Source: Calycina herbarum
Lineage: Eukaryota; Ascomycota; Leotiomycetes; Helotiales; Pezizellaceae
Direction: 5' to 3'
DNA: 64,000 bases
Assembly (NCBI GenBank): GCA_001414485.1
Contig: LLEY01000046.1
Location: forward strand, 1 to 64,000
Numbering within the stretch: the stretch's first letter is position 1; each line of letters starts with the position of its first letter. The notes under the pieces were generated by a model. It was not told the origin of the DNA, ran no database searches, and worked only from the letters and a program-made list of their open reading frames with translations. Position numbers and translations under genes: made by a program. Of this stretch, positions 1-64,000 are shown one piece after another.

Positions 1-567
1 TACTTATATATATATAACTAACTCTTAAAGGGGATAAAATATCTTTATAGACGCTCTTAATAAAGGTATAGCTAAGCTAAGAAAGTACTATCCTAAGAGC
101 AGAGTTCTAGAATCTAAGAATAGAGCTCTATATATAGCTTTAATCTTAGATCCTAGAGTAAGAAAGGAGAGTCTTCTTAGAATCGGTCTTTCTTCTAAAT
201 TTATAATAGATATAAAGAGACATTTAGAGAAGGAATATAAGTTGTAAGTAATCCTTCTTAAATATCTAATAATATATATATATACTAATATTTATCTAGC
301 TTAAAAATAACACTTCTAAATACTAATTTACCTACTAATAAGGCTATAATTAGTCTGAAAAGCTAGGGCCTTTATCTAGAAGAAGAGACTGAAGAATAAA
401 GAAAGAAGAAAGAGGAGAAGGATGAAGATATAGACTTTAAGGATAACTACTTTGTACTTTAGTTATTTATTTCTATTTATAGTATACTACTCAGAGTACT
501 ACTTGAGTAGTCATAAGTAACTACTCTACTCTACTCACACTACTCAGAGTACTACTTGAGTACCTGA
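1..567 (+). mobile_element. hAT-type DNA transposon, 3' part, RIP-degraded
   Basis: A reading frame open from about 44 to 247 reads as the C-terminal part of a hAT transposase. It has a K-L-x-K-Y-Y-P stretch followed by L-Y-x-A-L-I-L-D-P-R, the region just before the dimerisation domain of fungal hAT transposases. Further downstream only AT-rich decayed sequence remains. The likely 3' end lies near 567, where a 24-bp direct repeat (486-509 and 539-562) finishes in a sequence whose complement starts CAGGTACTCAAG, like a hAT terminal repeat. The 5' part is outside the window. Family assignment rests on recognition by eye; the exact end is inferred. Confidence 0.55.
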
Positions 568-1263
568 GTATTCCTTGCTCACACTGATCCAACCACCTCT
601 ACCCTTTCATAAGAAATAACCGACCGCGAAATGAAGGCTAATCACAACTTAATAATCCAACAAATTCCCAATCTCTCCCCTCCAACTACCAAAGTTAACA
701 TAAAACCTTAATCCCTCCTTCAATACCTGAGCCTCAAACATCATCACTTCAAACAAATAAAAAAACACATACCACATATCACTACTAAACCTCAAATAAA
801 CCCCACCTCTCCTACAAGAAAGATTTCTCATACCCCTCCACCCCCTCCTCTCTCACCATACCTATCATATGAAACAACCCCAAAGAAAACGACAACACAA
901 CCTCACAAATTTCCCATAGAAATAAGAGAAGCGAACTGGGGAGCTAAAGAGAGAGGAGAAGAACACGTCGCAAGCATAGAGAATACTACGGCTATAATGC
1001 CTTATAATGGTGCCCTATCCTGGCGTGAGCGCTGTATTTCACTAGACCTCCCCCATGGCTTCAGAGTACCGACGCCGCGAATCAGAAGCAGTTACCGCGT
1101 GTATTCTCTAAGCGTCATATCTACATATGCACCTCAATCCACGTGCTACCTACCCCTCTATCCCCCCTTTTGAGTGGCTGTGTACGGATTATTTTAATGA
1201 GTCTTTTTAGCAGCTTACTGGTGGTTTACTTGCAGAGCAGCAGATTACTAAAAAGAAGGAAAG
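568..1263. other. Intergenic sequence left of the copia element
   Basis: Pyrimidine-rich, low-complexity sequence (600-900) followed by ordinary-composition DNA (900-1263). No frame resembles a known protein and no terminal repeats are seen. The last five bases, CGTAC at 1264-1268, are the left target-site duplication of the copia element. Confidence 0.5.
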
Positions 1264-1268
1264 CGTAC

Positions 1269-1438
1269 TGTTGGTATGACTTGGTCATAAATCTGTCTGG
1301 TTGCATATGCGTATTGTATTCTCTGTGTCTATTCTAGGTACTCGAAGTACGACTATTTATGCTTGTGCTAGCGTGGTACTAGCGTGCTAGTCACGTGGAT
1401 GGATATGAGTCAGAGGCTTATTCACCTATATAACGACA
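1269..1438 (-). repeat. LTR of the copia element (3' LTR in coding orientation)
   Basis: 170 bp, begins TGTTGG and ends ACGACA on the plus strand. It matches 16311-16480 along its whole length. The differences are almost all G-to-A or C-to-T, with the right copy carrying the mutated base. Confidence 0.9.
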
Positions 1439-1679
1439 CTGGCAACTTCCTAAAAGGTAGTAGTCCTCTGTAACGAGAGCGTAGTGCTTAAATCGGTCAT
1501 ATTAATCCATCTATAATCCAACCAATTAAAATCCTCCCTTCGTATCCCTAACTAATAAGAGCGCTCTATCCAGCGTCTTGTTCTAGTAACAAATTCCCTT
1601 TACTTCTACTACTACCACTGTTGTTAATATCTCTTATAACTACTTCGTCTCTCTTAACCTATTCTATAACTTTAATAGT

Positions 1680-2120
1680 AATCTTGTTTATATTAATTAG
1701 CCGGGTTAAAGCATTATAAGCTGTAGCTTTAGTTATAGCGTCTATAGGATTACTATCTCTATCGATCTATTTAACTTCCGATATCTCGCGTCTTTTGTAG
1801 GCTTATCTTAGATATATAATATCGATTATTAAACGCTTCTCCTTAGTAGTGCCAAGCTTTACCAGACACTCGTAAACACCCTTAGAGTCGGTGTAAATAA
1901 CGAGTAGAATCTTAATCTTAAGTATCGATTCTATTATAGATTTAATAACTCCTACTATATCGAAACCGTTACTTAAAGTATATAATTCAGCTACTAGAAT
2001 ACTTCTAGTAACTCTCTTATACTTAGTAGAGGACTAATAGACGATGTTACTATTATTAGCAGCGTCGGCTAATATAATTACGTATCTAATCTAGGAAGTG
2101 TAATCGTCGTTATTTATAAA
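1680..2120 (-). pseudogene. copia RNase H / reverse transcriptase C-terminal remnant
   Basis: The complement can be read through with a few stops as the RNase H segment of a copia polyprotein. It has an acidic E-L-Y motif, a Y-T-D-S-K-x-V-Y-E-C-L-V-K-L-G-T-T block and a terminal D-A-x-T-K-A block. The stops sit where CAG or CGA/TGG codons would change under RIP. This fixes the minus-strand orientation of the element. Confidence 0.75.
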
Positions 2121-2976
2121 AGAGGAATTAGTAAAAAGTATAAGCTTAAGTAAGAAATAATCTAAAGTAATAAACTTAAGTCTACGCTTTATATTCTCTA
2201 TTTACTACTATAGAACCTTGTTTAAAGCTTTAACGTCTTTTAGAAGTAGATTAGTTAACTAGGTAGTAAAAGACAGTATAAAGGCTGCTTCTAGTTATAA
2301 TATAGTTATAAGGTAGGCTCCTCGAGCTTACTATATAATAAATTAATCTCTTATAGTAACGTTATAGCGTATATCCCTATAAGAGCTCTTTAATTCGATC
2401 GATTTAGTACTTACTAGTTTAAGATCCTTAACGTAATCCTAGGTTAAAAGTATTAATCTATCTTTCTAACGTATAATAATGCCTCTATTAAATTTTAAAG
2501 CGTAATCGACTATAAGCTCTTCTCTTTCCTTAGCGTCGAACTTGGCTTCCTTTCTCTTAGTATCTTCTTTCTTAATAAAGGTACTATCTCCTAAGATAAG
2601 TATATTATTAGTTTATAATCTAATAATCCTAAAGTATCTAGTTTTATTAACTAATAGTAGATAAGAATCGAATATTAATTAGGTTATTCTAAGGAATTTA
2701 AGAAGGAATTTATAGTAAGTAGCGAACTAGTATAATCTAGCTTCTAGAATACTATATAATAGTAGTAATATCTTAATTAATAATCTAATCTATTCTAGTA
2801 TATTCTTTAGTAGTTATATAAACTTTCGATAGTGTAGTTATAGCTTACTCTTAGACTAAGTATATACTTAGATAATATTATATAAAAGAAGGTCGAGATA
2901 TAGATATAAAGCTATAATAATAAGGATAATTCTTATACTTATATATTAAATCGTAGACGACTAAGTAAGTACTATC

Positions 2977-3438
2977 TGTCACGAACCACGTGCTAGCACG
3001 TGACGAAGTGAAGTCTAGGCGACGCTCTGACAGGACGAGCACTATTATAACCCTGGAAGGAAGAAAGGATTAGATGTAGTAGAACACGTAATCCTAGGAT
3101 CTTATTATAGTTTTATTACGTGACTCGGTTAGAAGCAGTTAGGTAATAGAGTCTAGTTTTAAGGAGCTCTGGAAATAGAGTCGGACTCTATTTTCGGGAC
3201 TCCTGCTAAGTAGGACTCTAAATATAAACGAAGGTTCTATATAAGACTAGCACGTCTGCTATTAGATAAGAGCTTCGTACTTAACTTTAGTTATTAATCT
3301 TATTATCTTATTTAACATCTTTGATATAAGTAACGAGTTTACTTCTAAGTAAACAACCTAGTATATCTATACTTCTTACTTATATACTAACTTTCGAGAC
3401 TTAGTCATCTTTGTTTAGTTCGTTTAAGTTTTGTTATA
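2977..3438 (+). repeat. 5' LTR of the gypsy element
   Basis: 462 bp, same length as 9625-10086. It keeps CACGTGCTAGCACGTG near its start where the 3' LTR reads CACGTACTAGTACGTA, so this copy is less RIP-mutated. Confidence 0.9.
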
Positions 3439-6400
3439 CTTTAAGCACCTACTTAGAAGTTCAGTCGCTATAGCCCTAGCAACCTCTACAACAGCTAGCC
3501 CGAATACTAGTCGAGTCAACGTTATAAGAACTTCTAGAAGTATAACCAGAAGAACACCTGCTGGTACATAGTTAACTAGGAACGACGACAATGTTAGTAT
3601 ACTAGACACACCTAAGCCCTATAAGGTCGAAGCACTTAAGTCTATTAAAGTTAAGATACTAGATACGTATTATAAGAAGCGAAAGGAACTCGACTTATTC
3701 TTTCTCTAAATAGACATCTACTTTAACTTTAACTCTAATAAGTTTAAAAGCAATTATAACTTATAAACTATCTTTATTATCTCCTATCTTAAAGGAGTAG
3801 TATTAGAATAGGCCTAGCTATACTTAGAGGACTTCTTTAAGAATAAGAATAAAGATAGAAAGATAGAATTAACTAAGATTATATTTAAATCTTAGAGAGG
3901 ATTTAAGACAACTATTAGAAAAGTCTTTAAAGACTTTAATATAATCTAAACAGCTATATATAAGCTTTTAGAATTATACTAGACCGGATTAGTAATAGAT
4001 TATACTAATAAATTTTAATATTATAAAATAAAGTTAGAATAGGATACTATTACTCTTATAGAACTTTTTTATAAAGGATTAAAGATATATATCTATAAAG
4101 AAATAACTAAATAGAATATATAGTTCTTAACTATTATAGGTATAATTAAAGAAGTTATTTAGCTAGATAACTACTTATATAAATTTAGAAAGAGTAACTC
4201 TAGGTATAGAGAAAAGAGTAAAGAGTTAGAGAAGTAGAAGCACTCTTATACTAATAAACATAGTAAGGAGGTAAACGCTATATAGAAGAAAACCTTTCTA
4301 AAGAAAGGAGGACTTTCCTAGGAAGAGCGAAATCGTTAACACAAGTAGAACTTATATTATAATTATAGCCTACTAGGTTATAGAGTAAATAAGTATAGTA
4401 AGAAGAAAGACTCTAAGAGAAAGAAACAAATTAATACTACTATTTAATAATAGGTAGCCTTAACCGATCGTATTAAACTTATAGATAAGGAGCTTAAAGT
4501 ACGAGGATATAGAACCTAGATTGAAAATAATAAAGGAATTAGTAGTATATAAAATACTAATAATAATAAGAATCTACTTCTTAAAGAATATTATAATATA
4601 TAATTAGTAATAGAATCTAAGTAACCTCTTTAAGTAGAATACGAATTACTACTATTAACTAGTTCTTTAGAAATATTAGACTTATCTTCTAGTTTAGAAA
4701 GAGAAATAAAAAATAAAGACTCTAAAGTTAAAGAAACTTAGGCTTTCCTTAAAACTTTTAAATAAGGAAATTAATAGATATATATCGATAACTAGAAACT
4801 AGACTTCTAGAGTTCTTATATAATATAAGGAATTAACCTAACTATCTTAATAACTCTAGTTAGCTTAATTACTAGATAGAAAACTATTAAAGAGAAAGAA
4901 CTAAAACAGAAATAATAACTAATTAAAAAACCTAGCTACTCTAAAGTAAGAGATATATAGAGAATATATAATATTTTAGATAAAACTAGTATATAGATAT
5001 AGTAAGTTCTAATAGGATTTAAGAGACGAATTAAAACCCCTTTCCTTAGAATACTATCTAAAGATGTTAAATTAAAGGAGTTTAAGTAATATATTATAGT
5101 TATATTAATTAGAAATAATAGGCTAGTATTTAGAAAATATAACTTATAATAACTATTTAGTATACTATTCTAGGAATAAAGAGAGCTTAATATAACTAGA
5201 TAGGCTAAAACGGAACTAGAAGAATTATACTATCTATTAATAGAAGAACTATAGTTTATAGAAATAGTTTAAGAAATATTAGTATAATAGATACGATATA
5301 AACTAAGTCTGACTTTAGACTAGTTATTATAAAAGCGGTTTAAAGGAATATTACTAGAACCTACTAGAATAGTAGAATATTATTAGATATACGAAGTAGT
5401 ATTATTAGATAAAGAAGGAGTAGTATTCTTTCCTTAGTCCCGGATTTAGGTAGTTAAGGAAAAGAATTTAAGGAACTATATATTTAAGGTTTATTATATA
5501 AAACTAGAGATAAGTATACTAGAGGCTACTTTAGATTATCTATATATAGAAGAACTATAGTCTATAGAAGCTATTTTAGAAACTAGTTACGAATAGATCT
5601 AATATAATTATAAACGAATACTAAAGCGATTTATAAAGGGAATTCCTAAAACTATAAGAATTATAGAAAATAGATTAGTATATAAGGTAGTATATACTAA
5701 TAAGGAAAGAGTAAGATTCTTTCTATAGTATAAGAATAAGGAGAGAAAGAATTATAATTAAGAAAATCGATCTTTTAAAGTCTAATATATTAAAGTAAAA
5801 TTAAACGCTACTTTAGAAGAAAGACAGTTAATAGTAACTATAGAAATATAAGAGAAGAAGTTATAAGTTATAATAGACTTAGGAGTAATAGGTAACTTTA
5901 TCTCTCTAATAGCTTAAGAGAAGCTAAACGTTTTAATTAAAGGGATAAGACTATATTAATTAGAGGTAGTTAATAGAATAGATATTATATATTAAAATAG
6001 GATTATTAATTAGTAAACTATTCTAATAAAAGTTAATATTAAAGAATACTATTTAGATATATAATTTAATATTATTAAAATAGGAAGTAAGGAAGTAATG
6101 CTTAGTATACTATAGATTTAGGAATATAATCTAGAAATCGACTGGAAAGCTAGAATAATAACCTTTAGTTAATATAAATATATAGGTTTGCGTTTATAAC
6201 TTTAAAGCTAGAACGAGGTTAATACTACCTCTTCTAAAGCGTTAGAACACCTTATCTAGGGTCCTTTATAGGTTAGTAAAAAAGCTGATAACGAAATACC
6301 TATATAGTATAGAGAATTTAGAGCTTTGTTTAAAAACCTAGAAGACTTATAAGCCTTGCTAAAACATTACTTATAAGATTATAAGATTAAATTAAAAGAG

Positions 6401-9100
6401 AGTTATTATCTCTTAAAATAGAAGCTTCGGTTATATAACTAGAAAAGCCTATAGAGAATAGAAAGTTATATAAAAGAAGGTATTAAGAAAGGATATATTA
6501 GAAGATCTAAGTTACTAACTACCTTAAATATACTTATTATTAAAAAGAAAGACGACTTAGATAAAAGAGTATATATTAATTACTAAGAAGTAAATCACGC
6601 TACAGTTAAGGACGCTTATCTACTACTACCTAGCTAATACTTATAAGACAAGTTAGGTAAGATAGTATAATTTATAAAACTAGATTAATAAAACACTTAT
6701 AGACTTATATAGATAAAAGTCGGAGACGAATAGAAGATAGTATTTACTCTACTATTAGGCTTTTATAAATATATAGTTATACTATTTAGACTTTATAATA
6801 TACTAGCTATATATTAGAGATAAAATAATAACATTTTAAGAGATCTTCTAAGAATAATAGTAATCTATTACTTAAATAATATCTTAATTTTCTTAGAAAA
6901 AGAAGAGGAATATAAAAGACACGTTAAAGAGGTTTTATAACAACTTATAAAAGTAAACTCTTAGTTAAAACTCTTAAAATACAAGTTTAAAGTAACTTAG
7001 ATACTTTTCCTAAAATAGGTATTTAGCTTAGAGAAAATAGAAATAGATCTAGTAAAGATCTAAGATATCTTAAACTAGAAATTACTAGAGAATATAAAAG
7101 ATATACAGTCTTTTTTTAGATTTATAAACTTTTACTATCTATTTATCTAAGACTATATAAAGATTACTAAACTAATGTTAATACTAGTTAAGAAGGCTAT
7201 TAAGTTTATTTAGAATAAATAAGTAGAGAATACTTTTTAGAAAATTAAAGTAAGGTTTATAGAAAAACCTATTCTATATAATTTCGACGTAGATAAACCT
7301 AGTATAATTAAAATAGACGCCTTAGATATAGTAGTAGGTATAATTCACTTATAACTAAATAATAAAAGAAAACTTATACCTATTATATATTATTTTAAAA
7401 CGTTTAACCTAGTATAATAAAACTATAGTATTAGCTTTAGAATACTAGAGAATTTATTTATAGCTAGTAAAATACCTAGTTATAGTTTTATCTAACTATA
7501 AAAACCTTAGAACATTTATAATAACTAAGGAACTTATAATAAGATAATTAGCTAGATAGTTAGAGATATTAAGAGGATTTAATATTATTATTTAATATAT
7601 AAAAAGAACGTTAAATACTCGAGCTAATACTCTTAGCTAGAAACCTAGATATAAGAGAAATAAAGAGTATAAAAAGATTATAATCTTAAAAACTCTTAAA
7701 AACAGAGACTTAGTACCTACTATATATAAGATAGTAGTAATAAACAATATCTAGATAAATAAGATTTAGAATATATATAAAGGTTATAACTAGTATATAA
7801 AAGGAAAGCTATAGGTTCCTAGTTTATATACTAAGGAGTTCGTATAGGAATACTACGCTACGCCTGCTTACGGTTACTAAGGAATTCGTAGAACTCTCTA
7901 AAGAATAAGATAATACTACTATATTAATCAGTTATCTACGATAGTTAAGGAAGTAATAGTAGAATATAATACCTATACTAGGAACAAGGCTTTCTACTAT
8001 ACTCTATATAGACAGATAAATACTACTCTAATACTATAGATACCTTAGAAATTAATATCTATAGATTTTATTATTAAATTACTAAAATCTAAAGACCTAA
8101 TAATAAGAGTTAAGTATAACACGATCCTAGTTATTATAGAACGACTTATAAAGTATATGATTTTAATAGTATATATAGAGTTAAGTATAGCTAAGGAATT
8201 AGTATTTATATTCCTTAAAGAAGTAGTCTTAAGATATAGACTATCTAAAGAAATACTCTTAGATAGAGATAAGCTCTTTACCTTAAAATTTTAGATCGCT
8301 TTTATAGAATAATTAGATGTGAAAAGAAAGCTCTCTATAGCTTTTCACTTTTAAATAAATAAAAGAAACGAATAGATAAATTATATAGTTAAAACATACC
8401 TTCGTTACTATATAAACTACTAGTAAGACAACTAGGTAGAACTGCTACTCTTAGCATAGTTTGCCTATAATAGTTTAGTAATAGAAATAATACTTATTAC
8501 ACTATTTTATACTAACTTTAGATATAAGTTATTAGTATATTAAGAACTACTATCTATAACTATTAATAACTAACTTACTCGTGTTTACGTCTTAAAAATT
8601 AAAAGACTATATAAGGAACTTATAGAAGATTTATAATTCATAGCTAAAAGGAACATATACTACTATAATAAACGACATAGTTAGGAGCTAATACTAAAAG
8701 AGGGAGATAAAGTCTACTTAGTATAAAAGAATATTAATATAAAAAGACTAAGTAATAAACTAGATTATAAGAAACTTAGACTATTTAAAATTAAATAAGT
8801 TAAAAGACCTTTAAATTATAAATTAGTATTACTAAAGATAATAAACATCTACCTAGTATTCTATATATCCTTACTTAAACTAATACTACTAGGAGCACTA
8901 CTAGCTCTATTTATAGAAATTCAACTAGTTAATCTAAACACTAAATATAAAGTTAAAAGGATTCTTAATTATAAGATTATTAGAGGCAAAGTTAAGTACT
9001 TAATTAAATAGTTAGACTACTTATATTTAGAAAATATATAAGAACTAAAAAACAACCTTAACTATTACTTAAGAGAACTTTAGAAGTTCTACTAATAAAA
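3439..9100 (+). pseudogene. gag-pol polyprotein remnant of the gypsy element
   Basis: Dense stops prevent translation, but conserved blocks can be read. At about 6868-6990 a V-I-Y-Y-L-x-N-I-L-I-F block aligns with the Ty3 reverse-transcriptase YLDD box, its first aspartate codon region RIP-mutated, followed by the E-E-E-Y-x-x-H-V-x-x-V-L helix. Integrase-like sequence follows around 7800-8500. At about 8935-9095 a chromodomain-like stretch is readable (V-K-R-I-L-N-Y-K, then R-G-K-V-K-Y-L-I-K, then W-to-stop, Y-L-Y). The order and the chromodomain place it with chromoviruses. A protease is expected before the RT, but I could not delimit it. Confidence 0.7.
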
Positions 9101-9624
9101 CCTAAGGCTGCCTAGAACTTAGGACTAGGGTTAGACAGGGATATATCATCGGAAAGTACCTGTTTAACGAAGAGAGCAATCTCGAAGGCGGGAAACTAGG
9201 CAGAAGAGGACTCGAGAGGAGGACTCGAGAGAGGAGGACTCGAGAGAGGAGGACTCGGAGAAGTAATAGAGAATCGTTTACGTATAGGGTCAAAGAAAAA
9301 TCGATATATAGGTTTTCAAGGCCTAGGAACAGAGACGATAAGATAACTAGGACTATTATAGAACCTTTTTAACTAAATATACTTAAAACAGCGAGAGGAT
9401 TTAGAGAGCTCTAGAAGACATCGACAAGACTGTTTATAATAGAAAGAACAAGTCTTAGCCGAACGTTATATAGATTCGATCTATATAGTAAGAGCTAAAC
9501 GCTCTTTTCGTTTAGTATATAAAGAGGACATGTTTATATATAAAGGAAGGTCGATATCTTTCTAATAGACATATTTTAGGTTTATATTCTAGTATAGGGA
9601 CACGCTAGGCTAAGAAGGGGATAG

Positions 9625-10086
9625 TGTTATAAACCACGTACTAGTACGTAACGAAGTAAAGTCTAGGCAACGCTCTAATAGGACGAGCACTATTATAACC
9701 CTAGAAGGAAGAAAGGATTAGATATAGTAGAACACGTAATCCTAGGATCTTATTACAGTTATATTATATAACTTAGTTAGAAGCAGTTAGGTAATAGAGT
9801 CTAGTTTTAAGAAGCCCTAGAAATAGAGTCGGACTCTATTTTCAGGACTCCTGCTAAGCAAGACTTTAAATATAAACGAAGGTTCTATATAAGACTAGCA
9901 CGTCTGCTATTAGATAGGAGCTTTATACTTAACTTTAGTTATTAATCTTATTATCTTATTTAATATCTTTAATATAAGTAACGAGTTTACTTCTAAGTAA
10001 ACAACCCGGCGTATCTATACTTCTTACCTATATACCAACCTTCGAGACTTAGTTATCTTTGTTTAGTTCGTTTAAGTTTCGTTATA
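9625..10086 (+). repeat. 3' LTR of the gypsy element
   Basis: 462 bp, collinear with 2977-3438. Differences are overwhelmingly G-to-A and C-to-T in this copy. Followed directly by the CTATC target duplication. Confidence 0.9.
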
Positions 10087-13000
10087 CTATCTTCTTAGCT
10101 AAATCGTTCTATATATATACTATAAATCGTAACTTTTCAAAGGCTTTATCTATACTATAGAATTTAACTTAGTCGACAAATCGTGAATTAAAAAGATTAG
10201 TACTATCTAGTAACTTATTTAGAGTAATAAACTTTATTACGCCTCTTTTAATTAATCTATTAATCTCTAGTCTATAGGAATTAGTATAATTTATATAAAC
10301 TATACTATTAATCGATATAAATATCTTAATATTAAAGTCTCTAAAATCGTTAAGTTACTAGTAATCTTAAGAAATACTATATATATCGACAACGTATACT
10401 TTAGCTTCTTCTTCTTTAGCTAGCTTCTTTCGAGGTCTTCTACGTCCTCTCTTTAGTAGTAATTCTACAAGTCTTTCTTCTAGATCAGTATCCTAGTCTT
10501 AACTCTAGTCTTAACTATCACTTTATAATATTTTTAAAATTAAGAGCTCTAGCTCTTTAATAATTTTACTAAATCGAGGCTTTACTACTATAGATCGGAA
10601 TCTTATACTACTATTTAATATAATAATAACATTCTTATTTTTAATACTTAAAAGCTAATATAGTCCTATCTATTTACTCTTCTTATTTAGCATCTCTCTC
10701 TAGACCTATACGTTAGATCTAAGAAGTATATTCTTTAGATAATTTAATAGTCTATTATAAGTATTAAAAGTATTATTAACTTATCTCTTAGTATAGTACT
10801 TTATAACTTCTTAAGAAGCTCGCTTAACTATATTAGCTTGTCTAATATTATTAGAAGAAGAGGCGTCCTATTAAGTTATTCGAGAGTAAGCTCTAAATAC
10901 TAGTATAGTAGGAACTAATCTATTTAGTCTAGCCGTGTTATTAATAACCTTAAATACTATCTAAAGAGCTGTCTCTTTTATAAGATCTAAATAGTCTTCG
11001 TATATTACTTAATATACTCGTTATACTAGTCTATAGTATTATTTAATAATTCTAACTAATTAGTATAATTCTACTAGAATACTTTCTACTATACTTCTCG
11101 CAGCTCTTATATATTCGTTGAATTCCTTACTTACGAAGTTAGTTCTAGTATCTATAGTAATAATATCTAGAGGTTCTAAATAGACGTCTATCTAGTATTC
11201 CTTTAACTTATTCTAGACATGCTTTATCTTTATAGTCTTTAACTATCTACTAGCTTAAAAGCAAGTAGCTTCGTCTATAAAGAATATATTAATATATATC
11301 CGAAAGTTAAATATAATATTATTATATAAAGTAAATCGAAAGCGTCTTAGAGACTTTCTATACTTCTAGTATAGCTTATAGTACTTTATAAGGTACTATA
11401 GAATGTTAATATTAACATTATAGCTAGTATACTTAAGAAGTGTCTATAATTTTTATATAGATAGATATTTAAATCGCTTATATAAACAGTATAACTCTTA
11501 CTTACTTAAAAGATAAGAAAACTCTTAAATTATAGTAGATAAAGTATTATCCTATATTATAAAAGGATAACTAAATCGTTATATAACTAAGACTTCGTAT
11601 CTATTACTTATTATAAAGGTATTACTAAGGTTATTAAATATAACTCCTAGTATATCTATATCGTTAAGGCAAAGTAGAAATAGCGTGTCTATATATAGTA
11701 TATAGAATTCGATTAAACTAATTAATATATCTACAAATATTAAGCTAATTAAAGTGCTGATTCTAATACTAAATTTAATATTAATCTTCTAGCTATTATA
11801 AATAGAGGTCTTTTTAATAGTATTAAATATAAGATACTAGTTATAACTGATAGTAGACTTCTTTACAGCTTCTATATCGATTATAATACTAAAGAACTTA
11901 TTATAGTAATATCTCTTAGTACTAGGAACTAAAGTTAAGATTTCCCTATATAGAAGTAGTAGTAATCTACTACTAGCGTGTTCGTATACGAAGCTGGTTA
12001 AGTTATCTATAATATATTAAGCTTCTAAGATAACGATCTCTTTAGATATATCCTTATCCGGCTTAGTACCTTCGTATTCTATAAGATACTATCTATATCT
12101 ATAATAAGAAGGTAGCTTTCTATATCTCTTAGTATATCTAGACTTCTACTTATTCTCCTATTTATTCTAACTTAGCTTAGAGTAATTCGTAGACTAATAA
12201 TTAGGTTTTATATATATTCTATACTTTAAATCAGGTAAGGTATTTACTAGTCGAGTATTTGTATTTAACGTACTTAGTATAGACCGATTTATAGATCTAT
12301 AGAATCCTCTATAGAACTTATTCCCTTTTAATCCTATATTTATTTATAATATTCAGTTTATAAGATTTATATTAGTATTATTATCTTCCTTATCGTCTTC
12401 AGCTATAAATGCTTCTACTTTTAGATATAGGTTCTACTATATACTAAGTACTGATTTAATAGAATAGGTTATAGGCGAAAGCTTCAGCTTCTTTAGTAGT
12501 TTTAATACCGCGTAAGATGCCTCTTCGTATCTATAACAAGCTAGAAGAAGCTTATTAGCGAATTCCTCTTCCTTATACATGTGTTTTAGAAGTCTATACT
12601 TAATCTGTTATAGTCTTCTATATATCTTTTCAAAGACCTTAAGAATAGGCTTATCTAGATACTTTCTCTTATATTCCTTAAGTATAGTATTATTCTATTC
12701 TATTAAGGTGTTCTAGATATAATTAAGGTCCTAGTATTGCTTCTTAAATTTACTATAAAGTACTTTAAAAGTAAGTTCTTTAATAATATCGATAACTTCT
12801 ATATAATAAAATTCCTAGGTATCTCTCTTAAGTATTATAGAAAAAGCCTTCTTATACGCCTTCTTTTGAAGTCTATATATCTAGTATTTATCTATAAACA
12901 CTGCTAGCTTAAGGTCGAGATTCTCTCTCTAGCCTCTAAACTTAATATTATTAGATATATATACTCTTATAAGGTTTCTAAGAGTATATTAATCTCCTTT

Positions 13001-13365
13001 CCTCTTTTATCTTTCGTTAATATCTCTATCTTCTCTATTACTTCTATTATCTCTATTATTATCTAAATCGCTCTCTTTATTATTATCTAGATCCTTATAG
13101 TCTAATTCGTTAGAAGAGCTTTTAGAAGAAGAAGAAGAAGAATTATTAGAAGATTCTAGGTTATACTTTAATAATTTACTCTTCTTCTTTTCTTACTTAG
13201 CTCTCTTAAGTACCTCTAAAAGTAACTTTTTTATTATTAATTTATTACTTAATTTAGAAGGGGTCTTAGAAGAGGTCTTAGATAGTGTCGATTTAGATAT
13301 TATCTTAGGAGCTAGAGTTGCTAGTACCTTCTTTACTAGTGTCTTTAAAGACTTTAATAGTATTA

Positions 13366-15242
13366 ACGTAGTATACTAGGACCTCGTGATTATCAGGACC
13401 TTGTGAATTTTTTCCTACCCTACTACTTTAAAATATAATAAAACTACTATAATATATTAAATTAATTAAAACTACTTAGAATCTGATAAACTAGATGTAT
13501 CTACAACTTCTTAACACGTCTACGTATTATAACTAGTTTTTCTATAAGTATTATAACGTTACTAAGTCGTTTATTCTTCATCTTCTCTACCTTCCCTAGA
13601 GCACTTGTTACGTCGAACCTGCTCCTCTGTATTCTTCTAGGCTAATCCGTCCTATATATCCTCTATAGTAAGTGCACCTCCTTCTTAGACACGGGTATTT
13701 TTAGCCCTCTAGCGTTTACTAAGAGCTTTATTTACTGTTCGAAGTATACGGACCTTAGCTAATAAGAGAGTTACCTTATAAGCTAATCGCTCTATACCTT
13801 TTACTAACAAAACGATTGTTTAGAAAATAGGTGTTAGCGAGCTTCCTTAGTAACGAGTAATACGATTCTTAATAAGAGTTGATTACGAAAGAGCTTTAGA
13901 AGGGTTACGAGGAGTCTAGGAGACCTAAGGGGTAGCGTCGGCAGAGGGGGGTCCGGTAGGTATAGGAGTCCGTAACTTGATATTAAGCTTTAAGATTACA
14001 GTCTAGGGTTCTAGAGGTACTAGACCAGCTCTATAGAACCTAGCTTTAGCGTTTTAGGTTATTATTAACTAGTTATAGGCTATATAAAACGTAAGAAAGA
14101 ACTCGACCTTAGTAATATAGTTTATATAAGCCTTAATAAAGGTCTTGATTTAACGCTTATATATGTGTTTAAGAATACTAAAATATCTAACATCGAGTAG
14201 CTAGGTTAGATAAGACGAATAAGGAGGTAGGCAAAGAGTAATAATATTATATAACTTATAATACTCTTAGAATACTACTGATTCATAACTCTTATACCTA
14301 TCTAGAACTAACATTTAATATAGCCCTTTTATATAACCACGAGTATACTTATCGAAGTGTTCTAGCTATTCCAAGCCTATCTTATTATTAGTCTATCTAT
14401 TACTAGTTAGTTTAATAACCTAGTTATTAGGAAGACCGCTCTTAGTATACTAACTAGTAAGGTGATTTTTCTCTTAAACTACTAAGAATAGAGAGATGCT
14501 TAAACCCTCTCTATTAATACAGATAATTACTATAGCCTATTCCCGATTACCTAGCTAGACAGCCTTGCCTCTACCACGTCGATCAGCGCGTATAATAACT
14601 ATTCCAGCGTAGATAATACCTATTATAAAACCAGTCTTATTAAAGTTATAGAAATCGTAGTCTTAGATCCTATATTTCGCCTGTATATTCTCTACTAGTT
14701 AAAACCACGTACTAATTAGCTTAGGATCTTCGTATAAGACTCTTTAGAAATCGTAAACGCGATTAAAACACGTTTTTAGTTCTAGACGTCGTTATATAAA
14801 TCGTTATACCTAGTTCTTTCTAATATATTATCCTCTATATAACTTAAGTATATAATTTACTATATCTTCTATACTACCTAGCCGGGGTACAAATCTTCTC
14901 GTATTTAGATTAAGTATATTTTAAATAATCACCTCCTCTTCTATTATAGTTATTTTATAATTTACTAGCCAGCGTTCGCTAAGAGTAGTTCGACCAGCTA
15001 TTCTATTAGTAAGTGTAGAATAAGAGACTCTATATAGCTTCGTAGCTTTACTACGGTTTATTTGTTTAGATGATCGAATAGCTTCGATAGCTAGGATAAT
15101 TCGAGCTTCTTAGGTTGAGATTCTATTAGGTAGTTGTTGAGAAAACGCGTGTTAAAGTTAGAGGTAGTAGGGTAGGGAAAAAATTCACGAGGTCCTGATA
15201 ATTATAAGGTCCTGATAATTACGAGGTCCTGGTATACCACGT
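13366..15242 (-). mobile_element. Fot1/pogo-type DNA transposon, copy 1, RIP-degraded
   Basis: 1877 bp flanked by TA on both sides (13364-13365, 15243-15244). Inverted termini begin ACGTAGTATACTAGGACC and ACGTGGTATACCAGGACC read inward, followed by repeated GGACCT/AGGTCC subterminal motifs. On the minus strand about 14500-14700 reads as the pogo DDE core (D-F-Y-N-F-N-K-T-G-F, then R-R-G-R-G-K-A-V). The right end carries the N-terminal helix-turn-helix region. It is homologous end to end with 60563-62763. It lies inside the copia element, so it inserted after the copia. RIP stops destroy the ORF. Confidence 0.88.
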
Positions 15243-16310
15243 TACTAGAAGAACTGATTTACTTATCTTTCTTAACTTACTAAGTGATAGTATAATAGTA
15301 TCTCCTTTGTTAATAAATTCCTTAATATTTAGAGGATTCTTATAAGGATTCTTTAGGTGTTATCTTAATTCCTTAGATAGAACTTCTCTCTTAGACTTAA
15401 TCTTCTTAAGTTCCTTATAAGGTACTAGCGTCTTCTCCTTCTCTATTAAGGTGTTATATAAAGCCTATGCTACTCTACTGCTTTCTCTTTTATAAAGATC
15501 TTCTACGTATATACCTCTTAATTAGAGGGTTCTTTAAAGACTGTTAGTATATTAAGTAGATATGATTATCTTAAAGTGTTTAAGGTTCTATTCTTCGAAG
15601 TCTTCTTAAAAAGCCTCTTATAAAGTAGCGTTACATTCCTTTCCTACTTAGTATTCGTTTATATAATCTTATACGTAAGTATTAAGAGTATCGCTGTCTA
15701 CGGTTTCTAAATCAGGCTTCTAATAGCCTTCTTCTGTTCCAGTTCCTTTGGTTACTATAGTGTTGTTAGGTGTTGATAGTAGTATAATCCTAGTACTAAA
15801 CGTAATCGGGATAGGAAAGGTCTAATAATCGTGCTTCCTAGGATGCTTTATAGAATCCCGTTGTAAAAGGTTAGATAGCTTAAACAATAGCTGGTAGTCG
15901 ACTTTCTTAAAGGTTTAGAGTAGTGTTTTAGGTAACTAGATTCCTTCTACTTCTTTTTAGTAAATTAGAGGTGTAGGTGATTTACTTAATAAGTTAATAT
16001 AAGTGAATCTATAAGACTTAGTTTATAAGTGAATATAAAGGAGTTAAAGTAATAAGCGATTCTAAGTCTATAATCTTAATATAAGGTAGATTCGTCTTAA
16101 AGGTTATACGTTATACAAATCCTAGGGTAAAGCGTAGGATAGTATACTTATATAATTAAATCTAAACGAGGTTAGAGGATTATACGTAGTAGTAGGCTAT
16201 AGCGTATAACAGTACTACTCTCAACGTTCAGTTAGCTAAAGACACTTAACTATAGTGAGTATAAGTAAGCTTATAACTAAGTGATCTAATCTATACGCGA
16301 CACTGATTAG

Positions 16311-16480
16311 TGTTAGTATAACTTAGTTATAAATCTGTCTAGTTATATATATGTATTGTATTCTCTGTGTCTATTCTAGGTACTCGAAGTACGACTATTT
16401 ATGCTTGTGCTAGCGTGGTACTAGCGTGCTAGTCACGTGGATGGATATGAGTCAGAGGCTCATTCACCTATATAACGACA
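16311..16480 (-). repeat. LTR of the copia element (5' LTR in coding orientation)
   Basis: 170 bp, starts TGTTAGTATAAC and ends ACGACA. Followed by CGTAC, the right target duplication. It shows about ten G-to-A/C-to-T changes relative to 1269-1438, concentrated in the first 50 bases. Confidence 0.9.
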
Positions 16481-16485
16481 CGTAC

Positions 16486-19400
16486 TCGATAAGGGTTTAG
16501 ACAATTCGAGGGTACGGGCATCAACCAAACCTCCCAACCTCCTGAATTAGATGACCGGATGAGATGCAGGACTGCATCCCAATTACTAACCTCCTCAATC
16601 ATCCCCGCCATCTTGTTATTCGAGAGACTGGGAGTTTGGGAGATGGCAGAAACAGCAGCCTCCAGGGAAGTTTATAGCGGACTGCTCTGTATTCTCTATG
16701 CTTTTAGGTTCACTGTCGTACCTCAGATAAAATTCGCCTGATATACGCCGTAGATATCAACGATTATCAAGAGAACAGGTTCTTCAACTCCAAACACAAA
16801 GACACACACACGACCCGTAAGGCGAAAAGAACCCAGCACATGAGAATAAATCAAAGTTTACAGACAAAAAATGCATATGTGAATGGCAGATATCATATTG
16901 TGATCTACTCAGGTCGGCTACGTTCAACCTCAGACAGCTTTCACCATTATCCAAGATGTATACGCAGTACGACATTCCACATATTAAGTCCTGGCGGATC
17001 TCAGATGTAGCCATTGCAACAGTGACCGAATGGATCAGTTGTCAAATCGTCGACGAAAGTCTGGTATACTTGTGAAGGGGTCCGATTCTGCCTAAGTAAC
17101 CGACGACCATGTGCTGTTGAAACCGCCATAAATGGTGGTTCACAACACTCGAAGTGAGTTGAGCGTGAGAGGCTATCTGGAGGCAAAATTAGCTTTTGGT
17201 CACAATTTCAATCGCAAAATATCAAAATAGAAACTCAAAAGAAATATCAGATATAAGCCTTGTCACAGGCATTATCATCAATACCAACGTGTGGTTATGT
17301 TGACCGTCGTGATAAAATTGTTCATCATATTAAGGCAGATTGAGCAGAGTGAAAAGCAAATGTAAATAACGTACCCAGATATGGTCTCGGTCATGATCGA
17401 GCAACTGGATGATGTAGAGCAAATGATGGAAACCTATTGAATATCGAGTCAGCGATTGGCCGACACAGAACAACTTCACGCTACAAGTTATCGAAGCACT
17501 TTCAGTCAAAACATGCTCGTCATCACCCGAAGGCTTGGACATATGCTTGTCATTGTAGGTCAAGATCATCATTATGCTCGAGATCTGCAGTGGGGGTGGG
17601 AGTCAAAGGCAGATGTTCTTACCATTTGGTAGCCAAACCCGCCAACTATTTTCGGGTCACCGATGGCAATGTTCGAGCCCGAATTGAGCTTCCTGGGCGT
17701 TCTTCGAAACGAGGCGGAAAAAGTTGTCGTAACTCTCATTGAAGACTGGGCCTAAGATCTACGATGGCGGCCAACATAATCACTGTTGTGCGTAAAACCC
17801 ATGCACCGAGACGAAGATGGTTGTGCCCAATGGCGTTCCGTGGGCTCGACAGCACCAATAGTGGAGAGGTCTGAGGATTCTAAAATCAAGAAATTAGCTC
17901 ATGCTGCTAACAATATCAAAAAGATAAGGATTGTCACAAAGAAATATCAGTTGGCATGAATGGTTTAATTTGTTATGTGTCAACATCGGTTTCCCGGATC
18001 AGACTCGTCATCTAAAATGCTCATCATGAAAATGTGAATGGGATGAAATGAAGAAAGAGTAACATACCAATCAAGCTCGAAGACAGCAAGTATTGAGTTC
18101 TGTAGAACGAATATATGTCAACGATGTTCCCATCAAATCCATGTAGTTCGCACACGCCAGAAGATTGAGGTATGTAATCAGTGGGCGAGGTTTTCTAGGC
18201 CTGCCGCAAAATGGCGTCTCCTTTCACGAACCAGTCCCGTTTTCGAGTACTGTCGGAGCCCAGTGCCGTCTCATCATTTGACATGTTGATGTGTGCAGAG
18301 AAAAGACGAGAAGGGTGGTGGTGCTTCGTACCTTGTGAGGTCATGGCCTGCTGTTTGAATGTGCGAACCTATCATCCAACATCGTTAGTGATTGCCTCCA
18401 AGGTTGATCAGAAACAAAGTGGGAATGGATTGAAGGAGCTCAGAAATAGCCATTTTTTGACTTCAAAGACTTGCGCCTCAGTCGGTAATTTCCAGCGTGC
18501 AAAGCACGAATTGTTCATCAGAGCCGGGGTATGGGAAGGAAAGAAAGTGATGGAGACGTACATTGTGTGTGGGCATAAAGTCGTGTCTCGATATGTGCGT
18601 GGGACATTGTGCCCAAGGCTGCCCTGCAAGTTGACTGTGCTGAAGGCTCAACGCGTCGAGTTGCGGGGCAGCCTTGAGTGTGACCGCGAGGTTTGCATCG
18701 CAGATGGAAGTAGAATCTATGAGCGCCAATTAGCGACTGTTCAAGCAGAGAACGCCTGTGATGGTTGAAATGTGCTCTTGTGTGTCAGACTGACGTATAC
18801 AATAGTTTCATTCCCCTAGTAGAGGGTCAAAGACTCTAGTTTGCGGTTGTATGTTTGTCATCATATTGAGGGATGGAAAGAAAAAAAGCTGATCGCATAC
18901 CTGACAAGAGAATGGTAGAATTGAATTGATTGATCGAACTGCGCGAGGCAGTGATCTGGAGTTGGTTGTTCACATTGTTGGTGGGAAGTTGTTGTTGAAC
19001 TGGTGAGCAATGAGCAAGAAGAAGCTTGAGCTCGAAATTTTCTCGAAGTGGGATGCGACTAGCGCCGCGCTAGACCACGATTGCCTTAGCTCGAAGTTAG
19101 CGTCAAGTCACGAGAAGTACCACGTGACTCGGGAGAGATATCGGCGACCAGGCCGGAGAGTTGGGAAAGTTCCCGAGGTCAATCCCTCAAATGAAAATCT
19201 TCCATTTCGATTAACATGCAGAAGAAAGCTTGAACAACACCCGACATTCCCCGCAGCCGGAGGCGGCTATGTTTTTATACCTATCTTCGACCTTGTTCTG
19301 ATTAGAGAGCGTGTCTTTCCTTTGCCGGAAAATCCTCGTTCCTGCTGTTGCACCCCGCCGTGTCCGCCCTTTCTTAGCCCATTCCTCCGTAGCTTGATAG
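16486..19400. other. 2.9 kb of normal-composition DNA without a recognisable gene
   Basis: Base composition returns to normal immediately right of the copia duplication. Several 60-185-codon frames exist on both strands (for example 18211-18768 plus, and 17330-17572, 16784-17014 and 18478-18729 minus). None shows a motif I recognise, and none joins its neighbours through convincing splice sites. The minus strand has scattered donor/acceptor-like signals between 17.2 and 18.7 kb, so a small multi-exon or decayed minus-strand gene cannot be excluded. Confidence 0.4.
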
Positions 19401-19401
19401 C

Positions 19402-19426
19402 GCGGGGCCACTATGCCGATGCGGGG
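19402..19426 (+). promoter_or_regulatory. Tandem CreA/Mig1-type GCGGGG sites upstream of FBP1
   Basis: GCGGGG occurs at 19402-19407 and again at 19421-19426, about 400 bp before the FBP1 start. Both fit SYGGRG, the consensus of the fungal carbon catabolite repressor CreA. Pairs of such sites are typical of functional CreA targets, and gluconeogenic FBP1 is a classic glucose-repressed gene. The regulatory role is inference. Confidence 0.4.
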
Positions 19427-19809
19427 TGCTCTGAACAGTCCAGAGCATGTGCTGAAAAAGCCATGAAGAAGCAAAAGAGCTCCCGGCGGTAAGGAGATAC
19501 TCATGCTCATACAAATACAAATAGCAGGGTGACGAAGCATCGTGTGATTATTCTCCCCCTTTTCTAGAGAAGTCCATCATTTCCTTCTTACCAATTCTCG
19601 AGTTCCCGTTAGCAAATCCCTCCCGCTTCTCCCATTCCTGGCTTGTCTCGTGCTTCGTGGAGCTTCAAATCCAACCACTCAATACATTGCCGTTTCCGTC
19701 CGCCTTAACCCGAGGTCCACACATACGTCAATTGCTCTAGCTGCTCTCCTCTACTTGACCACACAGTTCTTCCTGAGCAACTCAATCATTATACTGCACA
19801 AACTTCAAG

Positions 19810-20946
19810 ATGGCTTCAAACGCAAACATGGACTCTGCGGAGAAGATCAATGTTGACATTGTCACCCTGACTCGTTTCCTCACAGAAGAGCAGGCCAAAC
19901 ACAAAGAAGCAACTGGAGATTTCACGTTTGCTCCCCTTAAACCCCTCATTTATTTTGCACAACTAACAATATACCCAGTTTACTCTGCCACGCTCTCCAA
20001 TTCTCCTTCAAATCCATCGCATACTATATCCGACGTGCAACCCTCATCAACCTCACCGGTCTCGCAGGCTCAAGCAACACCACAGGCGACGACCAAAAGA
20101 AACTCGACGTAATCGGAAATGACCTCTTCATCGCCGCCATGCGTTCCTCCGGGAAATGCGCAGTCCTCGTCTCCGAGGAGGAGGAAGAAGCAATTTTCTT
20201 CCCCGAACACAAGAATGCTCGTTACGCAGTAGCATGCGATCCCATTGACGGATCCTCGAATTTGGACGCCGGTGTTTCCGTTGGCACAATTTTCGGAATT
20301 CATAAGTTGGAAGAGGGATCAAAGGGCACAAAAGAGGATCTGCTGAAGCCGGGAACGGAGTTGATTGCAGCGGGTTTTACTATGTATGGTGCCTCTGCAC
20401 AATTGGTTATTACTATGAAGGGCGGTACTGTCAATGGTTTTACGATGGATAATGCGCTTGGAGAATTTATTCTTACGCATCCGGATATGAAGATTCCAAA
20501 GTCGAGATCGATTTACTCTGTTAACGAGGGAAATTCGTTATATTGGGAAGATCCGGTGAAGAATTATTTCAATTCTTTGAAGTTCCCAGCTGAGGAAGGG
20601 GGTAAACCATACTCGGCGAGATACATCGGAAGTATGGTTGCTGATGCATACCGAACATTATTGTATGGAGGTATCTTTGCGTATCCCGCAGACAAGAAGA
20701 GTCCCAAGGGCAAACTTCGTATCCTCTACGAGTGTGCGCCAATGGCCATGGTTTTTGAGAATGGTAAGTGAACTTCCGTTACGGCCTCCTTCAAGAACTA
20801 ACTCTTATGTTTTAGCTGGTGGCCAAGCACTCAACAGTAAGATGGATCGAATGATGGAAGTTGTACCTGATGGAATTCATGACAGGTCAGGTATCTTCAT
20901 GGGTAGTTATGATGAGATTGAGAAGGTCAAGAAGTTCCACAAGTGA
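19810..20946 (+). CDS. FBP1: Fructose-1,6-bisphosphatase
   Basis: Hydrolyses fructose 1,6-bisphosphate to fructose 6-phosphate, the cytosolic committing step of gluconeogenesis. Three exons, 19810-19925, 19979-20763 and 20816-20946, join in frame to 343 residues, normal for the family. Introns are 53 and 52 nt with GT..AG ends and CTAAC-type branch sites. The metal-binding signature D-P-I-D-G-S-S-N-L-D starts near residue 126. The substrate-binding Y-S-A-R-Y-I-G-S-M-V-A-D block and the C-terminal G-G-x-A-L-N block are present. The chosen start gives the expected N-terminus, ending in T-L-T-R-F-L before intron 1. Tandem CreA-like motifs lie upstream. The neighbour on the right is a broken transporter, so no functional cluster is suggested. 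Confidence 0.97.
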
Positions 20947-21608
20947 GCGGACTGAGATATAATTGAACAAATGAATTGGTTTATGAATCTTGTTTTCTCT
21001 GCATGACATGGCGCAACACGGAATGGATGATATCAATATTGACTATAGATGGAATGAAAGAATGGATAGTGGTCTGCTTCATTCAACTGCTTTTTCTTCT
21101 TGCCGTTAGATTTATCTGTTTGACCCACCCCCTTTTTCGTCGTCAACTCATATCCTGAGGTTTTTTCTTGGGTAGGTGATGTGAGAGTCCCTGTCATCGT
21201 TCTTCGTACACCTAAGAAAATATATTATTCTAAAAGTTTAGATTAATAAAATAAAATCAATAAACTCACAAGAAGAGTTCACTTAATGGATTTCTATTGA
21301 TTCCAATCATCACATGCTATTCCGTTGTTTAAATTAATTGTTCTTGGCGCTCTAAAATAATGTCCTTTGATCATATATTGTTCAGGTGTACGAGGAACTT
21401 TGGTAGGGACTAGACCATATCCCACGCTCAACCCCGCCCTCACACTACCTCCCACCCCTCCCCTCAATAACAACCAAACTCCCCTCACTTTCCTTCTCCT
21501 CCTCATTCTCACTAAATACATCTTTAACACCCTCTCATCTCTCCCACAAACTCTTACAAAGCAGAAAGAAACTCACGCATCACATCTCTGCAACCAAACA
21601 GCCACCCG
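20947..21608. other. FBP1 3' flank and transporter 3' flank
   Basis: AT-rich 3' untranslated sequence to about 21290. A pyrimidine-rich plus strand follows (21410-21550), whose complement can be read as a charged tail but is not in frame with the transporter. No gene seen. Confidence 0.4.
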
Positions 21609-23058
21609 TCAAAGGGCGTCGGACGTCCAGCCGTAGGAGAGTGTTGTGACGATTGTGGTGGCGTTTATTACTGTAGGGTATGTATTGATTTGAGGGACCG
21701 AGTACCGTTTTAAACTCTTCAACCACAAGTTCATGTAGCCCCCGATAATCTCGCTGCAGATGAAGAATCTGGAAGTGGCTATAGTTAAGTATCCGAAATG
21801 TGATATGGACGGGGAAATGGGGGGGGGGAAGGGAGGACAAACGTGTAGTAAGCAGTATAAACCCAGAAATGCCATTTTCCCAGCACTCGCTTAATCCCAC
21901 CCCAAGTCACTGGCTCATCTTCTCCTCGTCCTGCATCAACCATTCTCTGGCGTGCGCGAGTCACTTCCTCGCGTTTCAACCAGTGGACTCTGGTATTTGA
22001 GGGGAGATCTGGGAGTGCGTAGTATGCTAATAACCTAATATTAGCACATCCTCTCCTTTCTCGCGATCGCAAACATACCCCACAAAGCCATAGGCAAAGT
22101 AATCACCCCATCGAAAATAAAAAGCCATCTCCACCCCGCCAATCCCCCCGTCCCGTTCATACCGGTATACAACGCAGCTTGTAAATACCCGCTGAACATC
22201 GAGCCTACGAATGCACTGGCGAAGAAAATGGATGCTCGTTTTGTGTACCAGCCGCCAAGGATGGTGTGGACGGCGGGGTAGAAGGTTCCTTCTGCTAGAC
22301 CGACTAGGAAACGGCAGATGTATCTAGGTTTGGGATTTGGGGGTTAATTCATTGGTTGAAGAGTCGTTGAATATATCTTGGAGGTACGAGAAGAGTATTT
22401 TGAAATGAGTGGAATAGGAGGGAATAGGAAAACGGGTCTGGAAGATCGGACTTACAGATGATGTGGTGTTTTTACCGCTGCGGTTGCGAATGTTATGATT
22501 ACCCAAATCAATTCCCAAGTCGGACACCATATTGAGGGTCGAATTTTGGTGCCCGAAACCTTGTTAGTATGTCGCTCGCTGCGAGGAGAAATTTGGGGGG
22601 AATGGGGAGAAAGAAGAGATTTACAAATTAATTGCGACGGAATTTGACTAATAACATAACCGATAGTCCACATGGTTGTAAAAGTCTGGTACTCGTTTCC
22701 CACAACATTGAGGTCTTCTTTCATTCCTGAGACATAGGCGTTGGAGAGATTGTTGGAATTGAGGTTTTTGGAGAAGTAGGTGAAGCCTGCCCATGTTCTG
22801 TAAATAGTCAAATGAGTGTAACGCGGACGAAAGTGATGGGAAGTCTTACAAAATGAAAATATCGAGTTTGAAAATAAGTCTTCTCTCTTCTGGTGTTCGG
22901 TCGAGACTATCCCAAAGAATCTCGCGGATACGATGTCGTATGCTCTTTTTGTCATGGTTGGAGGAGAGGGAACTTGGAGATGGCGAGGCGACCTCCAAGA
23001 AGGTACCATTTTCGAGAACTTGTATGGGGTGTATGCATCGGTTAACTATATGGTGCAC
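21609..23058 (-). pseudogene. MFS transporter, Dal5/anion:cation symporter family, C-terminally truncated
   Basis: Exon-like blocks on the minus strand read as a fungal Dal5-type permease. They give a hydrophilic N-terminus with L-D-R-T-P-E-E-R-R, then T-W-A-G-F-T-Y-F-S-K-N-L, the block [47 protein letters not shown], and a final S-Y-G-W-T-S-D-A-L. The reading frame stops right after that block (TGA complement at 21609-21611), where intact relatives continue through several more membrane helices that I cannot find downstream. One junction (about 22545-22635) has no acceptor that keeps frame. These two faults suggest a decayed gene; a missed exon structure is the alternative. Confidence 0.7.
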
Positions 23059-23561
23059 GGGAAGTTTTATTTGAACCTCTTAGAGCTGCTTATTTTATGG
23101 TTCCAGTATATTGTTGAGTTATCTCGTAACGCTAATTTTGTAAAACTTATGCGTCTGCTGAAGACCGTAGTAGTCATGGTTCATCATCTCCTGGCTGGAA
23201 CTTTAGACCAGAGACTTTGTCGTTCTTGTTCTCGGTAGAGTTCGAGAATCGGTCAATATGACTCGAGTTGGCTAGATACAAGCTACTACGATAACAATAG
23301 ATAAGCAATTCAAGAATTCTTGAAAGGTAACGGGAATAAAGCTTAGCTTCAATACGAGCGAGATGAGGGCATTCAGGGTACATAAGGTGTGCTGAATTTC
23401 TCTCCACTTTTCTCGTGATCAACCACCTAATAACTCAAACCCTCAAAACGACTGAGGATACAAGAACATAGATAATACATGAGTTTATACTTCTTCATGT
23501 TCATTTCAAGAAGAGTTCTAAGAATCAAACGGAACGAAAATTTAGCTCAGATTCGCTTAAA
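23059..23561. promoter_or_regulatory. Divergent intergenic region between transporter and dioxygenase
   Basis: About 500 bp shared by two genes pointing away from each other. It must hold both promoters. No specific operator or TATA box stands out. Confidence 0.35.
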
Positions 23562-24771
23562 ATGCCTTCAGACCTTCCCCCTTACGTGTACCCGAAACAA
23601 ACAAATGAAAAGTGTACGTAAATTAAGATACCCAGTCAACGCTAGAAATAATTTAAATTAACCTCAAACAGTAGAATGGGCCGACCTGGAAGCTCTTGAT
23701 ATATCCAAGCTCTCGGATCCCGCTGGAAAACGCGAACTAGCAGCCCAACTTTTGAGTTTCATCGACAAAAATGGTAGTTTGAAGTTCTCTCCCTCTTAGA
23801 CATCATCTACTAATTCCCATCAGGATTCTTTTACGTCAAGGGACACGGACTTTCAGAAGAAGATGTAACTCGTCAATACGCCATCGCCCAATCATTCTTC
23901 GACCTCCCCCTAGAAGAAAAGACAAAATACCTAGCCAACACGGCCGCCGGCGACTTCCGAGGATACAAAGCCAAAGTGACTGGCGAGCTTGAAGGACGAG
24001 ACAATGATGAACGATACAACATCCCAAAATTCACACCTGAACACGAACGTCCACATCCAGAACTGATTTTAGAACATTACGAGGAGATTAAGAAATTCTC
24101 CCTTCATATACATGACAATATATTGCTTCCGCTTCTACGTCTTTTCGCTTTCGTGTTGGAGCTGGAGGATGAAGAGTATTTTGTGCAAAGACATCGATAT
24201 GAAGCTCCTGGACTGGAGTATTTAAGATATATGAAGTATCACCCTAGTGAGAATAAGCTTTGGGCTATTGGACATACGGATTACAATACACTTACGTTTT
24301 TATTTCATCAACCAGTTGCTGGGCTGCAAGTACAGACAAAAGATGGTTGGAGATATGGTATGCATCTCCCCCACTCACTAACCAAAAAAGACACACTAAC
24401 ACTTCAAAGCACGTTCCAACCCGGGACAAATAATAGTAAACGTAGCCGACGCCCTAGAATTTCTTTCCGCCGGCTATCTCAAGTCAACAGTCCATCGAGT
24501 AGTTCAACCCCCAGCAGACCAAAGAGATAAAGCTCGCTTAAGCTTGATATACTTTGCACGACCGGAGGCTGATACGAAACTTGAACCGGTTCGAAGTCCA
24601 CTGCTTGAGAGACTAGGCCTGCAAAACAAGAGTGATGTGAATTTAGGGAGTGTTACTGCTGAAGAGTGGGCGAGAGCGAGAATTGCTAAGGATCATCGCT
24701 TTAGAGCAGGTCTGGTGAAAGAGAGGGAGACTGAGATCATTGCTGGTGTTAATCAACAGTATTATGATTGA
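23562..24771 (+). CDS. 2-oxoglutarate/Fe(II)-dependent dioxygenase (isopenicillin N synthase-like)
   Basis: Four exons, 23562-23613, 23672-23773, 23824-24357 and 24410-24771, join to 349 residues with 50-58-nt introns. The N-terminal non-haem dioxygenase domain contains G-F-F-Y-V-K-G-H-G near residue 52. The catalytic facial triad is visible as H202-x-D204 in G-H-T-D-Y-N and H258 in S-T-V-H-R-V-V. The 2-oxoglutarate-binding R-x-S is R272-L-S274. Family members oxidise small molecules such as alkaloids, gibberellins and beta-lactam precursors; the substrate cannot be read from the sequence. It is divergent from the broken transporter, and no biosynthetic genes flank it. Confidence 0.92.
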
Positions 24772-25072
24772 GAATTTGTGAATGGGATAGTGTAATTCAA
24801 GTTGTTAAAGTTTAGTGACGTCGAACTTGATGCATTCTAATAATTCTCACACCCGAGCCACCGTTTCCAAAAGCCAGCCAAATGAATCCCGTTGTTTGAA
24901 GCAGTCGGTGCAGTGTTGGTGAAAAGAGGAGTGATGAAATATAAAACCTGGGTATATTTATGTGGGTAGAACTGGTCCACCAGATGGGAAAACATTACTC
25001 TGCGCTTGTACAGACGATTAAATAACAAGCTGTATTCGATATGTTAAAGAGAACCGTCAGAGCAATATTTAA
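24772..25072. other. Convergent intergenic region
   Basis: Short 3' flank between the dioxygenase (plus) and the orphan gene (minus). Nothing else seen. Confidence 0.4.
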
Positions 25073-25720
25073 TTAGTGATGAAAATCAGGTATCATCTTA
25101 AAAACAACCCGAGGATCTAATCCCTCTATTGGCTCAGGGGAAACCGGCTCTCCAGGAGGAGGAGGAAGAGCTTTATCCCTTGGAGTCGTGAGATTCCTCT
25201 TTGGTTTCTCATTTCCTCGGTTGTCTGAATTCAAAGAAATTGCCTTTCTCATCGGGACCTCCCCGCGGGCCAAGATCCTATTCTCCGTCGTCTTCCTCCT
25301 TTCCTCTGTACGATCTTCCAGCACTTTCCTCTCTATTTCCGTTCGACTTCCACTGCTAGCGCCCCTCCCAACTCCTCCCATCCCCTCTAATTCCTCCCCT
25401 CCTCTCCAAACTAACAACCCATCATCGAGCCACTTCTCCTTCTTGTCTTCTCGGACATATGGACAACCCGCCCTTGTCATCCCACAGTCCCCGTCTATAA
25501 CTTCAATAGGGTCCTCGAAAAATAGCGGACAGTTCCTCATATCTAAGACTGTATTTGGCATATCGTCCCATGTTGTAGTGTATGTGTGGATATGGAGGTA
25601 CCAGTGTTTATTCGTTTCTGAGTTTGCGGATTCTTGGGCTTTCAGATGGTGTTTGCAAGGTTTCAGACGGGTGAGTTTACAGGGGCAGTCTGTGAAAATG
25701 TGGGGTTGGTGGAGACACAT
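25073..25720 (-). CDS. Small hypothetical protein with cysteine-rich N-terminus
   Basis: Uninterrupted 215-codon frame. The N-terminus is short and cysteine/histidine-rich: M-C-L-H-Q-P-H, then C-P-C, then C-K-H-H. Such a start is common in small orphan proteins of leotiomycete fungi. A W-D-D block with more cysteines follows (C-P-L-F-F, D-C-G-M, C-P-Y-V). The C-terminal half is charged, low complexity and proline-rich (P-P-P-P-G-E-P). No signal peptide or membrane span. Function unknown. Codon pattern and lack of stops over 645 nt support a real gene, but an intron upstream could add residues. Confidence 0.6.
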   Translation of the reverse strand: MCLHQPHIFTDCPCKLTRLKPCKHHLKAQESANSETNKHWYLHIHTYTTTWDDMPNTVLDMRNCPLFFEDPIEVIDGDCGMTRAGCPYVREDKKEKWLDDGLLVWRGGEELEGMGGVGRGASSGSRTEIERKVLEDRTEERRKTTENRILARGEVPMRKAISLNSDNRGNEKPKRNLTTPRDKALPPPPGEPVSPEPIEGLDPRVVFKMIPDFHH

Positions 25721-26283
25721 TTTATGGATTTATGGTGTGTGGATGTCTGTGGTTTTTTGTCTGTGTCTCTGTTTGTATCTCACTGCGTTGTGTTAGCTAG
25801 AGAAGAGGACCTTAAAATCGGGTACTGATGGATGGGTTTAGAGAGGGAGAGGGATATCATGCTTGGGAAGGGAATATGGAGAGGATGACTTGAATGGAGC
25901 GGAGTTGTTTATTGTTCTGAGGAATCCTTCTGGGTCTAATTAAAGGGTATTCACAGGGTTTGCGTTGGAGTCAATAATGAGGTACCTGTCATCGTGACTG
26001 TTTGGATGGCAAGCAAGCAAAGTTAAGCGAGACATGAAAGTTTTATTCTATTCTCTACCATAGAAGAAGATAAGTGAATAACCTTAGGTGATAAACTCTG
26101 CATCATATAATAAGCCCAATTACAAGTATTGAGTGAATCCGTCTTTCTTTTACGAGAAGTTTCCCAGCGAGTAAAGGTCTAACAGTTATTCAGTCTCTAG
26201 AAATTCTCAGCATATATTTAAACCAGCTCTCACAGTCTCAGAACACTCTTGACACCAACAGCTCCAAGAAAAATATCTTCGAA
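25721..26283. promoter_or_regulatory. Divergent intergenic region
   Basis: 560 bp between two diverging orphan genes. A pyrimidine-rich stretch near 26190-26270 precedes the plus-strand start, as usual for fungal promoters. No recognised motif. Confidence 0.3.
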
Positions 26284-27076
26284 ATGTCAGGTAATAATAA
26301 TATCTCGGAGTGGGAAGCCGCCTGGAATGCTAGCAATAGTGAAAATGGCCGAGGCAGGAGTCGTTCAAGAAGCAATGTAAACAACTTACCCCCACAGGGC
26401 GCTGGTCTCGACAACAGAGCCTCTAGAAGGGGAAGCCTCCCAAGAAGCAATTTCGGCAACAATCCTCCGCAGAGCGCTATATTGCCTTAGGCCCCGTCAC
26501 TTAGCTCACAGGAGTCGGAGTCGCTTACGAGGCAATTTCAACAATCAAAATTCACAAGGCTCAATTCTACCTTCTCGCATCGACTATGGTACCTCGGGAA
26601 GCAGTAGCAACTACCACTGCTCTCATCAATCAGTCCTGGCTCCGAATCTTGAGTATCAATCACAGCATTACCCTAGAGCTGGCGTCTCCGTCATGCATTC
26701 ACGATTTGACCAACAGCCACGAGGACTAAATAACAATAACCCCTTTCTCCCATCGCATCTCGACCGAAGCGACGGGCGACAAAAACAAGGAGAGTGTGAA
26801 CAAATTCATTTGGAGACGTTGGATGGAAATTGTGTCTGTGGGTTCCTATGGGTTAGACAGGGTAATGGGTTTCGATGCCAAGGAGGGCAGCATTATATCA
26901 CCGATGAGCTGGTTGCCGAAGGCAAGGGACGCCACTACTGTTGGACACCTTTAGGATGGGAAGGACCATACCATACTGGTCGAAGCTCCGCACAAATGAA
27001 GGCGATAGGAGATATAATGCAAGGCCTACCCCAGTCTAGTGATCATAGGAGTGGGAGGAGACCTCCACCGAGATAG
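26284..27076 (+). pseudogene. Orphan protein gene with a frameshift near 26470-26490
   Basis: Frame 1 runs from ATG 26284 to TAG 26488-26490. It encodes an Asn/Ser/Arg-rich chain with the motif N-N-x-P-P-Q. Frame 2 is open from 26489 to 27076 and continues the same style (R-G-N-F-N-N-Q-N-S-Q-G-S-I-L-P), then enters a compact cysteine-containing domain (D-G-N-C-V-C-G-F-L-W-V, R-C-Q-G-G-Q-H-Y, Y-C-W-T-P-L-G-W). The S-I-L-P motif occurs on both sides of the break, so the two frames belong to one protein. No usable intron bridges them, so a one-base indel, either real or an assembly error, is the simplest reading. Function unknown. Confidence 0.55.
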
Positions 27077-27483
27077 ATGACACTATGTAATGTAATAACA
27101 CGTCTAATTTTCATTATAACATCACCATTCCTACTGAAACTTCGAATTTGTGAGTGGTTCGATGTAATTTATATGGGGTAAAGAAAATATTCACATTGCC
27201 TAAAATTAATTCAAAGCGTCACACATCATACCTCTTAATTCCCCGTTCGTCCCCAAGGAAAGACGCAGGTATCACATACCACTGAACTTTCCCATTTTCT
27301 CCCAATCAGTCCAGCAACGACGAGAATTTCTCTCGAAAAATGCAAGAATGTAAACTTTTTCAAAAATGATATTTGCACACGTGATAGTTATCAATATCAA
27401 GGTCAAGGTCAACTATTGAGCTGTACAAACTAAAGAACGACGCTCGATTGTGAGGGATCAGGAGTTTGCCATGAAAGAAAGGT
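27077..27483. other. Convergent intergenic region
   Basis: About 400 bp of AT-rich 3' flank between the frame-shifted orphan and the retropepsin-like gene. No gene seen. Confidence 0.4.
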
Positions 27484-28686
27484 CTACCTTCTCCTAAATC
27501 GGTCCTTAATTGGATCGTATTCGCGATCAAAAATCAACTCGACCCTATCCTCGGTCCAAAAGAAGTTCAAGGCTGTTGATTCCATCTTCTCTAAACTGTT
27601 CTGTCCCAGCAAATTGATTCCCGCGAATTTCGAGTTCTCTTCTGCCTTCTCGACATGTATTTCAACCCCACGTATTTTTACTTTGTCTACCACTTCCCCA
27701 TATCTATTAGTCCGACGGTTATTCAATTCAAGGCGGTCCCAAACCTTGTGCCAAATTAGTTGTGGGCTTCATCAGTTTTTCAACTTTGCATACCTCTTGC
27801 GAAAGGAGCGTACACGGCGCACCTGTATCCAGAAGAAATATGACATTATAGGAACGTTTTCGCCCATGCGTTGGAGATGTAGGTAGTGGTATCATTATTC
27901 GTCTCGATTCGTTTTGGGTCAAAATACCGGTGATCAGGTTCGAAGAGTTTCTCCCATTTCCTCTATCTTCCACGGGTGAAAGATATCGTACCCCAATCTG
28001 GTTGGAGATGCTTCCGAAAAGCATCCGTGGTGTGACGTCTTGAAGGAGAATTTCAGGCTTCAACAGTCGACTGGGCTTATTATAGGAGTATAGTTTTAGT
28101 ACCACAGCAATGAAGTTGGCAGATTGCAAACAGAATGGTATATTGGAGAACTTGCTCACCATTTCAGAGTTTTCTAAGAAGGCCGTGGGGTTGCGGGCTT
28201 TTCGTGCAATGTTCAAAAATTCCGAAGTTCGTATCTCTGTTACTCTTCCCTGCATTGGCAAAGCTTCTTTCCCTTGAGCTGTGGTGTTGTTTTGAGAAGT
28301 GCGCGAGTTGCTGCTGGGGTTTGGGGATGTTTGGCCATACACTGCGACTGTCTCTTGGCGAGGTTGTGGGATACTTCCAGATGACGAAGAAGACGAATCC
28401 GTTGATTGCAACACTGAATAACCTGAGCTTGAACCTGTTTCGATTGATTGAGAGGCGGCATTATCGTCCTGATCCATGAAGTGATAATCATATTTATCTA
28501 ACGGGTGTTATTGTATGACAGAATAGCTCAAAAGTACAGATCCAAACCTTTTCCGACAAGACGATAACATCCATATCGATACTGGCCAGTCTTGACTTCT
28601 ACCCAATCCCATTTGCTCCATTGTGACGGATAAGCGGGAGTAGAAGAATGGGCTGTTTCCTTGCCCTTTCCTTTATTCTTGCCCAT
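27484..28686 (-). CDS. Retropepsin-like aspartic protease-domain protein
   Basis: Three exons on the minus strand, 28686-28548, 28497-27794 and 27744-27484, join in frame to 367 residues (introns 50 and 49 nt). The start begins M-G-K-N-K-G-K-G and leads into an aromatic block W-S-K-W-D-W, and a Ser/Gln/Asn-rich linker follows. The C-terminal domain carries the catalytic F-L-L-D-T-G-A (D at about residue 270). The second conserved psi-loop-type block is I-N-L-L-G-Q-N (about 324-330). This is the layout of single-domain clan AA proteases that act as dimers, as in retroelements and the Ddi1 family. No gag, RT or integrase sequence adjoins, and the gene has spliceosomal introns, so it is a cellular gene rather than an active retroelement. 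Intron 2 ends in AAG. Confidence 0.72.
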
Positions 28687-29958
28687 TGTAAGAAATTTGG
28701 GTAATAGCGTTCAAATTTCAGCGTAAACTCCGAGTTCAGGGGATTAATTACTAGAATCATACATTTGCCATGTGAAAGATTTGTTGTGTATGTTGGAACT
28801 TGGGGGAAGACTACATAGATAATGACCTAAAATCGTGTGTGGCTTTTCGGTTGACAGCCTCACTGTATCCAGCTCAGCTGGATGCAGCACCATGAGAAGG
28901 TTTTACACCAGTGGAAGCCCTTGCCATAAAGATTGTCTCTCATAATCTGGTAGAGGTCGGCATCGAATCACATTGAGTCTGACACTGACAGCTGCAGGCA
29001 TTGTTGTTGATGCCCGACGGTGTCTAATATTGCCCAAAATACCACGAGGCTGCGCTTACACGCACGAAGATATCGCGGGGTCTGCCTTATTTCCACCGGC
29101 AATATATGTCAAGATGCATGGCATCAAGTCACCAGTGGAGATTATCCATAGCAAGCTCTGTCAAGAAGGACAGATCTTATTGGATGAAGGCTAGTACATT
29201 GGAAGGAATAGAAATCGGAAACCAACCCATTTCCACAAGACAGCCTCATATGGATGTGATCACATAAAAGCGAGAAACATACCTAGTACATATACCTAGG
29301 CAAAGTCCTTCATTCCCATTAACTGACTTGGAGATAATTGTATTTATGAAAAGAATGAGCGATGTCCTATCCCAACTTCAACCACCTCACCAAACCAAGT
29401 TTGGAATGAGATGAAACACCCTGTGATCAAGTGCAATTAAAGTCATCACAGTTTTCGTTTCTCCTGAACTTCCCATGTCAGAGGTAGTCAAGGATTAAGC
29501 GAGTCAAAAAATGATGATTACACCCCCGTGGGGTCGATGAACGTCTGTCAACATCTGCCTGCTCTTGTCTCCTACGCCAAATTTTCAGTCAGAATAAGCC
29601 AATTCGCATTTGTTTTACGTCCATATATCTTGGGCAATTTCGACCCAGGGTGACGTTTCTGAATCTTGCGTCTTTCTGCTTAGCGAAAAGGTGCATTTCA
29701 ATAGTTCAGATAAAGCAGTATAATAAGCTACCTCATAGAAATAACATTCCCAAAGAATTACAATTCCAAGACAACTACTGGGCTTATATAAATAAAAAAG
29801 TGGAAAAATTGTCCGGGGGGTAATCCTTCACAGCTGCACCACAACCAAGAATTGATCTCCACTAACACTCACCTCCGCATATATAACCACATTCCTCTAC
29901 TCCCCTCTATCAATCCCAAACACCATATCTTCAAACTCGTTCCTCAAGCATCCCAAAC
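28687..29958. other. Intergenic region, 1.27 kb
   Basis: Upstream region of the retropepsin-like gene and of the tautomerase relic. A 73-codon frame (28973-29194) shows no family features. Nothing else supported. Confidence 0.4.
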
Positions 29959-30451
29959 ATGCCCCTCTACACCTTCACCACCAACGAGAACTCGGCACCC
30001 CAAAAATAACCCAAGCAATCGCCAACCTCCACGCCCAAACATTCCACACAGACCCCGCCCTCGTATGAGTAGAATTCGTCAATAAACACTTGATACAATC
30101 TAGAGCTAGCCATGTATGAGTTACTTTCCTTATCTACAAGACTTACTAAATTACATCGAAGGGCGGACCAAGGTGGAAACCATCTACCGGTTTTTTTTTC
30201 GAAAAACACTTACAACTGATTACCTAGTCACCCAGATTCCCTTCACCGGTTCCGCCGAAGAGTGGAAAGTGTATTGTGGCAAGATCGTAAAACTTTGGGG
30301 TCGTGGATTGAGGAGTATTTATTTGCGACGGGTAGATATGGAGTTTGAGGTTGAGGAGGCAGGAAGAGAGGGGAGGGACGAAGACGTTGCGAGCGGAAGG
30401 AAGCGAAAACTCTTGATACATGGAAATAACAATATAATTCTTCACCTCTAG
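29959..30451 (+). pseudogene. Tautomerase-like (4-oxalocrotonate/cis-CaaD type) pseudogene
   Basis: Begins M-P-L-Y-T-F-T-T with the N-terminal Pro expected of the tautomerase superfamily, where Pro2 is the catalytic base. After a frameshift near 29990 a second frame reads T-P-K-I-T-Q-A-I-A-N-L-H, then F-H-T-D-P-A-L-V, interrupted by TGA at 30066-30068. It resumes V-E-F-V-N-K-H. A third segment (30155-30451) holds G-R-T-K-V-E-T and an acidic/basic tail. At least two lesions make this a relic. Family call is by resemblance only. Confidence 0.5.
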
Positions 30452-30765
30452 TATGATTCATTCACCAATCATAATGTTGACTAATTATGTTACTGTTTGA
30501 TAGTATTAAGTAGTGAGTCTAGTATATTTAGCTATTGAATAATAGTATTCAAACTATTTAGAGTATTTAGTTAAGTAACTAAAGTCTGGAACGTCTAAAA
30601 GTTTAGAGTACTGGAACTTATCTAAGGAAAATGTATTCAATTTGATTGTTCTGGAAGTTTTAAAATAATTCAGCTAGCTGAATAGAGTAGAGGCTTAACT
30701 TATAACGAATTCAGGGTATGCCTAGACAGAAATGGTCAATGTTGTAATTGGTGAATGAAGCATAC
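30451..30765. mobile_element. Small terminal-inverted-repeat element (MITE-like), about 315 bp
   Basis: The left end GTATGATTCATTCACCAATC and the complement of the right end GTATGCTTCATTCACCAATT are inverted repeats of about 30 bp; the homology continues through a TTGAC block. The interior is AT-rich and non-coding. It abuts the stop codon of the tautomerase relic. Flanks share CACCT but a clean target duplication is not resolved. Confidence 0.6.
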
Positions 30766-31534
30766 CACCTACTCCAAACTCCATGTTCAACGCAAAACTT
30801 TTCCTCACCATCAACCGCCCTCAAAGATTTCCATAACAAATAATTCCTTTCCACAAGCACCCCAAACTCCATTTCAACCCCAACATTTTATCTCCAGCCA
30901 ACTCCCCCTCCTCAACGTTCTCAATGATCCAAAGCATCAAAACTCCCACAAGATACTAATTATTTCAAACAGCTAGCTAGTTTAATATTCCAAATCATCA
31001 CAAGTTTTTAGGAGATTTCTTGTAATTACTCTAGAAATTTGGACCAATGAGAAATGAGGTAAGTACCAATCTAAAGGGCGAGTTATCTTTCGACAACAAC
31101 TTCTCACATCTCGCTTCTCGCCTCCCACCCTCTTTCACCACCCTTAACCTCTTCTTCAACCCCCACCAAGCTCCCTATTCTCCCTCTTCAGAGTCACAAT
31201 CCGTTCCTTGGCTACAATCAAAACCGTTGAAGTTAGAGGATTACATTTAACCTAGCTCTACGGAAACCCGTAAAGATTGTAATCCAAGGACACACAAGGA
31301 CACGTTTTGGATTATTATATATATGTGCATTTATTTTTGTGGTATATTCCTACATTGTTACAAGTGCTCTCTGCCTACAACCAACAAACGACGAGCTCCC
31401 AACGCCATGCCCTATCAGACCATCTCAAAAAGGAAATTCCGCTCAAAATACAAGAATGAGAGTGAAAAACCTCCGTTTCTTCCTTTCAGACAAAGACACA
31501 AAAAACAATGCCCTCACCCATGCAGCACCCCTTT
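30766..31534. other. Intergenic region before the SEC3 3' end
   Basis: AT-rich with several short frames on the plus strand (30755-31250), none convincing. It includes the 3' flank of SEC3. Confidence 0.4.
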
Positions 31535-34500
31535 TTATTTCCTAAAAGCCGCCGAGACATCCCCCCTCGTCCACTCAGCAATAACATCTCCATCATACAC
31601 ATCTCGACTAATAGTCAAGATCCGATCCTCAACCTTCTCATAGTACCGCTCACAATTCCCCACCACCTTGGCCACCAGTCCACGACTGAGACCCGGATCA
31701 TCCGCATCCCCAAAGTGTTTCTCTACTCGTTTCTTCAGCGTCTCTATCCCCCGTCTAATCTCCTTCGAATCATACCCAGCAAGGATCTTCTTGAATGTAC
31801 TCTTGGAATGACTTGGCATCCCCGAGATTTTCGAAGCTGGTTCTCCCGGTTGACGCGAAAGCATTAAACTCTCTGTGCTCTCAAGGAAGTCTAGGAGTTT
31901 GCCGAGTGGCCTTCGAATGACGGCGCCGAGGTAGAGGGACATGTGTTCTTCCATTTCTTGGGATGCATTTTGTTTCCAGTCTTCGAGAACCGGGTTCGAT
32001 CGAGCATCGACTTCCTCTAAATAGTGATTCATATTTTCTATCAGTAAGATCTGATAATTCAAGGCTTCCTTGTCTTCTGGATCGTTACCAGAGGTTTGTG
32101 CGCTGGGATTTTCTCTTGCAATAACCTTGAGAGATTCAAACATGGTTTTGTTGACACGAACATAGGCGTTGTTTACCGTCTCCCGAATTTCTAGGTCATC
32201 CGCGGAGGCGAGCATGGTTTCGAGTGAAAGAGAGAAGGAGGGGAATATGCGAATGAACGCAATGACACCTTTACGCTTCTTGATCTTGACTTTTGTGTCT
32301 TCAATTGCACGTATTTGTTCGTCGAGGAATCTCATAAAGAGTCCAAGAAGTTTCGTGTGGAGTTTTTGGAGTGTCTTGGCGAGGAATTCTTGGCTCGACT
32401 CTTCGAACTGGATGAGTTTGCGTTCGATGGCAACGATGACTCCCACACCTTGTCTATTCCTTTGTTAGCATGAAATAATAATAAAAAACTCTGCCTGGTT
32501 CAGGAGGGGTCCTTACAATGGATCTGCTTGAATTGACCAGTCTACAAGTGCTTGCATATCAGCTGGGAAGAAACCATAAATTTCTTCCATTGATTGTACA
32601 ACAAGCTTTGCTAGATCCCTGTTGGGATCCATTACTTGAGGCTTTCTCAAATCCCCACCCCGCCTTCTATCGGGCGGAGCAGCAGCGACTGCATCTGGGA
32701 AGTCTGACTGTTCGAGGGAAGTGACGTGGAAGAAGTTCACAATGAAATTCTGTTCCATGCTCATTATTGGTATCATTTCATCAAGGGCTCCCGAGAAAAC
32801 TTCGTGGGGCTGCAGACGACCGTCTGCCTTGTCGATGGAGGTTTTGCTAGAGTTCTCCCCAATTGGGGAACGCAAACTCTTGGCAAGAGTTTGACTTCTT
32901 TTTACTGTCAATTTTCGAGCCGTAGTAGCAATACCTTGCTCTTGCTTTTCAACTTGAGATGTGAAAAGTATGTCGGCCTCATCACCAGTAGGTTTCCTTG
33001 CAATTCGTTTCCAAGAGAACACTGCATCTCTGAACTCGTCCTGGTAGAGGGGTTTGCAGACCATCTCATATGTCTTGATAAGCTCCTCCCATTCGGGCTT
33101 GTCAACCTCTCGAGAGAACAACATGAGAGGGCTATACCTCCAAAGAATATCACGAGCCAGTTCATGATTTCGTGGATCAAGTTTTGCTTTTCCTGCCGAC
33201 CTGGTAAGGTTGGTTCCCTTCTCACGCTCCAGAGCCTTCCGGGTCTCGTCAATAGCAGCACCGAATTTGACTTGAAGGAATGGTTTGAGGCGACGAAGAA
33301 ACAAGACACTTTCGTTCTTGTACACATCTTTCTTTTCCTGCAGAACACGCATGCTTCCAATCTCAGAGTTATTGAAGCCACCAGGCTTTCCTGAATTCAC
33401 GCTTCCATCTTCGCTTCGCCGAGGACCAGAGAGACCGAGAGAAGGGTCTATGGTGAGCATAGCCTTGAATAGGGTGACCAATGACGACTCGATTTGCTCC
33501 AGACCACGTGGTGATTCAAGAGACGCCTCGCGCAAACTACCCAGCTGTTCTGAAGAGATGGAAATCGTATCGAGAAGGGTTTTGAGTTCTGCTTGCAACA
33601 AACGCTGGTTGGCAGTTTGGACCTGCAGACCCTGTGATTGCGCCTCGATGTAGGCAATATCTTCGTTCAGTGTCTAAAAAGTTAGCAATTTGATCAACAA
33701 AATTAAATAGAAAACTTACGCTAAGTTCAACGGAATACAATGTGAGCAAGCCATCGAGCTCATCACATTCCTCTATACATTTATCCAGACCACTCTTTAT
33801 TCCTTCTATTCTTTCGTCCTCCTCGTCTAATCTCGATAACCAACCCCCGGCTTGGATTTTATTGAGTTCTCGGTCAATTTCGTCCTGCATTTGGTCCATG
33901 TTCTTGGTTCTAATTCCTTCGCCCACCCATCCAAACTGTTCCCACAGCTCAACCAAATCACTGCCCCGACCCCCAAGGATACTGGAATCAACCCCCAGAG
34001 AGGCCAATTCTTTGTGCATCGTCTCGGACACCGGTTTCGGTCGCCTAGGCTCTCGTGCCTTTGGTTTTTCAACAGTAGCGACTTCTGCAGGCGCTTCGAC
34101 GCTTGAAGGACGCCCAGTTGGCGGAACTGTGATTTTCACTTCGGGTATACTATCTTTATTCTTTCGGGGTGACTTTCCGGGGGATACTGTAGCTGCAGCG
34201 GTAGCTGGTGTCGGCGAATTCGTGCTGTCACTACTCATACCCCGCACAAGGGAAGGGGCTGGAACGACACCAGTTATTCCATCTGGTCCATCGGTCTGTT
34301 TTGCCTGCATCTCTCGGAGACGTTCAGCAGCACCTCCTGCTCTCGGCTTGAACGAATTGAAAGCACTCGCAGCCTTTGCAGCCTTGAGGAAAGAACCTGC
34401 TACGTCGCCCTTTGACTTTTTCTTAATCATAGGGCCAAGCCCAGGACGCGCTTCTTCTTCTGGCGAGGTAGGTGATAGCGTGTCAGGAATTTCGGGAACC

Positions 34501-36087
34501 TTGGGAACTTCTGGTATTTCCACAGTCGGAGGGGGGACAGGGGATGGAACCGATGCTGCTACAGGTACGCTATTCGAGCTTTTGAGGGATTCAGATCTGG
34601 CTGCAGATTCGGATGACTTTCTAGGAGTAGATTCAGACGATTTTCTAGGTCTGTCCGACCTGCCCGAGCCATTGGTATTCCCTGGCAGATTGCTCATAGC
34701 TACATCCGAATCCCGTGGCTGCGTTCGTTCGGTACTACGGACTGGTGGGCGCAAATCTTCTCTTCGCATTCCGGGGCTGGCTAATGGCGCGGGTATCATA
34801 TCATCGTTCGTGTTTTGACCACGTTGACGTGAAGAGTCACCAAGGTTTGCTATTGGAGGTCTACGTCGTTCGGGAGGTAACGCCAAAGGTGTTGGCACAG
34901 GTGGAACATCGGTTACGGGGTCTTTGGCATTGGAATAACTGCTGTCTGGCGTTCCCACTCGTAATGAGTTTGGTGTAATACTACGATCCCCAAATCTTCC
35001 TGGAGCAGGGGAAACTCCATTTGTCCCGCCGCGAGAACGCGGGGTTACATTTGCAGAAGTGTTGTCATCCCCTCTTCCAAATGATTCTTGGCTCTGATTT
35101 GAACCAGCCAGTCTTCGCAAGACTGGCGGATTCTGCAAAGGAGTAGTGGCACCAGACTCCATGCTCCCACTTGGTGACTCTTCACGGCGATTCCGCAACG
35201 CGGGTCTCGAGGTTTGAGACGTGAAGGACGACGCTGCACTTGGGGGCATAGGAGGCGCGGGCCCTGGGGAGGTTCTCTGCATGCCATCACGGCTAGGCTG
35301 TGGACGCAAAACTCGATCTTGTGGTAGGGGCGGTGGGCGATTCTGAGTTTGGCCATAAGTTAGACGTGGTGGTGGTGGACCAGCAGCTGGTTGCAGTGAA
35401 GGCGGAATAGGTCGAGCAGCGGCGGCCGCAGAAACACCCAGTAGCTGGTCTCGCTCCCTTTGGTCGAATCCAATAAGTTCGGGATTTTTTCCTCCGGTGT
35501 ATTTTGTGAATATCTTCACGAGACTTGCAATGAAAAATTGCTTTTCCTTCGGGGTGTTTGCTTGCCAGTAATACGGCTTCCCAATATTGACGATAAATCC
35601 ATTGCCCCCTGCCCATAGTTTGTGTTGTTCTTCTTCTGGCGTAGTAGGCGTTGAGCCCCCGAAAGACTTTACGCCCGACAGGTCATCGAGCATCCAAGTC
35701 TTGCCGATTGAGAAGCTTCCGTTGGCATTTTCCCTTGCCTTGTGCATACGGACTCGCCCAGATTTGCGCACAGCGACAATAATGAGACGGGGTTTCTTCG
35801 TAGCTGGATTGGAATTTAACGGAGGGGGGGCGGATGGGTATGCCGCATCTTCGATGATTCTGATATGGGTGATGTATGATTCCAGTACTGTCCGGTGGTT
35901 AGTATATAGCTTCCCACGACATCCTTAAGACGGGGCTCAAGGGGGGCAGCGCACAGGATCCATCTTCATCTTTTTTGCCAAAGCAAGTCTCGATAATCCT
36001 CCGCTTCTCATCCTCAAACCTTTCTGCCCTACTCATTCCATTGCTTGTACCGTTGACCCCGCCAGGTCCATTCAAAGAACCGTCCAT
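31535..36087 (-). CDS. SEC3: Exocyst complex component Sec3
   Basis: Four exons on the minus strand, 36087-35955, 35887-33720, 33673-32517 and 32453-31535, join in frame to 1458 residues, typical of filamentous-fungal Sec3. The N-terminal lipid-binding PH-like domain (about residues 45-170) includes Y-I-T-H-I-R-I-I, R-L-I-I-V-A-V-R-K-S-G-R-V and K-T-W-M-L-D-D-L. A long Pro/Ser/Arg-rich disordered linker follows (about 200-680). The helical Sec3 C-terminal region starts near residue 700 and runs to the end (N-E-D-I-A-Y-I-E-A-Q-S-Q-G-L-Q-V-Q-T-A-N-Q, later V-E-D-R-I-L-T-I). Sec3 marks sites of exocytosis at the hyphal tip plasma membrane and tethers secretory vesicles with the other exocyst subunits. 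Introns are 67, 46 and 63 nt. Confidence 0.95.
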
Positions 36088-36893
36088 TTGGCGGAGCCAC
36101 GTCGTGTGGACGAAGCTGTCAAGATATCCGATCGGTCATCTATGGGTGTGCGCAGTTGGGAGGTTGGTCGTGGTGAAGCTCCAGCTTCATGGCTATGCTA
36201 TGGGTGGTATTGAACTGCCCGTCAGCAGTTTGTTGGGCTTGATAATGATGGGAGACGCATCTACGGTTTCATGCGCGTGAGGTTGATTTCGAGGTTCGAG
36301 GAGCGATCGGATCCACCAGATAATCCCTGCGAGGGAGAAAAGGCTTAGTGTGGTGGTCGAGTACTGCCACGAATGCTGTTCTTATATCATCTAAGATTTA
36401 GTTAGACACTTTAGCGGATTAAAATAAATTGGATTAATCTAGTATGCCAATTCAAGCTTTAGTGAGGTTCATCTAAATGTCGCTGCAAAGGTAACCTTTC
36501 TCGTACTAATTACCAGCAAATAAGAAAGTGATTAACTGGAATTAATTTCGCCTTCTTCAAGTTGGCCTCAACTCGACTTATTGATTTTCCATTTTCTTGA
36601 AGTGGATGGGCAGAGAGATATTTACTCTTCCTATATAAGCCCCACTATAACTTCCTATGGTATTATAATATGTAGTAACACAAATGGAAGTGAAGGGATT
36701 CGAAAGTTGACGGCTTGGTAAAGGCGGGAGCTGCTGGGATGTGGCTAGTGGTAAACGCACAGCCACATCTTTAGCGCGTAAAAAAAGCTCGTTATCTTAA
36801 GCGATAAGAAAAATATTTCCCCAGAGAGGTGGCATAGATCGCGACATCTCCAACCTTCAACTTCAACCAGACAGAATTGATCCACGATCAATC
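36088..36893. promoter_or_regulatory. Divergent promoter region between SEC3 and the SRP40-like gene
   Basis: 800 bp between the two start codons. A TATATAAG-like element near 36632 and pyrimidine runs before 36894 are visible; no other gene is seen. Confidence 0.35.
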
Positions 36894-38405
36894 ATGTCTA
36901 ACCCTAACACCCAAAAGCTTGGGAAGCGGAGAGCCCCAGCTCGTCCCCAGGCAGATTGGCTTTTCCCAAACGGCGCAGAGCAACCAAAAGCCGCGGGAAA
37001 ACCTCAAGGTCAAAACCACAAAAGTCAACAAGAGAAGAAGCTCGCAGATGAACTCCTCAAGAATGCCTCCAAGGGATCCTCCGGACCAAAACCCCCTGCG
37101 AAGCTCCTCGATCTCGTCGGCGCATTCCTCGCTGAACACGAGTTCACAAGCACAAGTCGAACACTTCTCACCGAGCGCAAACAGCGAGGAGTCCCAGCAG
37201 AATCGAGCGCGGCCGACACACCTCCACTAAACGCGATCTACGATGAATGGGTTGCAGCGAAGAACGTCAAGGTAACACCTGTCGCAGTAATTAAGGATAA
37301 AAAGAGCAGTGTCAAGGCAGCCAAGGCCACGAAGCCCGTCAAAGCAGCGAAGCAAAAGGCAAAGGTTGAGAGCAGCAGCAGTGAGAGTAGTAGCTCCGAA
37401 AGCTCCGACAGCATTGTCTCTGATGACGATGTGGAGATGGAAGATGCGCCACCAGTCAAGAAGGGTTCTCGAAAGTCTGCGTCTTCATCGTCCTCAGCCT
37501 CGTCGAGCAGCTCAGACAGTGATGCGGATGACGAGAAGGAGGTCCCAGTTGTCAAAGCTCCATCACCAAAATCGAAAACCAATGTCCTGAAACGAAAAGC
37601 TGAATCCAGCAGCGAGTCCTCTTCAGCATCCGACTCCAGCTCAGAAGACGAGGCACCAAAGACGAAAAAGGCAAAAACAAAGCCTGCTTCCCCATCCGCT
37701 AGCGAATCGTCTTCATCATCTTCAGAATCCGATTCGTCCTCTGAATCCGAATCCTCCTCTGAATCCGAATCCTCCTCCGAAGAAGAAAAGAATGTGAAGA
37801 AATCGAAGAAAGCCAAGAGTGAATCTCCTTCTTCTTCATCCTCGGACAGCGAATCTTCCTCAGACTCCAGTAGCGACTCAGATTCTTCCACCAATTCTCT
37901 TGCGCAAAAGACTGCATTGCCAGAATCTGGCTCCGAAACCTCCAGCTCCGATGATAGTTCCAATGATGAAGACAAGAAGGTGTCCCAAAGCTCAGATACA
38001 AGCGCCACACTCTCCGATGCTCCCAAGAAAAGCAGCTCTTCATCCGATTCCTCATCCTCAAGCGATTCCGAAGCCGATTCAAAGCCCAAAAAGAGCAAGA
38101 AGGTCAAGGCTGTTAAGACAGAAATCGTCAAGATGGAAGTTGACCCACCATTGCCTCCTGAGCCAAAGAAGTCATCCAAGAAGTCGAACGTCCCTTTCTC
38201 CCGAATCCCCAAAGACACCAAAGTTGACGACCGCTTGGCAAGCAATGCTTTCGTCCCCTACGACTACGCTCAAAAGGCACACGAGGATCTCATTGTCACA
38301 AAAGGCAAGGGCTTCACCAAGGAGAAGAACAAGAAGAAGAAAGGAAGTTATCGGGGTGGATTCATTGATGTTGAGGGAAAGAAGGGAATTAAATTTGAGG
38401 ATTGA
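36894..38405 (+). CDS. SRP40: SRP40/Nopp140-like nucleolar phosphoprotein
   Basis: Single exon, 503 residues. A LisH-type dimerisation motif lies at about residues 70-95 (L-L-D-L-V-G-A-F-L-A-E-H-E-F). The centre (about 160-410) is alternating Ser-rich acidic and Lys/Ala/Pro basic tracts, the CK2-substrate pattern of Nopp140/Srp40. The C-terminus (about 425-503) is the SRP40_C domain with F-S-R-I-P, D-D-R-L-A-S-N-A-F, G-K-G-F-T-K-E-K-N-K-K-K-K-G-S-Y-R-G-G and I-K-F. Homologues chaperone box C/D and H/ACA snoRNPs between nucleolus and Cajal bodies. The low-complexity repeats produce long antisense frames (37238-38245) that are not genes. Confidence 0.93.
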   Translation: MSNPNTQKLGKRRAPARPQADWLFPNGAEQPKAAGKPQGQNHKSQQEKKLADELLKNASKGSSGPKPPAKLLDLVGAFLAEHEFTSTSRTLLTERKQRGVPAESSAADTPPLNAIYDEWVAAKNVKVTPVAVIKDKKSSVKAAKATKPVKAAKQKAKVESSSSESSSSESSDSIVSDDDVEMEDAPPVKKGSRKSASSSSSASSSSSDSDADDEKEVPVVKAPSPKSKTNVLKRKAESSSESSSASDSSSEDEAPKTKKAKTKPASPSASESSSSSSESDSSSESESSSESESSSEEEKNVKKSKKAKSESPSSSSSDSESSSDSSSDSDSSTNSLAQKTALPESGSETSSSDDSSNDEDKKVSQSSDTSATLSDAPKKSSSSSDSSSSSDSEADSKPKKSKKVKAVKTEIVKMEVDPPLPPEPKKSSKKSNVPFSRIPKDTKVDDRLASNAFVPYDYAQKAHEDLIVTKGKGFTKEKNKKKKGSYRGGFIDVEGKKGIKFED

Positions 38406-40285
38406 TTGAGCGTTGAATAAAGTGTGCAAAAAAGCGAATGGATAGTCTCGAGGCAATTGCGATGGTGGCAAAACTGGAAAAAATGGCGTTATTGGGGATA
38501 GTACTAATTTCGTACTTTTAAAGCGCAGTACAATAGAGCAAATCTATCATACCTTTTTCATTGAACAAACCTGGACAAAGTTGTTTTCAATCTTCCATGT
38601 ATCAAAATTTTGGGTTGTTCATGAGGAAGTTAAAGCGGGACGGGTTATTTTTTTCCATTGCACTGCCTCCTTATCATTTCCTTGTAATTTTTCTAGTCTT
38701 TTCTCGACATGAGAAAGTTCTCATAATTTCTTGTAGTTGCCTAAACTATCATGGCATTATCTCGGGACGATGACTCGCGAAGCTTCTTGGATTTTTAGAA
38801 AATTGTGGCGATGTAATGGTAGCTCCAGACTCTCTTGTAAATATTCTAGATATTAGCTCCGGAGAAAAATGGGTAAACCCTGCCATTACTTGTCATTTGC
38901 CACATCGGTCGACCGTCACTTCGTACAACAACCAATTGGTAACATATCACATAAATTGTCAGTAGATTGGAGAAGTCGTGATCTACTTAGGGAGGCGAAG
39001 GCGCAGGCGCCATAAACCGCAACCAACATTCCACATAAATCTCATTCTTTGTTCTTGACCAACTTATAATGTGTTGGTTTTTCTGTTTGTTCCGGGAATA
39101 ATCAAAGTATCTCTCAAGTACCACAACAATCTACGGTGTGACACACGTCTCATAATTTCCGCTCCCATGTTTCGAGCACATGTGCTAATTAATGAGGCTG
39201 GGGAATTGACACGCGGAGACAAGACAAGTTCGCGAGAGTCATTGATGTTGTGCAGATGATGAACCCTGTTGGTTGCCCGATGATCGGGTTGCTCTGCCTT
39301 TGATACAACCTTGCTCTAGGTCGAATATTGGGGTCCAAATGGTTTAGTTGTTTTGTACAGCCTCGCTTTGAGAGGGGGTAGCCTTGGTTGCTACCTGGAT
39401 ACTTGCTCGGAAAATGTTTAGTTGGTGATGCCAGCGGTCACCCAACGGACAACAGAAATGACCTTATCAGCGGGTAATAGGATACGAGCAGCTTACCAAT
39501 AATTTCGTACAGTGAAGCTGACAGCCGAGAGAGCAGGAGAGAATTCAGAGAAACGTGATATTCACGTGCATTCGAGCCCCCAAGATTCCCGTCGGATCGC
39601 TCCTGCAGGTCCGGAGAGAAAAGTGCAGTGCAAGATGACGGGATTCACAAACTCCCCGCCAACAACAATCACAGAAGCTTCAAGATTATTTGCAAACTTC
39701 CAAATATTTCACCTACAAACCCCTGCTTAATTACACGATCTCGTAACTTGATTCTCTCACCACCATACCCCCGCACCTGGCCCAAATCTGACAACCGCTA
39801 CCGCCAACATCCACTCTCAACTAGAAGGCTGGGGTAATCTTCAACCAATCATCGAACGAGCGCGAAGTGGCTGAGCAGAAAAGACAAGGCAGGACCTGAA
39901 CGAGCTGCACCACAATCGCATCAGCATCATCTTCTTGTCAAAGACCCACGAGCGAGCGAGCGAGCGACTTACCCACTACATAGCTCCCATCCCAAAATAC
40001 TGGACCGCGTCTAACCTAACTCCGCTATGCGTGTTGGTTTCTACGCCGGCAAACTTAAACACAGACAAAGGCCATTATCTCGCAAGCGCAGGCATTGCTG
40101 TACTTGTACCGCCGGATTCAGGAAAGGCTGAATGGGCAGCGGGGATGGGCGTTCTTTGTTCAACCGTTGATAAGAACGGGGACGATCCATCGGAGAGCAA
40201 ATCTCAGAATCATATTCTTTCTGACGGGCCGCATCGACTTCACAAGCTCCCTCGCTTTTCGCGGCCTCAGAACTCCGCCAACGAC
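38406..40285. other. Intergenic region and probable long 5' leader of the deaminase gene
   Basis: About 1.9 kb. 38406-39500 shows no gene. 39500-39930 is C/A-rich and probably promoter or leader. A frame in phase with the deaminase is open from 39935, but its first 117 codons look non-conserved, so they are treated here as leader. Confidence 0.4.
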
Positions 40286-42153
40286 ATGACTCCGGAAGAG
40301 TACAATCGTCTCCGGGAAAACCTTGTGAGAGAAGAAAAAGACCAAGAATTTGACGCAGAATGTGCAAGAAATCCCCTCGATATCGAGAGGAGAGCCGCTC
40401 AGATTGTTCGAGATGTCAGAGCTTATGATCGGGAAAAGACCTTTGGGAAATCATCACCTGACTCGATGGGGGGACCTCAAGCGGAGCACTTTCTGGCGAA
40501 TGTGCATCCCATCAACGAGTCGAAGCTATTCAAAATCGCGAAGAATATGCCAAAAGGAGCGCATCTTCACATTCATTTCAATTCCTGCTTATCAGCAGAG
40601 TTCCTGATCAAGCAGGCAAGGAATATCAAGGCTATGTACATCCGAAGTACTGTGCCTCTGACGTCCGCCGCAAATTTCGAGTCCTCACGGATTTCATTTA
40701 TGGTGATGACGGACCACCAAGCAACTCATGAAAAGCAAAAGGATGGCAGTGAAAAGTTCATTGGTCTGGGGGACATCTTCAAGGGCCGATATATCAGCAA
40801 CACATGGATGCGGTACAGCGACTTTCAAAAAAGATTCGATAACAGTCGCATCACTCCAAACCCTCCTCGTCCCCCACACCAACTTACACGGACCGAGGAT
40901 TGGTTGGTTCAGAAAATGGAGATATCTGAGGAAGAAGCCCATGGAACTCACCAAACAGGCCGTGGGTAAGTCATTGTTCTCGCTAATAATCTTCCTTTTG
41001 GGTCTTTTGGTAGCTAATGATTGGTAGGATTTGGGAGAAATTCAACCACCGGACTCAGATGATGAAAGGCCTATTTGCATACGATTCTGCTTATAGAAAT
41101 TACACGCGGGAATGCATCCGGGATTTTGTCGCTGACAATATTCAATATGCTGAAATTCGGCCAAATTTTATGGCCACAAATACCTTGAAATCAGATGACG
41201 GTGTAGACAACATTGACAACGACGGCATCATGGCCATCATCCAGGAGGAGCTTGCGGCAACAATGAGCGAGCTTGCAGCTGAAAGACAATACTTCGGGGG
41301 GATGAAAGTTATTTACTGCACCCCACGGTCCTTTGACAACAAGCAAGTCGAAAGCCAGCTTTACGATTGTATTAATTTGAAAAGGAAATATGGCGATTTA
41401 CTCTGTGGTAAGTTGCTAAAATTTCAGACAAACAATATGTCGGGAAACTAATAACGGAGTTAGGATTCGATCTTGTCGGTCATGAGGAAATGGGCAATGA
41501 ACTGAATAAGTTTATCCCTGAATTTCTCAGGTTTCGTGAACAGTGCGACGCGGAGAAATTGGACATTCCATTCCTCTTCCACTGTGGCGAAACTTTGGAG
41601 GTTGGTGGCAAAGTTGACGGCAATCTATACGACGCGATTCTTCTGGGATCCAAACGCATAGGGCACGGCTACGCTTTGGCCAGACATCCCCTTCTTATGG
41701 AGAAGTTTAGGGAGAAGAATATTGCGATCGAATCATGCCCAATCTCCAACGAAATTTTGGGGCTCACACCTAATATTGCAGGTCACAACCTTCCAGTTTT
41801 ATTGGCGAACAAAGTTCCTTGCACCATTAATAGCGACAATGCAACTTTTTACAGGTCAGTACCACTCGACCCGATTTTCTCCATCGCAAAATTGACAATT
41901 TAGATCTTCGCTCTCACATGATTTCTACCAGGTTATGATTGGCTCTGAATCCATGAGTTTGTTTGGGTGGAAACAACTTGCGAAGTGGAGTTTGGAACAT
42001 AGCTGTATGGAACCTCCACTGAAGAAAAAGGTCAAGAAGGAATGGGAGAGACGGTGGGAAGATTTCTGCTACTGGATTGTAGAGGAATTTAGCGATGATG
42101 AGCAGTTGGAGGCTTGGCGCACTCCGACCCAGAAGCAGGAGGGCAAGTTGTGA
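40286..42153 (+). CDS. Adenosine deaminase, ADGF/CECR1 (ADA2) type
   Basis: Converts adenosine to inosine in purine salvage. Four exons, 40286-40965, 41028-41407, 41464-41854 and 41904-42153, join to 566 residues, usual for the family. The zinc-binding HxH is in M-P-K-G-A-H-L-H-I-H-F (about residues 93-97). Further motifs are F-H-C-G-E-T, I-G-H-G-Y-A, E-S-C-P-I-S-N-E and S-D-N-A-T-F-Y-R-S-S-L-S-H-D-F; in the last, the usual S-D-D-P reads S-D-N-A. I see no signal peptide at this start, unlike secreted animal ADGFs. Starting at the upstream in-frame ATG (39935) would add 117 unconserved residues and was not chosen. Confidence 0.93.
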
Positions 42154-43478
42154 AGGGATATGTCTTTTGGTCCCGAAACTTCGGTTCACCAACTACTCAA
42201 ACACACCATCAACTCATGAGCCACGAAGAAATGCGACAGCGAGTTCCACGAGCCATACGATATACCAACGATGTCGACATTAGAAGGCATTTCTTTCTTT
42301 CGGCGCAGGACAGATGGGGCAGCATGACATGTCTTGCCATGCGCCTACTGCTGGTAGATGCCGAACCGAACATGCGCTGTTTCCAGTATAGACAGACAGA
42401 CGACGCCGTCCGGGATATCAAGGGATTCCCGCAACACTGGCGCATATTGGATACCCCACGACTCGGTGGGATATGGTGCCGGCCCAATTGTGTTCAGCAT
42501 CCTAGTCTAGAATAGAGTAATTTTGGAAATGGCTAGGCTTCGCAAATCTACCATATACTCTTGACCTTCTGAGTTATCTTTGGGCCTAGGTACGAGGAAG
42601 GACTTGAGATGATGACGAACTGTAATATTATGAGATAGTAGAAAGATAATGATAGCCAGCGAGGACTTTTAATTTATTACGATGAATCATGAACTGCTTT
42701 TTATCCATTTTTGAGGGGGTTTGTGGTTATTTACCGGACGTCGATGCTGATTTTTCTTAAAGAATCGAATCGCTAAACGAAGGTTTGTAGACAGCGAGTC
42801 GAGAAAGCTGAGACATGAAGTGGCTGATCACTGATATGTGACTTTAGGACTTGGGTTGGGGAGCATGAACCCTTTACGATCGAGGAAGTTACAAATTCTC
42901 CAAAGACTTCGTTTATATATCGGATGATTCGGGGATTCACCGTGATTGGTTTATGTTAGTCTTTGAAGCTATTGCTGAATGCAAGTGGTGGGAGTGAAGT
43001 GTGAGTTAGGCTGAAGAGAATGGGAGTTGGTCTTAAACTCTATCGACCACTTTACTTGTTTAAACTCATTTTGAGTAATTATCAGTATTATATTGAACAG
43101 ATATTTATCTAGGTGTGTTGAGTATTTCTCTAGTACTCTATACTTATAAATAAGTTTGAATTTTATTTATTTTATTTCCTTGTTATCAGCGAAAGTAATA
43201 ATTTAATTTATTAGTTGACATACAGGAATTAAGTTAAGATCGCAAGGCAATTTGGAATTAGTGAATAATGTATACCAGGTTGTGGATGGTGAGTAAAGTT
43301 ACTAGAGCAGGTGTGATTCCACGGCTCGTTGAGGCTGGTTTGCGTAGTAAGACTAATTAACCACAACCTGTGTAAGGAGGCATCTATATTTAATCCTAGT
43401 TTGCCATCTTTTCCTCGCTCGTACCATTTGAAATTTTTGGAATTACAACCCAGCAAGCGAAAATACAAACTTCCAAAA
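42154..43478. other. Intergenic region, 1.3 kb
   Basis: Deaminase 3' flank with an open 133-codon plus frame (42114-42515) that overlaps the deaminase end and lacks family features. It is then AT-rich to 43300. Nothing else supported. Confidence 0.4.
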
Positions 43479-44817
43479 ATGTCTTGGTTTTCAACCGAAC
43501 GAGCGGGGAGAGAAGGGTGGAGATTAGATATCGTCTCCCTCCTTGCTGTTATCGGCGAAGGAGCTATGGAATCCCATGTTCAACCTATGACCAGTTCTTG
43601 GACTTGCATTTTACCTCGCATCATACCTGCTCCTCGGGTTCTTTTGAAGTCGAATCGACCTACTAGGATGCCGGAATTTCCGGCAGCTATAGCTGGGGTT
43701 TGGAATGGCACTTCGGTTGGCACGCTTAACTTCTTTCCTAACATTATTCATCCGATTGATGAACTGCCAGCCTTCGCGTTCAGGGTTTTGGAAATTAGAC
43801 ATAAAGATAAAAGTCCACAGGTGACCCGAAGATCATCACCCGAGAAGGAGATGATAGGGAATGTAGTGGAGAACGATGAGATGGAAGCACAACACACAGT
43901 CGGAATGAGACGAAGCGAATCCACACTTAAGCATATCCAACGAGTTGTAACCGAGACCCTCTTCAAACCAAGACCTCATATCCCAACCCAGAGTTTGTCG
44001 CCATTAAACTTGCTCTCGGTTATATCCTGCCTCCTCACGATCGGTCTCTTGATCTTAGCGACAATAATGAAAGACGGAACCGCCTGTCTGGCACTCATAA
44101 CTATCTCCCTCTCCTCCTCGATAGTCGGTTATGCATCATGGTGGTCTCCAATCCTTAAACGACGACCTTTTCAGGGGTATGTTCCGGATGGAGATCTTGC
44201 TATTCGTACGCGGGAGGGTGCGTTTATAATTGTGAAGTGTAACGAAAACGTCGCGCGAGAACTCTACACCGGAACCGAAGAGTGCCACTATTACGTCGGC
44301 CCAAAGCTCTACCGTATCCTCGTCGGTTTTGGAATCTTTTTACTGATGATATCCGTTGTTCTTTTGGGTAACTGCGATTTCCCAATGCAAGCTGCTATTG
44401 GAGGGAGCTACATGGTTTTGAATGGTGCTCTTTGGCTTATTTCGCTTTTGCATAAGGATTGGTTTTGGGATTTGGGGCTGTATGTTGTTAGAGATGTTAC
44501 GCCGAGTGATGCTTTGCATGCTGATGTTACTTTGACAGGAATAGGTGGGGATAGGGATAGAGAGAAAGTTGCTAGCTTTACGAGGACGTTGTGGTATGCG
44601 ATTCGAGAGACGAAGGAGGTGGGGTGGGTGGGTGGGGAAGATGGGTGCTGCGCCGAATACGAAGGAATGGGATGAGTGGCTTGTGGAAGCTGAGCGGGAG
44701 GTGAAGAGGGGAAATCGGGCGTGGAGGGCTGTGAAAAGGAGGGTGGAGTTGGTTGGTGGTGTCACAGCTGGAGAACGGGAGGATCATGTGGGGCACGATT
44801 CTTTGGCTACTAAGTAG
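43479..44817 (+). CDS. Fungal four-span membrane protein, frame broken by a GGGT repeat
   Basis: The frame from ATG 43479 runs to a stop at 44673-44675 (398 residues). Predicted membrane helices lie at about 176-196, 201-221, 279-298 and 303-323. Between helices 2 and 3 is a soluble block with G-D-L-A-I-R-T-R-E-G-A-F-I-I-V-K. After R-E-T-K-E-V-G-W-V the frame enters junk, while an overlapping frame continues as a sensible tail (M-G-A-A-P-N-T-K-E-W-D-E-W-L) to 44817. The break lies in a GGGT tandem repeat (about 44620-44637). One repeat unit fewer would join both parts to 444 residues, so the gene is either frame-shifted by slippage or mis-assembled. Function unknown; likely a plasma or endomembrane protein. 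The N-terminal 100 residues are less certain and could hide an intron. Confidence 0.65.
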
Positions 44818-45175
44818 GTTTGTGTTTCCTGTCATTTTTGTGTGAGGTACTGATATTTTAATAGTCTTTGGGGATTTGCGAAACGCTTTCAGCAGTTTCA
44901 TTTATGAATACTTTGAGGTGAACCTTCACCGGCCCCAAGTTTGTTCAAGTATAAAGAGAGTGCATAAGCGGAATACAAAGATATCACAGAGAGGTAAAAC
45001 ACTTCTGCTGGTAATCTCGAATATAAGTATTTAGCGACAGGATGTATGAGATCTCGAAAACAAAATTTGCTATTGAAAAGACCACTCGAACATCCAGACC
45101 CCCGTGTAAGAACTTTCACCTGTAGGATCAGTGAAAGCACGCATCTTTAGGGATGGCTCATTGAAGTTGATGTGG
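44818..45175. other. Convergent intergenic region
   Basis: 3' flanks of the membrane-protein gene and of the 220-residue orphan gene. No other feature seen. Confidence 0.4.
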
Positions 45176-46118
45176 TTAAGAAACGAGTTCCCAATCCTCA
45201 CCAGCATCACTTTGAATAACCTTCAAGTTTTGACCGAAGCCATCGCCCAAGAAAGTCCCAGATAACAAATCTCCGAATGCAAGGGGGACCGAAGCAGCGC
45301 CCCCAATAACAGAACCAGCTGAGTCCACGGAGATAAAAACTCGAGCTTGGGTGGCTACCGCGACAGTAACTTGATCGGTACCGATGAGGACCGGGGCAGA
45401 AATATTTTTGTCTTTAGCTGTGATGCGGAAGCGAGTTCGGCCTTGGGTAGAGAGAAAAACAGTCCCAGTCCCGTTTGTGAGATACCAATAGAGCTGTGGG
45501 TTGGACTTGGAGCGAATGAAAAAGCTACTTAAGTCTTAACAACTCGGCTGATCAATGAGGAAGGGAGACTTACCTGTTTCCACTAATATGGTCTGTAAAT
45601 TGCTGGTTGGGTGGAACATAACTCAGCACTCGACCACCAAGATCATTCAACAAAGTAACCATGATCCTGTTTTGGAATTGTGGTGCTTGGGAGGCTGTCA
45701 TGAGAGTGGTTTGTGGGTGGACGGTGGAGAATGTGTACCATTCCGGGGTTTTGCGTTCAATTGTTAGGTTCTTGCCTGCGACTTCTCTGCGAAGGATATC
45801 AAAGTCAGTATTGCCAATTCTAGAAGTATGTTTGGGGAAAATGAGGAGGAAGGAGGGATGTGAGGAGGAAATGAGTTGTCTGCTGAGGAAACCAAGTCTC
45901 AGTCCTCCTAAAACAACCCGAAAGAGGAAAAAAGAACTCGGAGAACACCCACCGCCACCATGCATCGATAACTTTGAAGCTCTCGGCAGTTAGGAGATAG
46001 CGATAGTTGTCTTGGTTGGTGGACTTGGTTCTGTTTAGTCGGCTCCTGGTTATAATTTTGGGAGTTTGGAACTATCAATTGGGTGACTCACCCATTTGAC
46101 GTAGGCGTAGAAAACCAT
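45176..46118 (-). CDS. 220-residue orphan protein, possibly beta-rich, with an introner-like intron
   Basis: Four minus-strand exons, 46118-46092, 46023-45953, 45786-45574 and 45527-45176, join in frame to 220 residues. The product starts M-V-F-Y-A-Y-V-K-W. It continues with short repeating strand-like segments (Y-W-Y-L-T-N-G-T, V-F-L-S-T-Q-G-R-T-R-F-R-I, V-F-I-S-V-D-S-A-G) and ends W-E-L-V-S. The pattern hints at a beta-trefoil or similar all-beta fold, which is only a guess. No signal peptide or membrane span. Intron 1 ends in AAG with a CTAAAC branch site close by. Intron 2 (45787-45952) is a near copy of an intron in the HET gene at 56604-56767. Confidence 0.75.
45787..45952 (-). repeat. 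Introner-like element, copy 1 (entire intron)
   Basis: 166-nt intron on the minus strand. It starts GTGGGTGTTCTCCGAGTT and ends in TACTGAC...CGCAG, so it carries its own donor, branch site and acceptor. It aligns end to end with 56604-56767, roughly four of five bases by eye, including the shared AGGTTGTTTTAGGAGGA-like core and CATACTTCTAGAA. The exons on either side are not similar. Confidence 0.85.
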
Positions 46119-46867
46119 AATGATGGGATTTGTCTTTCGTGAAGAATGTTCTCGAGTGGCTGGTTAATGAAACAGATTGGTGAAACAGATTGACCGTGGA
46201 ATTCTCCGAGATATCAACAAGTCTTAAAGAAGTCTCGTACTTATAGCCGCTCTCAACCCCTCCCTGATTGTTACTTCCTTTTTGCTCTCAAACCACCCGA
46301 TTTAAAACCAGCCGAGGTTGAGGAAGAAAGCCAATTGACTTATTATCTTCGTCCCACTCTGTTCCCCTCTCTCAAGTAGCACAGTTTCGTCGCACCAACA
46401 TTGTGGTGCTTGGTGATGAGGGTCAATCGCCAATCAAACTTTCCCAAAGGGTCTTAAGATCGTACCAGTGTTGTAAAACTCTTTTGTACACTATCACTGC
46501 TACACACTTACGAAACCACCCGCTATGTACTTGCATATGGAGGCTTGGCGACGGAGCTTGTTGCATGATGGAACACCTTTGTAGGTGCGAAGATACTCAA
46601 CTCAGATGAAGGAGTGAAGGAGGGTCTTTATAGTTTCAAAGAACTAATTAGAGAAAAGGTGAAGTGTATATGAAGAAAGTTTCTTGACAGAAAGACCTCT
46701 CGCCGAGTCAACTAATACGAGCGAGCCATGGTTGAATATTAAACTCCTAAAAACTAAGCAAAATATCATGCTGCACATATGTAATGCAACCGCAACACCC
46801 CAGATAATTGTTGTGACCACGATAACATTGGTACATCCTGCGTCTCCGTGACTTGTGTATCCAGGCC
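46119..46867. other. Upstream region of the 220-residue gene
   Basis: Promoter side of the minus-strand orphan to about 46400, then unassigned sequence. A 68-codon plus frame (46403-46609) has no supporting features. Confidence 0.35.
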
Positions 46868-47096
46868 AGCGATGGATGCGATAAAGCGGCAGCAAACATT
46901 TCAGGCTCGACCTAGTTCGTTGTTCCGGCTCTTTAGGGTAATTCAAGTAAATTATCCTAGAAGATTTGGACAATTTAAAAACAACCAAAACATTTAGAAC
47001 AATCATCGTCAATTATCCGAAATAATCTAGGTTAATATCTTTTTTAATTCTGTAATCACGAGGGGTAAATGCTGCCGCTTTTGGCGTTCTTGCGAG
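46868..47096. mobile_element. MITE-like inverted-repeat element, copy A
   Basis: About 229 bp with inverted ends: GCGATGGATGCGATAAAGCG at the left, and at the right a sequence whose complement reads CGCAAGAACGCCAAAAGCGG. Inside is a second inverted pair, CGTTGTTCCGGCT...TAGGGTAATTCAAG against ATTTAGAACAATCATCGTC. The same order of motifs recurs at about 49291-49500 and from 50711, so this is a small non-coding repeat family. Confidence 0.6.
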
Positions 47097-47475
47097 TCAG
47101 GAATCAACAGTGCTCGTCACGCTATTCCCAAATAAGCGAGAAAGGAGTTCATATCAGAATATCGAGGTACAATATGTTATCGTAGCAGTCTCTCAGGCAA
47201 TACTTGTGATTGTGTGTAAGTGCCTCTGTCTCCTAACATTGGGAAAACTGCTGTGAAACAAGTAATTCCGTGCGAGCAAAGTGATGCAATTGTAATGGGC
47301 ATACAGAGTCTCAATTTTCGTGAAAAGAAGTCTGAAGAAAGAAAGGAAAATTCGCAAGAGTTATATAAGAGGCACGCAAGACCTACTGGATTTGACGTGC
47401 TTTCATCGAGGAACCAAATTTCTTCTTCGTCTCACTTTGTTTACTATTTACTACCCACTTGTTTTCTCATTAAAC

Positions 47476-50400
47476 ATGTCCAATTCTTGGAGGGCTTTTG
47501 TCCTTGGTATGAGCATTGCTCATGCTTCTGCCCAAGAATCCGTTACAAACATCGGCCAACAGCTTTTGGGCAACAATGCAGGTTCTCCCACCATCCAGCT
47601 TGGAAACCTAACTCAAGGTTTCAACGGAGTTCCAATCACCTTGGATGATATTACTCCAGTGAAGGACCAAAGTGGAAATGTCAAGTGTTGCCCCACGTCA
47701 GTATCCGTCAGCTGTGTTTGAAATTATTTCTAATGTTCTGTAGAGGCACATTCTTCGACGGCAAAGCAGTAAACACCTAACCCTAACCCGAGGGTTGCAA
47801 TATGCCAGCTAACAATTATAGTGTGTTTTCCCACAAAACACAGTGTGTCCAAAGGATACGAAATTTCAAAATGGACTTTGCGTCCAAAATCTTCCACCTT
47901 CATGCCCGACGTAAGTAAGTCTCTTGGGTTGCGGAGCTGGACAAGTTGACTTTAGAAACAGCGGTCTTATTTTCAACGGCAATACATGCGTTTCAACGGC
48001 AAACCCAGTTTGCCCCGCTGGCTCAGCCTTTAATAATGGGGCTTGTACTGCCACCGGAAACCCCTCTTGTCCTCCTGGTATTTGAACACCCCCTCAATCC
48101 TAGAAACCAAATTGTACATACTCCTAACACTTTCTTTCAGGGACCCAGCTCCAAGGGGGTACATGTACTTCGACATCCCAACCTGCCTGCCCTTCTGGTT
48201 TCGAACTCAAAGACCAAAAATGTGTCTCGCAACAATTGCCAACTTGCCCACCGGGAGCAAGATTCGACAACGTGAAATTGTTGTGTGCGAGTGCACAATC
48301 CCCAGTATGCCCCCCAGGTGAGCTATATCTCCCAGAAATATAACCTACCTCCATTCTTACTTGTTTATAGGAACCACCTTCACCAATGGAAACGTAAGAA
48401 ACCTTTTTTTTATTATAAACTTTTTAAGTCCTTGTTATGAGCACCAGAGCTTGTAGCTATTTGCGGCTGTCGTTGCAAACGTTGTACTGGATTAACTCGA
48501 ACGATCACTGATTATTCTAAACCACTTTGCACAATATAAGATATTGTGCGAGTTAGTCTCGAATAATCAGTAATTGGGTTTCGTCATTTTTCTATGTCCT
48601 TCGGGCAATGGGAAAACAAGACTCCATGACTGCCACGTATACATACGACCCTCACTTGAAGACCCCACGTTGGAGCTACCTTAGCAAAGTTTGAGCTAAT
48701 ATATTGCAGTGTGCTTCATCTCAGCCACCCCAATGCCCACCAGGACATACCTTCACAAATGGTGTCTGCAACGCTGAATCTGGTCCGGTATGTCCCCCGG
48801 GGACCAAACTGGACGTGGGGGGCGTGTGTATTTCACAAACCGTTCCAAGTTGTACTACAGGACAATTCGATGGATCGGTATGCAAGGCAACTTCACCACC
48901 GGTCTGTCCGCCAGGTGATTATTACAATTCCTACCCCTCGAATTCATACCTAACCTTTTGCAAGGGTCCAATTTCGATGGTAAAGAGTGTTCGGCTACCG
49001 ATAAACCAACGTGCGCCCCGGGTCAGGAAATCACAACTGATACTGCAACAAGTCAAACAAAGTGTTGCCTTGTTGGAATGGCCATAGTCGGCGACAAGTG
49101 CCAGGTCAAGCCAGATGACCAAGGAAAGTGTCCAGCAGGAACATTCCTGGAAGGAACTTTCTGCAAATTCTCACCTACACAGGAACCAATTTGCCCTATC
49201 GGTAGCACGTTTAATAAGGTTTCCTGTGTTTCAACAACGCGCCCAAGCTGTCCCCCGTAAGTAAATTTTCCGCTGTTTCGCTTAAGACCTCGTCACGATG
49301 GACAGTAAAAGCGGTAGTAAATTTCCGGTTCGTACCTGCCTACCTAGCTTGTTGTTCCAGCTATCTAGGGTAATGTAAGTAAATTGTCCCAAACATTTAG
49401 AGCAAATTAAAGTATTAACCCATATAGTTGGAACAATCAACTTCAATTACCCTAAAAAGCTGAAACAACGAGCTCACACAGTCTCCATTTTACTCGCGTT
49501 ATATCAACATGCTCAGCCTGTACGCCTAAAAATTCAAGGCTGACTTGAAATCGCTCTAGTTCTCTAATATTCAGTGGCACTTTGTGTATCTATGCTGAAG
49601 GACCAGTATGTCCACGAGGTATGATGTCGTAGAAACCTCGTGTATATATTGTACCTCAAATGCTGATCTTGCTTTCCAGGCACGACCTTCTCAGGTAATT
49701 CTTGCGTAGCAACCGATAGACCAGTTTGCCCACCAGGTAAGTTTAAAAAATAAAGTATATTTTCATTCGGCCTGCTTGGGTTGTTTGCCTGCCTTCGCTA
49801 GATAGCCTAGCTTACGCCTAGCCTACCCTTGCTAGGTAAATTGTGCGGGTAGCCTGCCCTAGGCTCGCCTAGAGGGGGTGGGTCGCCTAGGTTAGCCAGA
49901 GCTCAGGTTGAGGCGAGGCGGGGCGAATGAAAACACTGGTATATTTACCATTACGGTTTCGCTGTTGCTAACATAAGTTATAGGATCAACACTAAGCGGA
50001 GACTTCTGTGCTTCTACTCAAGTTGCTGTCTGTCCCCCAGGCACTGCTTTCAGTTCTAATGCCTGCGTTGCATCTGAGCGTCCCACGTGCGCTCCAGGTA
50101 AATTGATACGAATGTTGACTTTACATCACTCTTTCTAACTTCGAACTTCTAGGAGCTACCTTTGATGGCACAACATGCGTGGTACCAACACCTCCCGATT
50201 GTCCCGTGGGTTCTTCATGGAATGGAAAGGTTTGCTTTTCTCCACAGCAACCAGTTTGTCCTCCGGGTAAGTTTTCAAGAACATTCATGATGGAGTAAAC
50301 GAGAAAGTGAGATTGGGAGAGAGTGGGAGAGATAAAACACTAGCTAATGAATCATAAAAAGGTCTCACGTATGATGGTGCCTTTTGCGTGGCCAAAGACA

Positions 50401-51752
50401 GACCAACATGCCCACCAAAGTTCGTTTACGACGGAAAATCCTGTGTTTCTAATACACAGCCTAACTGCCCCGCGGATACCACATATGACGGAAAAGCATG
50501 TGTCTCAAAAACCTCAAGACCAGCTTGTCCGCCGGATACTACCTTAGTAGGAGAGGGTTGCATATCGAACCCCACCTGCCCACCTGGTAAGCGCTCCTCA
50601 TTTCGAGGTATCCCCTTACTGGGCAATAACAGACTGTACTGACTCATTCAAAGGAACAACCTACGATGGAAAGACTGTAAGAGCATTTGGTTGAATATTT
50701 TTATTTTGCCTCCCTCGCGATGGACTCCAACAGTGCCAGTAAAAACATCGGGTTCGCACCTGCCTACCTAGCCCTCGTTGTTCCGGTTTTCTGGGATAAT
50801 TGAAGAAGATTATTCCAAAGACTTATAACAATTGAATTCCAAGTGGTTCAACTGGGTTGGAAGTTGGGTTATTTAATGTCCACCTCGAGCCCCCTCCCTC
50901 CCCTTGACCATTAAGCGAGAATGTCTCTGTGTGGTGTTTCTGGTTGTTCTAACTTAGAACACATTTCAAAGATTTGAATTAGATATTCTGGAACAATTAA
51001 AGTTGATTGTTTTAAGTGTCTAAGTTAATTTCAAACTGTTCGAAATGTTTAGGATGACATTTTAAATTCTCTAAAAGTTACAACCCCAGAAGCTATTTAT
51101 TACAGCGTTTCTTGTCTGTTGGGAGGGTGGTTTGTTTCCATGGATCTTATCAACTGACAGATTTCTCAAGTGTATTGCCCAAGGACGCCCCGTTTGTCCG
51201 CCTTCCACCTCTTTCGATGGTACCAATTGCATCTCAACACTGCAACCCACATGTTCACCCGGAACAGTGTTTGACGGAGTATCTTGCACCAGTACAAGCA
51301 GACCCGCCTGGTAAGCCATCTCTTCCACTGTTACTTCTTCCAACGATCCATGTGGCATGGTTGTGAAGAAATTTAATCCCACAGGCTCCTCTTAACTATT
51401 TCTCATCAACACAACTGGGATGCTAATCTACTATAGCCCAGCAGATACATCCTTCAATGGCCAACTCTGCGTTTCCAATGTTATTCCTGTCTGTACACCG
51501 GGGACTGAATTTAATGGGGAAAAATGCGTAAGCAAAACTGAGCCAGTCTGCCCACCAAATACTGCTCTGGATGTGTCTACAAACAAGTGCGTTGCAACCG
51601 CGAACCCCGCCTGCCCCGCCGGGACTACGTATGATTCCGCCAGCAGCAGATGTGTGACTCCCGTGGGAGTAGAAGGCGAGTGTTATGAGATGCGGGTTTG
51701 TCCCGCTGGCAGCAAAACACCCCTCAGCACTGGTCAAATAGTTGCCGCATAG
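47476..51752 (+). CDS. Cysteine-rich tandem-repeat protein (32 CPPG-type repeats, 16 exons)
   Basis: Exons 47476-47696, 47744-47768, 47822-47910, 47962-48077, 48141-48317, 48371-48393, 48710-48914, 48965-49256, 49575-49618, 49680-49736, 49984-50097, 50153-50266, 50362-50586, 50654-50676, 51171-51310 and 51437-51752 join in frame to 726 residues. The N-terminus (M-S-N-S-W-R-A-F-V-L-G-M, ending A-S-A-Q) is a plausible signal peptide. After about 70 residues come 32 repeats of about 20 residues, consensus C-P-P-G-T-x-F-D-G-x-x-C-V-x-x-x-x-P-x. Most introns fall in one of two places: inside C-P-P|G (phase 1) or just before the second Cys (phase 0). Disulphide-rich repeats and secretion suggest a cell-wall or extracellular protein; function unknown. 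Intron ends such as AAG at several acceptors were chosen because they alone keep the repeat frame. Confidence 0.85.
48505..48575. repeat. Palindromic hairpin inside the 316-nt intron 6 of the Cys-rich gene
   Basis: GCACAATATAAGATATTGTGC (48529-48549) sits between CTGATTATTC on the left and its complement GAATAATCAG on the right, giving a long stem-loop. A related half recurs at about 60380-60425. Confidence 0.6.
49291..49500. mobile_element. MITE-like element, copy B, inside intron 8 of the Cys-rich gene
   Basis: Starts CGTCACGATGGACAGTAAAA and continues CCGGTTCGTACCTGCC, CTTGTTGTTCCAGCT and TAGGGTAATGTAAG. It returns as the inverted GGAACAATCAACTTCAATTACCCTA-type arm (in two pieces) and GAAACAACGAG, ending near TACTCGCG. 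It accounts for most of a 318-nt intron. Confidence 0.6.
50711..50880. mobile_element. MITE-like element, copy C, inside intron 14 of the Cys-rich gene
   Basis: Begins CCCTCGCGATGGACTCC and continues GCCAGTAAAAACATCGGGTT, CCTGCCTACCTAGCC, CGTTGTTCCGGTTTTC. The left half matches copies A and B. The right end is unclear because further related AT-rich arms extend to about 51070. Confidence 0.5.
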
Positions 51753-52299
51753 ATATCTCAAATGTTTTGCTCGCAAGCTGATACCGGCGGATAATTTTGG
51801 GGGAGGAGATATAAAAGAGGGTAATTTTCCCTACGATCGATGTCGATTGTCTGATTTTAATTTTCTGGTGGTGGATCTTTAGCTGATGTAACTTACATTC
51901 TTCGACTTTACAAGTCCTTGTACTGTCTCTCCTTATTCATATTTAAAAACTATCTTAGAAAAGTATGAAACTGGGTTTTGTTCTTATATGAGATTGAAAA
52001 TTGGGAAACATGCTCCGCAAAGTGTTCAAAACCGGAGGGTTTGTATAGTTGGTCATGTGACTAGCCTCATTTTCTCCTTTTTCAAGGAGGCTGCCTCCAG
52101 AGTCCCGATGCTTCAGTTAAAGTGGGAGGAAATAGCTGTCGTTGTTCCAAACCCATAGCACAGTTTGAACTATTGCCCTAGGTATTTGGAACAATCAACT
52201 TCTATTGTCCCAAGTTATCTAGGTTAACTCTTTCGATTGTGCTGTAGGAGTGAAACAACGAGAGGAGAAAAGGTACCAATTTTCTGCAGCCTTTGTTAT
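51753..52299. other. 3' flank of the Cys-rich gene with a hairpin
   Basis: AT-rich 3' flank. At about 52140-52265 CGTTGTTCC is followed by GGAACAATCAACTTC and closes with GAAACAACGAG, the arms of the MITE-like family in a shorter form. No gene. Confidence 0.5.
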
Positions 52300-52301
52300 T
52301 A

Positions 52302-52417
52302 GGGCGTCCCGTATACACCAAAGGCCAAAAACAACTAAATCGTAAAACGGAAATCGTTAATCGCAAATTGTAAAGTATTACTTTAAATAGGTAGAAAATA
52401 GATTATTTTTAATCTTA

Positions 52418-52455
<38 letters not shown>

Positions 52456-53013
52456 TCTACAGCTCTAAAGCTATTAACAAGTAGGTTCTTTTATAGTAGG
52501 CTAATTAGAGAGTAAGGATAGTATATATATAGCTAGTAAAATAAGTAGTAGTACGTAGCTTATTACTAGCTGAGCTAGCGTGCCTACTATCGCCTTCTCC
52601 TATCGTATTATATCACTTTCTTACTGTTGTTGCTTAATATTAATAATTAAGAGAGAGAGGGTAGAGGGCAAGGGGGAGGAAGGAGAGAGATATTTACTTA
52701 AACTCCCCTTACCTACGCTAGGAAAAACTTTCCCCTGAACCCCGAGATGTTTACTTACCCTCCCTCTCTTCTTCTTCCCCTCCCTCTTCTTCTTCCCCTC
52801 CCTCTTCTTCTTCTTTATTAATTATTACTTAGAGTAAGAAAGCTAGAGTAAGAGAGTAGCGATAAAGGAAGATAAAGGCCATTTGCTTAGAGGCCTTAGA
52901 TAGCAATTGTCGAGTTCTACTATAGCTATACTTTTAAATACTTGGATTTTACGATTTGCGATTTGCGATTTCCGATTTAGTCGTTTTTGGCCTTTGGTGT
53001 ATTTGGGATGCCG
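52302..53013. mobile_element. Non-autonomous TIR transposon with TA duplication
   Basis: 712 bp. The ends, read inward, are GGCGTCCCGTATACACCAAA and GGCATCCCAAATACACCAAA, followed on both sides by GGCCAAAAAC, then ACTAAATCG and repeats of AATCGCAAAT. The element is flanked by TA (52300-52301, 53014-53015), the Tc1/mariner-type target duplication. The interior holds no transposase, only AT-rich sequence and a TC microsatellite, so it is a MITE. Confidence 0.8.
52421..52453. repeat. TC dinucleotide microsatellite
   Basis: An uninterrupted (TC)n run of about 33 bases inside the TIR element, probably polymorphic. Confidence 0.9.
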
Positions 53014-53276
53014 TAGTACTAGCGTGGTATAGACAGGGAGTTGGTGTTGGGAAAGATTAATTGGCATTAGTTATAAAAGTATGAAAGAAGACGTTTCCTC
53101 TTAGAAAGATATACAGTCCACCATCACACTTCAAAAGCTCTTTTTCTTGTCCCAACCACAGAAGAAGAACACTGCAAATAATTTACTCCTCTTTGGACCA
53201 CATTTATTTTTAAAGCTTTTTTCTATATTATTCCCTCAGCCACTTCTACATTTTCTTTATAAGTTCAAATCTCAGT

Positions 53277-53973
53277 ATGAGTACTCGTACTTTACATCTT
53301 GTGGCTTTCCGACAAAGTGCCCGCCAGAGGACACATTTTGCAATATTCGTGCCCTCGGACGCAAATTCAACGACTGGAACTCTCATCCACGTGGTTGGTA
53401 TCCCAATGACTGGTTATACTTTGGAGTTCAAACGCAATTATTGCCCAGAAGGCTCCAATCAACCATACACTACAACACCAATAGGCCAGGTATACTCCAA
53501 CTTAATTGTCGATTCAGTTACCACTGTAAGAAGTGCGGATGACCGCCCAAATGGAAATATAGAAGTTGTTGCCTCACAAGTTCCCCCACCACGGATCAGT
53601 GCAAACTTCCTTCAGCCAGTCAACGTTGTAAGTCACCTGTTTTCCCCCCATGAGACCTGGAACCTGCTAATATTGGCTTTAGACCACAAATCGAAGATGT
53701 CAGGAATGGACCACAGACTATGCTAAGCGTCTCGTAACTGTTTGTTATCTAGGAGAGACTGCCATTGATATTGTGCAAAATAAACGTGATCCTCCCTCAT
53801 ATGGCATAGGCTTACAGCCTGCGGGACGAGGACGTGGTGGGCCTGCACCAGTACAGGCAGGTGCTGCAGGTCCAGCAACGGTTACAACGGGTGCAAACCC
53901 TTCACCATGGGTGTGGGATGTGGATAGAAGGACATACAGACGTTGGGATGGCGCTAAGTGGATCTGGCAATAG
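53277..53973 (+). CDS. Conserved hypothetical fungal protein, 213 residues
   Basis: Two exons, 53277-53627 and 53683-53973, with a 55-nt intron. The N-terminal domain reads M-S-T-R-T-L-H-L-V-A-F-R-Q, A-I-F-V-P, G-T-L-I-H-V-V-G and M-T-G-Y-T-L-E-F-K-R-N-Y, then R-C-Q-E-W-T-T-D-Y after the splice. This resembles a family of small uncharacterised proteins common in Pezizomycotina. The C-terminus is Gly/Ala/Pro-rich and ends W-V-W-D-V-D-R-R-T-Y-R-R-W-D-G. No signal peptide or membrane span. Function unknown. Confidence 0.85.
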
Positions 53974-54854
53974 AAGGTACTAAGATGTACACATATGTTA
54001 GTAGAAATTCCTCCTTCTAGGCACATGTTGAACAAGCTGACGCTAAAGTTACTACAGATTAAGCGGCTGCGCAGAAGCAGCTCTGCACCATGGTTATTGG
54101 GAAGTTGATTTGTTTTGGATAATATTCCGCGAGGGTTTTGCTGCTTATTCTTGTTTTCAGTCTATCTTTGAAGTTTTGATTTACTTGTTAGTGTATATGC
54201 GTTGTTTTTATAATTTATGACACTCTTTTACCTTTGCAATTTTTCTGACTTCTAAGACTTCAATTCGAAATTCAGCTTTCCCGTTGAGATTCAAAAACTC
54301 TACAAAAACAATTACAGAGACGAGTGTTTAAGCAATATGTAGGAAGGTTGGAAGAGTAAGATTATCTTTCGTCTTTCTCGGTACACCTAAACAGAATGAA
54401 ATTATACTAAGAAGCCTGAAACAATACAATAACTTGGTTATATTTTGCGAAGAATTTAGGGTGACCAAAACCCTTCACTTCTTGTTGTTCCAAGTCTCTT
54501 GAAACAATAGAGTTCATGTTCAAGACTTCTAGTACAATATTATCTTACAGGTGTACGTACAGAATAATGACCTCGACTCTTACAATCTTACAACAGGCCA
54601 TTGATTAAAACTAAAACAGTAAACCTTACCTAGGTAACAAGAGAGCGTCGTTATGCAACTCAAGCATATATTGTTTGCTACCAAACCCCCTCTCTTAGAA
54701 GAAGGAAAGAGAAATGTTTATTTACCCTAACCAAAAATTGAAACAAGAAAATAGTTGATGGCAAACGGGCCATGCGACTCACTAGACTTTCTTTGCCCCT
54801 TCATTGTTACAATTGAAATTTTGAAGTGAGGTTCATTATCTTGTAGGTTTCATT
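53974..54854. other. Convergent intergenic region
   Basis: 880 bp of AT-rich 3' flanks between the 213-residue orphan and the HET gene. GTTGTTCCAAG at about 54484 is a fragment like the MITE arms. Nothing else. Confidence 0.4.
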
Positions 54855-57576
54855 CTATACTAAGCGAAAATTCTGCTTCGCGCTGTGCTTGGATATAGGA
54901 TCAACAGCTTCACCATCCATCATGCCATGTACATAACATTCTCCAATAAAATTAAGGTCCTTTCCGACTCTTTTCAATACAACTGGGACCGAACACCCAA
55001 ATATAATACATACCAAGTGGCCAACTTCGGCATTTGGTGGTCCTAAGCCAACAAGCTTTTTACCATCTTCCATAGTGGTGGAAAAGCATTTTCTTTCCCA
55101 AATCACCTGTTGTACACGATCTAGAAACTGCACCTTGCCATCGGGTGTCCCGTCTAGTCTTGCAAGGGTATTGGTGTTAAAATAAGTGTCCGGTTGGTCT
55201 TCATACCATTTCATACATGCCTTGCAAGCTATACGATACCAATTGGGTGGATTGGTGCCGTCTGGCCCCCTATTAGCCACCAGGGTTCGCCATAATTGGT
55301 CCCATTCTGCCTCAGAAAGCTCCCTGCCCTGCTCCCATCCAAGTATCCCAAGCGCTTTTTTGTTGAGCAATCCGCCTCCAATCGATGTAGATTCTTGAAT
55401 TTCTCCAAGTGAAAATCCTCGGACAGTAAGAGACCCATTGAATTGTGGTGGGGGTATTTTCTTAACTTGGACAGATTTTGTTTCGGTGTATAGTCCGGAA
55501 GCCTGCTTTAGTCGTTCTTGCTTGCCATCTGCGACAGGTTTGTATCTACCGAACTTGAACTCTGGGAGGAGTCCACCTGATGCAGAGTAGTTACTCTTCC
55601 CATTTACACCACCAACGAGGCTGTCTCCGTTGGACCGACTCTGGAACAATCCTCTAGGTCCACCATAAGCATGTCCGTCTAGTGGTAGGATCCACGAGGG
55701 GATGTTGGGTTTTCGGCCATGTTCATCCTCGGCTGGCATGGGTGCCCAGTGTCGGCAAATGATATTCAAAGACTTTGAAGTTTCCACACAATATTCTATA
55801 AAGTCTGCATACACATCGACAGTACGCTTCTCATAGTTTGGTTCAATACGTTTGTCGACCATCTTTCGCGTGGGTTTGGTGCCGCAAAATAATTTGCAAT
55901 TTTGTTAACAATAGACCTGCTGACAAGCCAAATCAAGAGTCCAATCAAGAGCAGAATCATTGTCCAGATCAATCCAATTACCCCCAATCGTGATGTTGAG
56001 CTAACGCTCACAGCCGAGGCTGACGTATAAACTAAGCTACCGCTGCTATTCCCTGAAAGCAATATCTTCATTCTCTTTTTGGAAATGATGAAACTAAATT
56101 TCCAAACTAACATGGCTATTAGCGGAACACCAAGAACACTGAGTCCCGTCACCAAGGTGAGCGTCAGCCAGGTGCTAGTTTCCTCTTCCCGGTCCTCTGG
56201 TATGAAGCTATCTTTGGCGATTTTGAGCACCGCGAAAATGGTATCCTTGGGATCTGATGCCTCAAATGCAAGGAGCATAGACGAGATCAGCTGCTCAAGA
56301 GTGAGTAAACGTTGTTGTATTTTGCCCTCGTTTGTTTTCCGAAAGAGGTTGCTGGTGGTTGTGACCAAAATATTGGCCCCAAGTGCTCTGGCATCCAGAG
56401 CCGCCATCAATTTTTCTTCAGGGTTTCGAGACGTTGAGTAGTTTTTTAGTTTTCCGTCGGAGACACGCCTGATTGAAGTGTGCTTTGTCATGAACAATGC
56501 TATTGCGTCCCCAAAATCTGTCCAAGGCATAACCTCCCCGCCACAGCGAACATATGGTCGAGTAGCCAGCGCCAGTTCTTGAATTACCCATCGCCGTTTG
56601 AACCTGCGGAAAATCTCGGAGTCAGTATTGCCCTTTCTAGAAGTATGTTTGAGGAAACTAGGAGGAAACAGGGTTGTATGAGGAAGTGAGATGTCTGGGG
56701 AGGAAATAGTGTCTCAATCCTCCTAAAACAACCTGAAAGAGGTAAAAATAACTCGGAGAATACCCACCAATCGACTTGCATCAACTTGATGACATTATTG
56801 CAGGCCAGAAGCTCCGGTTGTTGCTTTTCCTTGAGTCTCCGAATAAAAATATCTAACTTTTCGAGGTCAAGAATGTCTCGTAAAAACTGAAAGGTACGAT
56901 GGTTTTCTTCGTCTCCGCCCATGGCATCTCCAAGCCAGATACACACTTCTTCGGCTTGAAGATAAACATCATGCATGCGTGACACTTGGGCGGTTCTTTC
57001 CTCTGTGTAATTTTGGTTGATGCAAAGGGCGTCGGCCCACACGTGTACCTCTTCAGTCTTAGATCTCAATTGTCGTAAGGCGTTATTCAAGTTGTTTTGG
57101 AGGCATTTGTAGCTGACTTTATCCAATAGACTCTCCTTTGCTGTTTCTCCGGGCGTGGTAAAAAAGTTGTGAGTTCCATCATCCTCGAAAAGATAGACTT
57201 TGTGCTTTCCGATATCCGTACCCCAGTAGTATGACAGAGCTGTATATTTGATCGGTGGTACTTCCAGGTTTTTGCGCGATTGATCACTCCCAATTAAAGA
57301 ACATGGCGACAAGCGGCACTCGAGTCGAGGGTCAGCGGTCCCTGGATATATTGTGAGAACTCGTATTTCGCGGTCATAATCGATGTCTTTGTATGCATAG
57401 GTTGTCCGCTTCCCAGTTGTCTCTTCCTTAGCTCTCTTCCATAGGTACATGCTACGCCGGGCTTCGTTTCCCTGGTTGGCAACCCTGGGAGAGGCTGCCC
57501 CATTTTGGAATGTCTCCGCTCTATTTAGTGGTGTTGGGGAATTTTGTCCGGAAGTTTCTGGCTCTGAATTTGCCAT
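54855..57576 (-). CDS. HET-domain (heterokaryon incompatibility) protein with internal transmembrane hairpin
   Basis: Exons 57576-56768, 56603-55910 and 55862-54855 join to 836 residues. HET motifs: Y-T-A-L-S-Y-Y-W-G (about 111), V-W-A-D-A-L-C-I-N-Q (about 179), V-C-I-W-L-G-D-A (about 211) and R-R-W-V-I-Q-E-L (about 273, right after intron 1). Such domains trigger cell death on fusion with incompatible strains. Unusually, two hydrophobic helices (about 415-439 and 466-487) interrupt the region after S-D-P-K-D-T-I-F-A-V-L. The C-terminal part begins E-K-R-T-V-D-V-Y-A-D-F-I-E-Y-C, normal for the family. Intron 1 is an introner-like element. Intron 2 (47 nt, ends AAG, no clear branch site) is inferred to keep frame; a frameshift there is the alternative. 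Confidence 0.85.
56604..56767 (-). repeat. Introner-like element, copy 2 (entire intron)
   Basis: 164-nt intron on the minus strand. It starts GTGGGTATTCTCCGAGTT and ends TACTGACTCCGAG...CCGCAG. It matches 45787-45952 from donor to acceptor and stops at the splice sites. It splits a Trp codon of the HET domain just before R-R-W-V-I-Q-E-L. Confidence 0.85.
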
Positions 57577-59032
57577 ATCGGTGTTTGCGATAAAAAAAGA
57601 AAAACGATGGAAAGCACGAAGATGATAAAAGAAAAGGGTCAAGTCTCTGAAATGGGGTTCTGCTCTGCGTGCTTTGCGGACCTCGGAGACAAACCCAGAA
57701 GAGCTGCAGCAAGATGGCTTCAGCTGTTGGCCCGCAGTAAAGCAATAGACTTATTTGATTGGTTGGGTGGGCCTTCGAGAGGGAGTACAAATGAAGAATT
57801 GGTGGCACTCTGGATGAACGCCATGATTCAATTGACCATCAATCAACTCGGTTTGGCATGGTGTGACTGCTTTCCGGTTGGAAATCTGGGTCTTATTGGG
57901 GGCCATTGACTTTTGATAAATCAGAAGAAGTTAACAGCCTCAATTCGGTAGGGGTCGACATATATTGCCTAGGTAACCTTATGTGAGTCTGTGAGATCAT
58001 GGAGAGTGAGAATTGCTTTTTGTGAATCGGTCCCGTCTTGCGAGGGGCAATAAAAGAAGCAGGTACTGATAATTAAGTCATTCTAGGTGAGAAACAACAT
58101 CCATAATTGTAACACGATACCCCAGATTCGCAATATCGTTGAATGTGTTTTCAAAACCTACGATGACAGTCAGCAAGTTTCGAAATGAGTAGGAGGGCTT
58201 CGATTGCTATTCATTGCCGCTCGCTTCTGCCCGGCCCAGGCTTGCTAAAATTAGCAACGATAAGCATGCGCGCTCGGAGTACGGTCTCTGTTTATCCTCC
58301 GTATTGTCACATCGTGATATAAGACCGATAGCTCGAGGGTTTTATGGCTTCTGTCGAGTGTGCTGTCAATTACCAATTTGAAGTGTTTGCAGACACCATC
58401 ACGTGGCTCGAGCTAGACTTGATGTGTCACCTGACTAACCGACCTCTGGCCTTTTTACCCCACGTCTCATTTGCTAAATATTGATTGCATGTATGCAAGT
58501 CACCAATTTTCCAAACACAGATTTCCCCCACAGCCACAGCCATATCTTTTTGGAGACTCACCGTGGACTCACGGAAGCCCATTATTTGTGCTGCTGGAGT
58601 TCGCTTACCTACAGGACAGGGCCGGTGCAATATGCTTCGCCACCCCTGAGCCCACCCCACATTCCTATCCACCCCTGAAATCCAATCAGCCGCCCGTAAT
58701 CGCGGGTTTATGTCACTGTCAGCGCATCCCCTTTGTTCATGTTCTCATCTCCGCCCGGTCGGTCCTCCTATTAGTCAACACATTCGTAAACCACATCAAT
58801 GACCTGTCCGAACACCTGGGTCACTCAGCTGGAGCCTCAAAGACTACTCTCTCGAAGCAATTCGGTGTCATAGGCATATTATGCAGGCGCAGTCCCCAAA
58901 TCCCCCACAGATCCCACGAGAGTATAAGGTCTGGTCGGTGGATTAGTACCGGAGAATTCAACGACTTTTGCAGCTTCCATCATCATCTTTTCCTCATCAT
59001 ACCGAGAAAGCTTGGAACGAACACGGTTCATC
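57577..59032. promoter_or_regulatory. Divergent intergenic region between HET gene and anchored coiled-coil gene
   Basis: 1.45 kb. A 192-codon plus frame (58471-59049) and a 100-codon plus frame (57607-57909) occur but show no family features. The region probably contains both promoters. Confidence 0.35.
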
Positions 59033-60199
59033 ATGTCCTCTCATGTTAGTCTCGATTCTTACGTCGACATTGCAATGTTCTTTGCTTCTCAAGGTTGTCG
59101 GTACAGAGGAGATTTGTTACCATCAGAGTACTCGGAAACAAACTTCGAAATTTTCGACCTTACGGATTTCAGGGAGCATTGGAGTAAGAAGATAGAAGCA
59201 TGGCAGATGGAATATCCAGGCGGAGGCGAGCCTTTTGGAAATTGTGAAAAGCTTGAGGATATTAAGTTTTGTACTTTATTTCTTCAACATCCCCTTGCTG
59301 CAATGCTTCTGTGGAAGGTTATGCGAGCATTTTATAACCTGGATCGTGTGGTCTGTGCTGTACTTCCAGCATCAAGGTCTGCGGTTATAGAATGGGAAGC
59401 AATGGACATCTTCGAGTACCTGAAAGCAAGCAAGGTGGAGAAGAAGTGGCGCCGTTCATTGTCAAACATGCGAAGGGACATAGAGGCCAAGCACGTTGTC
59501 ACAAAAAAAAATGTCCTCGCGATCAAAAGCCAACAAAATGCGAAATCGATTGGAGACTGTAGCTGGGGCCAAAAACGAGGATTCAAATGCAGAGAAAAGC
59601 ATACAAGAAATGGATTGTCGCATCAACGATATGCGATATGGCGTCGACCAGCTGGAAAGAGCCTGGGAGGATTTGCAGCGGGAATTCCTGGATGAACTGG
59701 AAGAATCTCCTACTGCCAAGTTGATGTTGGAACGGATCGGCTTAGCAGTGGAGAGGAGATTTTCGATGTTCAATCATGGCTTGAAGGAGGATATCAATTT
59801 CACCAATGTCCCCAAGAGCCGTGTGGAAAATACGGAACATAGACCGGGTAAGCTGAATATTTCCAACGAATTTTTCCACACCTCTAATTGTTGCAGGGCT
59901 CGAGACTTTTGACTCGGAATTTCCAAATATGAAAACCGAAGCACCCCAAAGGAAGTTCCGGCCACTTACACGTACGAATTCTATGGAAGCCGTGAAAGAA
60001 TATGGTAAGTGAAAATGACTATTTTCCATTTATGAGACTGTACAAACACACGCTACTGCATGCTAATTCTTACTTAGCAATCGTAGTTTTCATGGCTACA
60101 AAACAAGGAGAAGCAACTTTGGGAGCGGTAACAATTATTTTGGTATTATTGTTTTGTTTATATCAAGTTCAGTGGTGCATAAAGGACATATCCCTATGA
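59033..60199 (+). CDS. Orphan protein with coiled coil and C-terminal membrane anchor, frameshift at an A9 run
   Basis: Three exons, 59033-59847, 59897-60004 and 60078-60199. The first frame begins M-S-S-H-V-S-L-D-S-Y-V-D-I-A-M-F-F and is open past 59503. There a run of nine A (59503-59511) separates it from the frame that continues with a helical, charged segment (R-L-E-T-V-A-G-A-K, I-N-D-M-R-Y-G-V-D-Q-L-E-R-A-W-E). That frame passes through two good introns to a C-terminal hydrophobic helix, T-I-I-L-V-L-L-F-C-L-Y. One A fewer gives 347 residues. The exon sum is one base over a multiple of three, consistent with a single inserted A. The predicted topology is a cytosolic helical protein tail-anchored in a membrane. 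Function unknown. Confidence 0.65.
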
Positions 60200-60560
60200 G
60201 TAAAAAACCAAAATGCTAAAAACAGAAGAACACTTACATCAAACAAGTGTATTACTCGAGTTAAGATTGTATCAAGAGAATTTAGAGAACCGCCTCGTAG
60301 TTTACGTCGGCGACAACTGTGCGGGCGCGAACTTGTGAATATTTCGCCAAAGATTTAGGAAAATGACGAAGTTGAGATCCTGATTATTTAAAACTGACTT
60401 ACACAATATCTGATATTGTGCAAAGCGGGTTGGGGTGGTTCTATCCAGTACAATGTTTTCACTGACCGCCACAAATGGCTACATGCACTGGTGCTCGTTT
60501 GAAATTCTATACTTCGGATGCGAGTAGTATGCATACTTTTTAATATTATTAAATATCTAC
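60200..60560. other. Intergenic region with a palindrome
   Basis: 3' flank of the anchored protein gene. At 60402-60421 ACACAATATCTGATATTGTG forms a hairpin like the one at 48.53 kb, with the same CTGATTATT upstream. No gene. Confidence 0.5.
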
Positions 60561-60562
60561 TA

Positions 60563-62763
60563 ACGTGGTTTATCAGGACCCGGATCATATCAGGAACCGG
60601 ATCAGTTTTCCTTGGCATTAAACTTAGAATTTTAATAAATCAACTATAACATATTAAATTAACTAAAACTACTCGGAATCCGAGGAACTAGATATATCTA
60701 CAGCCTCTTGACAAGTTCGTGCGTTGTGACTAGCTTTTCTATAGATTCTACAGTGTCGCCTAGACGGTTGACCCTCCTTATGACTACCCCCCGCCGCATA
60801 TACGTCGCGTCGTGTCTGCTTATCTATATCCTTCTAGGTTATAATGTCTTGTGCATCCTCTACTATAAGTGCACCCCCTTAACGGACACGAGCCTTTTTA
60901 GCCCTACGGCGTTTGCTTAAGGCTTCGTTGGCTGCTCGAAGGGTGTGTACCTCAGCGGACAGAAGGGTCATCTTATAGGCCATTCGCTCTATACCCTTAG
61001 CTAATATAGCAACTGTCTCGAAGAGTGGAGTTAGCGAGCTCCCTTAATGACGGGTAATTCGATTTCAAATAAGTGTTGTTTATGAAAGAGCTTTAGTTAG
61101 GTTGGAAGGGGTCTAGGAGACCTAAGGATTAGTGTTGGTAGTAGAGGGTCTAGAAGGAGTTGGAGTTCGTAACTTTATATTAAGCTTTAAAAGCACTACT
61201 TGTAGGTCAAAGGGCACTAAGCCAGCTCCACGGAATCCAGCTTAAGCGTTTTAGGCTGTTATAGATTCCCTATATGCTACTATAAAGGCTAGAAAGAACT
61301 CTACCTTCGTAATATAGTTAATATAGGCTTTAATAAACGTCTTAATCTGTCGACTATATACTCGCTTTAATATACTAAAGCACTTAACATCAAGTGGCTA
61401 GGTTAGATAGGACGAATAAGGAGGTAGTCCAAGAGTTATAATGTTATATGCCTTACAGTACTCTTAGAACTCGGCCGATTCGTAACTCTTATACCTATCT
61501 AATACTAGCATTCGATATAGACCCTTTATACGAGTAGCAGTGTGTTTATCGAAGTGTTTTAGCAATTCTAGACCTATCTTATTATTTGTCTATCTATAAC
61601 TTGTCGGTTTAATAACCTAGTTAGGTAGGAGGCCGCCGTCTATATACTAATTTAAAAGGTGGTTCTTGTAACGGCACGAAACGGATACTACTACAAAAGA
61701 GGCATATGGAAGTGCGTTCGATAGAATGACATATCCGAATGCTAGGCTCTGATACGAAGGAAAAGACCAAATTGGTCTTTCCCGATAGAGAGAAGTAAGA
61801 GCATCTATATACAAGAGGGCCGGACAATAACAAAAGTCCGTACCGATTCGGTTCTGACAGTCCTGAAACCAAAACTGTACCGTAATCCTGTTCCGTGCGC
61901 TCGGTATCCACCGTTCCATAACCATCTGTACCGTACCATACTCGGCACGTATTCTTGGCTGTTCCGATGGCTCGGCAATTCCATTATTAGCTGGCCATCA
62001 CAGTTCTTACCCTGAACCACTAGAAATAGAGGGACACTCTAGCCTTCACCATTAATACAAGTAATCGCTATAGCCTATTCCCGATTCCCTAGCTAAACTG
62101 CCTTGCCTCTACCACGTCGATCTACACAGGTTATAACCATTACAGGGCAAATCACACCTATCATAAACCCGGTTTTGTCAAAGTTATAGAAGTCGCAGTC
62201 TAAAACACCGTATTTTACCCTTATATTTTCAACTAGTCGGAACCACGAGCTAATTAGCTTAGAATCTTCGCACAAGGCCCTTTAGAAATCATAAACACGA
62301 TTAAAACGCGTCTTAAAGGCTGGTTATCGTTATATAAATCGATATACCTAGAGCTTACCAACGCGTTTTCCCCCTCACAATTCAAGTATATAATTCGCTA
62401 TATCTTCTACGCTACCTAGCCAGGGTATAAACCCTCTCGAATCTAGATCAAGTATATTCCAAACAATTACTTCCTCTTCTAGCTTAGACAATTTAACGTT
62501 TACTAGCCGTCGCTTAGGGAGAGTAGTTCAGCCGTTTATTCTACCGTTTAGTATAGAAAAGAGCACTCCGTAGAGCTTTACAGCCTTCCGACGGCTTAGC
62601 TTTTTAGATGTTCGAATAGCCTCGATAACTAGAATGATTTTTGATTCTTATAGAATAACTAACATAATATATAGTAGAAAAAACGCGTTATAAAGGAAGG
62701 GGGTTGGGAATTCGCTAAAATTAATCCGGGTCCTAATATGATCCGGGTCTTGATAAACCACGT
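60563..62763 (-). mobile_element. Fot1/pogo-type DNA transposon, copy 2, with nested solo LTR
   Basis: Flanked by TA (60561-60562, 62764-62765). Inverted ends begin ACGTGGTTTATCAGGACCC and ACGTGGTTTATCAAGACCC read inward. It is homologous throughout to 13366-15242. Minus-strand transposase blocks include D-C-D-F-Y-N-F-D-K-T-G-F-M-I-G-V-I and D-R-R-G-R-G-K-A-V at 62093-62275. An N-terminal helix-turn-helix region (S-R-R-K-A-V-K-L-Y-G-like) lies near the right end. RIP is milder than in copy 1 but stops remain, and a 336-bp insert interrupts the catalytic region. Without the insert and its duplication the element is about 1.86 kb. Confidence 0.88.
61667..62002. mobile_element. Solo LTR nested in Fot1 copy 2
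   Basis: 336 bp that starts TGTAACGG and ends ATCACA, flanked by GTTCT on both sides (61662-61666, 62003-62007). Aligning the two Fot1 copies shows this stretch is absent from copy 1. TG...CA ends with a 5-bp duplication and no internal domains mark a solo LTR left by LTR-LTR recombination. It looks free of RIP. The parent element is not in the window. Confidence 0.8.
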
Positions 62764-62765
62764 TA

Positions 62766-63185
62766 TACAATCTACCACATATAGCTCTATAATATTCTCC
62801 TTTTTAGAGATAAAAAGTAGGATTTATTGATATAGAGATTATAGTATAATCTAGTAAAAGAGCCTTGTTTCTCTAGTACAGTGTAGTTTGAACTTTAGAA
62901 CTTAATTATTCTAAAACACCTGGGTTAATAGTCCTAAATTGTTCTAAGTGTTTAGGATAATTTACTTGATTTACTCTGCAAATTCGACCTTGGGTTTTTT
63001 TGCTGGACCGACTTCGGCAAGGCGGGTCTCTCATGTGACTTGACAACAGGGCGCAACCGCTAATCCAGAAACGGAAATTTGTCAAAAAGACCTCTCTATT
63101 GCCAGTCAGTTTCTTGGATTTTTACCATTCTTGTACATTTACAATTTCTTGTTCTACCGTTGTGTTGAGGTTAAAAGAAACAAGG
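62766..63185. other. Upstream region of the homeodomain gene
   Basis: An AT-rich part (62880-62970) carries TTCTAAGTGTTTAGGATAA-type arms related to the MITE family. Ordinary promoter-like sequence follows, with a pyrimidine-rich stretch before 63186. Confidence 0.4.
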
Positions 63186-64000
63186 ATGATCTCAAGTCAC
63201 GTTTTTCTTTCGGAGATGGATGCGGAGCTTTCGCTTGAAGAATTCTTTGCTTCAACAACAAATCTGGACATATTGTCTTCTTCTTTAGCGCCACAACACC
63301 AGTTCGGCGATAGGGCTGCCGATGGGCAACATGGAGACTCCTACGGAGTGTACGAGTGCAATGATTACTCGAATATATCAAGAGCCTCTCATGACTGGCT
63401 TGGTTCCAGCTTGGAGATGGGAATCGGGACCCAGGTAGCCGGAGATTTTTGGTCTGGAGATGCTTTAGGAGCACAACACTCCATGCAGACGCCCAGCCAG
63501 TTAGATTGTGGCTCAAATCAAGAACAGAATCAGGGTGATCTCGATAAATCTCTCTCGCCACCGAAAAGTCTTTCCAATTCAAAGAATGTCGTAAGATTCT
63601 CACAAACGTCTCTTGCGGTTCTCAGAAACTTTGTATCAGCTCATCCAAACACGCCATACCCCTCTGAAGAACAAAAAGAGACTTTAAGCAGACGTTCCGG
63701 TCTCAGTAAAACTCAGGTTACCACCTGGCTCGCCAATGCACGACGGCGAGGGACACGCCAACCAATCCCTAATGCTTCTCCCTCCACACTTGCCGAGCCA
63801 CGCGACATTATCAACCGACCCCCAACCCCAGCCTTAAACGCAATGAATCCCTTTGAAAGGTGGCGCTCGTCTCCCCCCGAAGACGAACATTCTTTCTCTC
63901 TTGACGTAGTCAACGCAGCATCGTCCCTTGACGGGGTTTCTTCTTGGTTTGGTTCAGTAGATGGGGAAACTAGACCGGCGCTATCGACAAGAAGTAGTGA
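63186..64000 (+). CDS. Homeodomain (TALE-like) transcription factor, N-terminal part, runs off the window
   Basis: The frame is open from ATG 63186 to the window end (271 codons, no stop). A second in-frame ATG at 63216 (M-D-A-E-L-S-L-E-E-F-F) may be the true start. An acidic N-terminus precedes a homeodomain at about residues 137-197 of the longer form: L-A-V-L-R-N-F-V-S-A-H-P-N-T-P-Y-P-S, then L-S-R-R-S-G-L-S, then T-W-L-A-N-A-R-R-R. The recognition-helix W-L-A-N-A-R-R-R with the P-Y-P insertion is typical of TALE/KN homeodomains. After it comes N-P-F-E-R-W-R-S-S-P-P-E-D-E, as in fungal homeobox plus C2H2 zinc-finger regulators; zinc fingers would lie beyond the window. Likely nuclear. Confidence 0.85.
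   Translation, partial: MISSHVFLSEMDAELSLEEFFASTTNLDILSSSLAPQHQFGDRAADGQHGDSYGVYECNDYSNISRASHDWLGSSLEMGIGTQVAGDFWSGDALGAQHSMQTPSQLDCGSNQEQNQGDLDKSLSPPKSLSNSKNVVRFSQTSLAVLRNFVSAHPNTPYPSEEQKETLSRRSGLSKTQVTTWLANARRRGTRQPIPNASPSTLAEPRDIINRPPTPALNAMNPFERWRSSPPEDEHSFSLDVVNAASSLDGVSSWFGSVDGETRPALSTRSS

Follow-up and report, generated by a model that had tools for sequence, protein, structure and literature searches.

Introner-like elements in the genome of the helotialean fungus Calycina herbarum and their probable insertion by an RNA route

The genome of Calycina herbarum (Ascomycota, Leotiomycetes, Helotiales) contains many copies of a short repeat that appears in unrelated genes as a canonical intron, with similarity that ends at the splice sites and with homologous sites that are empty. 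Judged by sequence, these repeats are almost certainly a family of introner-like elements, the class to which an earlier note had assigned two introns in a 64,000-nucleotide stretch of contig LLEY01000046.1 (hereafter the window). The whole statement, in which such a family exists and its copies are inserted by an RNA route, is one that we hold to be probable, with considerable room for doubt. The origin of new spliceosomal introns is a long-standing question, on which families of this kind bear.

Results

Two copies of the element lie in the window (Table 1), where the earlier note had predicted introns, and both are on the minus strand, in the sense orientation relative to their host genes; that note had likewise put them on one strand. 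They align from donor to acceptor over their full length (166 columns, E = 4.8e-45), and the words that had been quoted as common to them are present in both introns. The identity over the 166 columns is just 82.5%, so that the description "near-identical" is too strong. Homology does not continue into the exons, the 100-base flanks having nothing beyond 7-base words in common, as had been claimed. The 220-residue gene that contains copy 1, previously called an orphan, has nine relatives at E < 1e-3, and those named come from Fusarium, Suillus and Penicillium. A profile search of the 64-kb window revealed no third copy at E < 1e-3, and BLAST of one copy against the window gave, beyond the pair, only matches of 11–17 bases at E > 1. 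An Rfam scan of the window reported four snoRNAs, and nothing within the elements.

Table 1. Positions of the two element copies in the window, their predicted internal features and the adjoining coding sequence
Feature	Positions	Strand	Basis or remark
Introner-like element copy 1, 166 nt	45787..45952	minus	donor 45952, acceptor 45787; profile E 7.9e-43
Host of copy 1: small conserved gene, function unassigned			junction ungapped in relatives P0136, P0134
Branch-point motif TACTGAC, copy 1	45804..45810	minus	sequence
5' near-terminal arm, copy 1 (element nt 9-18)	45935..45944	minus	sequence and family arm definition
3' near-terminal arm, copy 1, partly decayed	45797..45806	minus	sequence and family arm definition
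Downstream exon, copy 1 host gene	45561..45786	minus	matches of spliced protein; reading frames
Upstream exon, copy 1 host gene, matched part	45953..46044	minus	protein matches; frames
Introner-like element copy 2 (L001), 164 nt, HET-domain gene	56604..56767	minus	donor 56767, acceptor 56604; profile E 1.6e-53
Branch-point motif TACTGAC, copy 2	56621..56627	minus	sequence
5' near-terminal arm, copy 2, TCTCCGAGTT	56750..56759	minus	pairs with 3' arm in L001 fold, z -2.8
3' near-terminal arm, copy 2, GACTCCGAGA, overlaps branch-point motif	56614..56623	minus	L001 fold
Matched part of the HET coding sequence, downstream of copy 2	56276..56603	minus	paralogue match; Pfam HET match spans junction
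HET coding sequence, upstream of copy 2	56768..57577	minus	start codon by reading; paralogue match from 57099 down

The search was then extended to the whole assembly from which the window comes (68.8 Mb in 379 contigs). A frame for an RNA polymerase subunit in this genome, located through PF00562, is 94% identical to a protein of Hymenoscyphus albidus and 88% to one of Cudoniella acicularis among the best 120 matches listed, which places the host near Hymenoscyphus, a genus of Helotiales (Leotiomycetes). With the 164-nt copy as DNA query, 40 of 196 candidates were scored, 27 of them covering all 164 bases and the remaining 13 falling short by at most 12 end bases; with the 166-nt copy as query, 40 of 165 candidates were scored. 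The pair in the window is thus far from alone in the genome. Allowing up to two mismatches, the 18-base 5' end occurs 173 times and the 18-base 3' end 244 times, against one occurrence for each reversed pattern. We collected 63 distinct copies with long flanks and 40 later copies with 40-base flanks, leaving 96 after drops. Three broken copies (L058, L068 and L069) were kept out of the flank, codon and site counts and retained in the 63-copy frame test; L020 was left out of the direct-repeat test (59 copies); and L059, L060, L070 and L096, whose acceptors are unclear, were excluded from the site counts, which cover 96 copies. Copies are 104–171 nt long (n = 96), 47 of the 96 falling at 164–168 nt. 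Every one of the 96 begins with GT, and 78 begin with GTGGGT. The acceptor was taken as the first YAG past the branch motif, so that its presence in 96 of 96 copies follows by construction. The branch-point motif TACTGAC is conserved across the family alignment, and a CTRAC motif is present in 39 of the 40 later copies.

Pairwise identity among 60 copies averages 81%, with a nearest-neighbour median of 93%, a best pair at 97% and 128 of 1770 pairs at 90% or above. The flanks of the 60 loci have few short matches and are mostly unrelated. On the strength of these identities, the earlier suggestion of an active or recent family is a fair reading for part of the family, which may still be spreading.

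The copies behave as introns with respect to the reading frames and domains of their hosts. When the element is excised, the shorter open side of the best junction frame has a median of 49 codons in the sense orientation versus 19 in the antisense orientation, and the sense frame is the longer one in 52 of 63 copies (four with wrong or unclear acceptors). A codon-likelihood test placed sense above antisense in 49 of 60 copies, with antisense scoring at least as well in 11; the true frame outscored one displaced by a single base in 51 of these 60 copies. Of 300 control windows more than 700 bases away, 187 had the higher score on the same strand. Nine of ten spliced fragments have a Pfam domain match, and by the printed coordinates the match spans the junction in eight (HET, Sugar_tr, Gpr1_Fun34_YaaH, PDR_CDR, FAD_binding_8, Aldo_ket_red, Peptidase_M20 and Glyco_hydro_47); the 2OG-FeII_Oxy match stops short of the junction, and one fragment is without a Pfam match. 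The GH47 fragment aligns with a solved mannosidase ungapped at the junction, and two GH28 fragments also have a domain match across it. Removal of the element restores protein domains, mostly in the sense orientation.

Empty sites could be read in relatives of both window genes and in a pair of paralogous hosts elsewhere in the genome. At the copy 2 junction of the HET gene, whose upstream part lies in an open frame at 56584–57642, the relative P0001 is ungapped. A paralogue at C17 is matched over residues 1–219 in one open frame, and its DNA at the copy 2 site has an equal codon count and no insertion. The relatives P0136 and P0134 of the copy 1 gene are ungapped across W|R. The host genes of L022 and L033 are paralogues of the GH28 (polygalacturonase-like) family, and each has a copy at a position that is empty in the other. 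Both insertions are exactly GT..AG, with zero bases gained or lost apart from a one-base ambiguity. The idea that exon bases were carried along with the element found no support at these two sites, since the paralogue agrees in length and, at the L022 site, in its bases too.

RNAalifold, applied to 39 aligned copies, predicts a structure in which the ends are paired, with 23 pairs, three of which have both sides changed. Folds of 96 individual copies have a median z of -2.36 (56 below -2, six above 0), with paired ends in 91. Among single folds, L001 (copy 2 of the window) has z -2.8 and L004 z -3.7, and copy 1 of the window has a predicted fold that is not more stable than those of its shuffled versions (z +0.49). 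A nine-pair near-terminal stem is intact in 62 of 94 copies. The mean number of mismatches between its arms in these 94 copies is 0.52, versus 0.54 with shuffled partners, so that covariation in the stem arms is absent. In 104 control candidates chosen by splice pattern, 24% reach nine of ten pairs and 9.6% reach the consensus score. The near-terminal stem, being without covariation and not rare in controls, does not demonstrate selection at the RNA level; as a prediction the fold is sound, as evidence of function it is weak.

Flank comparison revealed a second intron common to unrelated genes. In the genome search for this second family, 40 of 48 candidates were scored, and 32 of these cover all 119 bases; identities are 72–80%, leaving aside the self-match of the query and a partial match at 86%. 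There are 132 matches to the 18-base 3' end of this family, a count made noisier by the 22 matches of the reversed pattern. Of the family-1 loci collected, three (L015, L022 and L068) also contain a family-2 copy. Three second-family copies that were read fold with z of -1.2, -2.2 and -1.6, the ends being paired in two.

Discussion

The seamless insertion in the sense orientation, together with the predicted fold, leads us to favour an RNA route. A short non-coding repeat that brings its own donor, branch point and acceptor would, when inserted seamlessly and in sense into a coding exon, become a new intron. The excised intron RNA would fold as a hairpin that holds both ends together, and this hairpin could enter transcribed DNA, whether reverse-spliced into the coding strand or ligated in while a break is repaired, after which the inserted RNA would be copied into DNA. 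The data establish the family itself, its boundaries, its empty sites, the absence of target duplication at those that could be read, its sense bias and its predicted fold; splicing, the RNA step and the enzymes that would carry it out are what we infer. An RNA intermediate in the spread of the elements is likely. Several results count against this reading: the paired arms do not covary, stems of comparable score are not rare in control introns, the antisense frame scores at least as well in 11 of 60 copies, and the fold of window copy 1 is no more stable than expected from shuffling.

A hairpin with imperfect inverted ends, as predicted here for almost the entire element, also resembles a small DNA transposon. 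A non-autonomous, MITE-like transposon bearing splice sites and mobilised as DNA by a transposase, leaving either no target duplication or a single duplicated base hidden at the junction, is an explanation that we consider unlikely, though worth serious attention. Of the 96 sites, 48 have G at -1 and 38 have T at +1, a non-random choice that would suit an integrase; 44 have A at -3. At one offset, short direct repeats across the splice sites are more frequent than expected among 59 copies, 15 having three bases (8.2 expected) and eight having four (3.2 expected). This repeat, however, is an AGT made up of A|GT and AG|T, found where the intron is preceded by A and followed by T, and is thus explained by the intron's own GT and AG together with the A and T of the site. 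Target duplications at the exon junctions, a possibility raised in the earlier note, were absent from the empty sites that could be read. Duplications of 3–9 bp, the mark of DNA-transposon introners, were rejected, since direct repeats between the 15-base exon flanks of the same 59 copies reach a mean maximum length of 3.34 bases versus 3.40 with shuffled partners, and nothing is duplicated at the two empty GH28 sites read as DNA. The longest inverted matches near the element ends are similar in length to those of shuffled sequence, but imperfect arms pair in 91 of the 96 predicted folds. The sense bias of the copies speaks against a DNA transposon, and no partner element was seen in an unsystematic look. 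Helitrons insert between A and T and have 5' TC and 3' CTRR ends; a Helitron was rejected because A|T is found at 20 of the 96 sites and because the elements start with GT, mostly as GTGGGT (78/96).

The bases beside the insertion sites bear on a further explanation, by which a break in a coding exon would be filled by copying an element-bearing gene, whether from its DNA, pre-mRNA or cDNA, the template being switched where one or two bases of microhomology adjoin the intron. On a tree of 95 copies, built with the element ends left out and one copy below 110 nt excluded, the flanking bases cluster at -1 (p = 0.001), +1 (0.008), +6 (0.011) and -2 (0.027) among 16 positions tested, p-values that, like the one below for +5 and +6, are optimistic because neighbour pairs are non-independent and many positions were tested. 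In the 28 copies whose nearest relative is at 0.93 identity or above, 25 have the same -1 base as that relative (9.8 expected) and 19 the same +1 base (7.9 expected), and agreement at positions -6 to -2 and +2 to +4 does not exceed chance. Such templated repair would account for this arrangement. Against it, selection alone would have to keep the intron boundaries exact; +5 and +6 are also raised, agreeing in 15 of these 28 copies each (about 7 expected, p about 0.006); and +1 fades when a subclade found at A|T in seven of its eight copies is removed, agreeing in only 13 of 34 (9.6 expected), while -1 still agrees in 27 of 34 (11.9 expected). Templated repair is an explanation to which we give little credence. 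The fading of +1 and the raised +5 and +6 also mean that the flanking-base pattern may be partly chance.

Another subclade has G at -1 in nine of nine copies, and the 48 copies whose nearest relative is below 0.90 show no sharing (-1 in 15 versus 17.0 expected, +1 in nine versus 13.5). A rule by which -1 is G or +1 is T was rejected: among the 57 copies first examined, 51 obey it (42.3 expected), but of the 39 later ones only 26 do (24.6 expected, p = 0.26). We therefore retain the nearest-relative result alone, and treat it as a lead. That element lineages have a heritable target preference, such that the -1 base of a young copy, and less surely its +1 base, is that of its closest relative, is a tentative and rather doubtful proposition. 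If it is true, the insertion step would read bases that either move along with the element or are dictated by its ends, something not expected if a free lariat were simply reverse-spliced into random coding DNA. The common -1 and +1 bases are not accounted for, either, by an excised intron that is free and lacks exon sequence, taken alone, and this counts against the RNA route. Either the RNA route must still accommodate the flanking bases common to young copies, or their agreement is a matter of chance.

That the copies are old homologous introns, or products of duplicated or converted genes, and not new insertions is very improbable: one pair of hosts is paralogous (L022 and L033), but its copies are at different places, each empty in the other gene, the window genes are without exon similarity, and matches between the flanks of the 60 loci are few and short.

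Introner-like elements have been described in the Dothideomycetes Fulvia fulva, Dothistroma and Passalora (PMC4457414). By the account in PMC3443670 they are, like the present elements, repeated canonical introns of unrelated genes at new positions, with two copies in one gene, a stable predicted structure and co-linearity with transcription; the host class here is a different one, Leotiomycetes, and the likeness drawn is one of description. Fungal introners are reported to lie in genes and to be without target duplications, and a survey of 175 genomes presents ascomycetes as an outlier without TSDs or TIRs (PMC9860276). That survey agrees with the present family in the absence of a TSD and differs in that imperfect near-terminal inverted arms occur here. 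DNA-transposon introners of algae, dinoflagellates and other groups resemble our elements, by the same account, in similarity that reaches the splice sites, whereas at the sites tested here there is neither a target duplication nor a splice site borrowed from one (PMC9860276).

Near-terminal stems have also been described for related repeated introns (PMC12403724). In Hypoxylaceae and Xylariaceae, sister stwintrons and cropped sister introns resemble the present family in seamless insertion in sense, in empty paralogues and, going by the fold predicted here, in complementary ends near the splice sites that unite the terminal Gs (PMC8469720, PMC12403724). By contrast, the 3' arm here overlaps the branch point, and the sites here are biased where theirs are described as unbiased. 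Stwintrons are two nested introns, with two branch points and two acceptors, whereas the present element is a single canonical one. A [D1,2] stwintron was rejected, one CTRAC motif being present in 38 of 40 copies, none in L087, and the second one of L088 lying outside the element.

In the literature searched, supplementary tables (which may list the genome) aside, we found no reports of introners for Hymenoscyphus, Helotiales or Leotiomycetes. As far as this literature shows, the Helotiales join the groups with introner-like elements, and the family fits the sequence-based marks of such elements in fungi. The two introner families of this genome, the identity of up to 97% among copies and the paralogues with reciprocal empty sites make the RNA and DNA routes directly testable, and a possible lineage-linked site preference adds to its use for testing the routes of intron gain.

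A second introner family

The genome contains a second introner family (family 2), distinct from the one that has two copies in the window (family 1). A family-2 intron was recognized at one of the loci that carry family-1 copies (Table), and the three copies read, at L015, L022 and L068, are 119–127 nt long and share the layout GTATGT..CTAAT..GTTGCAG. Genome-wide, 40 of the 48 candidates scored in the search, and the ends of two of the three copies read are complementary in the predicted fold.

Table. Features located in the window and at a family-1 locus
Feature	Location	Strand	Remark
Family-2 intron	L015:2177-2295	+	Similar introns in L022 and L068
Four clustered C/D snoRNAs (snR73, snR75, Afu_513, Afu_300)	Window 17245-18525	-	Rfam scan

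Other features of the window and genome

The fragment of the HET-domain gene that hosts the second window copy of family 1 has 114 matches in its own genome at E<1e-3, some of which are exons of a single gene; judging from these matches, the HET family of this genome is a large one.

Variation within family 1

In one family-1 subclade (L022, L025, L029, L031, L033, L039 and L040), the final 3–6 bases before the exon are variable (CACTAG, CACCAG, CAATAG, CTACAG, CCTCAG or CCACAG) and the sequence immediately upstream is invariant; the variable bases may derive either from the insertion target or from changes after insertion. L025 and L039 also share 31 bases that precede the main copy and include the family-1 branch point and acceptor; in L025 these bases lie at the end of an apparent, far shorter intron. 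The flanks of L009, L025, L033, L043, L051, L060 and L074 share an AT-rich repeat (AATTGTTC..AAGTGT..), perhaps a small transposon, whose ends do not lie at splice sites.

Loci with more than one copy

Two family-1 copies or pieces occur at single loci in L014, L043/L061 and L069. Among the matches listed, reading reveals family-1 and family-2 ends at most ~2 kb apart on several contigs, for example C318 (~272–274 kb) and C82 (~120 kb), as if the same genes had been targeted by both families.
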